Source: an uncultured Prevotellaceae bacterium (GTDB lineage: Bacteria > Bacteroidota > Bacteroidia > Bacteroidales > Bacteroidaceae). From it: DNA of 64,000 nucleotides. The notes below the pieces were generated by a model, which made no database searches, was not told the origin of the DNA, and worked only from the letters and a program-made list of their open reading frames with translations. This document shows positions 1 to 64,000 of this stretch, piece after piece. The stretch covers positions 1 to 64,000 of the forward strand of contig CACWMK010000003.1 of assembly GCA_902761905.1 (NCBI GenBank), written 5' to 3'. The position numbers were made by a program, and so were the translations under genes. The first letter of the stretch is position 1, and every line of letters begins with the position of its first letter.

Positions 1-246
1 CTTAACCTCGAACCACTGGTCGGGCGACCGCCACTCTTCGAGCGGTGTTTTGCCCGTGGGGTATCTGATGCCCATCGCTGCATACTCGCTGATTTCGGGC
101 ACCCGGAACTCGTCCTTGCCAGTTATCACATTATGTCGCAGGTAGAGCGTGCCCATAAGGAAGTTCTGTATGTCCTCCTCGGTGGCCCTCGTCTCCCGCC
201 AGTTAGGTTTGTGCTCCTTGGGAGCTTGGTCTTCTTTATGTTCCAT
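1..246 (-). CDS. VapE/VirE-like primase-helicase, N-terminal fragment cut by window edge
   Basis: The first 82 codons of a gene whose start codon is at 246-244 and which runs off the left edge. The translation begins MEHKEDQAPK and contains LMGTLYLRHNVITGKDEFRV, which resembles the segment found at the start of VapE/VirE-type proteins in Bacteroidales, where a variant of 'YxxRxNxxTxxxEyR' precedes the primase/helicase region. Such proteins are found in phage satellites and integrated elements and are thought to act in their replication. The ATPase domain is outside the window, so the family assignment rests on this short motif alone. A TACCTTTG promoter box lies 25 bases upstream of the start. 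It is the last visible gene of a minus-strand accessory cluster. Confidence 0.55.
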   Translation of the reverse strand, partial: MEHKEDQAPKEHKPNWRETRATEEDIQNFLMGTLYLRHNVITGKDEFRVPEISEYAAMGIRYPTGKTPLEEWRSPDQWFEVK

Positions 247-270
247 TGGTCTTTTTGTTAAAACACAGCA

Positions 271-278
271 CAAAGGTA
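271..278 (-). promoter_or_regulatory. -7 promoter box of VapE-like gene
   Basis: TACCTTTG on the minus strand matches the Bacteroidetes TAnnTTTG -7 element. No convincing TTTG -33 box is seen at the expected spacing. It lies between the 110-residue gene and the VapE-like gene. Confidence 0.5.
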
Positions 279-305
279 CTTATAATAATAGCACGAGCCC
301 ACGTT

Positions 306-638
306 TTAACATAAAGAAACGTTACTTAAAATCTTCGCTTTTAGCGATGCAAACGAGGGATTGAGATTGGAGTTTGTGGTGAGCCAACGGATGATGTCGT
401 TTTTGCGATGTCGGGGGTGGACTACGTTGGGTAGCGAGAGGAACTCGCCAATATACTGGTAGATGTTTGTCTTTGCTCCGCGCGGCAAGTCCTGGCGGAA
501 GTCCAGACGTTCTACCAAGCGAGAATTCTTGGGCGGGGTTTGCAACATAGGGCTGAGGTTATGAATCAACTCATCATACTCCTTGTAATAATCACTACTA
601 AAAAAATCAACTAACAGTCTTTCAGTTTTTAATTTCAT
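306..638 (-). CDS. Unknown 110-residue protein beside VapE-like gene
   Basis: A 110-residue protein starting MKLKTERLLV. The frame is open further upstream, to 686, but that extension would be made from a strong palindrome (649-683), so the internal ATG at 638 is preferred. No signal peptide, membrane segment or known motif is recognised. The protein is mixed charged, with a basic C-terminal half (RHRKNDIIRWLTTNSN) that could bind nucleic acid, but this is only a guess. It lies 59 bases upstream of the VapE-like gene on the same strand and is probably part of the same accessory module. A stem-loop sits just before the start codon. Function unknown. Confidence 0.6.
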   Translation of the reverse strand: MKLKTERLLVDFFSSDYYKEYDELIHNLSPMLQTPPKNSRLVERLDFRQDLPRGAKTNIYQYIGEFLSLPNVVHPRHRKNDIIRWLTTNSNLNPSFASLKAKILSNVSLC

Positions 639-648
639 TTTGCATATA

Positions 649-683
649 GTTTGGTTCACCGCCCCATGGGCGGTCGGCCAAAC
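649..683 (-). promoter_or_regulatory. Stem-loop in leader of the 110-residue gene
   Basis: ACCGCCC (658-664) pairs with GGGCGGT (668-674) around a three-base loop, and GTTTGG (649-654) pairs with CCAAAC (678-683), giving a long near-perfect stem ending 11 bases before the start codon at 638. There is no U-run after it on the minus strand, so it is not a standard terminator. It may control translation or protect the mRNA end. Confidence 0.55.
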
Positions 684-763
684 CACAGCAAAACGTGCTG
701 GGCCGGATACAGGTTATGGTATTAATTATAGTAAAGTCAACAAAAGGCTAATAGATTGTGTGC

Positions 764-807
764 AAAAAAAATCCTCTCGCAATCTTTTTCTATAGAGTTG
801 CAAGAGG
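764..807 (-). terminator. Rho-independent terminator after the secreted 55-residue peptide gene
   Basis: On the minus strand CCTCTTGCAA (from 798-807) pairs with TTGCGAGAGG (from 773-782, one G-T wobble), followed directly by A and eight T (763-771 region). It lies 19 bases after the stop of the small secreted peptide gene. Confidence 0.8.
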
Positions 808-825
808 ACTGATATTATCTGGCTG

Positions 826-993
826 TTATGCCATATTGTTCATGTCGGTGGTGTCACCGGGGATGTATCCGAATTGGTAGTCGTAGCCATTGGTGGGGGT
901 GACGTCTGCCGCCCCTGCCGTCGTAGCGGTGAGCAGCATCATGAGCAGCATCATCGCTGCCCTAGAAAAAGATCTGAATGATTTCTGTCTCAT
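826..993 (-). CDS. Small secreted peptide, 55 residues
   Basis: A 55-codon gene starting MRQKSFRSFS with a clear signal peptide: basic N-terminus, a hydrophobic core rich in Met and Leu (residues 13-23) and an Ala-Gly-Ala-Ala cleavage region around residues 26-29. The predicted mature peptide is only about 26 residues, acidic, Tyr/Thr/Asp-rich, beginning DVTPTNGYDYQF. It is followed by a good terminator at 764-807, which supports it being a real transcription unit. No homologue is recognised. It sits next to a VapE-type module in which other tiny genes are common. It could be a secreted signal or toxin-like peptide, but that is speculation. No Shine-Dalgarno sequence is visible. Confidence 0.6.
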   Translation of the reverse strand: MRQKSFRSFSRAAMMLLMMLLTATTAGAADVTPTNGYDYQFGYIPGDTTDMNNMA

Positions 994-1034
994 ATAAATA
1001 GTTTCTTTAATGTTTCATTTCTGATGAATATACA

Positions 1035-1060
1035 CAAAAAAGTTGCGGGTTCGCCCGCAA
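1035..1060 (-). terminator. Terminator or attenuator upstream of the secreted peptide gene
   Basis: On the minus strand TTGCGGG (1054-1060) and CCCGCAA (1043-1049) form a perfect seven-base-pair stem with a four-base loop, followed by C and six T. It stands about 180 bases downstream of the minus-strand promoter box at 1242-1249 and 40 bases before the start of the 55-residue gene, so it either ends a short RNA or attenuates the peptide gene. Confidence 0.7.
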
Positions 1061-1067
1061 TGGTGGC

Positions 1068-1112
1068 AAGCAAAGCGCATGGAGAGATCTCTCGACTTCG
1101 CTCGAGATGACA
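1068..1112. repeat. REP-like element, copy A
   Basis: Contains GCGCATGGAGAGATCTC followed by TCGACTTCGCTCGAGATGAC. The same blocks occur at 21540-21666, 44036-44222 and, inside a gene, 48545-48618. It is internally palindromic (GAGAGATCTCTC; CGACTTCGCTCG). Confidence 0.8.
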
Positions 1113-1241
1113 TGGGTGGAGATGAAGACATCTCTCACCTGTCGCGCCGCCCTCACGTCGGGGCGTCGCTCCATTTTGATGTTTATACCTACACCCATAT
1201 ATAGTTGATTATTGAGATTTTAATGCTCTCAAAAACGGGTG

Positions 1242-1249
1242 CAAAGGTA
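1242..1249 (-). promoter_or_regulatory. -7 promoter box reading left
   Basis: TACCTTTG on the minus strand; a poor -33 match (GTTG) lies 20 bases upstream. It would transcribe the 1035-1236 unit and possibly the peptide gene beyond it. Confidence 0.5.
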
Positions 1250-1323
1250 ACACTTTTCCGCGAAACCACCAACAAATATTCCTAATTATTTAATCTTTTC
1301 CCAAAATTTATTTGGTAGACTTT

Positions 1324-1473
1324 TTATTCATTAATAAAGTTCTTCGTTGTCATGTCGTAGTATAGGGCTTCGAGTTCTTGGAGAGTGAGGTTCTCTTCGG
1401 AGTGCTCGATGATGCGTATAAGCTCATCGCGCCGAAAGTCTTCCGGCTTTGTGAATTTGTCCGTATATCCCAT
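1324..1473 (-). CDS. Small unknown protein, 49 residues, with strong ribosome binding site
   Basis: A 49-codon gene starting MGYTDKFTKP and ending TTKNFINE. The start is supported by AGGAGG at 1483-1488, nine bases upstream, an unusually strong Shine-Dalgarno sequence for this genome, where most starts have none. The product is acidic, probably helical (EELIRIIEHSEENLTLQELEAL-like pattern) and has no signal peptide or membrane segment. No homologue is recognised. It is the first minus-strand gene of the left accessory region and is divergent from the SpoIIE phosphatase gene at 1606. Confidence 0.55.
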   Translation of the reverse strand: MGYTDKFTKPEDFRRDELIRIIEHSEENLTLQELEALYYDMTTKNFINE

Positions 1474-1541
1474 AGCAGTATGCCTCCTTTAGTCAATCAG
1501 TTCGCTTAAGAATAATGAATAATAAATTTTTTAATGAAAAA

Positions 1542-1573
1542 TTTGCTGGTTACGCAAATATTTGCTACTTTTG
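1542..1573 (+). promoter_or_regulatory. Promoter of SpoIIE phosphatase-STAS operon
   Basis: TTTG at 1542-1545 and TACTTTTG at 1566-1573, separated by exactly 20 bases, match the Bacteroidetes -33/-7 promoter. Start codon is 32 bases downstream. Confidence 0.8.
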
Positions 1574-1605
1574 CAGCGTGAGACGATAAATGTTACTGTG
1601 CGACC

Positions 1606-3978
1606 ATGGAGAAAATAACACTTGCTAACAGATTGAGCATACGTATTATGGCTGTAGTGATGGTGATGACTGTCATCATCATGGCTGTAGTTTACGTGAT
1701 AACCAGAGACTCGATGGCAAGGGAGGCAGAAACGCGATATGAGAGCGTGTTACAGAACGAAAACGAGAAGACACGTGGTGTGCTGTCGGATGTGTATGTG
1801 GCTGCAATAAACAATGTGAACGTGATAGAACGCGACATAAACGACCCCGACAAACTGCAGGCACACCTGGAGCGGATGGTGAGTCTGAACATGTATATGA
1901 GCAGTGCACGCCTGATATTTGAACCCGACTTCTACCCGCAGCTGGGGCACAGCTATGAGATATACGCATGGCGCGACAGCGCTGATGTGATAAAAGGGCG
2001 ACAGATGAACGAGAAACATCCTGATTTCCTGGTGCACGCATGGTATAAGGATGCTTTCGAGAACGATATAGATGACTGGACACCGCCTTACTTCGACCGT
2101 GCGTCGTCGCTTCAGCTTACTACCACCTATCTGGTGCACATACACGACCATAAGGGTCGCAAAGTGGGTATGCTGGGAGCCGACGTTAGTCTGGAGTGGT
2201 TGCGCGAACGCCACAGACGTGAGGATGCCGCCATACACGACAAGTACGAACAGAACTTTGCAAAACAGTCGTACAGTTTTATCATCGACCACGACGGCAC
2301 GTACCTGATAAATCCTCTGGAGGAAAGGGTGCTGAAGGAGAAATTCCAGAACGTCACGGCTGAGTCGCCGAGCACCAAAGATGATGAGCTGGCGCAGAAG
2401 ATGATGAACGGCGAGAGCGGTGTGTGCCGACTGCCTGACGACGGACTGGACTGCTGGGTGTTCTACTCGTACGTGAAATTTGCCGACTGGACAGTGGCTA
2501 TAGTTGTGCCCGAGGATATAATATATCATAAGGGTAACGTGCTGGCCAACATCATACTGGCAGTGCTGTTTCTGGGACTGGTGCTGATATATCTGCTGAG
2601 CCACCACTATATTACTAAAGGTCTGAGACCGCTTACACCGTTTGTTAAGATAGCCCGACAGATAGCGCAAGGAAACTTTGATATCGAACTGCCTGAGGTG
2701 AAGAGCCGCGAGGTGAGCGCACTGCGCGAGGCTTTCGGCGATATGCAGCAATCGCTTAACAGATATATATATGAGTTGAGGGAAACTGCAGCCTCGAATG
2801 CGGCGATGGAGCAGGAACTGAAGATTGCAAGCGATATACAGCAGCGCATGCTGCCCAAGGTGTATCCTCCATTCCCCGAACGTAAAGACATCGACATATT
2901 CGGCGAGGTGGTGACGGCCAAGCAGGTGGGTGGCGACCTGTTCGACTTCTTTATACGCGACGAGAAACTGTACTTCAGTATTGGCGATGTGGCTGGTAAG
3001 GGTGTGCCTGCGGCTCTGGTGATGGCAGTGGCACGATCGATGTTCCGCAGTGCATCGATGACTCATACATCGCCAAAGCTGATAGTTGAATCGATAAACC
3101 ATTCGGTGTGTCAGAGTAACGACTCGTTTATGTTTGTAACCCTGTTTATGGGTGTACTCGACCTGGCTACGGGCCGACTGCTGTACTGCAATGCCGGACA
3201 TGAGCCCCCTGTGCTGGTGGGTGGTGCTCACACCCGATTCCTGAACTGCGACAATAACATACCGCTGGGACTGCGTGATAACTGGGAATATTCCGAACAG
3301 CGATCGCTGATAGATAAGGGCACCACGCTATTCCTGTATACCGACGGATATACCGAGGCCGAGACAGTAGACCACGAACAGTTTGGTAGTGAGCGCATGT
3401 GTGCGGAGGCTCTGCGACTGAGTGCCTTGCATCACGACTCGCGTACGTTTGTGCAAGAGATACGCAAGGCCGAGCGCACGTTTGTAAACTACATACCTCA
3501 GGGCGACGATATATCGCTGCTGGCCATCAAATACAAGGGTGGACATGACAAGCACCTGTATCGTAGAGGAATATCACTGGTTAACGATGTGCAGGAGGTA
3601 CCGGCACTGGCTATATTCGTGGGCAGTATCTGCGAAGACATGCGATTCGACGAACTGACCACTGCAGGAGTTAACCTGGCTATAGAAGAGGCTGTGGTAA
3701 ACGTGATGAATTATGCATATCCGGAAGGCTCTCGCCATAACATACTGCTGGAGGTGGTGGCCGACAAGGAGAAGATAAAATTCGAACTTTCAGACGATGG
3801 ACGCCCATTCGACCCGACTACGGTATCGGAGGTGGATGTTACACTGCCGGCCAACCAGCGCCCGATAGGTGGACTGGGAGTACACTTGATACGCCACTAT
3901 ATGGACAGTGTGAGCTATGAGCGCAAGGATGGGCAGAATGTGCTCACGATGGTGAAATATTTGAAGGGTAAAGAATAA
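1606..3978 (+). CDS. Membrane SpoIIE-type phosphatase fused to RsbW-like serine kinase
   Basis: A 790-residue sensor for a partner-switching pathway. Order: membrane segment 13-33, large extracytoplasmic sensor (about 35-310, Cache-like), second membrane segment 312-334, HAMP linker (about 335-388), coiled linker, PP2C/SpoIIE phosphatase (about 425-645), and a C-terminal GHKL ATPase (about 665-788). Metal-binding phosphatase motifs are seen: VGGDL near 441-445, TDGYTEAE near 578-585 and GDD at 633-635. The ATPase keeps its N-box (EE at 694-695, N699), G1 (DDGRPF, 730-735) and G2 (GGLG, 755-758), so it should bind ATP. In the family the kinase phosphorylates a STAS-domain partner on serine and the phosphatase reverses this. 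Having both on one chain next to a STAS gene (3991) fits a self-contained switch. The signal sensed and final target are unknown. Confidence 0.9.
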   Translation: MEKITLANRLSIRIMAVVMVMTVIIMAVVYVITRDSMAREAETRYESVLQNENEKTRGVLSDVYVAAINNVNVIERDINDPDKLQAHLERMVSLNMYMSSARLIFEPDFYPQLGHSYEIYAWRDSADVIKGRQMNEKHPDFLVHAWYKDAFENDIDDWTPPYFDRASSLQLTTTYLVHIHDHKGRKVGMLGADVSLEWLRERHRREDAAIHDKYEQNFAKQSYSFIIDHDGTYLINPLEERVLKEKFQNVTAESPSTKDDELAQKMMNGESGVCRLPDDGLDCWVFYSYVKFADWTVAIVVPEDIIYHKGNVLANIILAVLFLGLVLIYLLSHHYITKGLRPLTPFVKIARQIAQGNFDIELPEVKSREVSALREAFGDMQQSLNRYIYELRETAASNAAMEQELKIASDIQQRMLPKVYPPFPERKDIDIFGEVVTAKQVGGDLFDFFIRDEKLYFSIGDVAGKGVPAALVMAVARSMFRSASMTHTSPKLIVESINHSVCQSNDSFMFVTLFMGVLDLATGRLLYCNAGHEPPVLVGGAHTRFLNCDNNIPLGLRDNWEYSEQRSLIDKGTTLFLYTDGYTEAETVDHEQFGSERMCAEALRLSALHHDSRTFVQEIRKAERTFVNYIPQGDDISLLAIKYKGGHDKHLYRRGISLVNDVQEVPALAIFVGSICEDMRFDELTTAGVNLAIEEAVVNVMNYAYPEGSRHNILLEVVADKEKIKFELSDDGRPFDPTTVSEVDVTLPANQRPIGGLGVHLIRHYMDSVSYERKDGQNVLTMVKYLKGKE

Positions 3979-3990
3979 AAAGATATAATT

Positions 3991-4296
3991 ATGGAAGCAA
4001 CAATCAGAAAGGAAGACAACAAGTGTGTGACACTGATACTTGACGGACGTCTTGACACATCGGTGACACCAAAGACTGAGAAAGAGGTTGAGCCACTCTA
4101 CGACTTCGTGGGCTACGAGATCGTGATAGACTGTACGCGTCTGGACTACATATCGAGTAGCGGACTGCGACTGCTGATGGCAATAAACCAGCGCTGCAGT
4201 GCCAATAAGTGCGAGCTATATATCAAGGGACTGCAGGCCAAGGTGTACGACGTGTTCCAGACTACCGGCTTTGTACACTTGTTTAAGTTCAAGTAA
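3991..4296 (+). CDS. STAS-domain anti-anti-sigma-like protein
   Basis: A 101-residue single STAS domain related to SpoIIAA/RsbV. The conserved loop that carries the regulatory serine is present (LDYISSSGLRLLM, residues 51-63, Ser55-57 before Gly58). In known systems phosphorylation at this site by an RsbW-type kinase releases the partner, and a SpoIIE-type phosphatase resets it. The gene starts 12 bases after the 790-residue phosphatase/kinase, so the two are cotranscribed and very likely interact. No sigma factor or separate anti-sigma gene is found nearby, so the output may not be a sigma factor. Its last eight bases overlap the convergent gene at 4289. Assignment to STAS is secure; the partner is inferred. 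Confidence 0.9.
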   Translation: MEATIRKEDNKCVTLILDGRLDTSVTPKTEKEVEPLYDFVGYEIVIDCTRLDYISSSGLRLLMAINQRCSANKCELYIKGLQAKVYDVFQTTGFVHLFKFK

Positions 4297-5197
4297 GATC
4301 AATGTCCTTGATACACTGTGAAACGAAGTAGTTTGCTATTTCGCCGTCGACATTGTATAATGGCTGAATGCGGTTAGAAACCTTGTTTGTGCCTATGCTC
4401 TGCAGCACTTCGTTCTGTTCGGTAAGATTGCCGTTCTTGTCGTAGAATGCGATGGCTACAAACGGATTGTTGAACATAGTCTTGTATTTGCATATTATTT
4501 CTTCTTTCAGCTTGTTGTCGTCGGGCTGGTAGTATTCTCCTATCTGGCCTGCTTTGGATATGATGACGTTGAGCGTGGCTGAATGGTGGTCGGCACGGAT
4601 GGTGCGGATTTTCACCAGATAGCAAACCACACCAAGTATGGCTGCCAGTATAAGCGATATGATGCCTGTCCACAGAGGTACCTGCGATGGATGCAGCTCA
4701 TGGCGCTCGGGGTGCATCCAAATATTGTAAATGGAGTGTATGTCGCCACGGAGTTTCAGTCGCATAAACTGGTCGTCGAACTGCTCCATCAGTTGGCGGT
4801 CCTTGCCCACCAGATAAACCTCGACGATAGAGTCGGGGCGAATACGCTTATAGTTTACCACCTCTTCGCTGAAGTAGTACTTACTCTTGTCGTAATCTCT
4901 GATATCAGCGAATATCAGGTCGGCCTCGCCTTTCTCGAACGCCGGTTTGAGGTCGTCATCAGTCATGCTTGTGAAAGTGCATGGAACACCCATTTCGGTG
5001 AGTACGGCTCGGGCTATGTCAATATGACTACCCTCGGGCGAACCATAAGTACCCTTGAACTCATAGGGCTTGTCGGTACGACTGCACACTATGACCACGG
5101 GGTTACTCTTGTTGTATCGGTCGGTAAGTGCTTGACCCGACACTTGCAGTACTGTTGCCAGCAGTAGGATTGTGGCTGTGATGTATCGGTACTTCAT
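4289..5197 (-). CDS. Truncated solute-binding receptor with membrane anchor and PAS-like tail
   Basis: A 302-residue protein with a signal peptide (about 1-22), a family-3 solute-binding region (33-162), a membrane segment (174-196) and a ~105-residue cytoplasmic tail with a PAS-like stretch (VAIAFYDKNGNLTEQNE). The binding region has the N-terminal lobe pattern (SHIDIARAVL; GEADLIFAD; YYFSEEV) and then goes straight to the closing segment (VEVYLVGKD...GDIHSIYNIW), so most of lobe 2 of a normal periplasmic binding protein appears to be missing. No kinase or other catalytic domain follows. It overlaps the upstream receptor gene by four bases (ATGA), so translation is coupled. It probably senses an amino-acid-like ligand or acts as an accessory subunit of its neighbour; the output is unknown. 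Confidence 0.75.
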   Translation of the reverse strand: MKYRYITATILLLATVLQVSGQALTDRYNKSNPVVIVCSRTDKPYEFKGTYGSPEGSHIDIARAVLTEMGVPCTFTSMTDDDLKPAFEKGEADLIFADIRDYDKSKYYFSEEVVNYKRIRPDSIVEVYLVGKDRQLMEQFDDQFMRLKLRGDIHSIYNIWMHPERHELHPSQVPLWTGIISLILAAILGVVCYLVKIRTIRADHHSATLNVIISKAGQIGEYYQPDDNKLKEEIICKYKTMFNNPFVAIAFYDKNGNLTEQNEVLQSIGTNKVSNRIQPLYNVDGEIANYFVSQCIKDIDLT

Positions 5198-6780
5198 ACG
5201 CAGAAAACGAATATGCCTAGCAACTCGCCGTCGTGATTCTTTACGGTACGCATCTTATACTCCACGCCGTTGATAGTGGCGTGGTAGCCGTGTACATCGC
5301 GCAGCGAAGCCAGATGATTGTGGAATATAGTGTTTAGGTCTGCATGGCTTTCTACCAGTGCATCGATATCGATATGTAGCAGTTCGCAGGCCTTCGTGTT
5401 AGCATTACGTATAATGCCTTCTTTGTCGAAGAACAGTATGCCCGAGTCGGTGCTGTAGAACATCGACCAGTATCGCAGCAGTCGTTCGCTGTCGGCTATC
5501 TTCTTTCGGCGTTGTTCGGTTATGTCCTTCTTTATTGCAACTATCTCAAGCGGATTGCCGTTGCGACTGCGACGCAGCACCGACAGGTCAACTGCAAATG
5601 AGTGCAGCTTATTGTCGTCATAGTCCATGTCAATTGCCTGTAGCTCTAAGGTTATCTTCTGTTCCTCGTGGCCGTGCGCGTCCTTATGCCTGCTGGTCAG
5701 TCGTTCCAGAGCTTCGCGCAGTTTCCAGAAGTCCTCGCGGCTGTATCGGTGCGAAAACACATCGAAAGAGTAGGTGCCAATCACATGTCCCTTCTCGTTG
5801 TAGTAATAAAATTTGTGGTTTTTTACCTTATATGACCAAATGCGCAGGAGGCCGATATTCTCTATCTGCGACAGTTGGGTTAACAATTGGGCCTGCTTGC
5901 TATGTATGCGCCTGTACTGCACTACAAACCATACCAGTAATAAGGCTGCGACCGCTAGCAACAATATGCCTGCGATGGCCAGTGTGGTATGCCACTGAGG
6001 ACTGCTAAGCGGAGTACGGTCAGGGTAGAACCATTTGCTCTCAAGTGCCTCCATCTTGTCATCGGTATATAGCTTCGAATAGGTCTTGTCCAGCAGATTC
6101 AACAATTGCTGGTTTCGCGACAGGAATTTATAGTCCATGTGTGGCATATTGACCGGAGTTACCATCAGATTGTTCAGACGCTTCTCGCGGATAATCCATC
6201 TCAGTGCTGCCGTGTTCCACACAACCTGGCCCTGCTGCGTGTCGTTTAGCTTAATCATCTCATTTATCATGTCCTTGCTCACGATGGCATTATCGGCCCA
6301 GCCATAGTCGTTCATCAAGTCCAGACATATACTATGTTCGCTTACCGTTACCTTGTTGTCGGGGTTGCTCAGGTCGTGGAATGTCTTGATGGCCACGTCC
6401 TTGCTCTTAGGTGTAGCCACGCTCTGGGTTAACAGTGCTATTGAGGTGTGACCATATTGTCCGTAGTCGCTGTTGTGCATGGTCGGCAGACCAAATGTAA
6501 TATCGCATTGTCCCGACTTCAGGTCGGCCAGCACCTCGCGGAGTGGCTTGAGCTTGATAACGTATGGAATCTTCAGTTCGTCGAGCAGCAACTTTATCAG
6601 CGCCACATTATATCCATCAGGTTCGCCCTTGTCATTAATATATGTATAAGGGTAGAAGTTGGTAGCGTCTTCGTATACCAGTGGTTTGTGATCAGTATAT
6701 ATATCGAGAGTGTCGCCTTGAGCATAAACGCTGCCAGCGAATAGCATGAAACATGGTATAATTAGCAGTAATCTGAACAT
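5194..6780 (-). CDS. Solute-binding-protein receptor with two PAS-like domains, no kinase
   Basis: A 528-residue membrane receptor starting MFRLLLIIPC (signal peptide ending near SVYAQ). The frame is open to 6846, but the promoter at 6812-6843 lies inside that extension, so the start at 6780 is chosen. Residues about 25-260 form a complete family-3 periplasmic binding domain, followed by a membrane segment (264-288) and two PAS-like regions (about 300-420 and 440-528). The second contains DSGILFFDKEGIIRNANTKA. In many Bacteroidales sensors this architecture continues into HisKA and HATPase domains; here the protein stops after PAS. It is the first gene of a two-gene operon with the truncated receptor at 4289-5197. 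Likely an amino-acid or related small-molecule sensor; how it signals is unknown. Confidence 0.8.
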   Translation of the reverse strand: MFRLLLIIPCFMLFAGSVYAQGDTLDIYTDHKPLVYEDATNFYPYTYINDKGEPDGYNVALIKLLLDELKIPYVIKLKPLREVLADLKSGQCDITFGLPTMHNSDYGQYGHTSIALLTQSVATPKSKDVAIKTFHDLSNPDNKVTVSEHSICLDLMNDYGWADNAIVSKDMINEMIKLNDTQQGQVVWNTAALRWIIREKRLNNLMVTPVNMPHMDYKFLSRNQQLLNLLDKTYSKLYTDDKMEALESKWFYPDRTPLSSPQWHTTLAIAGILLLAVAALLLVWFVVQYRRIHSKQAQLLTQLSQIENIGLLRIWSYKVKNHKFYYYNEKGHVIGTYSFDVFSHRYSREDFWKLREALERLTSRHKDAHGHEEQKITLELQAIDMDYDDNKLHSFAVDLSVLRRSRNGNPLEIVAIKKDITEQRRKKIADSERLLRYWSMFYSTDSGILFFDKEGIIRNANTKACELLHIDIDALVESHADLNTIFHNHLASLRDVHGYHATINGVEYKMRTVKNHDGELLGIFVFCV

Positions 6781-6811
6781 AACAATAGGTAATAGAAATA
6801 GTAAAACACTG

Positions 6812-6843
6812 CAAAGATATGAAAAAAAGTTATTAATAACAAA
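6812..6843 (-). promoter_or_regulatory. Promoter of receptor operon
   Basis: On the minus strand TTTG (6840-6843) and TATCTTTG (6812-6819) are 20 bases apart. It is back to back with the promoter of the TPR sensor kinase. Confidence 0.8.
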
Positions 6844-6863
6844 CAATTTATTAATTTTTTTTG

Positions 6864-6871
6864 TATCTTTG
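6864..6871 (+). promoter_or_regulatory. -7 box of TPR sensor kinase gene
   Basis: TATCTTTG on the plus strand after a T-rich run. No TTTG is present at the -33 position, where the sequence is instead CAAA, the -33 box of the divergent promoter. Confidence 0.6.
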
Positions 6872-6924
6872 CCCTCGAGATATTAACCTAAAATATGGAA
6901 TTATTGGTAAAAAAACAGACATAT

Positions 6925-8712
6925 ATGAAAAGAATTATTAACCTGATTCTATTAGCTTTTGTAAGCCTGAACAGTTTGGCAGTATCGTCTTATAATGAAA
7001 AAGACGTAAAGAGGTTGCGGGCAGAAATGTTACGACTAATCAGTACCGCTGAAAGAGAAAAATTTTACGAAGTATCCAATAAGCTGAAAGATGTTTGTCA
7101 GAAGATTGGCGATGAACGCACCTTCTACACCGCCTGGGGTAATCAGGCCGATTACGAGTCTACACGCCAGAACTATGCCAAAGCTGATGAGATAGCAGAA
7201 CAGATAGCTCGCTATGCCGCCGAGCAAAACAGTCACTGGGGCAACTATATAGCACTGCACACCCGCGCTATGACTGCACTGCAGAAGCAGGATTATAATG
7301 CTGCCGAGGAAGCATTCAAACGTGCTGTCGACTTCCGTCATAAGTATTTCCCCAAGGAGAGTGCGGGCGACGATCTGCAGGAACTCATGAAAATAGCCAA
7401 CCATCGCAAGGACCAGAAGGCCGGACTGATGTATGCACGCAAGATATTGGCCGAACCCGATGTGGCTCCGATACACAAGGGTAGGGCCCTGTTCCGACTG
7501 AGTCAGTTTGCGTTCAACAAGAAAAATATTGCACAGTATGACAGCATATACAACGTGCTGATGCAGCTGAAGGAATCTGACGGTATAGCTGCCATAGAGC
7601 CTGTGGTAGAGGTGAACTACGAAATACTGCACGGCAACTACCAGAAGGCAATGAAACTATGCGAGGATCTGTCGCCCGACAAGAAAGCTGAACGTATGGC
7701 AGTGATATATCATCTCATGGGCAACAACGACAAGGCCTACGAGATGATGGCCAAGTTTAAGAAGATAAACGACTCGATAGTACTGGTGTCGCACGGCAAT
7801 GTGGTGGCCAGCTGCTACGTGCAGATGAACAACGAGCGTTTGAAGCTGGAGCAGAAGATGCTGGAGGATGAAAACGCCCAACTTAAGAGCTGGCTGATAT
7901 ACATACTGTGTATTGTCTTAGTGATAATACTTGCGGTAGTGATTTGGATACACCATTTGCGTATAAAGAAACTTGAGAAGGAGAAAGCCCTGCTGGAGAG
8001 TGAGAAAAAGAGGGCCGAGAAGGCATTTGATATGAAAAATGAGTTTATCACCAATATCACCAACGAGCTACGTGCGCCACTCAATCCTATTGAGGGATTC
8101 TCGGATATCCTGGCTACACCAGACTATCAGCTGCAGACCGAAGAGCGTGAGGCACTCCGCGGTATGATAAAAGACAGCTCAAAACACATTACCAGACTGA
8201 TAGACGAATTGGCCGAAATTTCGTTCTACGAGAGCAAGAAGTCGCTGCCTATGAACTATACCATGTCGCCTAACCATCTGGCCCGACACATGGTGGATGC
8301 TATGCGTCCACACTGCAAGGAGGGTGTGCGAATGTTTTTCGAGAGCGACCTGCCCGACGATTATGCTGTGCAGACAAATCAGGAGGCAATGGAGGCTCTG
8401 CTTATACACTTGCTCGAGAATGCTGTGAAGTACACCGATAAGGGTGTGATAACATTAGCTGTTACCGAGTATGAGGACTGTGTGCGTACCAGTGTTACCG
8501 ATACTGGTCGCGGAATACCGCCTGAGCGCAGAGAGCATGTATTTGAAACATTCCGCGAACTGGGCGACAATCAGAAACTACAAGGACTAGGCTTGTCTAT
8601 CTGTCAAGCCATAGTAAAACTGCTAGGCGGTAAGATATGGCTAGACGAAAGCTATACTGATGGAACACGTTTCGTTTACGATGTCCCTATCCACAAGTCT
8701 GGCGAAGCATAA
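6925..8712 (+). CDS. TPR sensor histidine kinase-like protein lacking the phospho-acceptor histidine
   Basis: A 595-residue membrane protein. ATG at 6925 gives a proper signal peptide (MKRIINLILLAFVSL); an in-frame ATG at 6895 would add ten residues. Order: periplasmic TPR-like helices (about 25-310), membrane segment (about 323-345), coiled coil, HisKA-like region and GHKL ATPase. The ATPase looks intact: N-box LLENAVKYT, G1 DTGRGIPP, G2 GLGLSICQAIVKLLGG. The H-box reads NITNELRAPLN instead of the usual S-H-E-L/I-R-T/A-P-L-N: the codon at 8062-8064 is AAC, so the phosphorylated histidine is Asn (residue 380). It therefore probably cannot autophosphorylate in the usual way, and may be a scaffold, a kinase acting in trans or an ATP-dependent switch. 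It ends six bases from the convergent TPR phosphatase gene. Confidence 0.85.
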   Translation: MKRIINLILLAFVSLNSLAVSSYNEKDVKRLRAEMLRLISTAEREKFYEVSNKLKDVCQKIGDERTFYTAWGNQADYESTRQNYAKADEIAEQIARYAAEQNSHWGNYIALHTRAMTALQKQDYNAAEEAFKRAVDFRHKYFPKESAGDDLQELMKIANHRKDQKAGLMYARKILAEPDVAPIHKGRALFRLSQFAFNKKNIAQYDSIYNVLMQLKESDGIAAIEPVVEVNYEILHGNYQKAMKLCEDLSPDKKAERMAVIYHLMGNNDKAYEMMAKFKKINDSIVLVSHGNVVASCYVQMNNERLKLEQKMLEDENAQLKSWLIYILCIVLVIILAVVIWIHHLRIKKLEKEKALLESEKKRAEKAFDMKNEFITNITNELRAPLNPIEGFSDILATPDYQLQTEEREALRGMIKDSSKHITRLIDELAEISFYESKKSLPMNYTMSPNHLARHMVDAMRPHCKEGVRMFFESDLPDDYAVQTNQEAMEALLIHLLENAVKYTDKGVITLAVTEYEDCVRTSVTDTGRGIPPERREHVFETFRELGDNQKLQGLGLSICQAIVKLLGGKIWLDESYTDGTRFVYDVPIHKSGEA

Positions 8713-8718
8713 GAGCTT

Positions 8719-10779
8719 TTAATTTAAATGTATACAGAACATCGTGAGGTCGTCGTTTGGCTCGGCGCCGTCGCGATGTTTCTCTATCTCGGCTGTCAAG
8801 TTGGCGATAACCTGTTCTGATGTGTCGTATGATGTCTGGCGCAGGAGTTGCAGCATGCGGCTATCACCAAACTGCTCTTGTTGCTGGTTCTCTGCTTCAT
8901 TGAGTCCGTCGGTATAAAGGAAGAACGGACGCCCCTTGATGGTGTCGATTTCCTCGCCCTCGTACTGAATGTCCTTCCACAGACCGATAGGGGCATTAGG
9001 CTTCATCTCGAGGAACTCGCCGTGATACTCGCCACCGCCGATTACAGGCGCGTTATGACCTGCATTGCAGAAGTCGAGATGACCTGTCTTCAGGTCGAGC
9101 AATCCCAACCAGAAGGTTACGAACATGCCCTGCTGATTGTCTTCGGTCAGTGCAGCATTCATGTTGGTACATATTTCGGCTGGCATCATACCCTGAACTG
9201 ACAGGGTGCGGAACAAACGAGTGGCCTGAGCCATAAACAGTGAGGCAGGAACTCCCTTGCCCGACACGTCGCCAATGGCAAAGTAGAACTTGTCGCCCAG
9301 GAGCACATAGCCATACAGGTCGCCACCAACCTCCTTGGCTGGGGTCATCTTGGCAAACACATCAAGTCCCTCGCGATCAGGGAACTCATGGGGCACCATG
9401 CTCATCTGTATATCGCGGGCAATGCGCAGCTCACTCTCGATGCGCTCCTTGGCAGAAGTCGTTTCTTCTAGTTGATCGTAGGCCTCCTTAAGCTCCTCGT
9501 GGGCCACCTCAAGGCGCTTGGCAGCGCGATGGCGGAAGAAGATGAAAATGGCAAGGCCTATGATGACCAGAATGGCTACAATGCCACCGGTAATGGAGCG
9601 CTGGCGCGACAGCTTGTACTGCTGCTCGGCTATCTGCTGGTCCTTCTGCTGAGTGGCGTAGATTACGGTCAGCTCGGCTGCATTGTCCTGCAACTGATGG
9701 TGCCATACGCTATCTACCACGCCAGCCAGTTCCTGAGCCATCTTATATGCCTCGGCTTTTCGACCTGCCTTCTCATACACACGGAAGCTCTCTGCCAGAT
9801 TGCTAAGGTTCTCCATAGAGTAGTCCATGCCCATGGCCTTGTGCAACTGGTAAATGGGATCAAGCATATCGGCTGCGGCATCCCACTGGTTGGTCTTTTC
9901 GAGATATGACAGCTGCTCGATAAGGAACGCAGGGTTCTGGGCAAACGGGGTTTTCATAAAGTCTTCGTAAACTTTATGAGCCTCTGCTTCTCTACCATTA
10001 GATACATAACACATAGCCTTGCACAACTGTACCTTGGCTCGCAGCATAGGTTCTGCCGATGGCAACTGAGTCTTCTTGTTGCGATCGGCCATCATGTCGA
10101 GAAACTTCTCTGCTCGCTCTATCCAAGGCATCGAAAGGTCGGGGTAGGAATTGTAATAAGATGTGGCGATGTTTGCTATGAGTGTCCCCATCGTCTCGAG
10201 TGTAACATGGGTGGTATCGGTAGCTGCCAGATCCATAAGCACGTCATAGGCCTTCTGCATGCTAACTTTACCATCGTCCTTCTGCTTCAGTATAAGTTGG
10301 CAGTTGCCCAATACGAACTGTAGTGATGCCTCCCATATCTTATAATCAGGGTTGTTGTCCTTTTTGAGTTGGGCTGTGGCAGCTTGAGCCTGCTGTATGG
10401 CTTCGCCCATATTACCTCGCATCATGGTCACTGTACACAGATTATATTGAGCCTGATAATAACCTTTAGGCCAGATGCTGTGCAGCTCGGGAGTGATTGC
10501 CTTGCGGCCCTCAGACGATGCTGTAAGCATGTTGCCTATGCGAGCATTGAGCATGCCTCGAATCATGTTGATGACGCACTCTGGGTAATTGCCTGAAGAT
10601 TCGAGACTGTCTATATACTGAAAAGCCTCAGCAGGATTCTGATTAAGTAGTGATACCGACTTGGCCTGTACGGCTTGATACTCGTCGACGTTTGATTGAC
10701 TACTCTTGGTATTACTGTCTAAACAGCCTACCAGTACCAGCACCAGTGCCAGAATTGCTGCAATTTTAATAATCTTCAT
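8719..10779 (-). CDS. TPR lipoprotein with cytoplasmic SpoIIE-type phosphatase
   Basis: A 686-residue protein with a lipoprotein signal (LVLVGC, Cys19), helical TPR-like repeats (about 35-390), a membrane segment (396-414), a coiled-coil linker (AAKRLEVAHEELKEAYDQLE-like, 416-455) and a C-terminal PP2C/SpoIIE phosphatase (about 460-685). Phosphatase motifs: VGGDLYGY near 483, GKGVPASLFM, CNAGHNAPV, LYTDGLNEAEN near 620 and NDDLTMF near the end. Unlike the 1606 gene it has no kinase domain. It has its own promoter facing that of the ABC transporter operon. It most likely dephosphorylates a STAS partner, with the nearby one at 3991 as the obvious candidate. A lipid-modified N-terminus combined with a membrane segment is odd and the topology needs testing; the Cys could also be part of an uncleaved signal anchor. 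Confidence 0.88.
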   Translation of the reverse strand: MKIIKIAAILALVLVLVGCLDSNTKSSQSNVDEYQAVQAKSVSLLNQNPAEAFQYIDSLESSGNYPECVINMIRGMLNARIGNMLTASSEGRKAITPELHSIWPKGYYQAQYNLCTVTMMRGNMGEAIQQAQAATAQLKKDNNPDYKIWEASLQFVLGNCQLILKQKDDGKVSMQKAYDVLMDLAATDTTHVTLETMGTLIANIATSYYNSYPDLSMPWIERAEKFLDMMADRNKKTQLPSAEPMLRAKVQLCKAMCYVSNGREAEAHKVYEDFMKTPFAQNPAFLIEQLSYLEKTNQWDAAADMLDPIYQLHKAMGMDYSMENLSNLAESFRVYEKAGRKAEAYKMAQELAGVVDSVWHHQLQDNAAELTVIYATQQKDQQIAEQQYKLSRQRSITGGIVAILVIIGLAIFIFFRHRAAKRLEVAHEELKEAYDQLEETTSAKERIESELRIARDIQMSMVPHEFPDREGLDVFAKMTPAKEVGGDLYGYVLLGDKFYFAIGDVSGKGVPASLFMAQATRLFRTLSVQGMMPAEICTNMNAALTEDNQQGMFVTFWLGLLDLKTGHLDFCNAGHNAPVIGGGEYHGEFLEMKPNAPIGLWKDIQYEGEEIDTIKGRPFFLYTDGLNEAENQQQEQFGDSRMLQLLRQTSYDTSEQVIANLTAEIEKHRDGAEPNDDLTMFCIHLN

Positions 10780-10821
10780 TTCCTTTTATTTATGTTATTA
10801 ATAATTAATCTTAAACTTGTG

Positions 10822-10853
10822 CAAAGGTACAAAATATTTCTGAAATAAGCAAA
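10822..10853 (-). promoter_or_regulatory. Promoter of TPR lipoprotein phosphatase
   Basis: On the minus strand TTTG (10850-10853), 20 bases, TACCTTTG (10822-10829). Divergent from the ABC operon promoter 14 bases away. Confidence 0.85.
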
Positions 10854-10866
10854 ATATTGGTTATTA

Positions 10867-10898
10867 TTTGCTGGTTTTAAATAATTATTGTACCTTTG
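10867..10898 (+). promoter_or_regulatory. Promoter of ABC transporter operon
   Basis: TTTG (10867-10870), 20 bases, TACCTTTG (10891-10898). The start codon of the transporter is 41 bases downstream. Confidence 0.85.
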
Positions 10899-10939
10899 CC
10901 GAATCAATAACAAATAATAAATCTATAATATAATATGTA

Positions 10940-12412
10940 ATGAGAAACTCTTGGCAATTGATACTAACCGCACTGGTGATACTATTGACGGGTTGTGGCA
11001 AAAACGAGGATATTAAGACCTTGACGCTGAATAGCGAGGATGATATAAGCGGTCTGACTGTGGCGGTACAGACTGGCAGTATCTACGACTTTGAAATGTC
11101 GAAACGAAGTGATGTTAAGGTGGCACGCTACAACAGTGCTCCTGACGTGGTGGCTGCTGTAACTACAGGAAATGTAGATGTAATGAAGGACGATGAAACA
11201 TGTATGTCGCCCAGCGACCTGCGAAATCATCACATGCGTATAGCTATGCGTTGTGACGAATCATTCGACGTGGCCTATGCATTTCGCAAGGATGATGGTG
11301 CAACGGTAGAACAGTTTAATACATTTCTGGATAATATACGGGCTGAGGGAACTTATGACAAGATATATAGTAGATGGTTTGATACAGAAGTGCCCGACAC
11401 GGTGAATCTGCCTGCTATAGAAGAATATAGTAGCGGTGAACCGCTTCGTGTAGTTACACACTCGCTGTTGGCGCCACTGTGCTTCCGTAAAGGAGAACTA
11501 TGGACAGGATTCGAGATAGAACTGTTGAAACGGTTTGCTGCATACGCCAAGCGCCCCTTATATATAAAGTTGCTAGACGCTGCGAGTGGTGCTGCGGCAC
11601 TGCAAAGTGGACTGGCTGATGTGTGGAGTGGCTGCATTTTTATCACTGAAGAGCGTGCCGAGAAGGTGTTGTTTACTAAACCATACTATCAGTGTCATGC
11701 AGCTTACTTCGTGCTTGACAAAGGGGCGGCAGCAAACTCTAGTTTCTGGACTGGAATCAAGGATAGCTTCTATAGTAATCTAATAGAAGAGGATCGCTGG
11801 CAATTCCTGGTCGACGGCCTGTACGAGACAATGGTGATAGCAGTGCTATCGCTGTTGCTAGGCACGCTGTTGGCCGCCATCATCTGTTGGATGCGTATGA
11901 ACAAGCGGCGCTGGTTGCGCATGGTGGCTGCTACATATATTGATATTATGCGCGGTGTGCCGTTGCTGGTTGTAATGATGCTAATGTTCTATGTGGTACT
12001 TGCGGGATCGAGTCTCAGCCCCACCATCGTTGCTGTCATAAGCTTTGCTCTGGTGTTCGGTGCATACGTCAGCGAAATATTCCGCACGGCTATCCTGAGC
12101 ATCGGTCGTGGACAGACCGAGGCGGGTGTGGCATTGGGATTTACACCGTTGCAGACATTCATATATATTATATTGCCACAAGCAGCGCGAGCCGCAATGC
12201 CGGTGTATAAGGGCGAGGCTGTGTCGCTGTTTAAAAATACATCTATCGTGGGATATATCGCTATCCAGGACCTGACCAAGGCTAGCGACTTGATACGTAG
12301 TCGCACGTTTGATGCATTCTTCCCGCTCATCATCATCTCTATTATTTACTTTGTGCTGGCATGGCTGTTAGGCAAGATGCTGGATAAAACCGTTAAAACC
12401 CAACAATCATGA
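10940..12412 (+). CDS. Polar amino acid ABC transporter: fused binding protein and permease
   Basis: A 490-residue lipoprotein-like protein (LLTGC, Cys19) in which a substrate-binding region (about 36-250) is fused to a His/Glu/Gln-type permease (about 282-485). The permease EAA loop is clear ([12 protein letters not shown]). The binding region is in an unusual order: residues 36-147 look like lobe 2 plus the C-terminal end of a family-3 binding protein ([35 protein letters not shown]), and residues 157-250 look like lobe 1 ([29 protein letters not shown]). It may therefore be circularly permuted or two half-domains. It overlaps the ATPase gene by four bases (ATGA). Substrate is probably an amino acid such as glutamine, glutamate or arginine. 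Confidence 0.88.
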
Positions 12413-13479
12413 TTAGTATAAGACATCTGAGCAAGACATATATTACACGCGATGGCATGCCTCTGCAGGTACTGAAAGACGTGAACTGCGACATAGAGAA
12501 AGGCGAGGTGATAAGTATCATCGGTCCGTCGGGCACTGGTAAGAGTACTTTTCTGCGTGCACTGAATCTGCTTGACCCGCCTACTGGTGGCGAGATACTG
12601 GTGGACGGTGACAATATATTGCGTAAGGACTACCCGATAAATCTGCTGCGACAACGCATGGGTATGGTGTTCCAGAGTTTCAATCTTTTTGATCACCTTA
12701 CCATACTACAGAACGTGACGCTTGCACCTATCAAACTGCTAGGCAAGACAAAACAGGAAGCCGAGACCGAGGCAATGCAACTGCTGCGCAAGGTGGGAAT
12801 GGGTGAAAAGGCTGGAGTGTATCCATCGTCGCTAAGTGGAGGACAGAAGCAGCGTGTAGCTATTGCCAGATCGCTGGCCATGCATCCCGAGGTAATACTT
12901 TTTGACGAACCAACGAGTGCTCTTGACCCAACGATGGTGGGCGAGGTGCTGAGTGTAATACGCCAATTGGCCAAGGAAGGTATGACCATGCTGATAGTGA
13001 CACACGAGATGAAATTTGCACACGATGTGTCGACACGAGTATTCTTCATGATGGATGGTGTTATACACGAGGATGGTACACCACAACAGATTTTCGAGAA
13101 TCCTGTGCACAGTGCTACCAAGGCTTTTGTGAACCGTATACAGAAGTTGGTATATGAGGTGGATTCTGATGATTTCGACTTCCTTAAGATTAATACCGAA
13201 ATCAGACAGTTCTGTATAAAATACAATATAGCTGAAAAAACAGAAACTGCCAATGCGCTGATACAGGAGATGCTGTTTGAGCATCTGCCCCAAATACGCC
13301 CGATAACCGTAAGAATGAGTCACACCGAACTGTCGGGTGTGACAGCACTCGACTTTATGGTAGAAAACATCAACAGCTCGCCTCTGCCTGTGGGAGTAAG
13401 AGATACCTTGCGTCAGCGGTTCAAAGATGTGATTGAGGAATCCACCACCCGTGGCTTCAGGGTTAAGATATTGTTATAA
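12409..13479 (+). CDS. Amino acid ABC transporter ATPase with ~110-residue C-terminal extension
   Basis: A 356-residue ATPase of the GlnQ/HisP type. Residues 1-245 are a standard ATP-binding cassette: Walker [10 protein letters not shown] (39-47), signature LSGGQ (142-146), Walker B ILFDEPT (163-169) and switch His199. GlnQ proteins usually end near residue 245; this one continues for about 110 residues (248-356) with a mostly alpha/beta pattern that includes [25 protein letters not shown] and GFRVKILL. That pattern is reminiscent of an RsbW-like GHKL fold without its ATP-binding residues, but the resemblance is weak and is inference. It pairs with the fused binding protein/permease gene, with which it overlaps by four bases. 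No promoter of its own is visible. Confidence 0.9.
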
Positions 13480-13524
13480 TTCTATAATTATCTGGATATT
13501 CTACGATATGTGAGGTATTTTTTG

Positions 13525-13532
13525 TACCTTTG
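13525..13532 (+). promoter_or_regulatory. -7 box giving a near-leaderless transcript
   Basis: TACCTTTG ends only five bases before the ATG at 13538, so the RNA would start at or next to the start codon. No TTTG -33 box at the expected distance. Confidence 0.55.
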
Positions 13533-13537
13533 CACCC

Positions 13538-15112
13538 ATGATTAATGAATATCAGATAAGAGTAAAGCCAGAAGTAGCGGCACAGGAGGATAGACTGAAA
13601 GACTATCTTAGTGATGAGTATGGTATCAACGCCAATGAGATATTTGGCGTGAGGATACTGAAGCGAAGCATTGACGCCCGACAGCGACAGATATACGTAA
13701 ACCTTAAGGTGCGCGCTTACGTGAACGAGCTGCCTAAGGATGACGAATACCAGCACACGGAGTATCCTAACGTGGAAGGTAAGCCGCAGGTGATAGTGGT
13801 AGGTGCCGGACCTGGCGGACTGTTTGCCGCACTGCGACTGATAGAACTGGGACTGCGACCGATAGTGCTGGAGCGCGGCAAGAATGTGCACGACCGCAAG
13901 AAGGATCTGGCCAACATCAGCCGTACGCAACAGGTGGATGGCGAGAGCAACTACTGCTTTGGTGAGGGTGGTGCCGGTGCATATAGTGACGGAAAACTAT
14001 ACACACGATCTAAGAAGCGTGGTAATACAGACAAGATACTTAACGTGTTCTGTCAGCACGGTGCATCGACAGCAATCCTGGCCGATGCGCATCCGCATAT
14101 AGGTACCGACCGACTGCCAAAGGTGATCGAGGCTATGCGCAACACCATACTGAGATGTGGTGGCGAAGTGCACTTTCAAACGCGCATGACGCAGCTGATT
14201 CTTAACGGCAATACCATCGTGGGATGTATTGCCGATAAGGAGTATCGGGGACCTGTAATACTTGCCACAGGTCACTCAGCCAGAGACGTTTACAGATATT
14301 TGGCTGAAGCAAAGATTGAAATAGAAGCGAAGGGTATAGCAGTGGGTGTGAGACTGGAACATCCATCGCAACTGATAGACCAGATACAGTATCACAGCAA
14401 GCAGGGTAGAGGACGCTGGTTGCCAGCAGCTGAGTACTCGATGGTGACCCAGGTCGACGGTCGTGGTGTGTACTCATTCTGTATGTGTCCAGGAGGATTT
14501 GTGATACCTGCTGCCACAGATAAAGAACAGATAGTGGTGAACGGTATGAGTCCGGCCAACCGCGGTACTGCATGGAGTAACAGCGGTATGGTGGTTGAAG
14601 TGCGTCCGGAAGACCTGGACAATGCAAAAATTGAAGAATGTAAAAATGTAAATCCTGCGCTTAAAGTTATGGCATTCCAGGAGCAGTTGGAGAAGATGTG
14701 CTGGCAGCAGGGCAATATGAAGCAGACTGCACCTGCACAGCGTATGGTAGACTTTGTGAATGGCAAGTTGAGTTACGATCTGCCAAAGTCGTCGTATGCG
14801 CCAGGACTGATAAGCAGTCCGCTGCACTTCTGGATGCCGAAGATGATAAGCAAGCGACTGCAACAGGGTTTCAAAGCGTTTGGCAAGAGTGCTCACGGGT
14901 TCCTGACCAACGAGGCGGTGATGATAGCGGTAGAGACGCGTACGTCGTCGCCTGTACGTATCGTGCGTGATCGCGAGACGCTGATGCACGTAACGGTACA
15001 GGGCTTATTCCCCTGCGGCGAGGGCGCCGGATATGCCGGTGGAATAGTCTCAGCCGGAGTAGATGGCGAACGCTGCGCCGAAGCCTGTGCTCAATATCTT
15101 GAGGCTCAATAG
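13538..15112 (+). CDS. FAD-dependent dehydrogenase (COG2509 family)
   Basis: A 524-residue cytoplasmic flavoprotein of the widespread, poorly characterised COG2509 family. A small N-terminal domain (1-80) precedes the FAD-binding Rossmann fold, with VVVGAGPGGLFAALRL and the GxGxxG at 89-94 and the acidic end of the second strand at VLERG. Further family-typical stretches are GEGGAGAYSDGKL, ILATGHSARDVY and the C-terminal FAD segment FPCGEGAGYAGGIVSAGVDG. The length is normal. The substrate is not known for this family. It is a single gene after the ABC operon, with a promoter box placed so close that the mRNA would have virtually no leader. Confidence 0.9.
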   Translation: MINEYQIRVKPEVAAQEDRLKDYLSDEYGINANEIFGVRILKRSIDARQRQIYVNLKVRAYVNELPKDDEYQHTEYPNVEGKPQVIVVGAGPGGLFAALRLIELGLRPIVLERGKNVHDRKKDLANISRTQQVDGESNYCFGEGGAGAYSDGKLYTRSKKRGNTDKILNVFCQHGASTAILADAHPHIGTDRLPKVIEAMRNTILRCGGEVHFQTRMTQLILNGNTIVGCIADKEYRGPVILATGHSARDVYRYLAEAKIEIEAKGIAVGVRLEHPSQLIDQIQYHSKQGRGRWLPAAEYSMVTQVDGRGVYSFCMCPGGFVIPAATDKEQIVVNGMSPANRGTAWSNSGMVVEVRPEDLDNAKIEECKNVNPALKVMAFQEQLEKMCWQQGNMKQTAPAQRMVDFVNGKLSYDLPKSSYAPGLISSPLHFWMPKMISKRLQQGFKAFGKSAHGFLTNEAVMIAVETRTSSPVRIVRDRETLMHVTVQGLFPCGEGAGYAGGIVSAGVDGERCAEACAQYLEAQ

Positions 15113-15537
15113 AGTTTTTCTTTCTTTCGTCACCGAAAGATAGAAACAAAGAAAGGTGCAAAAACGTCCTGAGCTCAGAGGCCGTAACACAAATTCTTCA
15201 AATCACTCAATGCGCTCGGCTTTGCCGCTTCGCTTGCGAAGAACTCGCTTCGCTCAAACAGCTTTTCGTATTTCGTTTCTCAGATTGCATTACTGCAATC
15301 CGAGACTCAATGCTGATTCAAAGAATTTGCATTACTCTAAAGACCTCTTCGTGCGGAATGTTTTTGAGCGTTAGCGAAGAAACATGAAGCACCGTGCGGT
15401 AACGGCTCAATTTAAAGCCTCGTTCCCAGGGATTGGGAAAGAGGTTTGGAGAATAGGTCGAGACCCCATCTTATGAAGAGGGGGCTAGGGGGTGATGGAG
15501 GTCTTCGACGATAGCAAAATAAAAAAACGCTAAAACA
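15113..15537. other. Gene-less, palindrome-rich spacer
   Basis: No credible gene in 425 bases. Visible structure: inverted C/T-rich and A/G-rich blocks at the start (TTTCTTTCGTCACCGAAAG); GATTGCA-TTAC-TGCAATC near 15285-15302; a strong stem CCTC..TTCCCA / TGGGAA..GAGG at 15418-15444; and AGACC..CCATC / GATGG..GGTCT at 15470-15513. Repeated 'gcttcgct' words give a skewed composition. It resembles a cluster of intergenic repeat units or a decayed element rather than a gene. A 72-codon open frame (15156-15374) has no start context or recognisable product. Confidence 0.5.
15418..15444. terminator. Hairpin without clear U-run downstream of the FAD dehydrogenase
   Basis: CCTC-G-TTCCCA and TGGGAA-A-GAGG form a stem of ten base pairs with one mismatch. 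Only three T follow, so it is a weak terminator candidate or a structured repeat. Confidence 0.3.
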
Positions 15538-15569
15538 TTTGGAACTTACAAAAAGTTTTTGTATCTTTG
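15538..15569 (+). promoter_or_regulatory. Promoter of cytidylate kinase-like gene
   Basis: TTTG (15538-15541), 20 bases, TATCTTTG (15562-15569). Confidence 0.85.
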
Positions 15570-15609
15570 CCCTCAAAGAAACAATCTATTAACTAAAATA
15601 AGGAACGAT

Positions 15610-16230
15610 ATGAATAGGGAGGAACAATTTGTAATTACGATCAGTCGCCAGTTTGGAACTGGAGGCCATGAGATCGGTGAAGAAATTGCACGGCGACTCG
15701 GTGTGAAACTGCTTGACAAGCAAATACTTAACGAAGTGGCAAAACGTGCTCCACGTATGGAAGAAGCTATGGAGAAGATCGAAGCCCGCAATCCACTGTG
15801 GCGCGACGACTTCACAAACTTCTACCGCAACTACATGGCTAAGGCCGAGTATGACGGCGCAGAACAAGACCAGACATCGCACGAACTGTTTGAAGCCCAG
15901 TGCCAGATTATCCGACAGATAGCCGCAAAGGAGAGTTGCGTGATAGTGGGACGATGCGGATTCTACATCTTTAAGGATCATCCCAACGCACTGAAAATCT
16001 TCATCCACAGCACCGAAGACTGCCGCAAACGCAGAATTGCCGAGAAGTATGGATTGGACCTGCGCGACGCTGCTGCAATGGTGGTAGATAATGACTACAG
16101 CAGAGAGCTCTACACAAAGACATTTACCGGCTGCGAATGGACCGATGCACGCAACTACGACATCAGTCTGGACGTGCGAAAATTCGGCATAAATGGCGCT
16201 GTAGACTTTTTAATGAAGACAATAGAGTAG
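15610..16230 (+). CDS. Cytidylate kinase-like family protein
   Basis: A 206-residue cytosolic protein of the cytidylate kinase-2 family. ATG at 15610 is chosen because the frame upstream overlaps the promoter. The N-terminal P-loop region reads TISRQFGTGGHEIGEEIARR, matching the degenerate nucleotide-binding loop of this family, and a later segment (VIVGRCGFYIFKDHPNALKIFIHS) is also typical. Classical Cmk phosphorylates CMP/dCMP; the substrate of this second family is not well established. Single gene with its own promoter, upstream of pheT and separated from it by another promoter. Confidence 0.88.
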   Translation: MNREEQFVITISRQFGTGGHEIGEEIARRLGVKLLDKQILNEVAKRAPRMEEAMEKIEARNPLWRDDFTNFYRNYMAKAEYDGAEQDQTSHELFEAQCQIIRQIAAKESCVIVGRCGFYIFKDHPNALKIFIHSTEDCRKRRIAEKYGLDLRDAAAMVVDNDYSRELYTKTFTGCEWTDARNYDISLDVRKFGINGAVDFLMKTIE

Positions 16231-16245
16231 ATTTTGCGGGAAAAA

Positions 16246-16277
16246 TTTGTGTATATACCAATTTTTTGCTACCTTTG
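16246..16277 (+). promoter_or_regulatory. Promoter of pheT
   Basis: TTTG (16246-16249), 20 bases, TACCTTTG (16270-16277), 46 bases before the start codon. Confidence 0.85.
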
Positions 16278-16323
16278 CACCCTGAAATTTCAAAGATAGT
16301 AATTACTAAAGGATTGGTATAAA

Positions 16324-18786
16324 ATGAATATTTCCTACAAATGGTTGAAGGAATACGTGGATTTCGACCTGACTGCACAGCAGGTATGTGATGCACTCAC
16401 ATCTACAGGTCTGGAAGTCGACGCATTAGAAGAAGTACAGAGTATTAAGGGCGGTCTGAAGGGCCTGTACGTGGGTAAGGTGCTTACCTGCGAGGCTCAT
16501 CCTAACAGCGACCACCTGCACGTAACAACAGTTGACCTGGGCAAGGGTGAACCATCGCAGATTGTGTGTGGCGCACCTAACGTAGCTGCTGGTCAGAAGG
16601 TAATCGTGGCCGACCTGGGCTGCGTGCTCTACGATGGCGATCAGGAGTTTGTGATCAAGAAGAGCAAGCTGCGCGGCGTAGAGAGCAATGGTATGATCTG
16701 TGCCGAGGACGAGATTGGTATCGGTAACGATCACGCCGGAATCATCGTGCTGCCTGAGGACGCTGTGGTGGGTACACCTGCTGCAGAATACTACCACCTG
16801 GAGAGCGACTGGCTGATTGAGGTTGACATCACTGCCAACCGCGCCGACGGACTGAGCCACTGGGGGGTGGCACGCGACCTGTATGCATGGCTGAAGAGCA
16901 ATGGCTACGAGACAAAGATGCATCGCCCCGACTGCTCGAAGTTTAAGGTTGACAATCACGACCTGCCTATCGAGGTGAAGATAGAGAACACCGAGGCCTG
17001 CAAGCGCTATGCATGCGTGAGCGTGAAGGACTGTGAGGTAAAGGAGAGTCCCGACTGGCTGAAGAACAAGCTGAACACCATCGGACTGCGCCCGATCAAC
17101 AATATCGTAGACATTACTAATTATATTATGATGGCCTACGGACAGCCTCTGCACACATTCGATGCCGACATGGTGAAGGGACATAAGATAGTAGTGAAGA
17201 CCATGCCCGACGGCACTCCATTCCAGACACTGGATGGCGAGGAGCACAAGTTGAGCGACCGCGACCTGGCTATCTGCAACGCCGAGGACCCAATGTGTAT
17301 AGCAGGTGTATTCGGTGGTAAGGGTAGTGGCACATACGAGACCACAAAGAACGTGGTTCTGGAGAGTGCATACTTCCATCCAACATGGATACGTAAGAGC
17401 GCTCGCCGTCACGGACTGAGCACCGATGCCAGCTTCCGTTTTGAGCGTGGTGTAGATCCAAACGGAACTATCTACGCACTGCAGCAGGCTGCCATCATGT
17501 GTCAGGAACTGGCTGGTGGTAAGGTTAGCATGGAGATAGTAGACGTTTACCCAGAGCCTATGAAGAACGCTGTGGTAGAGTTGAGCTACAAGTATGTGCA
17601 TGACCTGGTAGGCAAGACTATCCCTGAGGATAAGATCAAGGCTATCTGCGAGAGTCTGGAGATGAAGGTGCTGGGCGAGACTGCCGAGGGACTGACACTC
17701 GAGATTCCAGCATATCGCGTAGACGTGACCCGTCCATGCGACGTGGTAGAGGATATCCTGCGTATTTATGGTTATAATAATGTAGAGATTCCAACACAGC
17801 TGAAGGGTAGCCTCGTGATTAAGGGCGATGAAGACCAGAAGCACAAACTGGCCAACGTGGTAAGTGAGCAGCTGGTGGGTGAGGGATTCAACGAGATACT
17901 TAACAACTCGCTGACCAAGGGTGCCTACTACGAGGGACACAACGCAATGCCAGCAGAGAACTGTGTGAAGATAATGAACCCACTGAGCACCGATCTGAAC
18001 GTGATGCGTCAGAGCCTGCTGTTTGGTGGACTGGAGAGCATACAGCACAACGTGAACCGTAAGCGTGGTAACCTGCGTTTCTTCGAGTTTGGTAATGTGT
18101 ACACATTCGACCCAGAGAAGAAGAACGACGACGACCCAATGCTGGCTTACAAGGAGCAGTATCACGCTGCACTCTGGGTGACAGGTAAGCGTGTAGAGGG
18201 ATCATGGGCACACGCCAACGAGGAGAGCAGCTTCTACGAGCTGAGTGCATACGTAGAGAACATTCTGCGTCGTATCGGTGTTAAGCCAGGTATGATAGTT
18301 CGCAAGAAGACTGAGAACGATATCTTCTCATCTGGTCTGACCATCGAGAACCGTGGTGGCAAGAAGCTCATCGAGATGGGTATCATCACAAAGAAGCTGC
18401 TGAAGCAGTTCGGTCTGGAAGCACCAGTATACTATGCTGAGCTGAACTGGAGCGCACTGATGAAGGTGATCAAGAAGAACGAGGTGCTGTATACAGAGGT
18501 GCCCAAGTTCCCTGCCGTAAGTCGTGACCTGGCTCTGCTGGTTGACAACAGCGTAGAGTTTGCCCAGATAGAGCAGATAGCACGCCAGACAGAGAAGAAG
18601 CTGCTGAAGAAGGTAGAGTTGTTCGACGTATACGAAGGCGACAAGCTGCCTGCCGGCAAGAAGAGTTACGCAGTAAACTTCATACTGCAGGACGAGGAGA
18701 AGACCATGGGTGACAAGCAGATTGAGGCAATCATGAACAAGCTCATCGCTCAGCTTAAGAAACAGCTCAATGCAGAACTGCGTTAA
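16324..18786 (+). CDS. pheT: Phenylalanine--tRNA ligase beta subunit
   Basis: An 820-residue protein of normal length for PheT. With PheS it forms the alpha2-beta2 enzyme that charges tRNA-Phe; the beta chain binds tRNA and edits mischarged Tyr. Domains in order: N-terminal segment MNISYKWLKEYV, tRNA-binding OB fold (about 40-150, CEAHPNSDHLHV), B3/4 editing domain (about 210-385), B5 domain (about 410-480), a pseudo-catalytic core, and the ferredoxin-like anticodon-binding domain at the C-terminus (FPAVSRDLALLVD). pheS is not in the window. Followed 46 bases later by the yebC-type gene, probably on the same transcript. Confidence 0.97.
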   Translation: MNISYKWLKEYVDFDLTAQQVCDALTSTGLEVDALEEVQSIKGGLKGLYVGKVLTCEAHPNSDHLHVTTVDLGKGEPSQIVCGAPNVAAGQKVIVADLGCVLYDGDQEFVIKKSKLRGVESNGMICAEDEIGIGNDHAGIIVLPEDAVVGTPAAEYYHLESDWLIEVDITANRADGLSHWGVARDLYAWLKSNGYETKMHRPDCSKFKVDNHDLPIEVKIENTEACKRYACVSVKDCEVKESPDWLKNKLNTIGLRPINNIVDITNYIMMAYGQPLHTFDADMVKGHKIVVKTMPDGTPFQTLDGEEHKLSDRDLAICNAEDPMCIAGVFGGKGSGTYETTKNVVLESAYFHPTWIRKSARRHGLSTDASFRFERGVDPNGTIYALQQAAIMCQELAGGKVSMEIVDVYPEPMKNAVVELSYKYVHDLVGKTIPEDKIKAICESLEMKVLGETAEGLTLEIPAYRVDVTRPCDVVEDILRIYGYNNVEIPTQLKGSLVIKGDEDQKHKLANVVSEQLVGEGFNEILNNSLTKGAYYEGHNAMPAENCVKIMNPLSTDLNVMRQSLLFGGLESIQHNVNRKRGNLRFFEFGNVYTFDPEKKNDDDPMLAYKEQYHAALWVTGKRVEGSWAHANEESSFYELSAYVENILRRIGVKPGMIVRKKTENDIFSSGLTIENRGGKKLIEMGIITKKLLKQFGLEAPVYYAELNWSALMKVIKKNEVLYTEVPKFPAVSRDLALLVDNSVEFAQIEQIARQTEKKLLKKVELFDVYEGDKLPAGKKSYAVNFILQDEEKTMGDKQIEAIMNKLIAQLKKQLNAELR

Positions 18787-18832
18787 TTATTACATTTTTA
18801 CATTTTTGAATTTTTAAATTTAAAATAAGTAT

Positions 18833-19570
18833 ATGGGAAGAGCATTTGAATATCGTAAGGCTACTAAGCTGAAGCGATGGGGCCACATGGCCAAGACATT
18901 TACAAAGATTGGTAAGCAGATCGCTATCGCAGTTAAGGCTGGCGGTCCAGAGCCAGAGAACAACCCCGCACTGCGTGCTATCATTGCAAACGCTAAGCGC
19001 GAGAATATGCCGAAGGATAACATCGAGCGTGCTATCAAGAACGCAATGGGTAAGGACCAGAGCGACTACAAGGAGGTAACATACGAGGGATACGGACCTC
19101 ACGGAATCGCTATCTTCGTTGAGACACTGACCGACAATACCACACGTACTGTGGGTGACGTTCGCTCGGTATTCAACAAGTTTAACGGTAACCTGGGTAC
19201 ACAGGGCTCACTGAGCTTCCTGTTCGACCACAAGAGCGTATTCACATTCAAGAAGAAGGACGGTCTGGATATGGATGAGATGATCCTTGACCTGATTGAC
19301 TACGGAGTAGAGGATGAGTACGATGAGGACGAGGAGGAGAACAGCATCACCATCTATGCCGATCCATCAAGCTTTAGCGCTGTGCAGAAGCACCTGGAGG
19401 AGAACGGTTTCGAGGTAACTGGTGCTGAGTTCACCCGTATTCCTAACGACCTGAAGGACGTTACACCTGAGCAGCGTGAGACTATCGACAAGATGATTGA
19501 GAAGCTGGAGGACTTTGACGACGTTCAGACCGTTTACACAAACATGAAACCTGAAGAGGTAGCTGAATAA
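18833..19570 (+). CDS. YebC/PmpR family protein
   Basis: A 245-residue protein with the family N-terminus MGRAFEYRKATKLKRWGHMA and the conserved GGPEPENNPALRAIIANAKRENMPKDNIERA-type region (about 40-70). Proteins of this family were described as DNA-binding regulators; some are now known to relieve ribosome pausing during translation. The C-terminal part is acidic (DEYDEDEEEN near 163-172), which is usual. Lies 46 bases after pheT with an AT-rich spacer and no promoter of its own, and ends at a strong bidirectional terminator. Confidence 0.93.
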   Translation: MGRAFEYRKATKLKRWGHMAKTFTKIGKQIAIAVKAGGPEPENNPALRAIIANAKRENMPKDNIERAIKNAMGKDQSDYKEVTYEGYGPHGIAIFVETLTDNTTRTVGDVRSVFNKFNGNLGTQGSLSFLFDHKSVFTFKKKDGLDMDEMILDLIDYGVEDEYDEDEEENSITIYADPSSFSAVQKHLEENGFEVTGAEFTRIPNDLKDVTPEQRETIDKMIEKLEDFDDVQTVYTNMKPEEVAE

Positions 19571-19581
19571 GCAAGATAATA

Positions 19582-19624
19582 AAAATCCCCGCCGGTGATG
19601 AACCTGGCGGGGATTTTTGTTTTT
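19582..19624. terminator. Bidirectional terminator between yebC-type gene and galE
   Basis: AAAAATCCCCGCC and GGCGGGGATTTTT form a long perfect stem with A- and T-runs on either side, so it can stop transcription from both convergent genes. It touches the galE stop codon. Confidence 0.93.
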
Positions 19625-20663
19625 ATTGGATGCCACGCTCGCGAAGCTTCTCCTGCCAGCGCCATGCTGTGCGAAGAATCTCCTCGGTTGGTGTCTCGGC
19701 CTTCCAACCAAGAACCTTGTTGGCCTTATCAACATTTCCCCATACCTGCTCGATATCGCCCTCACGACGTGGAGCATAGGTCCAGTTAACTTTTACGCCG
19801 GTAGCCTTCTCAAAGCCCTCGACAACCTCGAGAGTAGACAGGCCCTTGCCGGTACCGATGTTGAACACCTCAACAGGCTCGCACTCAGGCTTATCGAGTA
19901 CACGCTCCATAGCCTTAACGTGTGCCTTGGCCAGGTCGACTACATAGATATAGTCGCGGATACATGTGTGGTCGGGTGTGTTGTAGTCGTTACCGAAAAT
20001 CTTAAGCTGCTCGCGGATACCCATAGCTGTCTGGGTAACGAAAGGAATAAGATTCATGGGCACACCGTTAGGCAGCTCGCCGATGAGTGCTGATGGGTGA
20101 GCACCGATAGGATTGAAGTAGCGCAGGATGATACTCTTGATAGGAGCACCACTGTGGATGTAGTCCTGGATAATCTCCTCGTTAACCTGCTTGGTGTTGC
20201 CATAAGGGCTCATTGCCTTCTGGATAGGTGCATTCTCGGTAACAGGCAGATTCTCCTGTGCGGGCTGACCATAAACGGTGCAGCTAGATGAGAAGATGAT
20301 TCCCTTGACATCGTACTTGGGCATGAGCTCAAGCAGATTGATGAGTGATGTAAGGTTGTTGCGATAGTACATGAGTGGCTTCTCGACACTCTCGCCTACA
20401 GCCTTAGAGGCTGCAAAGTGGATGATACCCTCAATCTTGGGGTACTTGCGGAAAACGCCCTCGAGAGCCTCGAAGTCGCAACAGTCAACCTGCTCGAAAG
20501 CAGGACGGATGCCGGTGATCTTCTCGATACCGTCGACAACATTGGCATTAGAATTCGACAGATTGTCGATGATAACTACTTCGTAGCCTGCCTCCTGCAG
20601 TTCTACGGTGGTGTGACTGCCGATAAAACCGGTTCCACCTGTTACAAGAATTGTTTGTTTCAT
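19623..20663 (-). CDS. galE: UDP-glucose 4-epimerase
   Basis: A 346-residue short-chain dehydrogenase that interconverts UDP-glucose and UDP-galactose for galactose use and surface glycan synthesis. The NAD-binding motif GGTGFIG is at 9-15, the catalytic Ser region at SSSCTVYG (125-132) and the YxxxK pair at Tyr154 and Lys158. Length and C-terminal region (GDIEQVWGNVDKANKVLGW) are as expected. Last gene of the minus-strand run that begins at lon; it starts 11 bases after ispE. Confidence 0.95.
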   Translation of the reverse strand: MKQTILVTGGTGFIGSHTTVELQEAGYEVVIIDNLSNSNANVVDGIEKITGIRPAFEQVDCCDFEALEGVFRKYPKIEGIIHFAASKAVGESVEKPLMYYRNNLTSLINLLELMPKYDVKGIIFSSSCTVYGQPAQENLPVTENAPIQKAMSPYGNTKQVNEEIIQDYIHSGAPIKSIILRYFNPIGAHPSALIGELPNGVPMNLIPFVTQTAMGIREQLKIFGNDYNTPDHTCIRDYIYVVDLAKAHVKAMERVLDKPECEPVEVFNIGTGKGLSTLEVVEGFEKATGVKVNWTYAPRREGDIEQVWGNVDKANKVLGWKAETPTEEILRTAWRWQEKLRERGIQ

Positions 20664-20674
20664 AATGTTTTAAA

Positions 20675-21508
20675 TTATAATAATATCGTTTTTCTGAATG
20701 TTCCTTCAGAGTTGAATTCATCAAGATTGAGAGGTTGGCGCGACAATGCGAACAGGGTAGAGCCTGAGCCCGACATGGCTGCATAGGTGGCACCAAGATC
20801 GTACAGACGGTCCTTGACAGCACCGAGTTCGGGATGGACGGCAAACACACTGCCTTCGAAATCATTCACCAGTGCATCGCGCCATGACTCTACTGGCTGC
20901 TTAACCACTTCGCGACAGTTGACCTCAGGATGATGGGGCTTGATAAGAGCAAATGCCTCGCGAGTGGATACTGGGATATCAGGACGTACCAGCGAGAGAT
21001 ACCATCCCTTAAGGTCGAGATCGATAGGCTGCAGCTTCTCACCAATACCCTCGGCATAGCAAGGACGATTGAGAATGAAGAAAGCGCAGTCGGCGCCCAG
21101 ACGTGCTGCATAGTCGATCATCTGCTGCTGGGTAAGTCCCAACTTGAACATATCGTTGAGCAGGGTGATCATAAAACCACAGTCGCTGCTGCCACCGCCC
21201 ATACCGGCCTGTGTGGGTATGCCCTTGTAGAGATGGGCGTGGATACGGGGCAGAGTAGGGAAGTCGGCCTTGAGCAGATTATATGCGCATACCACCAGAT
21301 TGCGCTGTTCGTCGCCATCGATCGTGATATTGGTAACCTTAAGGTCGCAGTCGTACTCGGATGGAAACTCAGGGTCCATCGGGTACACCTCGAGTGCATC
21401 CTCGATTTGCACGGGATAGAATACCGTCTCGAGGTTGTGATAACCGTCGGGACGTTTCTCGACTACATTAAGACCGAGATTGATCTTTGCTATTGGCCTT
21501 GTTAACAT
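20675..21508 (-). CDS. ispE: 4-diphosphocytidyl-2-C-methyl-D-erythritol kinase
   Basis: A 277-residue GHMP kinase of the non-mevalonate isoprenoid pathway: it phosphorylates CDP-methylerythritol using ATP. The start MLTRPIAKINLGLNV and the GHMP ATP-binding loop PTQAGMGGGSSDCG (about 91-105) are diagnostic, as is the C-terminal GSGSTLFAL (about 248-256). Length is normal. Only 11 bases separate it from galE downstream; upstream is a spacer with TTAAACA-type repeats and a REP-like element that separates it from the DEAD helicase. Confidence 0.96.
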   Translation of the reverse strand: MLTRPIAKINLGLNVVEKRPDGYHNLETVFYPVQIEDALEVYPMDPEFPSEYDCDLKVTNITIDGDEQRNLVVCAYNLLKADFPTLPRIHAHLYKGIPTQAGMGGGSSDCGFMITLLNDMFKLGLTQQQMIDYAARLGADCAFFILNRPCYAEGIGEKLQPIDLDLKGWYLSLVRPDIPVSTREAFALIKPHHPEVNCREVVKQPVESWRDALVNDFEGSVFAVHPELGAVKDRLYDLGATYAAMSGSGSTLFALSRQPLNLDEFNSEGTFRKTILL

Positions 21509-21539
21509 TAAACATTAAATATTAAACATTAAACATTAT
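21509..21539. repeat. TTAAACA-type AT-rich tandem repeat
   Basis: Four near-identical seven- to eight-base units (ATTAAACATTAAATATTAAA...) directly before the ispE start. The same unit recurs at 22971-23003, 33863-33889, 60818-60853 and 63093-63122. Confidence 0.8.
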
Positions 21540-21666
21540 TGTCATCTCGACTAAGCGAAGCGCATGGAGAGATCTCATGAGAAGTCTTGGCAGAGCCAAG
21601 CGGCCGCTCGATCTCTGATCGCTTGCTACCGCAGGGACGCAAGAAAGCCGAGCGCTCGACATGACA
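21540..21666. repeat. REP-like element, copy B (long palindromic form)
   Basis: Begins GTCATCTCGACTAAGCGAAG, continues CGCATGGAGAGATCTC and ends GCTCGACATGACAG, so its ends are inverted copies of each other. The middle has a GCCAAGCGGCCGCT palindrome. It fills the spacer between ispE and the DEAD helicase gene. Confidence 0.85.
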
Positions 21667-21673
21667 GAGGGAT

Positions 21674-22966
<1,293 letters not shown>

Positions 22967-22970
22967 TTGT

Positions 22971-23003
22971 CAATGTTTAATGTTTAATCTTTAATGTTTA
23001 ATC
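22971..23003. repeat. TTAAACA-type AT-rich tandem repeat
   Basis: CAATGTTTAATGTTTAATCT and further TTAATGTTTAATC units fill the 38-base spacer between the LptF/G-type gene and the helicase. Confidence 0.75.
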
Positions 23004-23004
23004 A

Positions 23005-24186
23005 TTAATTAGGTGCTTGTCTGTAGCAGAAGTATGCTATTATTGAATATAATATATTAGGTATCCACGCCGCCAGCATGGCAGGTGTATCGGCATTGAC
23101 GGCAAAGGTAGCACAGATGGTCTGCAGCAGGATGTAGCTGAACGAAAGCGCAAGGCCTATACCAAGATACATACCCATACCGCCTTTGCGCTTACGGCTG
23201 GAGAGCGAAACGCCAATGATAGTAAGGATGAACGAGGCGAATGATGACGCTATTCGTTTGTGGTATTCAACCTCGTACTGAGCCACATTGACCGAGCCAC
23301 GTTCAACCTGCTTTGAGATGTAATTACGCAGGTCGGTAAGTGTCAGCGTCTCTTGCTGACCATCAGAGAACACCAGGTCCATAGGTTCCATCTGTATGAG
23401 AGTGTCTATGACAGCGCCCGACTCAATCTCTTCGCGAAGTCCCTTGAGTGTTCGAATCTTATACGACTGAGCCTTCCAGTGATAACGCGAATCGCTGATA
23501 CTATCGTAGCGGATAACCGAAGCTGTCATGTGACTGACAAGCTTCTTGTTTTCGAACTTGTCGAGTGAGAAACCATAACCTGTGCGGGTCTGGTCGTCGT
23601 ACTGTTGCAGATAGGCGATAACACCAGGTGACACCATCAACTGTACATTGCTGGCCGAGGTATTGATCTTGTTGTTCTTGTACTTCGACTCGAACTCCAT
23701 CTTGACCATATTGCCCTTCGGTATGACCCATCCGCCGAGATAGAAATTAACTGCAGCGATGATTGCAGCCGAAATCATATACGGGCGCAGCAGTCGCTTG
23801 AAACTGGTACCTGCGGCAAGCATGGCGATAATCTCGGAATTGCCGGCCAACTTAGAAGTAAAGAATATGACGGCAATAAATACGAACAGCGGCGAGAAAA
23901 GGTTGGCGAAGTAAGGCACGAAGTTGGCGTAGTAATCGAATACTATCGCCTTGAGTGGCGCATTGTAGGTAGAGAACTTATGAAGGTTCTCGTTGACATC
24001 AAACACAATCGATATCGAGATGATAAGGATGATAGAGAAGATGTATGTACCTATGAACTTGGCCACGATATACTTATCCAGACGCTTGAGATATCTGAAC
24101 GGATTCAGATACTTAAGGCATTTCAGGTATTTCAGCCATCTAAGCCATCGTAACCAGGGACCTATCTTGCTTAATAGTTCTTTCAT
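23005..24186 (-). CDS. LptF/LptG family lipopolysaccharide export permease
   Basis: A 393-residue inner-membrane protein of the YjgP/YjgQ family, which with LptB forms the ABC transporter that extracts lipopolysaccharide from the inner membrane. Membrane segments lie at about 40-60, 85-105, 130-150 and three near the C-terminus (about 305-390), with a large periplasmic domain between them. The first ~35 residues are unusual: PWLRWLRWLKYLKCLKYL is a tandem Trp/Leu/Lys/Tyr pattern forming an amphipathic or interfacial helix before the normal start of homology at LDKYIVAKF. The ATG overlaps the tgt stop (ATGA), which supports this long start. Whether it is LptF or LptG cannot be decided here. 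Confidence 0.9.
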   Translation of the reverse strand: MKELLSKIGPWLRWLRWLKYLKCLKYLNPFRYLKRLDKYIVAKFIGTYIFSIILIISISIVFDVNENLHKFSTYNAPLKAIVFDYYANFVPYFANLFSPLFVFIAVIFFTSKLAGNSEIIAMLAAGTSFKRLLRPYMISAAIIAAVNFYLGGWVIPKGNMVKMEFESKYKNNKINTSASNVQLMVSPGVIAYLQQYDDQTRTGYGFSLDKFENKKLVSHMTASVIRYDSISDSRYHWKAQSYKIRTLKGLREEIESGAVIDTLIQMEPMDLVFSDGQQETLTLTDLRNYISKQVERGSVNVAQYEVEYHKRIASSFASFILTIIGVSLSSRKRKGGMGMYLGIGLALSFSYILLQTICATFAVNADTPAMLAAWIPNILYSIIAYFCYRQAPN

Positions 24187-25325
24187 CGTCTTTTACCTAA
24201 TTGTTCGATCACAGAGCGTTTCCACTGTACGAAATCGCCTGCGATGATATGCTGTCGGGCATCGCCTACCAGTCGGAGATAGAATGCCAGATTATGTATC
24301 GATGCAATCTGCATGGCCAACAACTCCTGCGCCTTGAACAGGTGGTGGAGATAAGCCTTGGAGTGGATACGGTCGATATCGCAGCCATCGGGATCGATGG
24401 GCGAGAAGTCGTTCTCCCACTTCTTGTTGCGCATGTTCATTGTGCCCTCGTAGGTAAAGAGCATAGCGTTGCGACCATTACGTGTAGGCATAACGCAGTC
24501 GAACATATCTACACCGCGCTCAATACCCTCGAGAATGTTCTGAGGTGTACCCACACCCATGAGATAACGTGGACGATCCTTGGGAAGAATGTCATTTACC
24601 ACCTCAATCATCTCATACATCACCTCGGTAGGTTCGCCTACGGCCAGACCGCCGATAGACGCTCCGCCACCATCGTTAAGACGGCTCAGGACATCGCATA
24701 CATGCTTGGCAGCATCCTGGCGCAGATCCTTATATGTACAACCCTGAACGATTGGAAACAGGGTCTGATTGTAGCCATACAGAGGTTCGGTCTCGTTGAA
24801 TCGCTTTACGCATCGCTCCAGCCATCGCTGAGTGAGGCGCAGACTGTTTTCGGCATATTTGTAATCGCTCTGACCAGGAGGGCACTCATCGAATGCCATC
24901 ATAATGTCGGCACCGATTACACGCTCGGTGTCCATTACATTCTCGGGCGTAAATATGTGCTTTGAACCATCGATGTGACTACGGAACTCGCAACCTTCCT
25001 CACGAAGCTTACGGATGCCTGTGAGTGAGAATACCTGGAAACCGCCTGAATCGGTGAGGATGGGTCGGTCCCATGTATTGAACTTGTGCAAGCCGCCTGC
25101 CTGACGGAGAATGTCGAGGCCTGGACGCAGATACAGATGATAGGTGTTGCCCAGAATGATCTGTGCCTTAACCTGATCGCGCAACTCGCTAAAGTGTACG
25201 CCCTTGACACTACCCACAGTACCTACAGGCATGAAGATAGGAGTCTGAATCTGTCCATGGTCGGTAGTTATCACACCGGCACGTGCCCAGCTGGCTGCAT
25301 CAGTATGTTGTACTTCAAACTTCAT
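24183..25325 (-). CDS. tgt: tRNA-guanine transglycosylase
   Basis: A 380-residue enzyme that replaces guanine-34 with a queuosine precursor in tRNAs for Asp, Asn, His and Tyr. The catalytic region is present: TDSGGFQVFS (Asp92, Gly94-95, Phe96, Gln97), DECPPGQ, GGLAVGEP and YLMGVGTPQN, with the second Asp in DMFDCVMPTRNGRNA. In most bacteria three Cys and one His near the C-terminus bind zinc (CxCxxC...H). Here the same region reads GCDIDRIHSKAYLHHLF, with only one Cys, so the zinc site appears lost; this may be usual in Bacteroidales. Lies 18 bases after lon and overlaps the LptF/G-type gene by four bases. Confidence 0.95.
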   Translation of the reverse strand: MKFEVQHTDAASWARAGVITTDHGQIQTPIFMPVGTVGSVKGVHFSELRDQVKAQIILGNTYHLYLRPGLDILRQAGGLHKFNTWDRPILTDSGGFQVFSLTGIRKLREEGCEFRSHIDGSKHIFTPENVMDTERVIGADIMMAFDECPPGQSDYKYAENSLRLTQRWLERCVKRFNETEPLYGYNQTLFPIVQGCTYKDLRQDAAKHVCDVLSRLNDGGGASIGGLAVGEPTEVMYEMIEVVNDILPKDRPRYLMGVGTPQNILEGIERGVDMFDCVMPTRNGRNAMLFTYEGTMNMRNKKWENDFSPIDPDGCDIDRIHSKAYLHHLFKAQELLAMQIASIHNLAFYLRLVGDARQHIIAGDFVQWKRSVIEQLGKRR

Positions 25326-25343
25326 TTCAGCAACTTCAATTCT

Positions 25344-27803
25344 TTAATTCTTCGAATCCTTCTTCTCCTCGGGGATCGTAAAATCAAGCGGATTCTTTAC
25401 TATCTCATCGGTAAGCACGAAATCCCACACATCCTGTACATTCTCTACATAGTGGAAGTTTACCCCCTTGAGGTACATATCGGGAATCTCGAGGATATCC
25501 TTCTCGTTCTCCTTACACATCACGATATCTGTGATGCCGGCACGCTTGGCAGCAAGTATCTTCTCCTTGATACCACCTACAGGCAGAACCTTTCCACGCA
25601 GTGTAATCTCGCCAGTCATAGCAGTGTTCTTGCGAACCTTGCGCTGGGTTAGGGCAGAGGCGATACTGGTGGCGATAGTAATACCAGCCGAAGGACCGTC
25701 CTTAGGTGTAGCACCCTCAGGCACGTGGATATGTATGTTCCAGTTATCGAATATACGGTAGTCGATATTGAGTGTTTCGGCATGTGCCTTAACATATTCA
25801 AGAGCCAGGATGGCCGACTCTTTCATCACATCTCCAAGATTTCCGGTTAGTGTAAGCTTAGCCCCCTTACCCTTAGAAAGTGATGTTTCGATAAACAGTA
25901 TCTCACCGCCAACAGAGGTCCAGGCCAGTCCGGTAACAACGCCGGCATAGTCGTTGCCCTGATAGATGTCGCGATAGAAAGGTGGCTTGCCAAGAAGATC
26001 CTCCAATTCGTTAGGAGTAATCTTCTTGTAATCCTTTGTCTCGTCCATCTGACGGTTGAAGGCTATCTTGCGCAGGGCCTTGTTAATCTGCTTTTCAAGC
26101 TGACGCACACCGCTCTCACGAGTATATCGCTCAATAATCATCTCGATGGCAGCCTTATTAAACGAAGGCTTCATACCCTTGATGTTCAGACCATTATTCT
26201 CGAGCTCGCGAGGTATCAAGTGACGCTTTGCGATTTCGATCTTCTCCTCTGTGATATAGCCACTTACATCGATAATCTCCATACGGTCGAGTAGGGGACC
26301 GGGGATGGTACTGAGGTTATTGGCCGTAGCAATAAACAGTACCTTAGACAGGTCGTAATCCACGTCGAGATAGTTGTCGTGGAAGGCGTTGTTCTGCTCA
26401 GGGTCAAGAACCTCGAGCAGAGCCGATGCTGGATCGCCATTGTGAGTGTTCTGTGTAACCTTATCGATCTCGTCGAGAATGAATACAGGGTTGCTTGAAC
26501 CTGCCTTCTGGATGCTCTTGATGATACGTCCAGGCATGGCACCGATATAAGTGCGACGGTGACCGCGAATCTCGGCCTCGTCGTGCAGTCCGCCAAGCGA
26601 TACACGAACATACTTACGCTTCATGGCTGCAGCAATCGACTTACCAAGCGAAGTCTTACCAACTCCTGGAGGGCCGTACAGACAGATGATGGGCGACTTA
26701 AGATCGCCACGCAATGCCAATACAGCCATATACTCAAGGATGCGCTCCTTAACCTTTTCCATGCCGTAGTGATCCTTATCCAAAATCTTCTGAGCACGCT
26801 TAAGGTCGAGGTCGTCCTCAGTATATTCGCCCCAAGGCAGACCAACCAGAGTCTGCAGATAAGTAAGCTGAACATTGAACTCAGGACTCTGTGGGTTCAG
26901 ATTATCAAGCTTATCGCACTCCTTTCGGAAGGTTCTATCCATCTCGAAAGACCATTTCTTGCGCAGCGACTTACGGATAAGTTCACGCTTCTCGTTAGAC
27001 TCACCGTTACCAATCTCTGCCTGCAGATTCTTGATCTGCTGCTGCAGGAAGTAGTTACGTTGCTGCTCGTCGATATCCTCACGTGTCTTATTGCGAATCT
27101 CGGCCTTAAGGTTCTGCAGATTAATCTCACGGTTCAGCATCTTCATTGCCATAAACAGGCGTTCCTTAACAGTCTCTGCCTCAAGCATCTTCTGCTTCTC
27201 CGTGTAATTAAACGGCATGTTGGTGCATACGAAATTAAGCACCATCACAGGATTTGAGATATTCTTGATTGCGAATGAAGCCTCGTCGGGTATATCCTCA
27301 CTCATTGAGATATACTTGCCCACAAGGTCGCGCATGTCATCAGCAGCAGTCTTAAACTCACGATCCTTCTTCTCGGGCTGAATCTCCTCAAGCGGAGTGA
27401 CATTTGCCTCAAGATAAGGCGAAGTAGATACTATCTCATCCAGGTGAAGACGTCCCAGTCCCTGTACGATAGCTGTGATATTACCGTTAGGAAGGGTAAG
27501 AAGCTTCATCACCTTGGCATATACACCGACATGGTATAAATCATCATAGTAGGGATAGTCCACATCAGGATCAAGCTGTCCTACAACTCCAATGATAAGT
27601 CCTTTGCGTTCAGCTTTAGTTACTAATTTCTTGCTAGACTCACGTCCAATCAAAATTGGCGTTACTACACCAGGGAACAATACCATGTTACGCAATGCAA
27701 GCACAGGTACTTCATCCGGAGTGTTAACGTTTAAAAAATCCTTTAAATCTCCATCGATGTCAGCAATCATCTGGAATGCTGAATTGTTATTCTGATTACT
27801 CAT
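25344..27803 (-). CDS. lon: ATP-dependent protease La
   Basis: An 819-residue cytosolic AAA+ serine protease that degrades misfolded and short-lived regulatory proteins. Order: N-terminal substrate-binding domain (about 35-230), coiled coil, AAA+ domain with Walker [10 protein letters not shown] near 376 and Walker [10 protein letters not shown], and the C-terminal protease domain with catalytic Ser in KDGPSAGIT (near 702) and Lys in [14 protein letters not shown] (near 745). First gene of the minus-strand run lon-tgt-lptF/G-helicase-ispE-galE, with a promoter box at 27828-27835. The C-terminus ends in a short charged tail (PEEKKDSKN). Confidence 0.97.
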
Positions 27804-27827
27804 TTCTTACTTTATTAAATCGGGGTG

Positions 27828-27835
27828 CAAAGTTA
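27828..27835 (-). promoter_or_regulatory. -7 box of lon
   Basis: TAACTTTG on the minus strand, 24 bases before the lon start codon. No clear TTTG -33 box. Confidence 0.55.
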
Positions 27836-27888
27836 CTAATAAAAATTAAGAATGAAGAATGATAGGGTGATAATTTACAAATAATTAG

Positions 27889-27896
27889 TATCTTTG
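27889..27896 (+). promoter_or_regulatory. -7 box of tRNA methyltransferase gene
   Basis: TATCTTTG, nine bases before the chosen start at 27906, implying a leader of only a few bases. Confidence 0.55.
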
Positions 27897-27905
27897 CACA
27901 CGATT

Positions 27906-28616
27906 ATGGGTAAAAACAGCTTTCAATTCAAACAATTCGTGGTAAATCAGGAGCATTGCGCCATGAAAGTAGGTACCGACGGAACACTGCTCGGAGCATG
28001 GGCAAATGCGCCCGAAGGTGCTTCTAGAATACTGGATATCGGAACCGGCACAGGACTGATAGCACTAATGATGGCGCAGAGATTTCCTGATGCCCAGATT
28101 ATAGGCATTGATATTGATTCGGATGCGACAATCCAGGCTAGGGAGAATGTAGCAGCTTCGCCGTTTACCGACAGGATTATGATAAATAGAGAAGATGCTA
28201 CAAAATTTGAAGACAAAGAGGGGTTTGATGCGATAGTTAGTAATCCTCCGTATTTTGTGGATTCTCTGACGTGTCCAGGCGAACAACGTACAATGGCCAG
28301 GCATGCTGTAACACTGAATTATCAGACACTGATGCACACAGCAAATAAATTACTAAAAAATGACGGAATAATTTCCATAGTTATTCCTACAGAAAATATC
28401 GAGGATATAAATTCTGTAGCTGCGTGTGAAGGATTATTTGTAGCAAGAATATGTAAGATAAAAACTACGCCAAATAAACAACCTAAACGACAGTTGGTTG
28501 AGATTAGAAAACATCCTGTAGACAAAATAGATTATTGTGAAGAGATTCTGGAAGATAATCCTGGACACAGAAGCGAATGGTATCATAATCTTACAAAAGA
28601 TTTCTATATTAAATAA
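27906..28616 (+). CDS. trmN6: tRNA1(Val) A37 N6-methyltransferase
   Basis: A 236-residue SAM-dependent methyltransferase of the YfiC/TrmN6 type. MGKNSFQFKQF at 27906 is chosen; an ATG 12 bases upstream overlaps the promoter box. The family signature is clear: FKQFVVNQEHCAMKVGTDGTLLGAW, the SAM-binding loop DIGTGTGLIALM and the catalytic NPPY motif in VSNPPYFVDS. It methylates N6 of adenine-37 in the anticodon loop of tRNA-Val. Base composition drifts AT-rich toward the 3' end compared with neighbours. Followed by a terminator at 28687-28728. Confidence 0.9.
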   Translation: MGKNSFQFKQFVVNQEHCAMKVGTDGTLLGAWANAPEGASRILDIGTGTGLIALMMAQRFPDAQIIGIDIDSDATIQARENVAASPFTDRIMINREDATKFEDKEGFDAIVSNPPYFVDSLTCPGEQRTMARHAVTLNYQTLMHTANKLLKNDGIISIVIPTENIEDINSVAACEGLFVARICKIKTTPNKQPKRQLVEIRKHPVDKIDYCEEILEDNPGHRSEWYHNLTKDFYIK

Positions 28617-28686
28617 TTTACAAAGGAATTATACATATAGAGTAGTATACAATATTCTCTATTTATCATAATGCCGATTCATATCT

Positions 28687-28728
28687 AAAAAGAGAAGTCT
28701 ACTTATTTAAGCAGACTTTCTCTTTTTT
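28687..28728. terminator. Terminator between trmN6 and the DUF3127 gene
   Basis: AAAAAGAGAAGTCT and AGACTTTCTCTTTTTT pair with one bulge, with an inner CTTA/TAAG; runs of A and T on both sides make it usable in both directions. Confidence 0.85.
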
Positions 28729-28745
28729 CTTGTAGGTACCGGTTA

Positions 28746-29129
28746 TTAGAATGGCAGATCGTCAGACGCACCCTCACTGGCAGGTTCCTGTGCTGGTGGG
28801 AATGGTGATGTTGCCTCAGATGGAGCTGCAACTGGCTGTGCTCCTGGTACTGGCTGCTGACCACGAATTACATTGTAAGCACGTATATCATTGTACCAAC
28901 GACCGTTGTACTCACGAGCATCGATATCGAACTGAATTGTGAGCTCGTCGCCATTCTGAATATTGAACTGGTTGATTCTGTCTTCGCCAAACACATTGAA
29001 CAAGCAACGCTTTGGATACTGACCAGGAACCTCGAGTACGTACTCCTGAGTCTTCCATGTGTTACCTGTGCGTGCTGACACACCTCCGCGCGGTTCCATA
29101 ACCGCAATGATTTTACCTGTTAATTCCAT
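28746..29129 (-). CDS. DUF3127 domain protein
   Basis: A 127-residue protein. Residues 1-90 match the Bacteroidetes DUF3127 family (MELTGKIIAV; VSARTGNTWKTQEYVLE; NGDELTIQFDIDAREYNGRWYNDIRAYNV). The predicted all-beta pattern resembles an OB fold, and the Pro/Ala/Glu-rich C-terminal tail ending DDLPF is similar to the acidic tip of single-stranded DNA-binding proteins (DDDIPF). A role in single-stranded DNA metabolism is therefore plausible, but it is inference from the tail and fold pattern. Divergent from dnaN, which fits a DNA-related role. No signal peptide. Confidence 0.85.
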   Translation of the reverse strand: MELTGKIIAVMEPRGGVSARTGNTWKTQEYVLEVPGQYPKRCLFNVFGEDRINQFNIQNGDELTIQFDIDAREYNGRWYNDIRAYNVIRGQQPVPGAQPVAAPSEATSPFPPAQEPASEGASDDLPF

Positions 29130-29220
29130 TATCTTTTTTGTTTTTATTTGTTGAATTTATCGTTTTCAGCGTGCGAAATTACTAAAAATAGTTTGAATAA
29201 AGCACATTTCTGCCATTTTT

Positions 29221-29252
29221 TTTGCTCATTACAACTTTTTTTTGTAATTTTG
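29221..29252 (+). promoter_or_regulatory. Promoter of dnaN
   Basis: TTTG (29221-29224), 20 bases, TAATTTTG (29245-29252). Confidence 0.8.
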
Positions 29253-29296
29253 TACTCAATTATATAATATGTGAAATAATAAAATAACTATAAACT

Positions 29297-30421
29297 ATGC
29301 GTTTTACATTATCAAGTACAGCATTGAGCTCTAAGCTCGTCGCTCTATCGAGAGTAATTAACAGTAAGAATGCACTCCCAATTCTGGGCGATTTCTTATT
29401 CGAGATTGATGGAAACACTCTGCATCTGACAGCATCAGACTCAGAGAATGTAATGAAGACTCAGCTTGAACTGACAGAAAGCGACGGTAGTTTCCGTTTT
29501 GCTATCGGAAATCACGATCTGCTTGAAGCCGTTAAGGGTTTCTCTGAGCAGCCCATTACATTCGACGTGAATCTGGAGCAGAATCTGGTCAAGATCAGCT
29601 ATCAGAACGGTCTGTTCTCGCTGCCAGTAGACAATGCAGATGAATATCCTGTTGCACAGTCGGTTAACGAGTTTGCAAAGGCTATCACACTGCCAAACGC
29701 AGTTCTTGCAGAAAACATCACCCGCACTATCTTCGCCACAGCTCAGGATGAGTTGCGCCCGGTAATGAATGGTATCTACTTCGACCTCTCTACCGATAAT
29801 CTGGCAGTAGTTGCCTCCGACGGACACAAGTTGGTTCGCAACAAGATCTTCACTGTAAAGAGTGATGAGCCCTCAGCATTCATTCTGCCTAAGAAGCCAG
29901 CAGGTCTGCTCAAGAACATGCTTGGCAAGGATGGTGGCGACGTTACAATCCGTTTCGACGAGCGTAACGCAGAGATTAACTATGGCGATGGCGTTCTGCA
30001 GTGCCGACTGATCGAAGGTCGTTATCCTAACTACAACTCTGTAATTCCACAGAACAATCCTAACGAGGTTCGTGTTGACCGCCTTGGCCTGCTTGCAGCA
30101 CTTCGTCGTGTACAGCCATTTGCTAATGATTCCAGCAATCTGGTTCGTTTCCATGTCGAGGGTTCTACACTCCAACTGGATGCTGAGGACTACGACTTCT
30201 CAAAGACTGCTACAGAGCGTATGATTTGCGAATACAACGGTATGCCAATAACCATTGGTTTCAAGGGTAACGCATTTATCGAAATCCTTAGCAATATCGA
30301 GTGCCCTGAGGTTGTAATACAGTTGGCCGACTCTAGTCGTGCCGGTCTGGTATTACCAAGTGAACAGCCTGAGAATCAGGAGATTCTGATGCTGATGATG
30401 CCAATGCTTATTAACTCTTAA
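29297..30421 (+). CDS. dnaN: DNA polymerase III beta subunit (sliding clamp)
   Basis: A 374-residue protein of normal length for the ring-shaped clamp that tethers DNA polymerase III to DNA. Three similar domains of ~120 residues follow each other, starting MRFTLSSTALSSKLVALSRVINSKNALPIL and containing the typical DELRPVMNGIYFDL stretch at the start of domain 2. The C-terminus (ILMLMMPMLINS) corresponds to the MPMR-type end of other clamps. First gene of an apparent operon with the exonuclease, DUF4835 protein and recN. Confidence 0.97.
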   Translation: MRFTLSSTALSSKLVALSRVINSKNALPILGDFLFEIDGNTLHLTASDSENVMKTQLELTESDGSFRFAIGNHDLLEAVKGFSEQPITFDVNLEQNLVKISYQNGLFSLPVDNADEYPVAQSVNEFAKAITLPNAVLAENITRTIFATAQDELRPVMNGIYFDLSTDNLAVVASDGHKLVRNKIFTVKSDEPSAFILPKKPAGLLKNMLGKDGGDVTIRFDERNAEINYGDGVLQCRLIEGRYPNYNSVIPQNNPNEVRVDRLGLLAALRRVQPFANDSSNLVRFHVEGSTLQLDAEDYDFSKTATERMICEYNGMPITIGFKGNAFIEILSNIECPEVVIQLADSSRAGLVLPSEQPENQEILMLMMPMLINS

Positions 30422-30439
30422 TGGTGGGGAGAAGAGAAC

Positions 30440-31297
30440 GTGAAACTGAATCTTGTTAAACCACTGGTGATTTTTGATTTGGAGACTACGGGACTTGACT
30501 TGGTCAAGGACCGTATCATCCAGATTTCATATATTAAAGTTAATCCCGACGGAAGTGAGGAACGTGGCAACGAACTGGTTAATCCAGAGAAGCCTATCGA
30601 GCCGATAATCACTCAGCTCACGGGTATATCAAACGAAGATGTAAAGGATAAGCCTACTTTCAAGCAGTTAGGCGCAACTCTGGCTGACAAGTTCACTGGA
30701 TGCGACTTTGCCGGCTTTAATTCTAACCACTTCGATATCCCCCTACTCGCTGAGGAATTTCTTCGTGCCGGTATCGACTTTGACTTTAGCAAAAGTAAGA
30801 TGATCGATGCTCAGACCATCTTCCACAAGATGGAACGCCGTAATCTGGCTGCCGCATATAAGTTCTATTGCGGACGCAAGATGGAGGATGACTTCGAAGC
30901 ACATCGTGCCGATCAGGATACAGAGGCTACATACCGGGTACTTATGGGCGAGCTCGACAAGTATGCTCCTGGTGCCAATGAGGATCCAGACAAAGTGCTT
31001 GAAAACGATATGCAGAAACTTGCAGAGTTCTCGCGTACAAATAACAATGTAGACTTTGCCGGTCGTATCGTCTGGGGCGAGGTAAAAGACCGCAACGGCA
31101 ACACAGTACTCGACGAAGAAGGTAATCCTAAGCTTACCGAGGTGTTTAATTTCGGAAAGCACAAAGGTATACCTGTTGCCGATGTACTACATATCGATCC
31201 AGGTTATTACAGCTGGATTCTGGCTGGCGACTTTACCTACAACACAAAGCAGGTGCTGACCAGAATTCGTCTGCGTGAATCAAAGCTTAACGGATGA
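30440..31297 (+). CDS. DnaQ-like 3'-5' exonuclease
   Basis: A 285-residue DEDD-family exonuclease. It must start after the in-frame dnaN stop at 30419-30421; the GTG at 30440, preceded by GGGGAGAAGAG, is the best start. The exonuclease core (about 8-165) shows IFDLETTGLD (Asp and Glu of ExoI), AGFNSNHFDIPLLAEE (ExoII) and HRADQDTEAT (ExoIII). The C-terminal ~60 residues include FNFGKHKGIPVADV and PGYYSWILAGDF, a small domain often seen after such exonucleases in Bacteroidales. It may be the proofreading subunit of the replicase or a repair nuclease; being next to dnaN favours a replication role. Overlaps the next gene by four bases. Confidence 0.92.
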   Translation: MKLNLVKPLVIFDLETTGLDLVKDRIIQISYIKVNPDGSEERGNELVNPEKPIEPIITQLTGISNEDVKDKPTFKQLGATLADKFTGCDFAGFNSNHFDIPLLAEEFLRAGIDFDFSKSKMIDAQTIFHKMERRNLAAAYKFYCGRKMEDDFEAHRADQDTEATYRVLMGELDKYAPGANEDPDKVLENDMQKLAEFSRTNNNVDFAGRIVWGEVKDRNGNTVLDEEGNPKLTEVFNFGKHKGIPVADVLHIDPGYYSWILAGDFTYNTKQVLTRIRLRESKLNG

Positions 31298-32202
31298 TAA
31301 AGAAGACAGCTTTATTGACGGTAATACTTATACTTGCAGTTCTTGGAATCAACGCCCAGGAACTGCAAGTTAAGGTTAACGTTAATCACAGCAAGATTCA
31401 AGGTACCGATGCCAGCGTGTTTGAGAATCTGCAGCAAACCATCGAGCAGTTTATGAACGAACGCACATGGACCGAACTGCAGTTCCAGAAAATCGAGCGC
31501 ATACAGGCAAACCTGAACATCACCGTAAACAAGTATATTCGCGACGAAAATCGCTTTGAGTGCACAGCACTTATACAGGCAAACCGTCCGGTATATAATT
31601 CTACGTATATCTCCACCTTATATAATAATAGGGATGCCAATTTCAACTTCGAATTTCAGCAGTTTGACCAGTTGAATTTTGCTGAGGAGAATATCGATAA
31701 CCAGCTGACCGCTCTCCTAGCCTACTACGCCATGCTGCTAATCGGCATTGACCTTGACAGCTTTTCGCCGATGGGTGGAACCGATGTGCTGCAGCGCTGT
31801 CTGGTGCTTGTAAACAATGCGCAGAATCTTGGATTCCCGGGCTGGAAATCGTTTGAGGACAACCGCAACCGTTTTGCCATCATCAACGATTATCTGGACG
31901 AGGCAATGAAACCCTTCCGTCAGTTGCAATACGACTATTATCGTAAGGGACTTGATGAGATGGCTAATAATGCAGAACGTGGACGCTCTGAAATCTCTGA
32001 CGCACTGGAGAACGACCTGCAGAAGGCTCATCAGGACAAGCCGCTAAGTCTGTTGCCACAGATATGGACCGACTACAAGAAAGATGAGTTGGCCAACATC
32101 TACAAAGGCAAAGGCACTCAGAAAGAGAAACAGCGAATATACGACCTGCTGATGGCTATGAACGCATCGCAGAACAACAGTTGGGATAAAATTATGAAAT
32201 AA
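31294..32202 (+). CDS. DUF4835 family exported protein
   Basis: A 302-residue protein with a signal peptide (MIKKTALLTVILILAVLGINA) and the whole-length pattern of the Bacteroidetes DUF4835 family: ELQVKVNVNHSKIQGTDASVFENLQQ near the N-terminus, TALIQANRPVYNSTYIST, LLAYYAMLLIGIDLDSFSPMGG and PLSLLPQIWTDYKKDELANIY. It is probably periplasmic. Function is unknown; the family is found next to recN in many Bacteroidetes, as here (six bases apart). Overlap with the exonuclease shows cotranscription with the replication genes. Confidence 0.9.
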   Translation: MIKKTALLTVILILAVLGINAQELQVKVNVNHSKIQGTDASVFENLQQTIEQFMNERTWTELQFQKIERIQANLNITVNKYIRDENRFECTALIQANRPVYNSTYISTLYNNRDANFNFEFQQFDQLNFAEENIDNQLTALLAYYAMLLIGIDLDSFSPMGGTDVLQRCLVLVNNAQNLGFPGWKSFEDNRNRFAIINDYLDEAMKPFRQLQYDYYRKGLDEMANNAERGRSEISDALENDLQKAHQDKPLSLLPQIWTDYKKDELANIYKGKGTQKEKQRIYDLLMAMNASQNNSWDKIMK

Positions 32203-32208
32203 ACCATT

Positions 32209-33867
32209 ATGCTTAAGCATTTATATATCAAGAACTTTACGCTGATTGACGAGCTCGACATCTCACTCTACGAGGGATTCTCGGTAATCACTGGTGAGAC
32301 TGGTGCCGGTAAGAGTATCATACTTGGCGCCATAGCCTTGCTACTGGGACAGCGTGCTGATTCTAAGACTATCAAACAGGGGGCTGACAAGTGTGTGATC
32401 GAGGCGAATTTTGATCTGTCACGCTACAATATGCAACCTTTTTTCGACGAAAACGATATTGAGTACGACGCAGGTGATTGCATCATCCGCCGCGAACTGA
32501 CTGCTGCAGGAAAGAGTCGTGCCTTCATCAACGATACACCTGTGGCACTATCGATGCTGAAGGAGCTTGGCGACCAGCTGATGGATGTGCACTCGCAGCA
32601 CCAGAATCTGCTGCTTAATAAGCAAGACTTCCAGCTTGAGGTGGTTGATATTATCGCCGACGACGCAACACAACTTGCTAAGTATCAGCACACTTATGCC
32701 GAATACCTTAAAGCAGAGAAGGAACTCGAAGAGATGACGCTTGCGATAGAACGCAACCGCGAGAATCTTGACTTTCTGCAGTTTCAATATGAGGAGTTGA
32801 GCAACGCCAAGTTGACCGCTGGCGAACAGGAAGAACTGGAGCAGCGCAGTGAGACCATGGAGCACTCTGAGGACATCAAGAGCGCCCTGTATACCACCGA
32901 CAATGCTCTCTCAGGCGAACAGAGCGGTGTGATAGAATCGCTACGCACATCGCTATCGGCATTACGAAATATCGAGGCTGTTTATCCTGAGGTGAGCGAG
33001 CTCATCCAGCGCATAGACAGCAGTTATATCGAACTGAAGGATGTTAGCCATGAGATTAGCAGTCTGCTCGAATCGGTTGACTTTGATCCCGCAGAACTCG
33101 ACCAGGTTAACAGCCGACTGGACCGAATCTACGAACTCGAGAAGAAATATCACGTAGATACTGTAGAAGATATCATCGCGAAACGCGATTCTATCTATAA
33201 GCAATTGCAGGCTATCGAAGGTGGCGACGAGTCGCTCGATGCACTTAAGGCTCGCAAACAGCAACTGGAAGAGCAAGCCCGTAAGGAAGCTGAAGTGCTG
33301 ACCAAACTACGCACCAAGGCTGCGAAGACTATCGAAACCGAAATGCAGAAACGTCTGGTTCCTCTGGGAATGCCACACGTTCGCTTTAGCATACAACTAA
33401 CAGCTGTCGAGTTGGGAGCCAATGGTGCCGATAGGGTTTCGTTCCTGTTCAGCGCCAACACGTCTACCCCACTCCAACCCGTTTCGCAGGTTGCATCGGG
33501 TGGTGAGATTGCGCGTGTCATGCTGTCTCTCAAGGCAATGATTAGTGGCGCAGTAAAACTGCCAACAATTATATTCGATGAGATCGACACCGGTGTGAGC
33601 GGTAAGACAGCCGAGATGATGGCGCAGATAATGAAGGAGATGGGCAACCATGGCCGACAGGTTATCAGTATCACCCACCTACCCCAGATTGCTGCGCTTG
33701 GTTCGGTACATTATAAGGTTGAGAAGAGTGAGACCGCGAGCGGCACAACAAGTAAGATGCGTCAACTTACTGACGACGAGCGTGTGCGCGAGATAGCACA
33801 GATGCTTAGCGGCAGCGATGTATCCGAAGCCGCGATACAGAACGCGAAAGCGCTGTTGGGACATTAA
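32209..33867 (+). CDS. recN: DNA repair protein RecN
   Basis: A 552-residue SMC-like ATPase that acts early in double-strand break repair. Walker A GETGAGKSII (about 29-38) is in the N-terminal half, a long coiled-coil arm spans about 150-360, and the C-terminal half has the signature VASGGEIARVMLSLK and Walker B IIFDEIDTGVSG. Length is normal. Starts six bases after the DUF4835 gene; its stop codon lies within a TTAAACA-type repeat that leads into the next gene. Confidence 0.96.
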   Translation: MLKHLYIKNFTLIDELDISLYEGFSVITGETGAGKSIILGAIALLLGQRADSKTIKQGADKCVIEANFDLSRYNMQPFFDENDIEYDAGDCIIRRELTAAGKSRAFINDTPVALSMLKELGDQLMDVHSQHQNLLLNKQDFQLEVVDIIADDATQLAKYQHTYAEYLKAEKELEEMTLAIERNRENLDFLQFQYEELSNAKLTAGEQEELEQRSETMEHSEDIKSALYTTDNALSGEQSGVIESLRTSLSALRNIEAVYPEVSELIQRIDSSYIELKDVSHEISSLLESVDFDPAELDQVNSRLDRIYELEKKYHVDTVEDIIAKRDSIYKQLQAIEGGDESLDALKARKQQLEEQARKEAEVLTKLRTKAAKTIETEMQKRLVPLGMPHVRFSIQLTAVELGANGADRVSFLFSANTSTPLQPVSQVASGGEIARVMLSLKAMISGAVKLPTIIFDEIDTGVSGKTAEMMAQIMKEMGNHGRQVISITHLPQIAALGSVHYKVEKSETASGTTSKMRQLTDDERVREIAQMLSGSDVSEAAIQNAKALLGH

Positions 33868-33889
33868 ACATTAAAGATTAAACATTAAC
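33863..33889. repeat. TTAAACA-type AT-rich tandem repeat
   Basis: CATTAAACATTAAAGATTAA and onward, covering the recN stop codon and reaching to the start codon of the next gene. Confidence 0.75.
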
Positions 33890-33890
33890 A

Positions 33891-35552
33891 ATGAAGAAAA
33901 GGATATTATTTATAATCTTGGCAGTATTGCCATTATTGGCTATGGCCCAGCCAGGTTGGGTCAAGAAAGCCACCAAGTCGGTATTTACCCTTAAGACATT
34001 TGCCGAGGACGGTTCGCTGATAGGTAGCAGCAACGGATTCTTTACCAGTGCAAATGGCGATGCAGTTAGTAACTTTACTCCATTCAAGGGCGCTGCTCGT
34101 GCTGTAGTTATCGATGCTGCAGGTAAGGAGATGCCGGTTGTTAGCATCGTTGGTGTAAACGATATGTACGATGTAGTGAAGTTCCGTGTCAGCGGCAAGA
34201 CTCAGCCTCTTGCCATTAGCACTGGTGCCACTACTGTTGGTTCGCAGGTTTGGCTGTTGCCATATCACGAGGTTAAGGCTGTGCCAGCAGGTGTCGTTCG
34301 TAAGGCCGAGACATTCCAGAATGAATATGAGTATTATACCGTGGCCATGACCATGCCCACCAACACTGTCAGCACTCCGCTGATTAATCAGGCTGGTCAG
34401 GTTATCGGACTGATGCAGCAGCCTGCCAGCGATAAGGACACTCTGAGCTATGCAGTAAGCGCCCGCTTTGCCGATTCGCTTAAGGTATCTGGCTTTGGTA
34501 TGAACGAGGCCGCACTGCTGCAGACCAAGATTAAGAAGGAGCTGCCCGACGACCTGAAGGAGGCTGTGCTTGCACTCTATATGGCCAACACCCGTCAGGA
34601 TTCAGCTGCTTACGCTGCCCTGGTTGAAGATTTTATACTTAAGTTCCCTAAAGCTGTCGAAGGTTATCTGTACCGCGCCCAACTTAAGGCCAACAACAAT
34701 GATTTTGCAGGTGCCGAGAGCGACATGGAGATTATGATCAAGAACGCCACCGATAAGGATGACGCACATTACAACTATGCGCGCATGATTTACAACAAGA
34801 ACATCTTCCAGGCCGATCAGAAGTATGATAACTGGAGTATGGACAAGGCGCTCGACGAGATTCGGCTGGCCAACACTCTTAACCCACAGCCTACATACCG
34901 ACAGATGGAAGGCAACATACTGTTTGCACAGAAGAAATATAATGAGGCTTACGACATCTACAACCAGCTTACTAGCACCAATCTTAAGAGTGCCGAACTA
35001 TACTTCAGTGCTGCACGTTGTAAGGAGATGCTGAAAGACACTACAGCTATGCTGGCTCTGATGGATAGCACTATGAGTACCTTCACCAAGCCCTATCTTA
35101 AGGAGGCTGCACCATACTTGTGGGCACGCGCCCAGGCTCGTGTCGGTGCTAAGAAGTTCCGTGAAGCAATAGCCGACATGAACGACTACGAGGAGCTGAT
35201 GAAGGCCAATGTCAACGACAACTTCTACTACATCCGCCATCAGGCCGAGATCGAAGGTCGCCTGTACCAGCAGGCTCTCAATGACATCACACGTGCCATT
35301 GTGATGAATCCTAAAGAAACGTACTACTATGCCGAGAAGGCTTCGCTCGAAATACGTGTTGGCATGTACGACGATGCTATCGCTACAGCCAAGGAGAGTC
35401 TGAGTGTTGATCCTAACGACAGCGACGGATACATGTTCCTGGGTGTGGCACAATGCCTGAAGGGTAATAAGAAAGAAGGAATCCCCAACCTGCAGAAAGC
35501 CAAGGATATGGGTAACGTGCAAGCCGAGCAACTGATACAGAAATACAAATAA
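33891..35552 (+). CDS. Exported inactive trypsin-like protease domain fused to TPR repeats
   Basis: A 553-residue protein with a signal peptide (MKKRILFIILAVLPLLAMA). Residues about 25-205 follow the HtrA/trypsin pattern (SVFTLKTF...GFFTSANGDAVSNF; YDVVKFRV; VGSQVWLLPY; NQAGQVIGL; SYAVSA), but the catalytic residues are missing: the His position reads Thr63 (NFTPF for NxHVI), and the GNSGG serine motif is TNTVSTP, with Val160 at the Ser position; only Asp94 is kept. Residues about 215-550 are TPR repeats (for example NDFAGAESDMEIMIK, AYAEKASLEIRVGMYDDAIATAK). It is probably a periplasmic scaffold or peptide-binding protein rather than a protease. It follows recN closely and ends at a terminator. 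Confidence 0.85.
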   Translation: MKKRILFIILAVLPLLAMAQPGWVKKATKSVFTLKTFAEDGSLIGSSNGFFTSANGDAVSNFTPFKGAARAVVIDAAGKEMPVVSIVGVNDMYDVVKFRVSGKTQPLAISTGATTVGSQVWLLPYHEVKAVPAGVVRKAETFQNEYEYYTVAMTMPTNTVSTPLINQAGQVIGLMQQPASDKDTLSYAVSARFADSLKVSGFGMNEAALLQTKIKKELPDDLKEAVLALYMANTRQDSAAYAALVEDFILKFPKAVEGYLYRAQLKANNNDFAGAESDMEIMIKNATDKDDAHYNYARMIYNKNIFQADQKYDNWSMDKALDEIRLANTLNPQPTYRQMEGNILFAQKKYNEAYDIYNQLTSTNLKSAELYFSAARCKEMLKDTTAMLALMDSTMSTFTKPYLKEAAPYLWARAQARVGAKKFREAIADMNDYEELMKANVNDNFYYIRHQAEIEGRLYQQALNDITRAIVMNPKETYYYAEKASLEIRVGMYDDAIATAKESLSVDPNDSDGYMFLGVAQCLKGNKKEGIPNLQKAKDMGNVQAEQLIQKYK

Positions 35553-35558
35553 AAAAAG

Positions 35559-35593
35559 AAACTCTCCTGAAACAATCTGGGAGAGTTTTTTTT
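35559..35593. terminator. Bidirectional terminator between TPR pseudo-protease and dnaB
   Basis: ACTCTCC and GGAGAGT form a perfect stem flanked by A- and T-runs; it serves both convergent genes. Confidence 0.9.
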
Positions 35594-35597
35594 ATTC

Positions 35598-37106
35598 TTA
35601 GAATGGTAGTGGTCCGTCGGGCATTGGCGGTGGCAGAGGATTGTCGTCGCCATTAAGCTTCGAACCGATAATCTCACCTCCACCCATCGGAGCACGGTTG
35701 TCGATAGTCTTCTCTTCAGGATTTTCAAATCGGGTAAACTCACCGCGGAATGTCAGCAGCACATCGCCTGTGGCACCCTTACGGTGCTTGGCTATGATGA
35801 TCTGTGCCATACCATGCAGGTCGCGACCATTGTCGTCCTGATAGATGTGGTAATACTCAGGGCGATGAACGAACAGTACCATGTCGGCATCCTGCTCGAT
35901 GGCTCCCGACTCACGCAGGTCAGACAGTTGCGGGCGCTTACCTTCCAGTCCCTCACGGCTCTCAACACCACGGTTAAGCTGACTGAGCGCCAGGATAGGA
36001 ATATTCAACTCCTTGGCCAGTCCTTTGAGCGAACGAGAGATGGTCGACACCTCTTCCTGTCGGCTGCTGAATCGCATTCCGTTGGCATTCATCAGCTGCA
36101 GATAGTCGATCATTATCAGTTTGATGCCGTGCTCACGAACCAGTCGACGAGCCTTGGTACGAAGTTCGAAAACAGAGAGACCTGGAGTGTCATCCACATA
36201 CAACGGTGCACCCAGCAGCTGGTTGATATTCTTGTCCAGTCGCTCCCATTCATCACGTTGCAGCTGTCCGTTCAATATCTTCGAACCCTGAATTTCGCAG
36301 GCGTTAGATATCAGACGGTTTACCAACTGAACGTTCGACATTTCGAGCGAGAAGAAGGCCATCGGCTGTCGCAGGTCGGCTGCAATGTTCTTGGCCATCG
36401 ATAGTGCAAACGATGTCTTACCCATCGCAGGACGTCCGGCTATGATAACCAGGTCGGAAGCCTGCCAACCACTGGTGATATCATCAAGCTTATAATATCC
36501 GGTCGACACACCCGTCAGTCCATCGGTGTTCTTGGCTGCGTCCTGAATACCCTTAACTGCCTGAGCGATAACCGGGTCGATGGCGGTGTAGTCCTTCTTC
36601 ATGTTGTGCTGCGACAGTTCGAACAGCGAACCCTCGGCCTCCTGCATAAGGTCTTCCACATCGATAGTCTCGTCGAAGGCCTTAGTCTGAATCATACTCG
36701 AGAATGATATCAGCTGACGGGCCAGTGACTTCTGCGCGATGACGTTAGCATGATACTCGATATTGGCCGATGTTGCCACACCCGAACTAAGTTCTGCGAT
36801 ATATCCAGGACCGCCCACCTGCTCCAGATTGCCATTCTTGGCCAGTTGGTCGGTAACGGTAAGCATGTCCACAGGTTTCTCCTCCATACTCAAGTCGCGT
36901 ATGGCGGCATAAACCATCTGGTTACGTGGTTCGTAGAAACTCTCTGGGCGCAGTATCTCGCAGACTATTGCATACGCGTCCTTATCTATCATGAGTGCAC
37001 CCAACACGGCCTTCTCCATCTCGGTGGCCTGCGGCTGCAGATGACCGAAGGTAGGGTCAAGCGGCTGGTTGCTCTTTCTTCGTCTATTATTTGTTTGTTC
37101 TGCCAT
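35598..37106 (-). CDS. dnaB: Replicative DNA helicase
   Basis: A 502-residue hexameric helicase that unwinds DNA at the replication fork. N-terminal domain about 20-125 (QATEMEKAVLGALM), linker, then the RecA-like core with Walker A IIAGRPAMGKTSFAL (near 225-239), Walker B LIMIDYLQLM and SQLNRGVESR. The C-terminal tail (about 465-502) is Gly/Pro/Asp-rich and likely unstructured. No intein is present. Last gene of the rarA-TRIC-dnaB run; 26 bases separate it from the TRIC gene. Confidence 0.97.
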   Translation of the reverse strand: MAEQTNNRRRKSNQPLDPTFGHLQPQATEMEKAVLGALMIDKDAYAIVCEILRPESFYEPRNQMVYAAIRDLSMEEKPVDMLTVTDQLAKNGNLEQVGGPGYIAELSSGVATSANIEYHANVIAQKSLARQLISFSSMIQTKAFDETIDVEDLMQEAEGSLFELSQHNMKKDYTAIDPVIAQAVKGIQDAAKNTDGLTGVSTGYYKLDDITSGWQASDLVIIAGRPAMGKTSFALSMAKNIAADLRQPMAFFSLEMSNVQLVNRLISNACEIQGSKILNGQLQRDEWERLDKNINQLLGAPLYVDDTPGLSVFELRTKARRLVREHGIKLIMIDYLQLMNANGMRFSSRQEEVSTISRSLKGLAKELNIPILALSQLNRGVESREGLEGKRPQLSDLRESGAIEQDADMVLFVHRPEYYHIYQDDNGRDLHGMAQIIIAKHRKGATGDVLLTFRGEFTRFENPEEKTIDNRAPMGGGEIIGSKLNGDDNPLPPPMPDGPLPF

Positions 37107-37132
37107 ATCTCTAAATTCTAAATTCTAAAATC

Positions 37133-37747
37133 TTACTTCTCTTTCAATACCGGGAGTGAGAGGTGGTAGCGTACTGCCAGGAAACGAATCAGGCAGGTCA
37201 CAGCAAAGCTCATACCGGCACTGATCTCTGCAGGCACACCAAGTTCGGCCAGTCCCCAATAAGCCAGACCGCCTATTACACAGGCCATGGCATAGATCTC
37301 CTTATGGAAGATTACTGGCTCGTTGTTAAGCAGCACATCGCGGATCACTCCACCAGCCGAACCCGTGATACATCCCATGATGATAGCCACCCAGAATGGC
37401 TGACCGAAGGCCAGACTCTTCTGTATACCAGCAATAGTAAAAAGTGCCAGTCCCAGTGTGTCGAACACAAACCATGCATTCTTCAGTGGTTCCATCCACT
37501 TGCCAAACAGCACCACCGTTACCAGTGCCACTGCCGTACATATCAGGTATATCGGGTTGGTCATCCAGAATGGTGTGGTGCCCAGCATCACGTCGCGGAT
37601 GGTACCGCCGCCGATGGCCACAGCCACACCGCACACATAACCTCCGAACCAGTCGAAGTGCTTGGCGGCAGCATGCCTGATACCCGAAATGGCGAAGGCA
37701 AATGTACCCAGTAGTTCTATAAATGCTATTATCAGATTTTGCTCCAT
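37133..37747 (-). CDS. Trimeric intracellular cation (TRIC)-family channel, UPF0126
   Basis: A 204-residue inner-membrane protein with seven hydrophobic segments in two repeats of three plus one. The repeated glycine-rich motifs GGYVCGVAVAIGGGTIRDVMLG (first half) and GCITGSAGGVIRDVLLN (second half) are diagnostic of the bacterial TRIC/YicG family. Structurally studied members form trimeric potassium-permeable channels; the physiological role is uncertain. Five bases separate it from rarA upstream. Confidence 0.92.
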   Translation of the reverse strand: MEQNLIIAFIELLGTFAFAISGIRHAAAKHFDWFGGYVCGVAVAIGGGTIRDVMLGTTPFWMTNPIYLICTAVALVTVVLFGKWMEPLKNAWFVFDTLGLALFTIAGIQKSLAFGQPFWVAIIMGCITGSAGGVIRDVLLNNEPVIFHKEIYAMACVIGGLAYWGLAELGVPAEISAGMSFAVTCLIRFLAVRYHLSLPVLKEK

Positions 37748-37752
37748 AATGA

Positions 37753-39027
37753 TTAATCCTCGTAACGTTTACCCCAGTAGTTCACCATCCGCTGATACAT
37801 TTTTTCCTCCGTGGGGTTATGCTGTCCGTGCCACAGGCGCTCGTTCTGCAGTGCATCGGGCATGTACTGCTGCGGTGTGAAGTGACCGGCATAGTCGTGC
37901 GGATACTTGTATCCGTCGTGATAGCCCAGCTCCTTCATCAGCTGTGTAGGTGCATTGCGGATGGGTAGCGGCACAGGCTGATTGCCGGTACGGCGCACCA
38001 GGTCGAGTGCAGCGTCAACACCCAGATAGGCGCTGTTGCTCTTTGGCGATGTGGCCAGATAAACCGTAGCTTCGGCCAGGGGAATTCTGCCCTCGGGCCA
38101 ACCTATCTTCATCACTGCGTCGAATGCGGCATTGGCCAGCAACAGTGCATTGGGATTAGCCAGACCGATGTCCTCGCTGGCACTGATAACCAGTCGGCGG
38201 GCAATGAACTGTGGATCTTCGCCACCCTCAATCATTCTGGCCAACCAATACAGCGCAGCATCGGGATCAGAACCGCGGATACTCTTGATAAATGCCGAGA
38301 TGATATCGTAGTGCATCTCGCCGTCCTTGTCGTATGCCAATGGGTTCTGCTGCAGACGGTTCACTACCTTCTCGTCGGTAATTACGACTTCATCCGATGA
38401 TTCAGCCTCGATCACCAACTCTAAGATATTCAGCAACTTACGCGCATCGCCACCGCTATAGCGGAGCATAGCTCCAGTCTCTTGCAGCACTATGTTTCGC
38501 TCCTTCAGTATAGAGTCGGTGTGTATGGCTCGGTCGATGAGTTTCAGCAGGTCATCCTTCTCGAGCGATTTGAGAACATACAGTTGGCAGCGCGACAACA
38601 ATGGACGTATAACCTCAAACGACGGGTTCTCGGTCGTAGCACCTATCAGCGTCACTATTCCCTTCTCTACCGCACCCAGCAGCGAGTCCTGCTGCGACTT
38701 TGAGAATCGGTGAATCTCGTCTATAAATAAAATAGGTGAAGCCTCGTTGAAGAATCTTCCCTTTTGTGCCTTCTCTATCACGTCGCGCACATCCTTCACA
38801 CCGCTGGTCACAGCCGACAGTGTGTAGAATGGAGTTTCAAGCCTATGAGCGATGATCTGAGCCAGTGTGGTTTTGCCCACTCCGGGAGGGCCCCAGAGTA
38901 TGAACGACGGAATGCGTCCTGCGTCGATCATCTTACGCAGAACAGCCCCCTCGCCCACCAAATGTTCTTGTCCGATATACTCGTCAAGAGTGCGAGGTCT
39001 GAGTCTTTCAGCCAGTGGTTGTGCCAT
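37753..39027 (-). CDS. rarA: Replication-associated recombination protein A (AAA+ ATPase)
   Basis: A 424-residue clamp-loader-like AAA+ protein of the RarA/MgsA/WRNIP1 family, which acts at stalled replication forks. N-terminal PLAERLRPRTLDEYIGQEHLV, Walker [13 protein letters not shown] (near 43-54), Walker B ILFIDEIHRFSKSQQD and sensor region IGATTENPSFEV are all present, followed by the C-terminal oligomerisation region (FIKSIRGSDPDAALYWLARM). First gene of the rarA-TRIC-dnaB run. Its promoter box (39038-39045) leaves a leader of only about four to six bases. Confidence 0.95.
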   Translation of the reverse strand: MAQPLAERLRPRTLDEYIGQEHLVGEGAVLRKMIDAGRIPSFILWGPPGVGKTTLAQIIAHRLETPFYTLSAVTSGVKDVRDVIEKAQKGRFFNEASPILFIDEIHRFSKSQQDSLLGAVEKGIVTLIGATTENPSFEVIRPLLSRCQLYVLKSLEKDDLLKLIDRAIHTDSILKERNIVLQETGAMLRYSGGDARKLLNILELVIEAESSDEVVITDEKVVNRLQQNPLAYDKDGEMHYDIISAFIKSIRGSDPDAALYWLARMIEGGEDPQFIARRLVISASEDIGLANPNALLLANAAFDAVMKIGWPEGRIPLAEATVYLATSPKSNSAYLGVDAALDLVRRTGNQPVPLPIRNAPTQLMKELGYHDGYKYPHDYAGHFTPQQYMPDALQNERLWHGQHNPTEEKMYQRMVNYWGKRYED

Positions 39028-39037
39028 AATTCGGGCA

Positions 39038-39068
39038 CAAAGTTACGTTAAATTACGATAATTACAAA
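39038..39068 (-). promoter_or_regulatory. Promoter of rarA operon
   Basis: On the minus strand TTTG (39065-39068), 19 bases, TAACTTTG (39038-39045), ten bases from the end of the box to the rarA start codon. Confidence 0.75.
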
Positions 39069-39084
39069 AAATTATGCCCAAAAA

Positions 39085-39116
39085 CTTGCTAATAAAAAAT
39101 AAAGTGGTTAAATTTG
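39085..39116 (+). promoter_or_regulatory. Promoter of acidic-tail protein gene
   Basis: CTTG (39085-39088, one mismatch to TTTG), 20 bases, TAAATTTG (39109-39116). Confidence 0.65.
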
Positions 39117-39137
39117 CACCATATTTAGTAGAATAAT

Positions 39138-39965
39138 ATGGCAAGAACAAAACAACAACAACCGGAAAGTAATCCGTCATTATCAATTAAGAGTGTTACA
39201 AAGAGTAGTGTTTGGGACATCCAGGAGAACGATGTTATCCGTATGTGGGAGGCCGCATGCAAGGATGCCGAAGTGAAGGAAAACGTTAAGCACTATCTGC
39301 AGATATTCAAGAGTGCCTTCTTCATCGAGGATCTTCGCGACGATTCTGCCGCTACTCGCAGAAACTATGAGGGTCGTGGTTACAAGGTAGCCTCGATCAA
39401 GTTTGATGATAACATGAAGTTCACCTGGGGTATCAAGAAGCGCCCCATCTCGCGTGTAACCGACCTTACTTACGAGAACATCCGTCACATCACAGCCACA
39501 CAGCTGCTCGAGGTTATCGACCGCAACTTCGGTGGTGGATGGGACTCGCTCTCACAGTCGGTTCAGGACGTTATCCAGAGTGGCTTCGACATCTCTACCA
39601 CTACTCTGCCAAAGGACCGTCTGCACAAGAAGGGCGGCATGTACGATAAGAAGGTAGAAGATGGCTACGAGGTGCTCGAGGTGGCCAAAGGCGGATGGGT
39701 AGAGGCAATCTTTGCCAAGCTTAAGCCCGAGGAGATCAAGCTTCGCATGCAGCTGCGTAGCGGCGACGATGATGATGACTTCGACGAGGACGACGATTCA
39801 GACGTAATCGTAGAAGACAACTACAGCTCGCACGATGAGGAAGACGAGGAGGTTGACGGCCCCAACGACGACGATATCACCGAGGACAACTACTCTACCA
39901 TGATGGACCTTGGTAGCGACGAGGACGAGGAGGCATCAGAGCTCATCGATTTCGCCGACGAATAA
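39138..39965 (+). CDS. Unknown cytoplasmic protein with highly acidic tail
   Basis: A 275-residue protein. Residues 1-200 are mixed and probably folded (WDIQENDVIRMWEAACKD, FIEDLRDDSAATRRNYEGRGYKV, DRNFGGGWDSLSQSVQDVI). The last ~70 residues are almost entirely acidic (GDDDDDFDEDDDSDVIVEDN and similar), ending SELIDFADE. No signal peptide or membrane segment. The layout, a folded N-terminal domain followed by a polyacidic tail, is like the RNA polymerase delta subunit of Firmicutes or DNA-mimic proteins, but no sequence similarity is claimed. It has its own promoter and lies 46 bases before hppA. Function unknown. Confidence 0.8.
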   Translation: MARTKQQQPESNPSLSIKSVTKSSVWDIQENDVIRMWEAACKDAEVKENVKHYLQIFKSAFFIEDLRDDSAATRRNYEGRGYKVASIKFDDNMKFTWGIKKRPISRVTDLTYENIRHITATQLLEVIDRNFGGGWDSLSQSVQDVIQSGFDISTTTLPKDRLHKKGGMYDKKVEDGYEVLEVAKGGWVEAIFAKLKPEEIKLRMQLRSGDDDDDFDEDDDSDVIVEDNYSSHDEEDEEVDGPNDDDITEDNYSTMMDLGSDEDEEASELIDFADE

Positions 39966-40011
39966 AGCGAGATTTCACTAATCAACAATCCAATAAAAAC
40001 TTAAACCTATT

Positions 40012-42198
40012 ATGATGATTCCCCAAGTATTCTGGCTAGTGCCCGTCGCATCGATTGTGGCACTAGCTATGGCGTACTATTTCTTCACCCAGATGATGAA
40101 GGCTGATGAGGGTACGCCACGCATGAAAGAGATTGCGCTATATGTGCGCAAAGGTGCTATGGCCTATCTGTGGCAACAGTACAAGGTAGTACTCATTGTG
40201 TTCGCTGTGCTCTGTGTGCTCTTCACTTTCATGGCCTTTGGCCTGAACGTGCAAAACCATTGGGTGCCCTTCGCATTCCTCACAGGTGGATTCTTCTCGG
40301 GACTGGCTGGTTTCTTTGGCATGAAGACGGCTACTTACGCTTCTGCCCGTACTGCTAATGCTGCCCGTGAGAGTCTTGATGCCGGTCTTAAGATTGCATT
40401 CCGTTCGGGTGCTGTGATGGGTCTCACCGTGGTAGGCCTCGGACTGCTCGACATCGCCGTGTGGTTTGTGGTACTGAACCGCTTCGATCCCGACGGACTC
40501 ATCTCTATCACCACCACCATGCTTACCTTTGGTATGGGTGCATCGTGCCAGGCTCTGTTTGCACGTGTGGGCGGTGGTATCTATACTAAGGCTGCCGACG
40601 TGGGTGCCGACATTGTGGGTAAGGTCGAGGCCGATATCCCTGAGGACGATCCACGCAATCCTGCTACCATTGCCGATAACGTGGGCGATAACGTGGGCGA
40701 CGTAGCCGGTATGGGTGCCGACCTGTACGAGAGCTACTGCGGTTCGGTGCTGTCGACCGCCGCTCTGGGTGCTGCAGCATTCGGTGTGGCTGGGATTGAC
40801 ATCCAGCTGCGTGCCGTCATCGCTCCTATGCTGATAGCTGCTGTGGGCGTGTTCCTGTCGCTGCTGGGCATATTCCTGGTTCGTACCAAGGAGGGCGCCA
40901 CCATGAAGGATCTGCTGCGCTCGCTGTCGGTTGGTACCAATGTCAGTGCCATCCTAATCGCTGGTGCAACATTCGCCATCCTCTATCTGCTGGGCATCGA
41001 GAACTGGCTCGGACTGTCGTTCTCGGTCATCTCGGGTCTTGCTGCCGGTGTCATCATCGGTCAGGCCACCGAGTATTACACATCCCACAGCTACAAGCCT
41101 ACACAGAAGATATCTGAGGCCGGACAGACTGGTGCTGCCACCGTTATTATCAAAGGTATAGGCACAGGTATGATTTCTACCTGCATACCAGTCATCACCA
41201 TCGGTGTGGCTATCATGCTGAGTTATCTGTGCGCCAACGGGTTCGACCTCTCGATGACTTCTGAGTCGCTGGCTCACGGTCTGTATGGTATCGGTATCGC
41301 TGCCGTGGGTATGCTGTCGACACTGGGCATCACACTGGCTACCGACGCTTACGGGCCAATCGCCGATAATGCCGGCGGTAATGCTGAGATGTCGAGTCTT
41401 GGCGAGGAGGTTCGTCACCGCACCGATGCTCTCGATGCTCTGGGCAACACCACTGCTGCCACTGGTAAGGGCTTTGCCATCGGGTCGGCTGCACTCACCG
41501 CTCTGGCTCTGTTGGCATCGTATATCGAGGAGATAAAGATAGCCATGACGCGTGCCGGTGTGATGATGGAGAACGTGAAAGGCGAGGTTATCTCGGCTGC
41601 CGATGCAAATATACCTGACTTTATGAACTTCTTCCAGGTGAACCTGATGAACCCCAAGGTGCTGGTTGGTGCTTTTATTGGTGCCATGGCAGCATTTCTG
41701 TTCTGCGGTATGACCATGGAGGCTGTGGGCCGTGCTGCCGAAAAGATGGTGCAGGAGGTTCGCCGCCAGTTCCGCGAGATTGCCGGTATACTTGAGGGCA
41801 CAGGCACTCCTGACTATGGTCGCTGCGTAGAGATTTCTACACGTGCCGCTCAGCACGAGATGATCATCCCGTCGGTGCTGGCCATCATCATTCCTATCAT
41901 CGTGGGTTGCGTGCTCGGCGTGGCTGGTGTGCTGGGTCTGCTGGTTGGCGGACTGGCCGGTGGCTTTACCCTGGCTGTGTTTATGGCCAATGCCGGTGGT
42001 GCATGGGACAACGCTAAGAAGAATATCGAGGAAGGCGCCTTTGGTGGCAAGGGTTCGTTTGCACATAAGGCCTGTATCGTGGGCGACACCGTGGGCGACC
42101 CGTTCAAGGACACCAGTGGCCCGTCGCTCAATATCCTTATCAAGCTCATGTCGATGGTCAGCATTGTGATGGCTGGTCTCACTGTGGCTTTTATGTAA
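40012..42198 (+). CDS. hppA: Membrane-bound pyrophosphatase, probably K+-stimulated Na+ pump
   Basis: A 728-residue integral membrane protein with about 16 membrane segments that couples hydrolysis of pyrophosphate to ion pumping. Substrate-binding motifs are clear: DVGADIVGKVEADIPEDDPRNPATIADNVGDNVGD and the C-terminal VGDTVGDPFKDTSGPSLN-type motif (split here for length). The position that separates K+-dependent from K+-independent enzymes reads GNTTAATGKG, with Ala and Gly in place of the Lys seen in K+-independent pumps, so it belongs to the K+-stimulated group, many of which move Na+. Na+ specificity is inference. It lies beside no related gene; the Rnf complex later in the window would also generate an ion gradient. 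Confidence 0.94.
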   Translation: MMIPQVFWLVPVASIVALAMAYYFFTQMMKADEGTPRMKEIALYVRKGAMAYLWQQYKVVLIVFAVLCVLFTFMAFGLNVQNHWVPFAFLTGGFFSGLAGFFGMKTATYASARTANAARESLDAGLKIAFRSGAVMGLTVVGLGLLDIAVWFVVLNRFDPDGLISITTTMLTFGMGASCQALFARVGGGIYTKAADVGADIVGKVEADIPEDDPRNPATIADNVGDNVGDVAGMGADLYESYCGSVLSTAALGAAAFGVAGIDIQLRAVIAPMLIAAVGVFLSLLGIFLVRTKEGATMKDLLRSLSVGTNVSAILIAGATFAILYLLGIENWLGLSFSVISGLAAGVIIGQATEYYTSHSYKPTQKISEAGQTGAATVIIKGIGTGMISTCIPVITIGVAIMLSYLCANGFDLSMTSESLAHGLYGIGIAAVGMLSTLGITLATDAYGPIADNAGGNAEMSSLGEEVRHRTDALDALGNTTAATGKGFAIGSAALTALALLASYIEEIKIAMTRAGVMMENVKGEVISAADANIPDFMNFFQVNLMNPKVLVGAFIGAMAAFLFCGMTMEAVGRAAEKMVQEVRRQFREIAGILEGTGTPDYGRCVEISTRAAQHEMIIPSVLAIIIPIIVGCVLGVAGVLGLLVGGLAGGFTLAVFMANAGGAWDNAKKNIEEGAFGGKGSFAHKACIVGDTVGDPFKDTSGPSLNILIKLMSMVSIVMAGLTVAFM

Positions 42199-42208
42199 TT
42201 TAATGTAG

Positions 42209-42856
42209 ATGAATAAATATCTAATCATATCTTTGTTCTGGCTTTGTTGCACCATTGGTGCACAAGGCCAGACTTTTACTTCTCAAGCTATCCCCGATAG
42301 CGTGTGGCAAACCATGCAAGGCAAGACCTGGCACGACAATCCGTATATCCGTCGCAGCGACCTGCGCTACCTGCGCATATCGCACTACGATCTTGAGGGG
42401 CGCGTGCATGTGGGCGAGATGATTTGCAACAAGCTGATAGCCGACAAGCTGTTGGCCATCTTCAGCGAACTCTATGCCGCCCACTACCCCATCCAGCGCA
42501 TGCGTCTGCCCGACAACTACGATGCCGACGACGAGCGCCAGATGCGCGACAACAACACCAGCTGCTTCTGCTATCGCAATGTTTCGGGGTCAAAGAATCT
42601 GTCGAAACACGCCCGCGGACTGGCTATCGACATCAACACTCTGTACAATCCCTACATCCGATATAGCAAGAAAGACGGCAGCCGCATAGTAGAACCTGCA
42701 ACTGCCGTAAAGTATTGTGACCGCAAGGCCAACTTCCCATATAAAATCACCACCAGCGATCTATGTTATAAGCTGTTTGTGAAGTATGGTTTTACATGGG
42801 GCGGCGCCTGGCGCACTATGAAGGATTACCAGCATTTCGAGTATAAGCTTCGATAA
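42209..42856 (+). CDS. M15-family peptidase (D-Ala-D-Ala carboxypeptidase type)
   Basis: A 215-residue exported protein (signal peptide about 1-21) of the VanY/M15 zinc peptidase family. The zinc ligands His134 and Asp141 lie in SKHARGLAIDINTLYNP and the third ligand in the C-terminal HFEYKL (His209). Such enzymes trim the peptide stem of peptidoglycan. Its 3' end overlaps by 41 bases the end of the convergent S11 carboxypeptidase gene, an unusual arrangement of two wall peptidases of different folds facing each other. Ten bases after hppA, possibly cotranscribed with it. Confidence 0.92.
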   Translation: MNKYLIISLFWLCCTIGAQGQTFTSQAIPDSVWQTMQGKTWHDNPYIRRSDLRYLRISHYDLEGRVHVGEMICNKLIADKLLAIFSELYAAHYPIQRMRLPDNYDADDERQMRDNNTSCFCYRNVSGSKNLSKHARGLAIDINTLYNPYIRYSKKDGSRIVEPATAVKYCDRKANFPYKITTSDLCYKLFVKYGFTWGGAWRTMKDYQHFEYKLR

Positions 42857-43763
42857 CCCGGAAGCCATAGTCAAGCAGTGCAGCCGACTCGATGAATCGG
42901 CTCTTAAACGTGCGACTGCCCAACAGCACCAGCGTAAGCGTATGGCCGCCGCGAGTGGCCGATGATGCCAGACAGTAACCAGCCTGACGTGTAAACCCTG
43001 TTTTTATGCCGATGCAGCCCTCGTAGGTGTGTATCAGCGCGTTGCTGTTTCGGCAGTCCAGATGGCGGCCGTCGGTCAGCGGTATCTCTGCCTCGGCCGT
43101 GCCCACTATCTCTGCAAATGCACTGTCGCGCATGCAGTATCGGGCCAGCACTATCAGGTCGCGTGCGCTGCTGTAGTTGCTGTCGTTAGGCATTCCGTTG
43201 GGATTGTCAAAGTGTGTAGAGTCCATGCCCAGATACACCGCCTTGGCGTTCATCAGGCTGTAGAATGTCAGCGTGTCGCCCGCCGTGTGCTTGGCCAGCG
43301 CATAAGCAGCATCGTTGTCGCTTATCATCATCATCTCGCGTATCAGGTCGCCAGCCAGATAAGCTTGTCCTAACTTCACGCGCGAGTCCTTATTGATATA
43401 GACATCATCGCAAATCGCTATGGTATCGTTCAGATGTCCGTACTCCAGCGCCAGCATTGCGGTCATCATCTTGGTTATCGACGCCATGTATCTTCGGCTG
43501 TATGCGTTCTTGGCCGATATCACCATGCCAGTCGAGTCGTCAATCAGCATCCAAGCATCGGCTGTTAGCGAGTCGAGTTTCGAGCGTCCTTCGATGGTAT
43601 CGGGGTTAACCCGCATGCAGAGCGATATGCTGTCGATGTGTGTAGCCTGCTCCAGTCGTATCTGTTCGGGTGTTTTCTGTTCTGCTTCTTCTTTTCCTAG
43701 TCTGCACGATCCCAGCTGCAGCGCCAGCATCGTGATAAATGTGTATATAGCGATTTTCTTCAT
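42816..43763 (-). CDS. D-alanyl-D-alanine carboxypeptidase, S11 family lipoprotein
   Basis: A 315-residue penicillin-binding protein of the DacA type. Lipobox LGSC with Cys20 marks it as a lipoprotein. The active-site triad is complete: SITK (Ser95, Lys98), SDN (148-150) and KTG (254-256). It removes the terminal D-Ala of peptidoglycan stem peptides in the periplasm. The protein ends soon after the catalytic domain, without the C-terminal membrane anchor of E. coli DacA; the lipid anchor probably replaces it. It has a perfect promoter (43783-43814) and its 3' end overlaps the M15 peptidase gene. Confidence 0.93.
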   Translation of the reverse strand: MKKIAIYTFITMLALQLGSCRLGKEEAEQKTPEQIRLEQATHIDSISLCMRVNPDTIEGRSKLDSLTADAWMLIDDSTGMVISAKNAYSRRYMASITKMMTAMLALEYGHLNDTIAICDDVYINKDSRVKLGQAYLAGDLIREMMMISDNDAAYALAKHTAGDTLTFYSLMNAKAVYLGMDSTHFDNPNGMPNDSNYSSARDLIVLARYCMRDSAFAEIVGTAEAEIPLTDGRHLDCRNSNALIHTYEGCIGIKTGFTRQAGYCLASSATRGGHTLTLVLLGSRTFKSRFIESAALLDYGFRVIEAYTRNAGNPS

Positions 43764-43782
43764 GTATTCTGTTTTTGGAGGA

Positions 43783-43814
43783 CAAAGGTATGCAAAATAA
43801 TCATTACGCCCAAA
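43783..43814 (-). promoter_or_regulatory. Promoter of S11 carboxypeptidase
   Basis: On the minus strand TTTG (43811-43814), 20 bases, TACCTTTG (43783-43790). Confidence 0.85.
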
Positions 43815-43822
43815 TTATAACA

Positions 43823-43858
43823 CAAAAAAAATATCGCAAGCGGCAATTGCTTGCGATA
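43823..43858 (-). terminator. Terminator after smalltalk gene
   Basis: On the minus strand TATCGCAAGC (43849-43858) pairs perfectly with GCTTGCGATA (43832-43841), followed by eight T. A very similar stem occurs at 50692-50732. Confidence 0.9.
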
Positions 43859-43873
43859 CTTCGGGTTTAAAGG

Positions 43874-43975
43874 TCAGACGCCTACACACGATGTGGCGCC
43901 AAGTGCTGTCAATACTGCCGATGCTATCGATGCTATCAGCTGGACGATGAATTTGATGGTTTCCTTCTTTGTCAT
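43874..43975 (-). CDS. Smalltalk protein (tiny Bacteroidales protein)
   Basis: A 33-residue protein starting MTKKETIKFIVQL, with a single hydrophobic helix and ending in ALGATSCVGV. It matches the pattern of the very small Bacteroidales 'smalltalk' proteins (short basic start, one hydrophobic helix, LG-x-T/Q-S-C end), which are often found close to HU-related DNA-binding genes and lysozyme or amidase genes in mobile modules. The TSC motif resembles a lipobox-like or membrane-anchored end. Function is unknown. It lies 260 bases downstream of the HU-related gene on the same strand, with a REP-like cluster between, and is followed by a perfect terminator. Confidence 0.8.
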   Translation of the reverse strand: MTKKETIKFIVQLIASIASAVLTALGATSCVGV

Positions 43976-44035
43976 ATGCTTTTTGTTTTTCCTACGGATT
44001 TTACGAATTTTACTGATTTTGTTCCCTCCTTCGGC

Positions 44036-44222
44036 TGTCATCTCGAGTCCCCCCCTGCCTTGTCATCTCGAGCCACATACCTTGTCATCTCGAGCGTCCC
44101 CACTTTTGTCATTCCGAGCGCTGTCGAGGAATCTCCTTCAAGAGATCTAGAGATCTCTCCATGCGCTTCGCTTAGTCGAGATGACAAGGATGGGTTGGCT
44201 TTGCTTAGTCGAGATGACAGAG
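44036..44222. repeat. REP-like element cluster, copy C
   Basis: Three tandem GTCATCTCGAG units about 22-25 bases apart (44037-44095), a divergent unit GTCATTCCGAGCG, and then inverted copies: GAGATCTCTCCATGCGCTTC with CTTAGTCGAGATGACA, and again TTAGTCGAGATGACAG. It sits between the smalltalk and HU-related genes. Confidence 0.85.
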
Positions 44223-44235
44223 GGGGGGCTGTGGT

Positions 44236-44790
44236 TTAGTCGTAGGTTACGTCGTCATCGTCGCCGCCACCGCCGCTGGTGTTGCCACCTCCGCTGGTGT
44301 TGCCACCCTGGTTCTGCTCCTGATTCTGGTTGCCACTCTCGGGATCTTCGATCTCACCGCTGTCGCCGCTGGTTACGCGCTTCAGCACGTTGCCATCCTC
44401 GTCAAGACAGGTAATCTGGATTGAGGTATTCTTCAGCTCTTCCTTCACCTCAGTGTTAGGAGTGAAGATGATACGACGCACACTGATCAGACCAGTCTTT
44501 ACATCCTCCAGGTTCTCTACTGCCTTAGAGCGAACACCGAATCGCATGGTTCCCAGTCCGGGCAGCGGAACCGAGTGACCCTCGGTGGCCCAGGTGCGGA
44601 TCACCTCGCCTGCGGCGTCCCATGCCGCCTTGATTACACCTGCAGAGATACCGCTGTGGGTAGAAGCCTCTGTGAACACCTTCTTCTCCTGGATAGGACT
44701 GTACAGATCCGGACGCATGATGAAACGCTTGGCACCAGGGTTCTTTCCGATCTTAAGCTGTCGGCGCTGTGCAATTACTTTGATACTCAT
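44236..44790 (-). CDS. HU-related DNA-binding protein with acidic/glycine tail
   Basis: A 184-residue protein. Residues 1-125 match the Bacteroidales HU-related family (TIGR01201-like): MSIKVIAQRRQLKIGKNPGAKRF, HSGISAGVIKAAWDAAGEVIRTW and VPLPGLGTMRFGVRSKAVE, the last being the DNA-binding arm region. The C-terminal ~45 residues are low complexity (Gly, Asn, Gln, Ser, Asp). Proteins of this family are found with VapE/DUF3987 primases, lysozymes and smalltalk proteins. Probably a nucleoid-type or element-specific DNA-binding protein. It has a long leader of about 180 bases with an inverted repeat (44869-44900) and a TACCTTTG box at 44975-44982. Confidence 0.9.
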   Translation of the reverse strand: MSIKVIAQRRQLKIGKNPGAKRFIMRPDLYSPIQEKKVFTEASTHSGISAGVIKAAWDAAGEVIRTWATEGHSVPLPGLGTMRFGVRSKAVENLEDVKTGLISVRRIIFTPNTEVKEELKNTSIQITCLDEDGNVLKRVTSGDSGEIEDPESGNQNQEQNQGGNTSGGGNTSGGGGDDDDVTYD

Positions 44791-44868
44791 AATGTTAATT
44801 GATAATCGAAAATGTTTAATTTTTTAATCTTAAATGTTTAATGTCCCATGAGCTCGGGTTCGGACGCC

Positions 44869-44900
44869 ATATTAATGTTGGCGATTGCTACTATTAATAT
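44869..44900. repeat. Inverted repeat in HU-related leader
   Basis: ATATTAAT (44869-44876) and ATTAATAT (44893-44900) are a perfect inverted pair around 16 bases. Confidence 0.6.
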
Positions 44901-44974
44901 GCGCAATTTCTAGATTTAATTCTCGCAATTTTTACAATTAACTGCCGTCCTCAGCCTCACTCATTTTAACGATG

Positions 44975-44982
44975 CAAAGGTA
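44975..44982 (-). promoter_or_regulatory. -7 box of HU-related gene
   Basis: TACCTTTG on the minus strand; no clear -33 box. Implies a leader of roughly 180 bases. Confidence 0.55.
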
Positions 44983-45037
44983 CGATATTTTGATTGCGGT
45001 TTACGAATGCGCAACCAAAAATTTTCGAAAAAAGTTG

Positions 45038-45068
45038 GTCACGAGTGTCAACTGTCACGAGTGTCAAC
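45038..45068. repeat. Tandem GTCACGAGTGTCAAC repeat
   Basis: GTCACGAGTGTCAAC at 45038-45052 and 45054-45068, a period of 16. The same core CACGAGTGTCA occurs at 50304-50325 at the far end of the primase gene. Confidence 0.85.
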
Positions 45069-45160
45069 AAGCCCCGCACCCAAAATACCGCCATAATAAA
45101 TATAATATTATATATTATTTTATTATGAGCCCAATATACCCTGTCTATCTAAAACCCTTA

Positions 45161-45190
45161 ATGACACTCATGACACGCGACACACATGAC
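45161..45190. repeat. Inverted copies of the GAGTGTCA motif
   Basis: ATGACACTCATGACACGCGA followed by CACACATGACA; TGACACTC is the reverse complement of GAGTGTCA. They lie about 40 bases upstream of the HigBA promoter. Confidence 0.7.
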
Positions 45191-45226
45191 AATTATAATG
45201 AAATTCTTTATAAAATTGCAAAATTA

Positions 45227-45258
45227 TTTGCAGAATTGCAAAGAATATTGTATCTTTG
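45227..45258 (+). promoter_or_regulatory. Promoter and probable operator of higBA
   Basis: TTTG (45227-45230), 20 bases, TATCTTTG (45251-45258). The palindrome TTTGCA-GAAT-TGCAAA (45227-45242) overlaps the -33 box and spacer, with another TTGCAAA just upstream, a good place for autorepression by the HigA antitoxin. Confidence 0.75.
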
Positions 45259-45276
45259 CACCCAAAAAGACGTAAA

Positions 45277-45570
45277 ATGAAAATTGCAAACAAGGAAATA
45301 CTTGATGCATTCGTACAGAAACATGCGCAAGCCGCAGGTCCATTAAACAAGTGGGTGGAAAAGGTAAAAAGCGTAACATGGCATAATCATTACGATCTGA
45401 AGCAAACGTTTCCATCTGCTGACTATGTGAAGAATGGTCGCTATGTTTTCAACATCGGCGGAAATCACTATCGATTGGTTGCTGTGGTAATTTTCATTGG
45501 CGGCGTGATGAATATCCGTTTTGTAGGGACACATCCTGAATATGATAAAATAGACAGTTCAACGATTTAG
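45277..45570 (+). CDS. higB: HigB-type toxin (mRNA interferase)
   Basis: A 97-residue protein of the RelE/HigB toxin family, with ATG at 45277 after the promoter. The pattern is typical of the HigB subgroup in Bacteroidales: LDAFVQKHAQAAGPLNKWVEKV, a W-N-H-Y region, NGRYVFNIGGNHYRLVAVV and a final MNIRFVGTHPEYDKID. Such toxins cut mRNA at the ribosome. The antitoxin gene starts 15 bases downstream, the reverse (toxin-first) order that characterises HigBA. Likely to stabilise the surrounding island. Confidence 0.92.
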   Translation: MKIANKEILDAFVQKHAQAAGPLNKWVEKVKSVTWHNHYDLKQTFPSADYVKNGRYVFNIGGNHYRLVAVVIFIGGVMNIRFVGTHPEYDKIDSSTI

Positions 45571-45585
45571 AAGAAAGGAGTAAGT

Positions 45586-45981
45586 ATGATTAAGAAATTA
45601 ACAACAAGACAGGAGTATGACGAGACTAAGGCTATTGTTGAAGCCTTAATCGCAGAAGCTACAGAGAAAGGAATGCTTGAGCCTGAGATGGACAATGAAT
45701 ACACTCGTAAAATCTCAGATTTGAGCAAGCAGATGGCTCAGTATGAAGATGAATACACGGATATTATGCCGCTACGAGAGAAAACGCCTCTTATCAGATC
45801 GATAGAAGACTATTTCTACGCTCGTAATATGAAACAAAAAGAGGGAGCTCGATATCTTGGCATCAATGAGTCCGTATTCAGCCAGATACTAAGTGGAAAG
45901 AGACGTATCACAATGCCTATTGCTAAACTACTGCACTCTAAGTTGGGTATCAACGCAGATATGATACTAGAATATGCATAG
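45586..45981 (+). CDS. higA: HigA-type antitoxin with HTH
   Basis: A 131-residue antitoxin. The N-terminal ~65 residues are acidic and helical (toxin-binding), and the C-terminal half is an Xre-type helix-turn-helix (KQKEGARYLGINESVFSQILSGKRRI-type, about 83-110). It should neutralise HigB and repress the shared promoter, probably at the TTTGCA palindrome. AAAGGAG about eight bases before the start is a usable ribosome binding site. Followed by a terminator at 46005-46044. Confidence 0.92.
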   Translation: MIKKLTTRQEYDETKAIVEALIAEATEKGMLEPEMDNEYTRKISDLSKQMAQYEDEYTDIMPLREKTPLIRSIEDYFYARNMKQKEGARYLGINESVFSQILSGKRRITMPIAKLLHSKLGINADMILEYA

Positions 45982-46004
45982 TAAGAGTGTGGCAAAATAA
46001 AGAG

Positions 46005-46044
46005 AACCCCACCGCCCTGAAGTGCCAGGACAGTGGGGCTTTTA
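46005..46044 (+). terminator. Terminator after higBA
   Basis: CCCCAC (46007-46012) and GTGGGG (46033-46038) with an inner CCCTG/CCAGG pair and a following TTTTAGTTT. Confidence 0.75.
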
Positions 46045-46094
46045 GTTTAAAACACCTTGTTATTTCGGGATGAATCGATTTTTCTGGTGCAAAA

Positions 46095-46126
46095 TTTGCG
46101 TAATCCAAATTTTATTGTTATTTTTG
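46095..46126 (+). promoter_or_regulatory. Promoter of unknown 176-residue protein
   Basis: TTTG (46095-46098), 20 bases, TATTTTTG (46119-46126). The leader includes an eight-codon open frame, MKEKAKE-stop, at 46165-46188. Confidence 0.7.
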
Positions 46127-46205
46127 CACTCGTTTTGCTCGAATAGGGCATTTACACAAGAATTATGAAGGAAAAGGCTAAAGAATGATCGGTTGATATA
46201 ACTAA

Positions 46206-46736
46206 GTGACAACACAAAAGGACACCGATTACGAAAAGGAGATGATTGTCTTTCGCGGACGAAGCGTAAGCATACGCCAACTGATGGAAATCGGTTGGGC
46301 CACTGCCGCCGTGGACGTAATCGAAGCACTTGCTGAATATGGTCTTGCTTATGGGGATATGTGTATATTGCTATCTGTACACAAAATGCGAAAGATGTCC
46401 TTGAAAAGCGATGCGTCACCATTGCCATTTGACATTTACACAGAGATACAGCCAGGCGAAGAGCGGTTTAAATATGTTGATCCAAAACTAGATGAGGCGC
46501 AAGCATGGAAGGTACACTTTATAATAAAGCGACTAGTAAAAAACTACTCTATGGCAGATATTAGTAGATATCTGTGGAAGTTGGAGTTTAAAGACCATCT
46601 GGTATTACTGCCCACAGACCCACAGAAGGCATTCGACGAACTGGTACGCATAGGGATGCCAAAAAATGAAAAGGGATTTACCCCCGAAACGTACAGAAAA
46701 TACCATAAGAAACTGCAACCAATCAACTGTAGCTAA
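46206..46736 (+). CDS. Unknown accessory protein, up to 176 residues
   Basis: The frame opens right after an in-frame stop; GTG at 46206 gives 176 residues, and an ATG at 46242 (MIVFRGRSVSI) would give 164. No domain is recognised. The sequence is mixed alpha/beta, soluble and without a signal peptide; notable stretches are GLAYGDMCILLSVHKMRKM and FTPETYRKYHKKL. A good promoter 80 bases upstream supports expression. It lies between HigBA and the lysozyme operon in the phage-like island. Function unknown. Confidence 0.6.
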   Translation: MTTQKDTDYEKEMIVFRGRSVSIRQLMEIGWATAAVDVIEALAEYGLAYGDMCILLSVHKMRKMSLKSDASPLPFDIYTEIQPGEERFKYVDPKLDEAQAWKVHFIIKRLVKNYSMADISRYLWKLEFKDHLVLLPTDPQKAFDELVRIGMPKNEKGFTPETYRKYHKKLQPINCS

Positions 46737-46750
46737 ATATTTTTTCTCAA

Positions 46751-46789
46751 ATACGAACAATTCTTCCCAGATACGAACAATTACGAACA
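46751..46789. repeat. Iteron-like ATACGAACAATT repeats before the lysozyme operon
   Basis: ATACGAACAATT at 46751-46762 and 46771-46782 (period 20), then TACGAACA at 46782-46789. They lie 40-80 bases upstream of the lysozyme promoter box, a likely operator or replication-related site. Confidence 0.75.
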
Positions 46790-46828
46790 GCTACTTCCAA
46801 AATCGATACAACCTAACGACAAACTCAT

Positions 46829-46836
46829 TACCTTTG
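46829..46836 (+). promoter_or_regulatory. -7 box of lysozyme-antirepressor-primase operon
   Basis: TACCTTTG, 45 bases before the lysozyme start; no clear TTTG -33 box, as might be expected of a promoter that needs an activator. Confidence 0.55.
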
Positions 46837-46880
46837 CACCCGTCAATCGACCAAACGAGGCATTGACCAACTAAAAACTT

Positions 46881-47342
46881 ATGGTAACAAATCTATTAAT
46901 CAGGCAACTGATGAAGATGGAGGGCCTCAGGCTGGAGGCCTACCGCGATGCGGCGGGAGTAGTAACAATCGGCTACGGACACACCAAGGGAGTGCTCATG
47001 GGCGACCGCATCACAAAGTACTGGGCCAAGGATCTGCTGATGCGCGACGTGGCCGAAGTGGAACGCCAAGTAGCGGCTCTCGACGTGGCCAGAACCGAAG
47101 GACAAATGGATGCACTGGTGTCGTTTGCATTCAATGTGGGCATCGGCCGACTACGCACGTCGAACCTGCTGCGAGTGATCCGACAAGGCGGTTCTAAGAG
47201 CGCCATCCGACACGAGTTTATGAAGTGGACTCACGCCGGTGGCAAGAAGTTGAAGGGACTGGAGCAACGCCGCGACTGGGAGGCCAAGCGATTCTTCGAA
47301 TCATCGCTGCCCACCGACATGGAGATTATCGATCGAGTGTAA
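46881..47342 (+). CDS. T4-type lysozyme (glycoside hydrolase 24)
   Basis: A 153-residue phage-type endolysin. The T4 lysozyme triad is in place with exact spacing: Glu14, Asp23 and Thr29 (MEGLRLEAYRDAAGVVTIGYGHT, residues 12-34, Glu-8-Asp-5-Thr). The rest follows the family (DALVSFAFNVGIGRLRTS; GLEQRRDWEAKRFF). It cuts the glycan strand of peptidoglycan. There is no signal peptide and no holin gene nearby, so how it would reach the wall is unclear. First gene of an apparent operon: nine bases to the antirepressor gene, then a four-base overlap with the primase. Confidence 0.93.
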   Translation: MVTNLLIRQLMKMEGLRLEAYRDAAGVVTIGYGHTKGVLMGDRITKYWAKDLLMRDVAEVERQVAALDVARTEGQMDALVSFAFNVGIGRLRTSNLLRVIRQGGSKSAIRHEFMKWTHAGGKKLKGLEQRRDWEAKRFFESSLPTDMEIIDRV

Positions 47343-47351
47343 ACTAAATCA

Positions 47352-48011
47352 ATGAAATCAGAAATCAAAGTATTCAAGAGTGAGATGTTCGGCCAGATCC
47401 GCACAATGATTAACGAGAAGGGAGAGACCTTCTTTGTGGCCAAAGACGTGACAGATGCGCTGGGATATAAGAATGCATCCGACACCATCGGCAAACATGT
47501 TGACGCAGAGGATAGAGATAACATCGCGATTTGCGATTCTATCGGTAGAGCCAGGAGAGCAATGATAATCAACGAGAGCGGACTCTATGCGCTGATACTC
47601 TCGTCGAAACTCGACAAGGCTCGCGAGTTTAAACACTGGGTGACCAGCGTAGTGTTGCCCGCCATACGTCGCACAGGGCGCTACGAACTGCTACCCGCCG
47701 AACTGAAGGAACTGGGCGACAAGGCCGACTACTGCGACCGAGTGCTACTGAGCACCGACTGCATGAGCACTGCCAAGGTGGCCAACGAACTGGGAATGTC
47801 GGGCTACAGCCTATACTGCTGGCTGATGTCGTTCGGAGTGATCTACAAGAAGGGCGACGACTACATGCTGTATGCCGACTACGCTCGCCAAGGTCTGGCC
47901 AAGACGCGCACCGACTATCGCCGAACACGACTAGGCACCGTGCGAACCACTCATCTGCCTGTGTGGACCGAGGCTGGTCGCAAGTTTATCCACGACATTA
48001 TGAGCCTGTGA
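47352..48011 (+). CDS. Phage antirepressor: Bro-N plus KilAC/ANT domains
   Basis: A 219-residue DNA-binding protein. Residues about 5-105 are a Bro-N domain (FKSEMFGQIRTMINEKGETFFVAKDVTDALGY-type start, here split; ESGLYALILSSKLDKAREFKHWV) and about 125-215 an antirepressor C-terminal (KilAC) domain (MSTAKVANELGMSGYSLYCWLMSFGVIYK; TEAGRKFIHDI). In phages these proteins counter repressors or control early genes. Sitting between a lysozyme and a primase gene it probably regulates the island. The stop codon overlaps the GTG start of the primase (GTGA). Confidence 0.92.
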   Translation: MKSEIKVFKSEMFGQIRTMINEKGETFFVAKDVTDALGYKNASDTIGKHVDAEDRDNIAICDSIGRARRAMIINESGLYALILSSKLDKAREFKHWVTSVVLPAIRRTGRYELLPAELKELGDKADYCDRVLLSTDCMSTAKVANELGMSGYSLYCWLMSFGVIYKKGDDYMLYADYARQGLAKTRTDYRRTRLGTVRTTHLPVWTEAGRKFIHDIMSL

Positions 48012-50302
48012 GCGCATACTGTGTTTACTGCAAAGACGGGGCAAAGCACATGCGCCCCGTCGGCAGTAGAGCGGAGTACATTAACCTGAGAAACGGCGGC
48101 GAGCAGCAGTATCTGATGCACCGCATACGCGACGGCGACGAGACCGCCAAGGGCCGACTGCTGCAGATGAACTACAGTTGCCTGCCGAACGACGACGGCA
48201 CGCTGAAAGGCAGCACCCGCATGAGTACCACCGTTGGGATGGACATCGACCATCTGTCGCCCGAGGAGATGCCCGCCGTGCGCGAGCGAATCCTGGCCAA
48301 GAAGGATGAACTGGGTCTGAAGATGATGGAGGAGAGCGCTCGCGGCCAGGGCTACCACCTGGTGTTCGCCCGCCGTCCAGAGCTCTCGCAAGAAGAAAAC
48401 CTGAAGTGGGCCAGCCAGTTGCTGGATGTCGCCTACGATGGCCAAGCAACCGATATCACTCGCGTGTTCTTCACCACTACCGAGGCTCAGCTGCTATACC
48501 TCGACGACGCGATCTTTGAAAACGATGAAGCCCCGATGTCAAAAGATGTCTCGACTACGCTCGACATGACAACAACCACATTGTCATCTCGACTAAGCGC
48601 AGCGCATGGAGAGATCTCTACAGCAAAATACTTCAAAGGCATCCCCTACTCTGCCATTATCGACGAGTACTGGCGGCGAACAGGCGGTGTACCAGCGGAG
48701 GGCGAGCGCAACAAGCGACTGCACCAGTTGGCTGCCAACCTGCGCTCTATCTGCGACGACAACGAGGAGTGGTTGCTGGCACTGATGCCCAGTCTGGGAC
48801 TGCCCGAAGCCGAGATGCGCTCTATCATCCACTCTGCCTGCAAAGAACCCACCAAGGGCTCGCGCATGATGGATCAGATAGTAGACGCCCTATCCGCTGC
48901 CGACATCGCCGACATCGACCCCGACGATCAAGAATGTTCAATGGTCAATGTTCAATGGTCAATAAAAAAGTTGCCCCAAGGCATCCGCGACAGCATCGAC
49001 GCCGTAGGCCCCACGCTGGCCATGCCTATCGTCACTGCCATCTGTCCTTGCATAGGTGCACTTGCCACGGGCGTACGACTTGACGTGCATGGCACGCGCC
49101 GCGGACTGAACCTGATATCGTATATAGCCGGCGACTTTGCCAGCGGCAAGGGATCGATAGACCCGGTGGTAGAGGCTTGGATGAGCGAGACGGCCGCTCT
49201 GGACGCCATGTATCTGATGCAGGAACAGGAGTATACTGCCAAGAAGAAGGCTGCCAAAAATCAGAAGACTCAGCCCGAAGAACCTAAGTTGCCTGTGCGC
49301 TATATCACGCTGAACACCACCGTGGCAAAGCTAGCCGAGCGACTGGCCAACGCCGAGGGTAAGCATGCCTTCTCGTTTACGCCCGAGGCCGACACCGTGG
49401 CGCAGAAGTGGCGATCGTCGATGAGCGACTTCTCGGTGTTGCTACGACAGAGCTACGACGGCTCGAAATACGACCGCGAGGCCAAGAGCATAGATGCCGT
49501 ATCGGTGCACATCAAGCAGCTGCTGTGGAACGTCACCATGTGTGGCACGCCCGATGCACTCTATCGTGTGGTCAACAACTACACCGACGGATTCCAAAGT
49601 CGTATAGCGCTAGCCCAGACGCCCGACAACACCTTTGCCCCGCTAGAGGACACGCCCTACGTGCTTACTAGCCGCCAGACCGAGCGCATACAGCAGATAG
49701 CCCACCTGCTACCGCTGATGCAGGGCGACGTGGTGCTGCCCAAGCTGGAGGCCCGCGGCCGCGAGTGGCTGGAGAAGGTGCGACTGGAGGCGATGAAGAA
49801 CGACGACCGGGTGAAGGCGCGCGAGCGATTCCGCACCTGTGTTACCACCCAGAGGATGGTGTGCTGTCTGATGCTGTGCCGCGTGTGCGAACAGCTGATA
49901 CAGAAGCACGGACTGACAGGTGCCGAGACACAGTTGAAGGCGCAACCATCGCTGTGGCGCGACATGCTGCTGAAGGCGCAGACACCAGCACTGCTAAGCA
50001 CTTACGACGTGATAGCCGACCAACTGCTATACAACGCTCTGTACTACTTCCGCGACCGCATAGAGAACGCCTTTGCCAGTCGCAACTACAAGGGGACCAG
50101 CGAGCGCAGGCGCATGGGCAAGAACGACACCATCTATGAGCGACTTGACCCGCAGTTCACCACCGAACAGGCCTTGCAGCAGTCGATAGCCATCAAGGGT
50201 GCATCGATCACCGTCAACAGCGTACATCAGATGCTGAAGAACTGGAAGCAGCAGGGACTGATCATCCAGACCGAAGCCACCCACTATCGCAAGGTGTCAT
50301 AG
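48008..50302 (+). CDS. VirE_N-DUF3987 primase/helicase-like protein
   Basis: A 764-residue protein. The GTG at 48008 overlapping the upstream stop (GTGA) is preferred; a GTG at 47963 is also open. Residues about 1-165 resemble the VirE_N (BT4734-like) domain (STTVGMDIDHLSPEEM; ARGQGYHLVFARRPEL; DITRVFFTTTEAQLLYLDD), probably a primase-type domain. About 205-300 begin KGIPYSAIIDEYW. The DUF3987 part (about 320-640) has a P-loop-like GDFASGKGS near 374-382 and is probably a helicase ATPase. Two linkers are built from intergenic repeats kept in frame: REP-like DNA at 48545-48618 (residues about 180-203) and a 14-base tandem repeat at 48933-48963. It probably primes or unwinds DNA of the element. 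Confidence 0.88.
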   Translation: MSAYCVYCKDGAKHMRPVGSRAEYINLRNGGEQQYLMHRIRDGDETAKGRLLQMNYSCLPNDDGTLKGSTRMSTTVGMDIDHLSPEEMPAVRERILAKKDELGLKMMEESARGQGYHLVFARRPELSQEENLKWASQLLDVAYDGQATDITRVFFTTTEAQLLYLDDAIFENDEAPMSKDVSTTLDMTTTTLSSRLSAAHGEISTAKYFKGIPYSAIIDEYWRRTGGVPAEGERNKRLHQLAANLRSICDDNEEWLLALMPSLGLPEAEMRSIIHSACKEPTKGSRMMDQIVDALSAADIADIDPDDQECSMVNVQWSIKKLPQGIRDSIDAVGPTLAMPIVTAICPCIGALATGVRLDVHGTRRGLNLISYIAGDFASGKGSIDPVVEAWMSETAALDAMYLMQEQEYTAKKKAAKNQKTQPEEPKLPVRYITLNTTVAKLAERLANAEGKHAFSFTPEADTVAQKWRSSMSDFSVLLRQSYDGSKYDREAKSIDAVSVHIKQLLWNVTMCGTPDALYRVVNNYTDGFQSRIALAQTPDNTFAPLEDTPYVLTSRQTERIQQIAHLLPLMQGDVVLPKLEARGREWLEKVRLEAMKNDDRVKARERFRTCVTTQRMVCCLMLCRVCEQLIQKHGLTGAETQLKAQPSLWRDMLLKAQTPALLSTYDVIADQLLYNALYYFRDRIENAFASRNYKGTSERRRMGKNDTIYERLDPQFTTEQALQQSIAIKGASITVNSVHQMLKNWKQQGLIIQTEATHYRKVS
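48545..48618. repeat. REP-like element, copy D, inside the primase coding region
   Basis: Left unit GATGTCTCGACTACGCTCGA with CATGAC, then a spacer, then right unit GTCATCTCGACTAAGCGCAG with CGCATGGAGAGATCTC. These are the same units as copies A, B and C. Here they are translated in frame as a Ser/Thr-rich linker. Confidence 0.9.
48933..48963. repeat. 14-base tandem repeat inside the primase coding region
   Basis: AATGTTCAATGGTC at 48933-48946 and again at 48947-48960, then AAT. It encodes part of CSMVNVQWSIKK. The unit looks like the AT-rich intergenic repeats elsewhere in the window. Confidence 0.85.
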
Positions 50303-50303
50303 G

Positions 50304-50325
50304 TCACGAGTGTCATGAGTGTCAA
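50304..50325. repeat. GAGTGTCA direct repeats after the primase gene
   Basis: GTCACGAGTGTCATGAGTGT and CA: two GAGTGTCA copies ten bases apart, starting two bases after the primase stop, and matching the repeat at 45038-45068. Confidence 0.8.
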
Positions 50326-50342
50326 AATCGATCTTTGAAATT

Positions 50343-50717
50343 ATGGAAATACAGAATAATCATGAGTGTTTTGTGCAGCTCTGGCGTATGCTGGGGCGCA
50401 CAAGGCGCCTGTGCCGGCTGAACTGTCAGCGATTCACCGTCCGCCGAGTACTTCAACTATGGTTCGACCCCGAGGCCACCGACGAGTTTATCTGGCAGGT
50501 ATGCAATATCAGCGAACTGTCGGGTATGGATCAGCTACCCTCGCCGCGCCTCTACCCTCGCCCGCACCGCGAACTGCTGCGCGCACTGGTGATAGTACGT
50601 TTGGGTGTCGGCGCCAGCCAGGTAAAACTAACCGACCTGGACGCCGCCTACAGCGCCGCCTACCCCAACAGCACCCCGCTTAACATCAATAAGAAAAAAA
50701 AGTATCGCAAGCCTTAA
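50343..50717 (+). CDS. Unknown 124-residue basic protein, last gene of the island operon
   Basis: ATG at 50343 (MEIQNNHECF) is preferred over a GTG at 50319 that lies inside the GAGTGTCA repeats. The protein is basic and Arg-rich at the N-terminus (RTRRLCRLNCQRFTVRRV) and ends in a Lys run (NKKKKYRKP), so nucleic-acid binding is possible. No known domain is recognised. It lies 40 bases after the primase gene. Its last codons double as the left arm and A-run of the minus-strand terminator at 50692-50732. Confidence 0.65.
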   Translation: MEIQNNHECFVQLWRMLGRTRRLCRLNCQRFTVRRVLQLWFDPEATDEFIWQVCNISELSGMDQLPSPRLYPRPHRELLRALVIVRLGVGASQVKLTDLDAAYSAAYPNSTPLNINKKKKYRKP

Positions 50718-50732
50718 CTGGCCTGCGATACT
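50692..50732 (-). terminator. Terminator of TPR gene, overlapping the end of the 124-residue gene
   Basis: On the minus strand AGTATCGCAGGCC (50720-50732) pairs with GGCTTGCGATACT (50701-50713, one wobble), followed by eight T. The arm nearest the plus-strand gene encodes its last residues. Confidence 0.85.
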
Positions 50733-50767
50733 CAGGGGTTTATACTTGATCGTAGATTAATTATTAA

Positions 50768-51982
50768 TTAGTGCGACTCCTGCTCAGCCTGCTTTGTCTC
50801 AGGGGCATCGGCACCGTAGTAGTTGTAGTATGCGTTGTAGCGGTTGTAACCCCACTTAGCCTGCAGCATGTCGGGGTCGAGCTCCTTAGCCTTGTCGAAC
50901 AGCTCGATAGCCTGCTTGTAGAGGGCCTTCTTCTTAGCGGCATCCTCAATGGTCTGAGCCTGTACGCTGTATGCTGTAGCAGCATAGGTAGCGATGATGG
51001 CGTTGTCGGGCTTAAGCTCGAGAGCCTTAGTAAGGCACTTCACTGCCTCTTCGGCTTTCTCGTCGCCCAGCAATGACAGACCCTTGTCGGCCAGAGCTAC
51101 GAAGTTGTTAGGATTAACAGCCAGAGCATCGTCGAGCACCTTGATAGCCTCGGCCTTCTGACCCAGACCCAGCAGCACGTTGTAGATCTTCTCCATCACA
51201 CCGTCAACCTTGTGGTCGGCATATACGGCCTTCAGATTTTCTACATACTTCACTGAGTCGGCCTTAGTCTTCAGACCGTCGCCCAGAATCTCAACCTTCA
51301 GGTTCAGAGCCTGCTCGTACTCCTGCTCGTCCTTCATTGCTACATCAGCCAGCTCGAGGGCCTTAGCCATGTCCTTGTCCTGATAAGCAAAGATAGCGGC
51401 GAAACGTGCTACCTGACCGAAGAATGCCTTCTGCTGGTCGCGGTTCTGATCCTTGAACATTGGAGCTGCATCGCTCTCAACGAACAGAGTCCAGTACTTG
51501 CGTGCTGTAGCGTTGTCCTTAGCAGTGAGAGCGTCCTGACCAGCGTTAACCAGGGTGTTGCGTGGAGCAAACCACAGGCGCTGAGCGTTCTTCTTGTCGA
51601 ACTTAGGAGCAACCTTACCCTTCTCGTTGGGCTTCTGGTCGTACTTGTCGCACTCGATAGCTGCTGTGATAGCATTGAAGGCCATCTCGTTCATCAGCTT
51701 CTGGTCAACGGGCTTCTCTTCCTTACCCATCTGCTTGGCCAACTGGTTCTCGGTCTGAATGGTGCTCTGGGCATCAAACTGGGCCATAGCCAGGTCGACC
51801 AGCTTGTTATACGCCTTAGCCTTCTCGGCATCGTTAGCCAGAGAGCCTACGTTGCTCTTTACGAGTGCTTCGGCTTCTGCATAGGTCTTTGCCTTGAGGA
51901 TTGCCTTCAGGGCGTCACTGTCACCGGCAAATGCGGTAGCACTGGCTACCATCATTACTGCCATCATGAATAACTTTTTCAT
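50768..51982 (-). CDS. Exported TPR-repeat protein downstream of gyrA
   Basis: A 404-residue protein with a signal peptide (MKKLFMMAVMMVASATAFA) and TPR-like helical repeats, clearest at about 265-365 (GQKAEAIKVLDDALAVNPNN; DEKAEEAVKCLTKALELKPDN; YKQAIELFDKAKELDPD). The middle part is also helical with weaker repeats. It ends in a Tyr/Asn/Gln-rich tail. Periplasmic, probably a protein-protein interaction scaffold; the partner is unknown. It starts 81 bases after gyrA on the same strand and is probably cotranscribed with it, with its own terminator. Confidence 0.85.
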   Translation of the reverse strand: MKKLFMMAVMMVASATAFAGDSDALKAILKAKTYAEAEALVKSNVGSLANDAEKAKAYNKLVDLAMAQFDAQSTIQTENQLAKQMGKEEKPVDQKLMNEMAFNAITAAIECDKYDQKPNEKGKVAPKFDKKNAQRLWFAPRNTLVNAGQDALTAKDNATARKYWTLFVESDAAPMFKDQNRDQQKAFFGQVARFAAIFAYQDKDMAKALELADVAMKDEQEYEQALNLKVEILGDGLKTKADSVKYVENLKAVYADHKVDGVMEKIYNVLLGLGQKAEAIKVLDDALAVNPNNFVALADKGLSLLGDEKAEEAVKCLTKALELKPDNAIIATYAATAYSVQAQTIEDAAKKKALYKQAIELFDKAKELDPDMLQAKWGYNRYNAYYNYYGADAPETKQAEQESH

Positions 51983-52063
51983 ACGCTTTAAAAAATTGGT
52001 TATACCATTAATTATTTATTGATTGTCTCTTTTTCTCGTTTGACGTATCAGGTGTCCGATGGT

Positions 52064-54595
52064 TTAATCCTTTGTCTCGGTAGCGCCCTCGGCAGTTGCC
52101 TCGTCGGCTATCTCGGCTTCCTCGATATCCTCGTCCTCGGCCTGAGAGTGCATCACCTTACATACACTGGCGATCACGTCGTTCTTCTTAGCCAGATTGA
52201 TGAGGCGAACACCCTGTGTGGCACGGCCCATCACACGTACGTCGGCCACCTTCAGACGGATCAGAACACCGCTCTTGTTGATAATCATCAGATCGTTCTC
52301 GTCGGTCACTACCTTGATAGCTACCAGTCGGCCGGTCTTCTCGGTGATGGCGAGTGTCTTAACACCCTTGGCACCGCGGGCGGTCTTACGATAGTCCTCA
52401 ACCTCAGAACGCTTACCGTAGCCGTTCTCTGAAACTACCATGATAGTCTCGGTCTGAGGATCGTTTACGCATACCAGGCCTACTACCTCGTCGTCGCCAC
52501 CGTCGAGTCGCATACCGATAACACCGGTAGACACACGACCCATGGTGCGCACGGCATTCTCGTCGAAACGAACGGCACGACCGTTGCGGTTGGCCAGCAG
52601 CAGCTCGTTGTGACCGTTTGTCAGTCGAACGCCTACTACCTCGTCGCCCTCGTTGATGTTGATAGCTATCACACCGGCTGCGCGTACATTCTTATATGCA
52701 GCCAGACAGGTCTTCTTGATGATACCCTGCTTGGTGGCGAATACCACAAAGTGAGAGTTGAGAAACTCCTCGTCGTTGAAGTTCTTGATGCGCAGAACTG
52801 CATTGATAGAGTCATCTGGATCGATGTTCAGCATGTTCTGGATGGCGCGACCCTTAGAGTTCTTGTCGCCCTCAGGTATCTCGTAACACTTCTGCCAGTA
52901 GCAGCGGCCCTTCTGGGTGAAGAACAGCAGAGTGTTGTGCATGGTGGCAGGATAGATATACTCTGTGAAGTCGTTGTCGCGGTGGCGTGCAGCCTTTGAG
53001 CCCATGCCGCCACGGCTCTGCTCGTGAAACTCTGAAAGCGGTGTGCGCTTGATGTAACCCATGTGCGAGATGGTGATGACTACGGGATCGTCTGGGTAGA
53101 AGTCCTCGGCATTGAACTCGTGATCGAATGGGATAATCTCGGTGCGGCGCTCGTCGCCATACTTCTCCTTAACCTCAAGCAGATCCTGCTTCATTACCTC
53201 CTTACAGCGCTCTGGGTTGTCGAGAATCTCCTGCAACTCGGCGATGAGCTTCTGCAAGTCGTCGAACTCCTGGTGCAGCTGGTCTACACGCAGACCGGTG
53301 AGCTGTGCCAAGCGCATGTCGACGATAGCCTTACTCTGCAGCTCGTCGAGCTCGAAGCGCTGCTCCAAGTTGCGCTGAGCGTCGGTTGGGGTCTTACTAT
53401 TACGAATAATATGTACAACCTCGTCGATATTGTTTACGGCAATGATCAAGCCCTCGAGGATGTGTGCACGCTCCTGAGCCTTGCGCAAATCGTACTTGGT
53501 GCGACGGATGGTCACATCGTGGCGATGCTCTACGAAATACTTAACGCACTCCTTGAGTGTGAGCAGGCGTGGACGACCCTTGACCAGAGCGATGTTATTC
53601 ACTGAGAATGAGCTCTGTAGGGCTGTCATCTTAAACAGCTTGTTGAGCAGCACGTTGGCGTTGCAGTCGCGCTTGCAGTCAACCACGATACGCATACCCT
53701 GACGGCCTGACTCATCGTTCACATTAGCCACACCCTCAATCTTGTGCTGGTTGGCCAGATCGGCTATGTAAGCCACCAGGTCGGCCTTGTTTACACCGTA
53801 AGGAATTTCTGTTACAACAATCTTGTCGTGAGTCTCGCCGCTTTCGATCTCGGCCTTGGCACGCATCACGATACGTCCGCGACCAGTCTCGTAGGCATCC
53901 TTCACACCCTGCAGACCATAGATGTATGCGCCTGTTGGGAAGTCGGGACCTGGGATGTACTGCATCAGACCGTCGGTGTCGATATCAGGATTGTCGATAT
54001 ATGCGCAGCAGCCATCGATAACCTCGCCCAGGTTGTGGGTAGGCATATTGGTAGCCATACCTACGGCGATACCGTTACCACCGTTGACCAGCAGGTTAGG
54101 AATCTTGGTTGGCATTACGGTTGGCTCCTCGAGCGAGTCGTCGAAGTTAGGTGCCATGTCAACGGTTTCCTTATCGAGGTCGTCCATGATGTGCTCACCC
54201 ATCTTTGAGAGGCGGCACTCAGTGTAACGCATGGCAGCTGGCGAGTCGCCATCTACCGAACCGAAGTTACCCTGACCGTCAACCAGTGTGTAACGCATGT
54301 TCCAGTCCTGAGCCATACGTACCAGGGCTCCGTATACTGAAGAGTCGCCGTGTGGGTGGTACTTACCAAGCACCTCACCTACTACGCGGGCGCACTTCTT
54401 GTAAGGCTGAGTAGACACATTGTTGATGTTCATCATACCGTAGAGAATACGGCGATGAACCGGCTTGAAGCCATCTCGAACATCGGGCAGAGCACGGGCC
54501 ACGATTACTGACATAGAGTAATCGATGTAGCTCGATTTCATCTCTTCCTCGATGTTGATCTTAATAATTCTGTCGTTGTCGAATGTTTGATCCAT
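52064..54595 (-). CDS. gyrA: DNA gyrase subunit A
   Basis: An 843-residue topoisomerase subunit that breaks and rejoins DNA so that gyrase can add negative supercoils. N-terminal [22 protein letters not shown], catalytic Tyr in [11 protein letters not shown], coiled-coil gate and the C-terminal beta-pinwheel (about 510-820) with a GyrA-box-like [10 protein letters not shown] (instead of QRRGGKG), then an acidic tail. In the quinolone-resistance region the equivalents of E. coli Ser83 and Asp87 are Ser85 (sensitive type) and Gly89. The Gly may be the lineage's normal residue. gyrB is not in the window. It has a perfect promoter at 54696-54727. Confidence 0.96.
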
Positions 54596-54695
54596 CTTTT
54601 ATTTATTTCAATTCTTCAATTTTTTAACTCTTCGATTTTTATCACTTTTCGCGTTTAAGGCCATTTTTAAGCCCTCTGACGCGTTTTTAACCGTG

Positions 54696-54727
54696 CAAAG
54701 GTAGTAAATTATTCGCAACCCACCAAA
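54696..54727 (-). promoter_or_regulatory. Promoter of gyrA
   Basis: On the minus strand TTTG (54724-54727), 20 bases, TACCTTTG (54696-54703). Leader about 95 bases. Confidence 0.85.
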
Positions 54728-54791
54728 CCTTTTAAGCTATTTTAGTGGAAAAAATTTCGATTTTATGGCACGATGTTTGCAAGAATTGTTG

Positions 54792-54799
54792 TATCTTTG
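54792..54799 (+). promoter_or_regulatory. -7 box of clpC
   Basis: TATCTTTG, 51 bases before the clpC start; no TTTG at the expected -33 distance. Confidence 0.6.
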
Positions 54800-54850
54800 C
54801 AACAGATATATAAAATAGGTATAGAATTAACAATAGAAAAAGTAAAATAG

Positions 54851-57379
54851 ATGACGACGCAATTTTCGCCAAAACTATCAGAGATACTTGCCTACTCGCG
54901 TGAGGAAGCAGCCCGTCTGGCCAGCCGTTCGGTTGGTCCCGAGCACTTGTTGCTGGGGCTGCTGCGAACCAACGACGGACCGGTGATCGACCTGTTTCGC
55001 CAGCTTGACGTAAACCTGAGTGCCGTAAAGGTAGAACTTGAGTCACGTGTAAGACAGGACGAGATAACCACACCGGTACATGCAACTGACCTGACACTGA
55101 ACGAGCAAGCCAACAACGTGCTGCGCCTGGCTGTGCTCGAGGCAAGAATACAGAGAGCTACAAGTATAGACGAACAGCACCTACTACTGGCCATACTGCA
55201 CGATATGGCCAAGAACGGTGCCCGTCAAGTATTAGAACTTAACAACATGACATACGACGACACACTGAACCGACTGTTTGCTCCGAAGAACACCAACGTG
55301 AGCAACGGCATAGGTCTGCCCGACGAGGAAGAGGAGGAATACGAGCAGACCGGAGGTGGCAAGGGCGCCAGCAACAATCAGCAGGGCACCACTACCACAC
55401 AGAAGAAACCAAACTCGAAGACACCCGTACTGGACAGCTTCGGCACCGACCTTACAAAGGCTGCTGCCGAGGGTAAGCTTGACCCATGCGTGGGCCGCGT
55501 GCGCGAGATACAGCGCATAATCGAGATACTGGGCCGCCGCAAGAAGAACAACCCGATACTTATCGGTGAGCCTGGTGTGGGCAAGAGTGCTATAGTAGAA
55601 GGACTGGCACAGCTGATAGAGAAGCGTCACACCAGTCCGATGCTGTTTGGCAAGCGTATTTACACGCTCGACATGACGGGCGTGGTGGCCGGTACCAAGT
55701 ATCGCGGACAGTTTGAGGAGCGACTCAAGGCACTGATGAAGGAGCTAGAGGCCAACCCCGATGTTATTGTATTCATCGATGAGATACACACCATCATCGG
55801 TGCGGGTTCTACCCCCGGCAGTATGGATGCTGCCAACATAATGAAGCCAGCACTGGCCCGCGGCACCATACAATGCATTGGAGCTACCACGCTGGATGAG
55901 TATCGCGAGAGCATAGAGAAGGACGGTGCTCTGGAGCGCCGATTCCAGAAGGTACAGGTAGAGCCTACCACTGCCGAGGAGACACTGCAGATACTGCACA
56001 ACATAAAGGGCCGCTACGAGCAGCATCACCACGTGAAGTACACCGACGAGGCTCTGGAGGCTTGTGTCAAATTGACAGACCGCTACGTTACCGACCGATT
56101 CATGCCCGACAAGGCCATCGATGCTCTCGACGAGACTGGCTCGAAGGTACATCTGGGCAATGCACAGATGCCACCCGAGATAATCGAGAAGGAGAAGGAA
56201 CTCGAAGAGGTGAAGGAGAAGAAGTCGCAGGCGGTGAAGAACCAGAACTACGAACTGGCTGCAGGATATCGCGATCGTCAGGTAGTGCTCGACAAGGAAC
56301 TGACGGAGCTGAACGAGCGCTGGGCTAACGGCGAGAGCGGCGAACAACTTACTGTAGACGCCGACCAAGTGGCCGAGGTGGTATCGATGATGACTGGTGT
56401 ACCTGCCCAGCGTATGGCTGAACAAGAGGGTATCCGACTGAAGGGCATGGCCGCAGAACTGAAGAACAACGTGATAGCTCAGGATGCTGCCATCGACAAG
56501 ATGGTAAAGGCCATCCAGCGTAACCGTGTAGGACTGAAAGAGCCCAACCACCCCATAGGCGTGTTTATGTTCCTTGGTCCTACTGGTGTGGGTAAGACAT
56601 ATCTGGCCAAGAAGCTGGCTGAGTTTATGTTCGGCAGCAGCGATGCGCTGATACGTATCGACATGAGCGAGTATACCGAGAGTTTCAACACATCGCGACT
56701 GATAGGTGCGCCTCCGGGATATGTGGGCTACGGCGAGGGCGGTCAGCTCACCGAGCGTGTGCGCCGTCACCCCTACTCGATCGTTTTATTGGACGAGATA
56801 GAGAAGGCTCACGCCAACGTGTTCAACCTGCTGCTACAGGTGCTCGACGAGGGACGCATGACTGATGGCAACGGCCGACTGGTGGACTTCCGCAACACGG
56901 TGATAATCATGACATCAAACGCCGGTACACGCCAGCTTAAGGACTTCGGTCGCGGTGTAGGTTTCGGCGCATCGGTCAGCACCGGACTGATGAAGAGCGA
57001 CAAGGATAAGCAGTACGCACGCGACATAGTACAGAAGGCACTCTCAAAGCAGTTCTCGCCCGAGTTCCTGAATCGTCTTGACGAGATAATCACCTTCGAC
57101 CAGCTGGATCTGGACGCCATCAAGCGTATCATCGACGTAGAGCTGAAGGGACTGTACCAGCGCATAGAACAGATAGGTTATCACATCGACCTGAGCGACG
57201 ATGCCAAGGAGTTTGTGGCCACCAAGGGTTATGATGTGCAGTTTGGCGCCCGTCCGCTGAAGCGAGCCATACAGAACTATCTGGAAGACGGAATAAGCGA
57301 CATAATCGTGAACGGCGACAAACAGCCGGGCGACACGATACATATCACACTAAACGAAGATAGACTAGCGTTTTGCTAG
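54851..57379 (+). CDS. clpC: Clp protease ATP-binding subunit ClpC
   Basis: An 842-residue AAA+ unfoldase that feeds proteins to ClpP. N-terminal double Clp-N domain (about 1-150, [21 protein letters not shown]), low-complexity acidic linker, first AAA+ domain (Walker [10 protein letters not shown] near 236-244), a middle domain with a UVR-like coiled coil ([21 protein letters not shown]), second AAA+ domain (Walker [10 protein letters not shown] near 576-584) and a C-terminal D2-small domain. The middle-domain type marks it as ClpC rather than ClpB. The last six codons and the stop form the left arm of its own terminator. Single gene with a promoter box. Confidence 0.94.
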
Positions 57380-57393
57380 TCTATCTTTTTTTA
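57359..57393 (+). terminator. Terminator overlapping the clpC stop codon
   Basis: GATAGACTAGC (57359-57369) and GCTAGTCTATC (57375-57385) form a perfect 11-base-pair stem followed by seven T. The left arm encodes the end of ClpC and the right arm contains the stop codon TAG. Confidence 0.93.
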
Positions 57394-57489
57394 TTGCTAT
57401 ATCACCTTTTCACCCTTAAAGGCCTTGATGCTTCGCATCGAGCCCTCTCACACTCGGCAAAGCTCAAGCAAGCTTGGCTTTGCTCTCGC

Positions 57490-59424
57490 TTAAGCGAGGC
57501 CTTCGCACTCCTTCAACCAAAGTGCTGACGAAGCATCACTAGGCATTCGCCAGTCGCCGCGGGGCGACAGACTGACACTACCCACCTTAGGCCCGTCGGG
57601 CAGACATGAACGCTTGAACTGCTGATTGAAGAATCGGCGGCAGAACGTGGTGAGCCACTTCTTCACGGTCTCTTCATCGTAGAGTGCTGGTTTGTCGTCG
57701 GTAGCAGTGCAGAATGCACGCTTGGCCAGCAGAAATATCTTGCGCGGACTGAAACCATAGCGCAGAAAGTAATATATAAAGAAATCATGCAGTTCGTAAG
57801 GACCTACCAGGTCCTCGGTCTTCTGCTTGATATTTCCCTTCTCGTCGGCTGGTATCAGCTCGGGCGAAATCGGTGTGTCGACGATGTCGAGAAGTGTCTC
57901 GGTAGCCATCTCGCCGGCCACGTAGCTTACCAGATAGCGAATCAGCGTCTTGGGCACACCAGCATTAACACCATACATCGACATGTGGTCGCCATTGTAA
58001 GTGGCCCAACCCAGTGCAAGCTCCGACAAGTCGCCTGTGCCCACCACGATGGCATTCTCCTGGTTGGCCACATCCATCAGTATCTGTGTGCGCTCGCGTG
58101 CCTGCGAGTTCTCGTAGGTGATGTCGTGAACGGCAGCATCGTGATTGATATCGCTGAAGTGCTGGGTTATAGCAGCAGCAATACTAATCTCGCGGATGGT
58201 GACACCAAGTGTCTGCATCAGTTTGATAGCATTGTTATATGTGCGGTCGGTGGTTCCGAAGCCAGGCATGGTGATACCTACGATACCCTTGCGGTCGAGT
58301 CCGAGCTTGTCGAACGCCTTTACAGTGACAAGCAGAGCCAATGTAGAATCGAGTCCGCCACTGATACCTATCACCGCCTTCTGACCGTGGATGTGATACA
58401 GGCGCTTAACCAGTCCCATCACCTGGATATTAAGTATCTCCTCGCACGACGCCTGCATGTCGTCGGTCGTGGGAATGAATGGATATGGGTTGACCTTACG
58501 ATACAGTTTGAAATCACGGGATGATGTCTGTTTACAAGTAATCACGCGTGCGCTGGCACCACGCTGGGCATTGATAAACGTGGTGTTGGTGCGGCGCTCT
58601 ACGTGCAGAGCCTCGATGTCTATCTGACACGTCTTGAGTTGTGGCTGCAGCGAGAATCGGTCGCCCTCTTCGAGCAGTCGGCCATTCTCGAAGATGATGG
58701 CATTGCCACCATAGACTACATCCTGAGTTGACTCGCCAAATCCGCAGCTGGCATACACGTAGCCACTTATCATGCGGGCACTCTGCTGAGCCAGCAGCGA
58801 CTTGAGGTAAGCGTGCTTGCCAATGAGTTCGTCGCTGGCCGAAAGATTAAAAATGATGTCGGCACCAGCCAGAGCCAGATTGTTGCTTGGTGGTGTGGGC
58901 GCCCATACGTCCTCGCAAATCTCTACACCGAACTTCACACCGTCGCGGGTTGCGAACACCTGTGGCTCGGCCGAAACGAGCACCGGACTGCCGGCAAAGT
59001 AAATCTCGGTAGGATTAAGATCCTGCGACGAAGCAAACCAGCGCTTCTCGTAGAACTCACCGTAGTTGGGCAGGTAAACCTTAGGTATGATGCCCAGCAG
59101 TGTGCCACTCTGGATGACTGCGGCACAGTTGAACAGCAGACCGTTGACCACTACAGGCAGACCCACTATCGTAATGATATTGAGTTTGCGGGTGAAGTCA
59201 AGCAGTTTTACTACGCCCTCCTCGGCATGATCCAGAAGCAACTGCTCCTTGAATAGATCCTGACACGAATAACCAGTGATGCAGAGTTCGGGAAACACCA
59301 CAATCTCTACCCCATGATCCTCGGCCTGGGCAATCAGACTCTCAACTTGCTGCACGTTGTATTCCACATCGGCCACCTTGACCGTGGGCACTGCAGCTGC
59401 CACGTTTACAAATCCGTATTTCAT
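57490..59424 (-). CDS. nadE: Glutamine-dependent NAD+ synthase
   Basis: A 644-residue two-domain enzyme for the last step of NAD synthesis. The N-terminal nitrilase-like glutaminase domain (about 1-280) contains FPELCITGYSCQDLF (catalytic Glu), the Lys region IIPKVYLPNYGEFYEKRWF and the catalytic Cys in FGVEICEDVW. The C-terminal synthetase domain has the PP-loop GISGGLDSTLAL and VVGTGDLSELALGWATYNGDHM. It uses glutamine as the ammonia source. It overlaps the upstream DUF2027 gene by four bases. A palindromic, gene-less stretch of about 100 bases (57394-57489) separates it from clpC. Confidence 0.96.
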   Translation of the reverse strand: MKYGFVNVAAAVPTVKVADVEYNVQQVESLIAQAEDHGVEIVVFPELCITGYSCQDLFKEQLLLDHAEEGVVKLLDFTRKLNIITIVGLPVVVNGLLFNCAAVIQSGTLLGIIPKVYLPNYGEFYEKRWFASSQDLNPTEIYFAGSPVLVSAEPQVFATRDGVKFGVEICEDVWAPTPPSNNLALAGADIIFNLSASDELIGKHAYLKSLLAQQSARMISGYVYASCGFGESTQDVVYGGNAIIFENGRLLEEGDRFSLQPQLKTCQIDIEALHVERRTNTTFINAQRGASARVITCKQTSSRDFKLYRKVNPYPFIPTTDDMQASCEEILNIQVMGLVKRLYHIHGQKAVIGISGGLDSTLALLVTVKAFDKLGLDRKGIVGITMPGFGTTDRTYNNAIKLMQTLGVTIREISIAAAITQHFSDINHDAAVHDITYENSQARERTQILMDVANQENAIVVGTGDLSELALGWATYNGDHMSMYGVNAGVPKTLIRYLVSYVAGEMATETLLDIVDTPISPELIPADEKGNIKQKTEDLVGPYELHDFFIYYFLRYGFSPRKIFLLAKRAFCTATDDKPALYDEETVKKWLTTFCRRFFNQQFKRSCLPDGPKVGSVSLSPRGDWRMPSDASSALWLKECEGLA

Positions 59425-60122
59425 AGCTTTACTTTTTGTACGTCGTTTTCTATCAGAGTGTAGATTAGTGCGGGCTGCTCGAAGAAGTCGTTCTCGCGGA
59501 AGGCGTGCAGCTTGTAGAACTTAACGGTATCTACACGCACCTGGGCGTTGACGGGTGTCTTGAGCAGATAATGTTTTTCACGCTTATAGGCGATAATCTG
59601 CAGGCAGCAGTGCTCGAAGTCGTTTAGTTCTTCGCGGCCGAACTCCTCGACAAACTCCTTGCAGTTTGGTTCAATCTCGCCCTCGGCTCTCAGTTTCCAT
59701 GCGCTGCCCTCGGCAGTCATATATACATAGCGCAGATAGTAGTTTGAGTCGTTAACAATGTATGTCTCGAAACGGCTCTGCGACAACTCCTTGATGTCCA
59801 TTGGCACAAATGCCAGGTAGGCACTCAGTTTGTCGCCACCCTTGCGCTCCTCGGGTTTGGGTTTGAATGTGATGGGACGGTCGGCAGGCTCTATCTCGGG
59901 CTCCTCGTCATCGTCGGCAGCCTGCTGAGCCTTAGCTTTAGATTCAACCATGCGGGTGGTCTCGTAACTCTCGTCGTCGCTCACCACTACCACCTCGTTA
60001 ATCATCATCGGCATCTGGAATCCGTCCTCGTCTTCCACCAATACTATGTTCTTGCCCTGAAATCCGGCAACCTTTCCGCCGCCTACTTCGCTCAGGAATC
60101 TTACTTTATCTCCAATCTTCAT
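59421..60122 (-). CDS. DUF2027 domain protein without Smr domain
   Basis: A 233-residue cytosolic protein. Residues 1-50 form a small beta domain (MKIGDKVRFLSEVGGGKVAGFQGKNIVLVEDEDGF), followed by an acidic linker (about 70-90) and a DUF2027 core (about 95-233; GGDKLSAYLAFVPMDIKELSQSRFETYIVNDSNY). In many Bacteroidales the DUF2027 protein continues into a C-terminal Smr/MutS2-like nuclease domain; here it ends with DVQKVKL, overlapping the nadE start codon, so no Smr domain is present. Function unknown. A promoter is visible at 60150-60180. Confidence 0.85.
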   Translation of the reverse strand: MKIGDKVRFLSEVGGGKVAGFQGKNIVLVEDEDGFQMPMMINEVVVVSDDESYETTRMVESKAKAQQAADDDEEPEIEPADRPITFKPKPEERKGGDKLSAYLAFVPMDIKELSQSRFETYIVNDSNYYLRYVYMTAEGSAWKLRAEGEIEPNCKEFVEEFGREELNDFEHCCLQIIAYKREKHYLLKTPVNAQVRVDTVKFYKLHAFRENDFFEQPALIYTLIENDVQKVKL

Positions 60123-60149
60123 TTCTTACAAAACAATTATTTTCGGTGG

Positions 60150-60180
60150 CAAAGTTAAACAAAAAAGCCCGAACTACAAA
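60150..60180 (-). promoter_or_regulatory. Promoter of DUF2027-nadE operon
   Basis: On the minus strand TTTG (60177-60180), 19 bases, TAACTTTG (60150-60157). The -33 box lies within the loop of the upstream terminator. Confidence 0.75.
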
Positions 60181-60198
60181 ATAGTTCGGACTCTTTTT
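60161..60198 (-). terminator. Terminator of the rnf operon
   Basis: AGTCCGAACTA and TAGTTCGGGCT pair with a five-base loop and are followed by six T on the minus strand, just after rnfA. Confidence 0.88.
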
Positions 60199-60214
60199 AG
60201 TAATCAGTAGTATT

Positions 60215-60817
60215 TTAGTCGATGCCGAAGAGAATCTTAAGTCCTCCGTCGACACCCGAGAATCCCATAAACGCCAGACTGAGCAGACCGGCCGACAACA
60301 TGACGATGGCCATACCCTGCATGCCCTTTGGTATCTTGGTGAGTTCCAGCTGCTCGCGCATACCGGCAAACACAGTGAGTGCCAGTCCGAAACCGATGGC
60401 GGTAGAGAATGCATAGACCACAGACTGCAGCAAGTTAAAGTCCTTCTGGATGACCAGAATGGCTACACCCAGCACAGCACAGTTGGTGGTGATGAGCGGC
60501 AGGAAGATGCCCAGTGCCTGATAGAGAGCGGGCGACACCTTCTTGAGTACAATCTCGACCAGCTGCACCAGCGAAGCAATCACCAGAATGAAAGCTATCG
60601 TCTGCAGATACTGCAGGCCGAACGCATCGAGCACATATTTTTGAACCAGCCAGGTAACGATGGTGGCCAGCGTGAGCACGAATGCTACAGCTGCCGACAT
60701 ACCCAGCGATGTGTCAATCTTCTTAGATACGCCAAGGAACGGACAGATGCCGAGGAACTGCGACAACACAATGTTGTTGACAAAAATGGCGCTAATGAAA
60801 ATCAGTATATATTCCAT
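60215..60817 (-). CDS. rnfA: Rnf complex subunit A
   Basis: A 200-residue inner-membrane protein with six membrane segments. The start MEYILIFISAIFVNNIVLSQFLGICPFLGVS is diagnostic of RnfA/NqrE; the conserved Cys in GICPFLG and in TTNCAVLG are placed as in the family, where they hold an iron-sulfur cluster between RnfA and RnfE. The complex moves electrons between ferredoxin and NAD while pumping Na+ or H+. Last gene of the rnfC-D-G-E-A run, followed by a terminator. A TTAAACA-type repeat separates it from rnfE. Confidence 0.95.
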   Translation of the reverse strand: MEYILIFISAIFVNNIVLSQFLGICPFLGVSKKIDTSLGMSAAVAFVLTLATIVTWLVQKYVLDAFGLQYLQTIAFILVIASLVQLVEIVLKKVSPALYQALGIFLPLITTNCAVLGVAILVIQKDFNLLQSVVYAFSTAIGFGLALTVFAGMREQLELTKIPKGMQGMAIVMLSAGLLSLAFMGFSGVDGGLKILFGID

Positions 60818-60853
60818 AAACGATTAAACATTAAAGATTAAACATTAAACATT
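60818..60853. repeat. TTAAACA-type AT-rich tandem repeat
   Basis: GATTAAACATTAAAGATTAA and further ATTAAACATTA units fill the spacer between rnfE and rnfA. Confidence 0.8.
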
Positions 60854-61436
60854 ATGCATTGCGCAGTTTGTTAACAATCGCGATGAGGAAGCCGAGGGTG
60901 ATAAATGCACCCGGAGGCAAAACGAAGAGCAGAATGTTGTAAGTCTCGGGCACAAGTGTAAGTCCGAAGATAGAACCGGCACCGAGCAACTCGCGACACA
61001 TACCGAGAAGAGTCAGTCCGAGTGTGAATCCAAGTCCGATACCGATACCGTCAAACAGCGAAGCTACTGGCGAGTTCTTGGCAGCAAATGCCTCGGCACG
61101 ACCCAGGATAACGCAGTTGACCACAATCAGCGGAATGAACAATCCCAGCGATTTGTCGACATCGGGCAGATAGGCCTTGATGACCATCTGCAGAATGGTA
61201 ACAAAGGCTGCAATCACAACGATGAACACTGGTATGCGAACCTTATCGGGAGTGACTGATTTCAAGCACGAAATAACGAAATTGGTGCAGATAAGTACCG
61301 CCATCGTGGCAAGTCCCATCGACATACCATTCATGGCCGAGGTGGTAGTGGCCAGCGTAGGACACATACCCAGCATCAGTACGAACGTAGGGTTCTCTTT
61401 TACGATGCCATTCTTGATAATACTTATATAACTCAT
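60852..61436 (-). CDS. rnfE: Rnf complex subunit E
   Basis: A 194-residue inner-membrane protein with six membrane segments, homologous to RnfA. Diagnostic stretches are ENPTFVLMLGMCPTLATTTSAMNG and VNCVILGRAEAFAAKN, each with a conserved Cys that helps hold the membrane iron-sulfur cluster. Sits 14 bases after rnfG and before rnfA in the same operon. Confidence 0.95.
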   Translation of the reverse strand: MSYISIIKNGIVKENPTFVLMLGMCPTLATTTSAMNGMSMGLATMAVLICTNFVISCLKSVTPDKVRIPVFIVVIAAFVTILQMVIKAYLPDVDKSLGLFIPLIVVNCVILGRAEAFAAKNSPVASLFDGIGIGLGFTLGLTLLGMCRELLGAGSIFGLTLVPETYNILLFVLPPGAFITLGFLIAIVNKLRNA

Positions 61437-61450
61437 ATCTCTCTAAAATC

Positions 61451-62077
61451 TTAGTTTTTTACTTGCTTTGAGGCCCCCGTCTCTGCATCGGCATTTGGGT
61501 CGCCCACGTAAGCATTATAAGCATTGTTGACAGCCAATAGGAATGCACGGCTGGTAATGGTAGATGCGGTGATGGCATCAATCTGGCCGCCGTCCTTAGA
61601 TACGGTGAGAGGCTCGACAGGTGTCTTGCCGATGATGTCGCCCTTCTGCCCCTTCTGGAACCAGCTGTCGGCCTTGGCACCAAGTCCAGGAGTCTCGGCA
61701 TGCTCAAGCAGAGTGTAACCAAGTATGCTGCCCTCGGTATCGAAACCTACCAGCACCTTCAGGTCGCCACCAAATCCACCGGTGGTCGACTCGACAGCTG
61801 CCCCCAGGTCGTCGCCTTTGGCGTCGCAAACATTGTATATAATATAAGTAAGCTCCTTGCCCTTGGCATCGGTCTGCTTCACAGTGTCGGTAGCGGCCAC
61901 TGTCAGGTCGCTTACACACATCACAGTCTTGATACCATCGGCCAGTGCTGAAGCTTTCTGCTCGGCTATCGGTCCCTCGGTAAGATGATTTACGAGAGCA
62001 AGGATGCCGCCCATGATGACTGCTACCGATGTGAGTACCAGCACCATATTAAGTAATGTAGATTCGAGTTTCTTCAT
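61451..62077 (-). CDS. rnfG: Rnf complex subunit G (FMN-binding)
   Basis: A 208-residue protein with one N-terminal membrane segment (about 7-29) and a periplasmic FMN-binding domain. The site of covalent FMN attachment is in QIDAITASTITSRAF near residues 165-179 (family pattern S/T-x-A-T; here TAST, the Thr being the acceptor). Also typical are HAETPGLGAKAD and the Gly-rich TTGGFGGDLKVLVG. The C-terminal tail (DPNADAETGASKQVKN) is low complexity. Electrons pass through it to RnfD or RnfA/E. Nineteen bases after rnfD. Confidence 0.94.
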   Translation of the reverse strand: MKKLESTLLNMVLVLTSVAVIMGGILALVNHLTEGPIAEQKASALADGIKTVMCVSDLTVAATDTVKQTDAKGKELTYIIYNVCDAKGDDLGAAVESTTGGFGGDLKVLVGFDTEGSILGYTLLEHAETPGLGAKADSWFQKGQKGDIIGKTPVEPLTVSKDGGQIDAITASTITSRAFLLAVNNAYNAYVGDPNADAETGASKQVKN

Positions 62078-62096
62078 AATTCTTAATTCTAAATTC

Positions 62097-63092
62097 TTAA
62101 CTCTTCGAAGCCTCCCCGAATCGTTTTGGTTTTACATAATTGTTAATCAGAGGAGTGAACGCATTCATGATAAGAATAGCGAACGACATTCCCTCTGGAT
62201 AAGCACCCCAGTTACGGATAACCACTGTAAGGAATCCGATGGCTACACCATAGATAATCTGTCCCTTAGGTGTCATAGGCGATGTGACATAGTCGGTGGC
62301 CATAAAGATGGCACCAAGCATCATACCACCGGTAAGCAGCACGCTTACGGGATCGGGATAAATAGGAGCAGCCAGATGCAGCAGACCTGACAACACAAAC
62401 GCTGTGCCGAGAATAGACACAGGGATGTGCCAGGTAATAATGCGGTTGTAAAGCATAAACGCCAAACCCATCAGAAGAGCCAAGGCACAAATCTCACCCA
62501 TGGCACCGGCACCACCCGAACTTGAACCAAGCAGAAGATCGAACGATGAAGGCAGCTGGTCGAGAATCGAAGCGTCGCCACTGCGGATGGCCGAATTGAT
62601 AATTGACAGCGGTGTGGCACCAGTCTCGGCATCGAGATAGGTATCCCACTGTCCGATCTTGGGCCAAGTGGTCATCTGCGCAGGGAAAGCTACCAGCAAA
62701 GCAGCACGGCCTACCAGTGCGGGATTGAAGATGTTATTGCCCAAACCGCCAAATGTGAGCTTAGCCACACCAATGGCAAACAGCGCACCAATCAGGATAA
62801 TCCAGATGGGCAGGTTTGAGGGCACGTTGAACGCCAGCAGCAGACCGGTAATCACAGCCGATCCGTCGAGCAGAGTGTTCTCCTTCTTCTTCAGGATATA
62901 TTTGCAGATAGCCCACTCAAAGAAACAGCAGGCTGCCACACTGGTTGTGGTTACGACAACCGCACCCAAACCGAAGAAATAGAACGATGCAGCCAGTGCA
63001 GGCATCAAGGCAATGATGACACCATACATGTTGCGTTCTATCGAATCGCGGCTGTGAGCGTGTGGCGATAATGAAACTATTAACTTAGACAT
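62097..63092 (-). CDS. rnfD: Rnf complex subunit D
   Basis: A 331-residue inner-membrane protein with about ten membrane segments. Start SKLIVSLSPHAHSRDSIERNMYGVIIALMP is typical, as are LTFGGLGNNIFNPALVGRA and the flavinylation motif ETGATPLS (Thr of TGAT carries FMN). PMTPKGQIIYGVAIGFLTVVIRNWGAYPEG is also diagnostic. It is part of the ion-pumping core. Located between rnfC and rnfG with a TTAAACA-type repeat before it. Confidence 0.95.
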   Translation of the reverse strand: MSKLIVSLSPHAHSRDSIERNMYGVIIALMPALAASFYFFGLGAVVVTTTSVAACCFFEWAICKYILKKKENTLLDGSAVITGLLLAFNVPSNLPIWIILIGALFAIGVAKLTFGGLGNNIFNPALVGRAALLVAFPAQMTTWPKIGQWDTYLDAETGATPLSIINSAIRSGDASILDQLPSSFDLLLGSSSGGAGAMGEICALALLMGLAFMLYNRIITWHIPVSILGTAFVLSGLLHLAAPIYPDPVSVLLTGGMMLGAIFMATDYVTSPMTPKGQIIYGVAIGFLTVVIRNWGAYPEGMSFAILIMNAFTPLINNYVKPKRFGEASKS

Positions 63093-63122
63093 TAAACGTT
63101 AAACATTAAAGATTAAACATTT
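63093..63122. repeat. TTAAACA-type AT-rich tandem repeat
   Basis: ATTAAACGTTAAACATTAAA and GATTAAACATT units between rnfC and rnfD. Confidence 0.8.
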
Positions 63123-63124
63123 TA

Positions 63125-64000
63125 TTACTTAGCTGCGCGGCTTCGGATGATGCCCATTACTGTGGCTTTTCCCTGACGGATATTGTCGAGCAGCGGACGG
63201 TGTGCTGGACAGGTGTAATGACACGAGCCGCACTCGATACAGCTGACGATATCCTCGCTCTCGGCACGCTCCCAGTTCTTAACCTCCGAGAGTTTGGCCA
63301 GCAGATATGGCTCAAGTCCCATCGGACATACACCTACGCACTTGGCACAACGGATACATGGCTGTGGCTCCTTGCGGCGTGCTTCGTCGTCGCTGAGGAT
63401 GGTAACCGAGTTGGTTCCCTTGCAGATTGGCACCTCAGTAGAAGTAAGTGCCTTACCCATCATAGGTCCACCAGCCAGTAGTTTGTTGTCGCCCTCGGGC
63501 ATACCGCCACAAGCATCAATCAACTCCTGCATAGGTGTACCCATACGAACAAGGAAGTTGCCGGGATTTGCCAGCTTCTTACCTGTCACCGTGGTATATC
63601 TCTCAAACAGAGGTTTATTCTTCATCACAGCCTGGTAAACAGCGAAGGCTGTACCAACATTCTGCACGATTGCACCAACGTTTACAGGGATGGCTGGTGG
63701 AGCTGGCACCTGACGTTGGATGACAGCATCAACCAACTGTTTCTCACCACCCTGTGGGTAGCGCTGCTTAAGTGGAACCACCTCTACCTGATAATTGGTG
63801 CCGTTAAACTTCTTAGCACACTTATCTGTCAAAAGTTCGATGGCCTTGGGCTTGTTGGTCTCAATACCGATGTAACCCTTGGTAACCTTTGCACCCATCA
63901 TCAGTAGTTGCAGGCCAACCAGTATCTCGTCGGCATGCTCCATCATCAGTCGGTAGTCGGCTGTGATATATGGTTCGCACTCTACGGCATTGATAATCAC
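63125..64000 (-). CDS. rnfC: Rnf complex subunit C, C-terminal part (cut by window edge)
   Basis: The last ~291 residues of RnfC; the N-terminal part, including the NADH/FMN-binding glycine-rich region, lies beyond the right edge. Visible are NAVECEPYITADYRLM, the SLBB-type region, GTPMQELIDACGG, AGGPMMGKAL, and two ferredoxin-like 4Fe-4S motifs, CIRCAKCVGVCP and CIECGSCHYTCP. RnfC is the soluble subunit that exchanges electrons with NAD and passes them to RnfB or RnfD/G. The order C-D-G-E-A is conserved; rnfB is expected just outside the window. Confidence 0.95.
   Translation of the reverse strand: MIINAVECEPYITADYRLMMEHADEILVGLQLLMMGAKVTKGYIGIETNKPKAIELLTDKCAKKFNGTNYQVEVVPLKQRYPQGGEKQLVDAVIQRQVPAPPAIPVNVGAIVQNVGTAFAVYQAVMKNKPLFERYTTVTGKKLANPGNFLVRMGTPMQELIDACGGMPEGDNKLLAGGPMMGKALTSTEVPICKGTNSVTILSDDEARRKEPQPCIRCAKCVGVCPMGLEPYLLAKLSEVKNWERAESEDIVSCIECGSCHYTCPAHRPLLDNIRQGKATVMGIIRSRAAK

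Follow-up and report, generated by a model that had tools for sequence, protein, structure and literature searches.

Partner switches of the RsbU/RsbV/RsbW and SpoIIE/SpoIIAA/SpoIIAB type are the closest described systems to the locus analysed here, which shares with them a PP2C phosphatase, a STAS protein with a phospho-Ser motif and a GHKL serine kinase with intact ATP motifs. A cognate sigma factor of the SigB/F/G type marks the sigma-controlling branch and not all partner switches. SiaABC(D), a biofilm pathway, has a HAMP-SpoIIE phosphatase and a STAS protein, and our locus resembles it in this pair and in having no sigma factor. DivL is a histidine-kinase homologue that lacks the histidine and carries Tyr at the phospho-acceptor position. 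Post-translational regulation of ABC importers is, to our knowledge, poorly understood. One precedent is MlaB, a STAS protein that binds the ABC ATPase MlaF; a phosphomimetic weakens the binding, and the part of the MlaFB study drawn on here leaves phospho-regulation of the STAS subunit open (PMC7367683). The action of a STAS protein on an ABC ATPase, which we propose here from sequence, is what our locus would share with MlaFEDB; unlike in MlaFEDB, some of our lineages carry linked genes for a dedicated kinase and phosphatase, and the importer is of the GlnPQ type with an RsbW-like tail on its ATPase. Searches of the open-access PMC literature, several of them narrow, found neither partner switching of an ABC importer, nor an ABC ATPase with an RsbW-like tail, nor a permuted SBP_bac_3 domain.

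The window, by which we mean the whole stretch of 64,000 nucleotides analysed, contains eight genes that a sequence-only reading had taken for one signalling system. Their coordinates were correct, and the domain finds lie beyond chance because the E-values leave no doubt and genes 1–5 are syntenic in other genomes. The claim of a single system did not hold: the unit conserved elsewhere is genes 1–5, and five of the 12 genomes carrying it show no tailed importer. The ORF coordinates place the eight genes on mixed strands (+ + - - + - + +), so they do not form one operon. Very probably, the window holds two modules side by side, A (genes 1–5) and B (genes 7–8), plus one extra gene (gene 6).

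Cassette A and gene 6

Genes 1–5 (1606-8712) form a conserved, syntenic cassette in 12 of the 398 genus genomes searched; identity to the window in loci L145 and L146 is 75-76% for gene 1, 75-78% for gene 2 and 70-73% for gene 5. The two SpoIIE phosphatases that had been read from the DNA are present (Pfam, 5.2e-45 and 2.1e-45), and the first is indeed fused to an RsbW-like kinase (HATPase_c_2, 1.7e-24). This fusion, gene 1 (1606..3978, + strand), has the architecture dCache/PDC-HAMP-SpoIIE (PP2C)-HATPase_c_2 by Pfam. The PP2C metal-binding motifs GGDL, GDVAGKG, YTDG and DD and the kinase motifs N, DxG and GG(L/M)G are kept in 12/12 cassette orthologues. A canonical amino-acid dCache motif was looked for and rejected in a by-eye comparison, in which a His (HAWY) stands at the position of PctA Arg126, one of the dCache residues named in the part of PMC10104139 used here; no ligand is therefore claimed for gene 1. 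Its best NCBIfam match is SiaA, at 68.1 bits against a cut-off of 700.

Gene 2 (3991..4296, + strand) encodes the single STAS protein that had been predicted (Pfam, 6.1e-14; TIGR00377 over cut-off). Its candidate phospho-Ser56 lies in YISSSGLR, a motif kept in 11/11 of the cassette orthologues examined, and we take this residue to be the equivalent of SpoIIAA Ser58 and RsbV Ser56. Because the phosphatase and kinase motifs of gene 1 are intact, we infer that its opposing SpoIIE and RsbW domains, under the extracellular dCache sensor, would set the phosphorylation of gene 2.

Genes 3 and 4 are receptors with an SBP_bac_3 domain and, as had been noted, no kinase. The PAS-type tails ascribed to both were detected in gene 4 (TIGR00229, 3.2e-6); gene 3 gave no Pfam or NCBIfam match for PAS at 0.01 and its short tail is PAS-like by resemblance only. 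Gene 3 (4289..5197, - strand; Pfam) consists of a reduced SBP, a TM segment and this tail, and it seems to be without SBP lobe 2, since positions 3-130 of the profile are spanned by 126 residues, compared with 212 residues in gene 4. The reduced form is common to its orthologues. Genes 3 and 4 form one fused gene in L189 and in L147 (C-terminal part only). Gene 4 (5194..6846, - strand, start uncertain) is an SBP_bac_3-TM-PAS receptor by Pfam and NCBIfam. The kinase domain is absent from its orthologues in 12/12 cassettes; most homologues in the rest of the genus are frames of 930-950 aa, with a kinase present in L148-L152. Gene 5 (6895..8712, + strand; Pfam) is the TPR kinase-like protein, with a TPR-TM-HisKA-like-HATPase_c order, and the altered H-box seen earlier proved to be an Asn where the phospho-acceptor His would stand. 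That position is Asn in 11/12 and Asp in 1/12 cassette orthologues, and Asp in 4/4 close relatives outside the cassette. By inspection, the ATP-binding N, G1 and G2 boxes are kept in 16 close orthologues (G2 is cut short in L185). Gene 5 resembles DivL in a HisKA/HATPase_c architecture with the phospho-acceptor replaced, and differs from it in having Asn or Asp instead of Tyr, a TPR sensor and a partner-switching cassette around it. Since the receptors have no kinase and gene 5 has no phospho-acceptor His though its ATP site is kept, genes 3–5, as former two-component parts, would most likely work on the STAS/phosphatase pair through protein contacts, modulating it or being bound by it. The parts of the cassette point to serine phosphorylation instead of a histidine relay, and receptors and a kinase-like protein without histidine phosphotransfer beside a serine switch may preserve the trace of a change from one signalling chemistry to another.

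Gene 6 (8719..10779, - strand; Pfam), a TPR-TM-SpoIIE phosphatase, lies outside the conserved cassette. The genome has 15 SpoIIE matches, this gene among them, and a SpoIIE neighbour of similar architecture accompanies a single further cassette, that of L191 (48% identity, 493 aa).

The window does contain a partner-switching set without a sigma factor, as had been claimed: there is none among the eight proteins, and a SigB/F/G-type sigma factor was found over the family cut-off in 0/28 tail-bearing genomes, the same search giving one in 1/14 control genomes. Unlike in RsbU/RsbV/RsbW, phosphatase and kinase are fused behind a dCache sensor, no such sigma factor accompanies them, and the switch is associated with SBP receptors that have no kinase and with a kinase-like protein that has no phospho-acceptor His. 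Two points separate it from SiaABC(D), namely the distance of gene 1 from the SiaA cut-off and, unlike in SiaABCD, the lack of any match to GGDEF (diguanylate cyclase) among the eight proteins.

The tailed importer of module B

Gene 7 (10940..12412, + strand) fuses an SBP_bac_3 domain to a GlnP-type permease (TIGR01726, 79.1 bits against a cut-off of 42.2). Residues 31-147 match positions 124-250 of TIGR01096 and residues 169-263 match positions 1-95 of SBP_bac_3; with its halves swapped, the lobe order is not canonical and the domain is circularly permuted. The earlier statement that the importer's binding domain is of the same family as the receptors is thus right as to the Pfam family, whereas the receptors have the normal order. 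Gene 8 (12409..13479, + strand) is a GlnQ-type ABC ATPase (aa 1-245; GlnQ model 2.1e-85, yet under the equivalog cut-off) with a C-terminal tail. The module resembles GlnPQ/PAAT importers in its SBP_bac_3 domain, HEQRo_perm_3TM permease and GlnQ-like ATPase and in the fusion of SBP to permease; unlike them, it has a permuted SBP and a 110-aa ATPase tail, and some relatives fuse permease, SBP and ATPase in one protein of ~910 aa. MglB-2 of Treponema is itself reportedly circularly permuted. Unlike in that sugar-binding protein, the permuted domain here is of the SBP_bac_3 family. The part of PMC4990184 used here describes MglB-2 as a binding protein of "divergent topology" and contains the term "circularly permuted".

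The tail (aa 246-356; 13144..13476, + strand) belongs to a degenerate RsbW/HATPase_c_2-like family without the ATP-binding residues. Taken singly, 23/59 tails match HATPase_c_2, the best at 9.7e-6, below the Pfam gathering score in the member shown. Profile-profile comparison of the tail family with RsbW-like domains gave a probability of 96.6% (E 4.8e-10) over 111 colinear columns, compared with 0.2-0.3% for reversed controls, and in the converse search the tail profile recovered a true kinase (G315:C5). From the alignment (A3) the truncated L108 was omitted, as was L084, which duplicates L085. The Asn of the ATP site is kept in 2/59 tails and the G1 Asp in 0/59, and the ATP lid is shortened. 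Taken alone, tails of the window clade did not resemble RsbW kinases (probability 1.2%), and an early comparison of them with three kinases had given only 14.8%; direct similarity was dropped, and the claim of RsbW-like ancestry consequently rests on the wider family. These profiles trace the tail family back to an RsbW-like domain whose catalytic activity has been lost. The gene 8 tail is itself very diverged, and its clade connects to the kinases only through other tails as intermediates. The number of PDB sequence relatives of the tail is 0. The tail is kept in 4/28 genomes without any SpoIIE match (G379, G492, G516 and G640), and G640 is also without HATPase_c_2 over cut-off.

Linkage of tailed importers to partner-switch genes

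In 14 of 61 tailed loci, defined by at least 70 residues beyond the ATPase domain, two or more of SpoIIE, STAS and RsbW lie within 10 kb. The count leaves out the second ABC protein of L016 and the tail-less L055 and L057; L056 has no ABC match, and the STAS of L075, absent from the ORF selection, was seen in a separate search only. Near these loci, 13 STAS genes were observed against 1.67 expected and 12 SpoIIE genes against 1.46; the expectation uses densities from 28 tail-bearing genomes chosen by us, including those with linked genes, and the Poisson odds are too small as tailed loci are kin to one another. Outside the genus, 12/45 tailed-importer loci lie beside SpoIIE, STAS or RsbW genes, most in one operon. 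Within the genus, such genes lie near 3/36 tailed importers examined (window included), where chance would give 0.77 STAS; without the window two linked importers are left, which chance yields 18% of the time, and linkage within the genus is not clearly above chance.

In L076 and L083 the genes form an operon, overlapping or spaced by a few bases, and in eight loci (L076, L083, L084, L085, L089, L102, L104 and L105) the STAS gene comes 2-47 bases after the ATPase gene. Transporter, STAS, kinase and phosphatase genes share operons in the f17 genomes. Such operons in other Bacteroidota, like the RsbW-like family of the ATPase tail, favour part of the sequence-only reading. The linkage state changes 8 times on the ATPase tree. 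No such neighbours were present in the flanks, some of them short, of 47/61 loci in the first survey and of 19/19 further loci.

Proposed gating and alternative readings

In the lineages with operons, unphosphorylated STAS would dock on the dead kinase domain of the ATPase and gate transport, and phosphorylation would release it from the importer tail. We give such docking an even chance in these lineages; in the window it is doubtful, gene 2 being there a plausible candidate ligand of the gene 8 tail. The best explanation overall, to which we assign a probability of about 0.5, is two modules with a STAS-gated importer where the operon is shared. Evidence against it comes from the strong divergence of the window tail, the tails retained in genomes without SpoIIE, the unlinked loci, the near-chance linkage within the genus, the five cassette genomes with no tailed importer and the adjacency of importer and cassette in only 2/12 genomes (window and L192). 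In its full form the proposal is tentative: a STAS protein with its own kinase and phosphatase docks on the dead RsbW domain of an ABC ATPase and so opens or shuts an amino-acid importer post-translationally, with no sigma factor, and in the window two-component parts that have lost histidine phosphotransfer supply the input to this switch. An apparently dead relative of the kinase on an importer ATPase hints at phosphorylation as a possible switch of uptake itself. If true, Bacteroidota partner-switch genes, here without a SigB/F/G-type sigma factor, would gain a candidate output, and nutrient uptake would be controlled post-translationally with no sigma factor needed. Operons joining SpoIIE, STAS and RsbW genes to importers with dead RsbW tails make the question of STAS phospho-regulation testable with few purified proteins.

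That all eight genes are one switch, with receptor ligands setting STAS phosphorylation and the adjacent importer as target, is improbable, although the wiring makes a good hypothesis that can be tested. The genes are adjacent in the window, and the importer adjoins the cassette in one other of the 12 cassette genomes, G709 (L192), directly beside gene 1 in an arrangement unlike the window's; in G250 (L053) a gene-1-like protein and a STAS protein are encoded 3.3-5.8 kb from a fused importer. The tail is also commoner in cassette genomes (7/12 vs 47/386; Fisher 2.7e-4), but among close gene-5 relatives it is present in 7/12 that have the cassette and in 1/4 that do not, so the Fisher value may reflect common descent. 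Gene 6 is not conserved in cassettes, and the importers closest to gene 7 (L015, 77% identity; L016, 74%; L048, 55%) are without genes 1–6 in the examined flanks; together with the five cassettes lacking a tailed importer, this led us to reject the eight-gene synteny that the sequence-only reading would have predicted. The same five genomes fit a module A that targets something outside the window, for instance a (p)ppGpp synthetase or a regulator that escaped recognition, and a RelA_SpoT-domain gene (Pfam) follows STAS in L053 and L117. Such a target seems rather unlikely, however: the window cassette has no adjoining RelA_SpoT-like gene, and the sigma search described above found none over cut-off.

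The tail may instead be a dimerization or stability domain, its nearness to partner-switch genes reflecting shared amino-acid physiology. Its retention in genomes without SpoIIE and the many unlinked loci agree with this, and MlaF dimerizes through a C-terminal extension, according to the part of PMC7367683 drawn on here; two facts argue against it, namely the tail's descent from the STAS-binding domain itself and the eight STAS genes close behind the ATPase gene, and we consider it somewhat unlikely. Information could also flow in reverse, the importer serving as a co-sensor whose dead-kinase tail sequesters STAS or reports to it by transport state. We think this improbable, as the phosphatase has its own extracellular sensor; the operons show no evident downstream effector gene, which is compatible with either direction. 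They are nevertheless rich in sensing, with the operon sharing of the f17 genomes and, in L083 and L053, an NMT1-type binding protein just upstream of the phosphatase.

A conserved five-gene cassette

Gene prediction and domain scans recovered the eight genes of the sequence-only reading and nearly all the domains it had named, while tRNA and Rfam scans of the window gave no match. The eight genes alternate in strand and are therefore not one operon. Their proposed status as a single unit did not hold either: a neighbourhood search of genus genomes returned genes 1–5 only (1606–8712; dCache-HAMP-SpoIIE-RsbW protein, STAS protein, two SBP_bac_3 receptors and TPR-HisKA-like-HATPase_c protein), leaving gene 6 (TPR-SpoIIE) outside. 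Genes 3 and 4 have matches in 84/200 and 89/200 genus genomes, respectively, and the TPR part of gene 5 in 46/398 at 1e-30; a close gene 5 (64–69% identity in that search) is found in sixteen genomes, the window's included. The neighbourhoods of twelve of these 16 show the same arrangement, with genes 1 and 2 forward, genes 3 and 4 reversed and gene 5 forward again. Flanking genes vary among several of the cassette genomes, which identifies the five genes as the unit. Eleven of the 12 cassettes contain a recognisable gene 3 (in locus L147, its C-terminal part alone), and L192 has no predicted one. L147 and L189 encode genes 3 and 4 as a single protein; L183 has a split gene 4 and L185 a split gene 1. 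Gene 6 was rejected as a member: its genome holds 15 SpoIIE matches, and a similar TPR-SpoIIE neighbour occurs only in L191 (48% over 493 aa). Elsewhere in the window, two ORFs at 47352–50302 resemble, by eye, BRO-type and VirE/DUF3987-type mobile-element genes.

All 12 cassette orthologues of gene 1 preserve the phosphatase motifs as well as boxes N, G1 and G2 of the kinase, and the STAS phospho-site motif YISSSGLR is present in 11/11 gene 2 orthologues examined. The receptors had been described as lacking a kinase, and that domain is indeed absent from every receptor of the 12 cassettes; elsewhere in the genus most homologues are frames of 930–950 aa, and those in the loci read (L148–L152) end in a kinase domain. 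The PAS-type tails ascribed to both receptors could not be upheld for gene 3, in which no model detects PAS and, as in its orthologues, lobe 2 of the SBP domain is apparently lost (domain scan). The altered H-box of gene 5 was borne out, the phospho-acceptor position being Asn in 11 cassettes and Asp in one. At this position the four close relatives that lack the cassette carry Asp, and more distant ones Lys or no aligned residue; His occurs only in L111, in a remote homologue next to another importer. The ATP site is retained in close orthologues. From these sequences we infer that genes 3–5 are former two-component parts now serving a serine-phosphate switch.

The importer and its ATPase tail

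The importer's binding domain (10940–11764) does belong to the receptors' family, SBP_bac_3, but is circularly permuted, its first half matching the profile's second half and vice versa in domain scans. Stand-alone relatives share the permutation (L083:3825–4604, L077:11784–12563, L073:9037–9816 and L086:6072–6854); permuted domains occur stand-alone, fused or as tandem arrays ahead of a permease, with three in L076 and L083. Tandem duplication followed by trimming would explain this. A single 1373-aa chain at L017:9992–14113 combines permease, three permuted units, ATPase and tail.

Searches with the ATPase tail (aa 246–356) matched 7/151 genomes at family level, 32/296 at phylum level and 68/398 in the genus at 1e-3; 54 of the latter (hand count) fall below 1e-9, and at least one of the 14 weaker matches, G315:C5, is a genuine RsbW kinase. 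Pfam HATPase_c_2 matches 23 of 59 tails scanned singly (best 9.7e-6), and whole-genome searches with it recover the G463 tail at 7.2e-5. Profile–profile comparison aligned tails and kinases over 111 columns (E 4.8e-10; reversed controls, 0.2–0.3% probability). For the ten window-clade tails, direct similarity to kinases was not found (1.2%); they match other tails at 1.1e-20, and these match kinases at 1.5e-11, so homology runs through intermediates. The ATP-binding Asn is present in 2/59 tails and Asp in 0/59, and the ATP lid is shortened, which argues that the domain should be catalytically dead. The STAS surface may have been lost from the window tail.

Linkage of importer and switch

At least two of the SpoIIE, STAS and RsbW genes lie within 10 kb of 14/61 loci with a tailed ATPase, and all three at 10, counting a separately detected STAS gene in L075. 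Flanks of these loci hold 13 STAS genes against 1.67 expected and 12 SpoIIE genes against 1.46, although the Poisson odds (3e-8 and 5e-8) are too small, because the loci are related and L083–L085 are near copies. Eight changes of linkage state on the ATPase tree indicate repeated gain or loss. Sensor phosphatase, binding protein(s) and permease(s), ATPase-tail, STAS and kinase follow one another in this order on a single strand in L076, L083–L085 and L089. Outside the window's genus 12/45 loci are linked; within it 3/36 are, window included (0.77 STAS expected), and the two remaining without the window would arise by chance 18% of the time. The other two linked loci of the genus differ in layout from the window: in L192 a fused importer sits immediately upstream of gene 1, and in L053 one lies at a distance of 3.3 kb from a gene-1-like protein. 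The sequence-only reading misjudged the unit, but the domains it saw are real, and the link it guessed gains credibility from other genomes.

A strong tail match occurs in 7/12 cassette genomes, is absent from the other five in the genus tail search, and is associated with the cassette (47/386 other genomes; Fisher 2.7e-4). This association possibly reflects ancestry, since the close gene-5 group gives 7/12 with and 1/4 without the cassette. No SpoIIE match was found in tail-bearing G379, G492, G516 and G640, nor HATPase_c_2 over cut-off in G640. Some cassettes thus occur without the tail, and the tail in turn does not depend on a switch, so the importer can be no more than one of the cassette's clients.

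Proposed signalling and related neighbourhoods

Most likely, an extracellular ligand would act through gene 1 to set the phosphorylation state of STAS, and free STAS would bind GHKL-fold partners. Candidates are gene 5, with an ATP site and no phospho-acceptor, and, where the modules meet, the presumably dead ATPase tail. A precedent for STAS on an ABC ATPase is MlaB, which binds MlaF; a phosphomimetic at the equivalent residue weakened binding, and the authors left phospho-regulation open (PMC7367683). No SigB/F/G-type sigma factor passed the cut-off in 28 genomes searched, so a classical sigma-factor output is unlikely. Possible outputs of the switch are a regulator that has escaped recognition and an enzyme of the RelA/SpoT type, whose gene directly follows STAS at L053:572–1684 and L117:6551–7648 (Pfam); look-alike ORFs follow at L121:9211–10305 and L122:1–598 (by eye). 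The kind of system, partner switching, is known; what is new here is a variant that is sigma-less, contains two-component remnants free of the histidine, and includes an ABC importer bearing an RsbW-like domain.

In L053, one HD_4 gene and two genes for APH-type kinases lie between importer and phosphatase. An NMT1/THI5-type binding protein (Pfam) immediately precedes the dCache-SpoIIE gene at L083:765–1823 and L053:4501–5448; ORFs of similar size hold this position in L075, L076, L089, L100 and L104, with a look-alike in L120 (size and position only). L120 (G280:C11) also has an extra dCache-SpoIIE and STAS pair (1399–3699), 8 kb from a dCache-SpoIIE-RsbW and STAS pair on the same contig. The window's own genome encodes a second partner-switching set (L113, G000:C43, 7793–13319; TPR-SpoIIE, HATPase_c protein, STAS, RsbW), which adjoins an ABC ATPase and an MlaE-like protein (by eye); L116 has the same set without such a neighbour.
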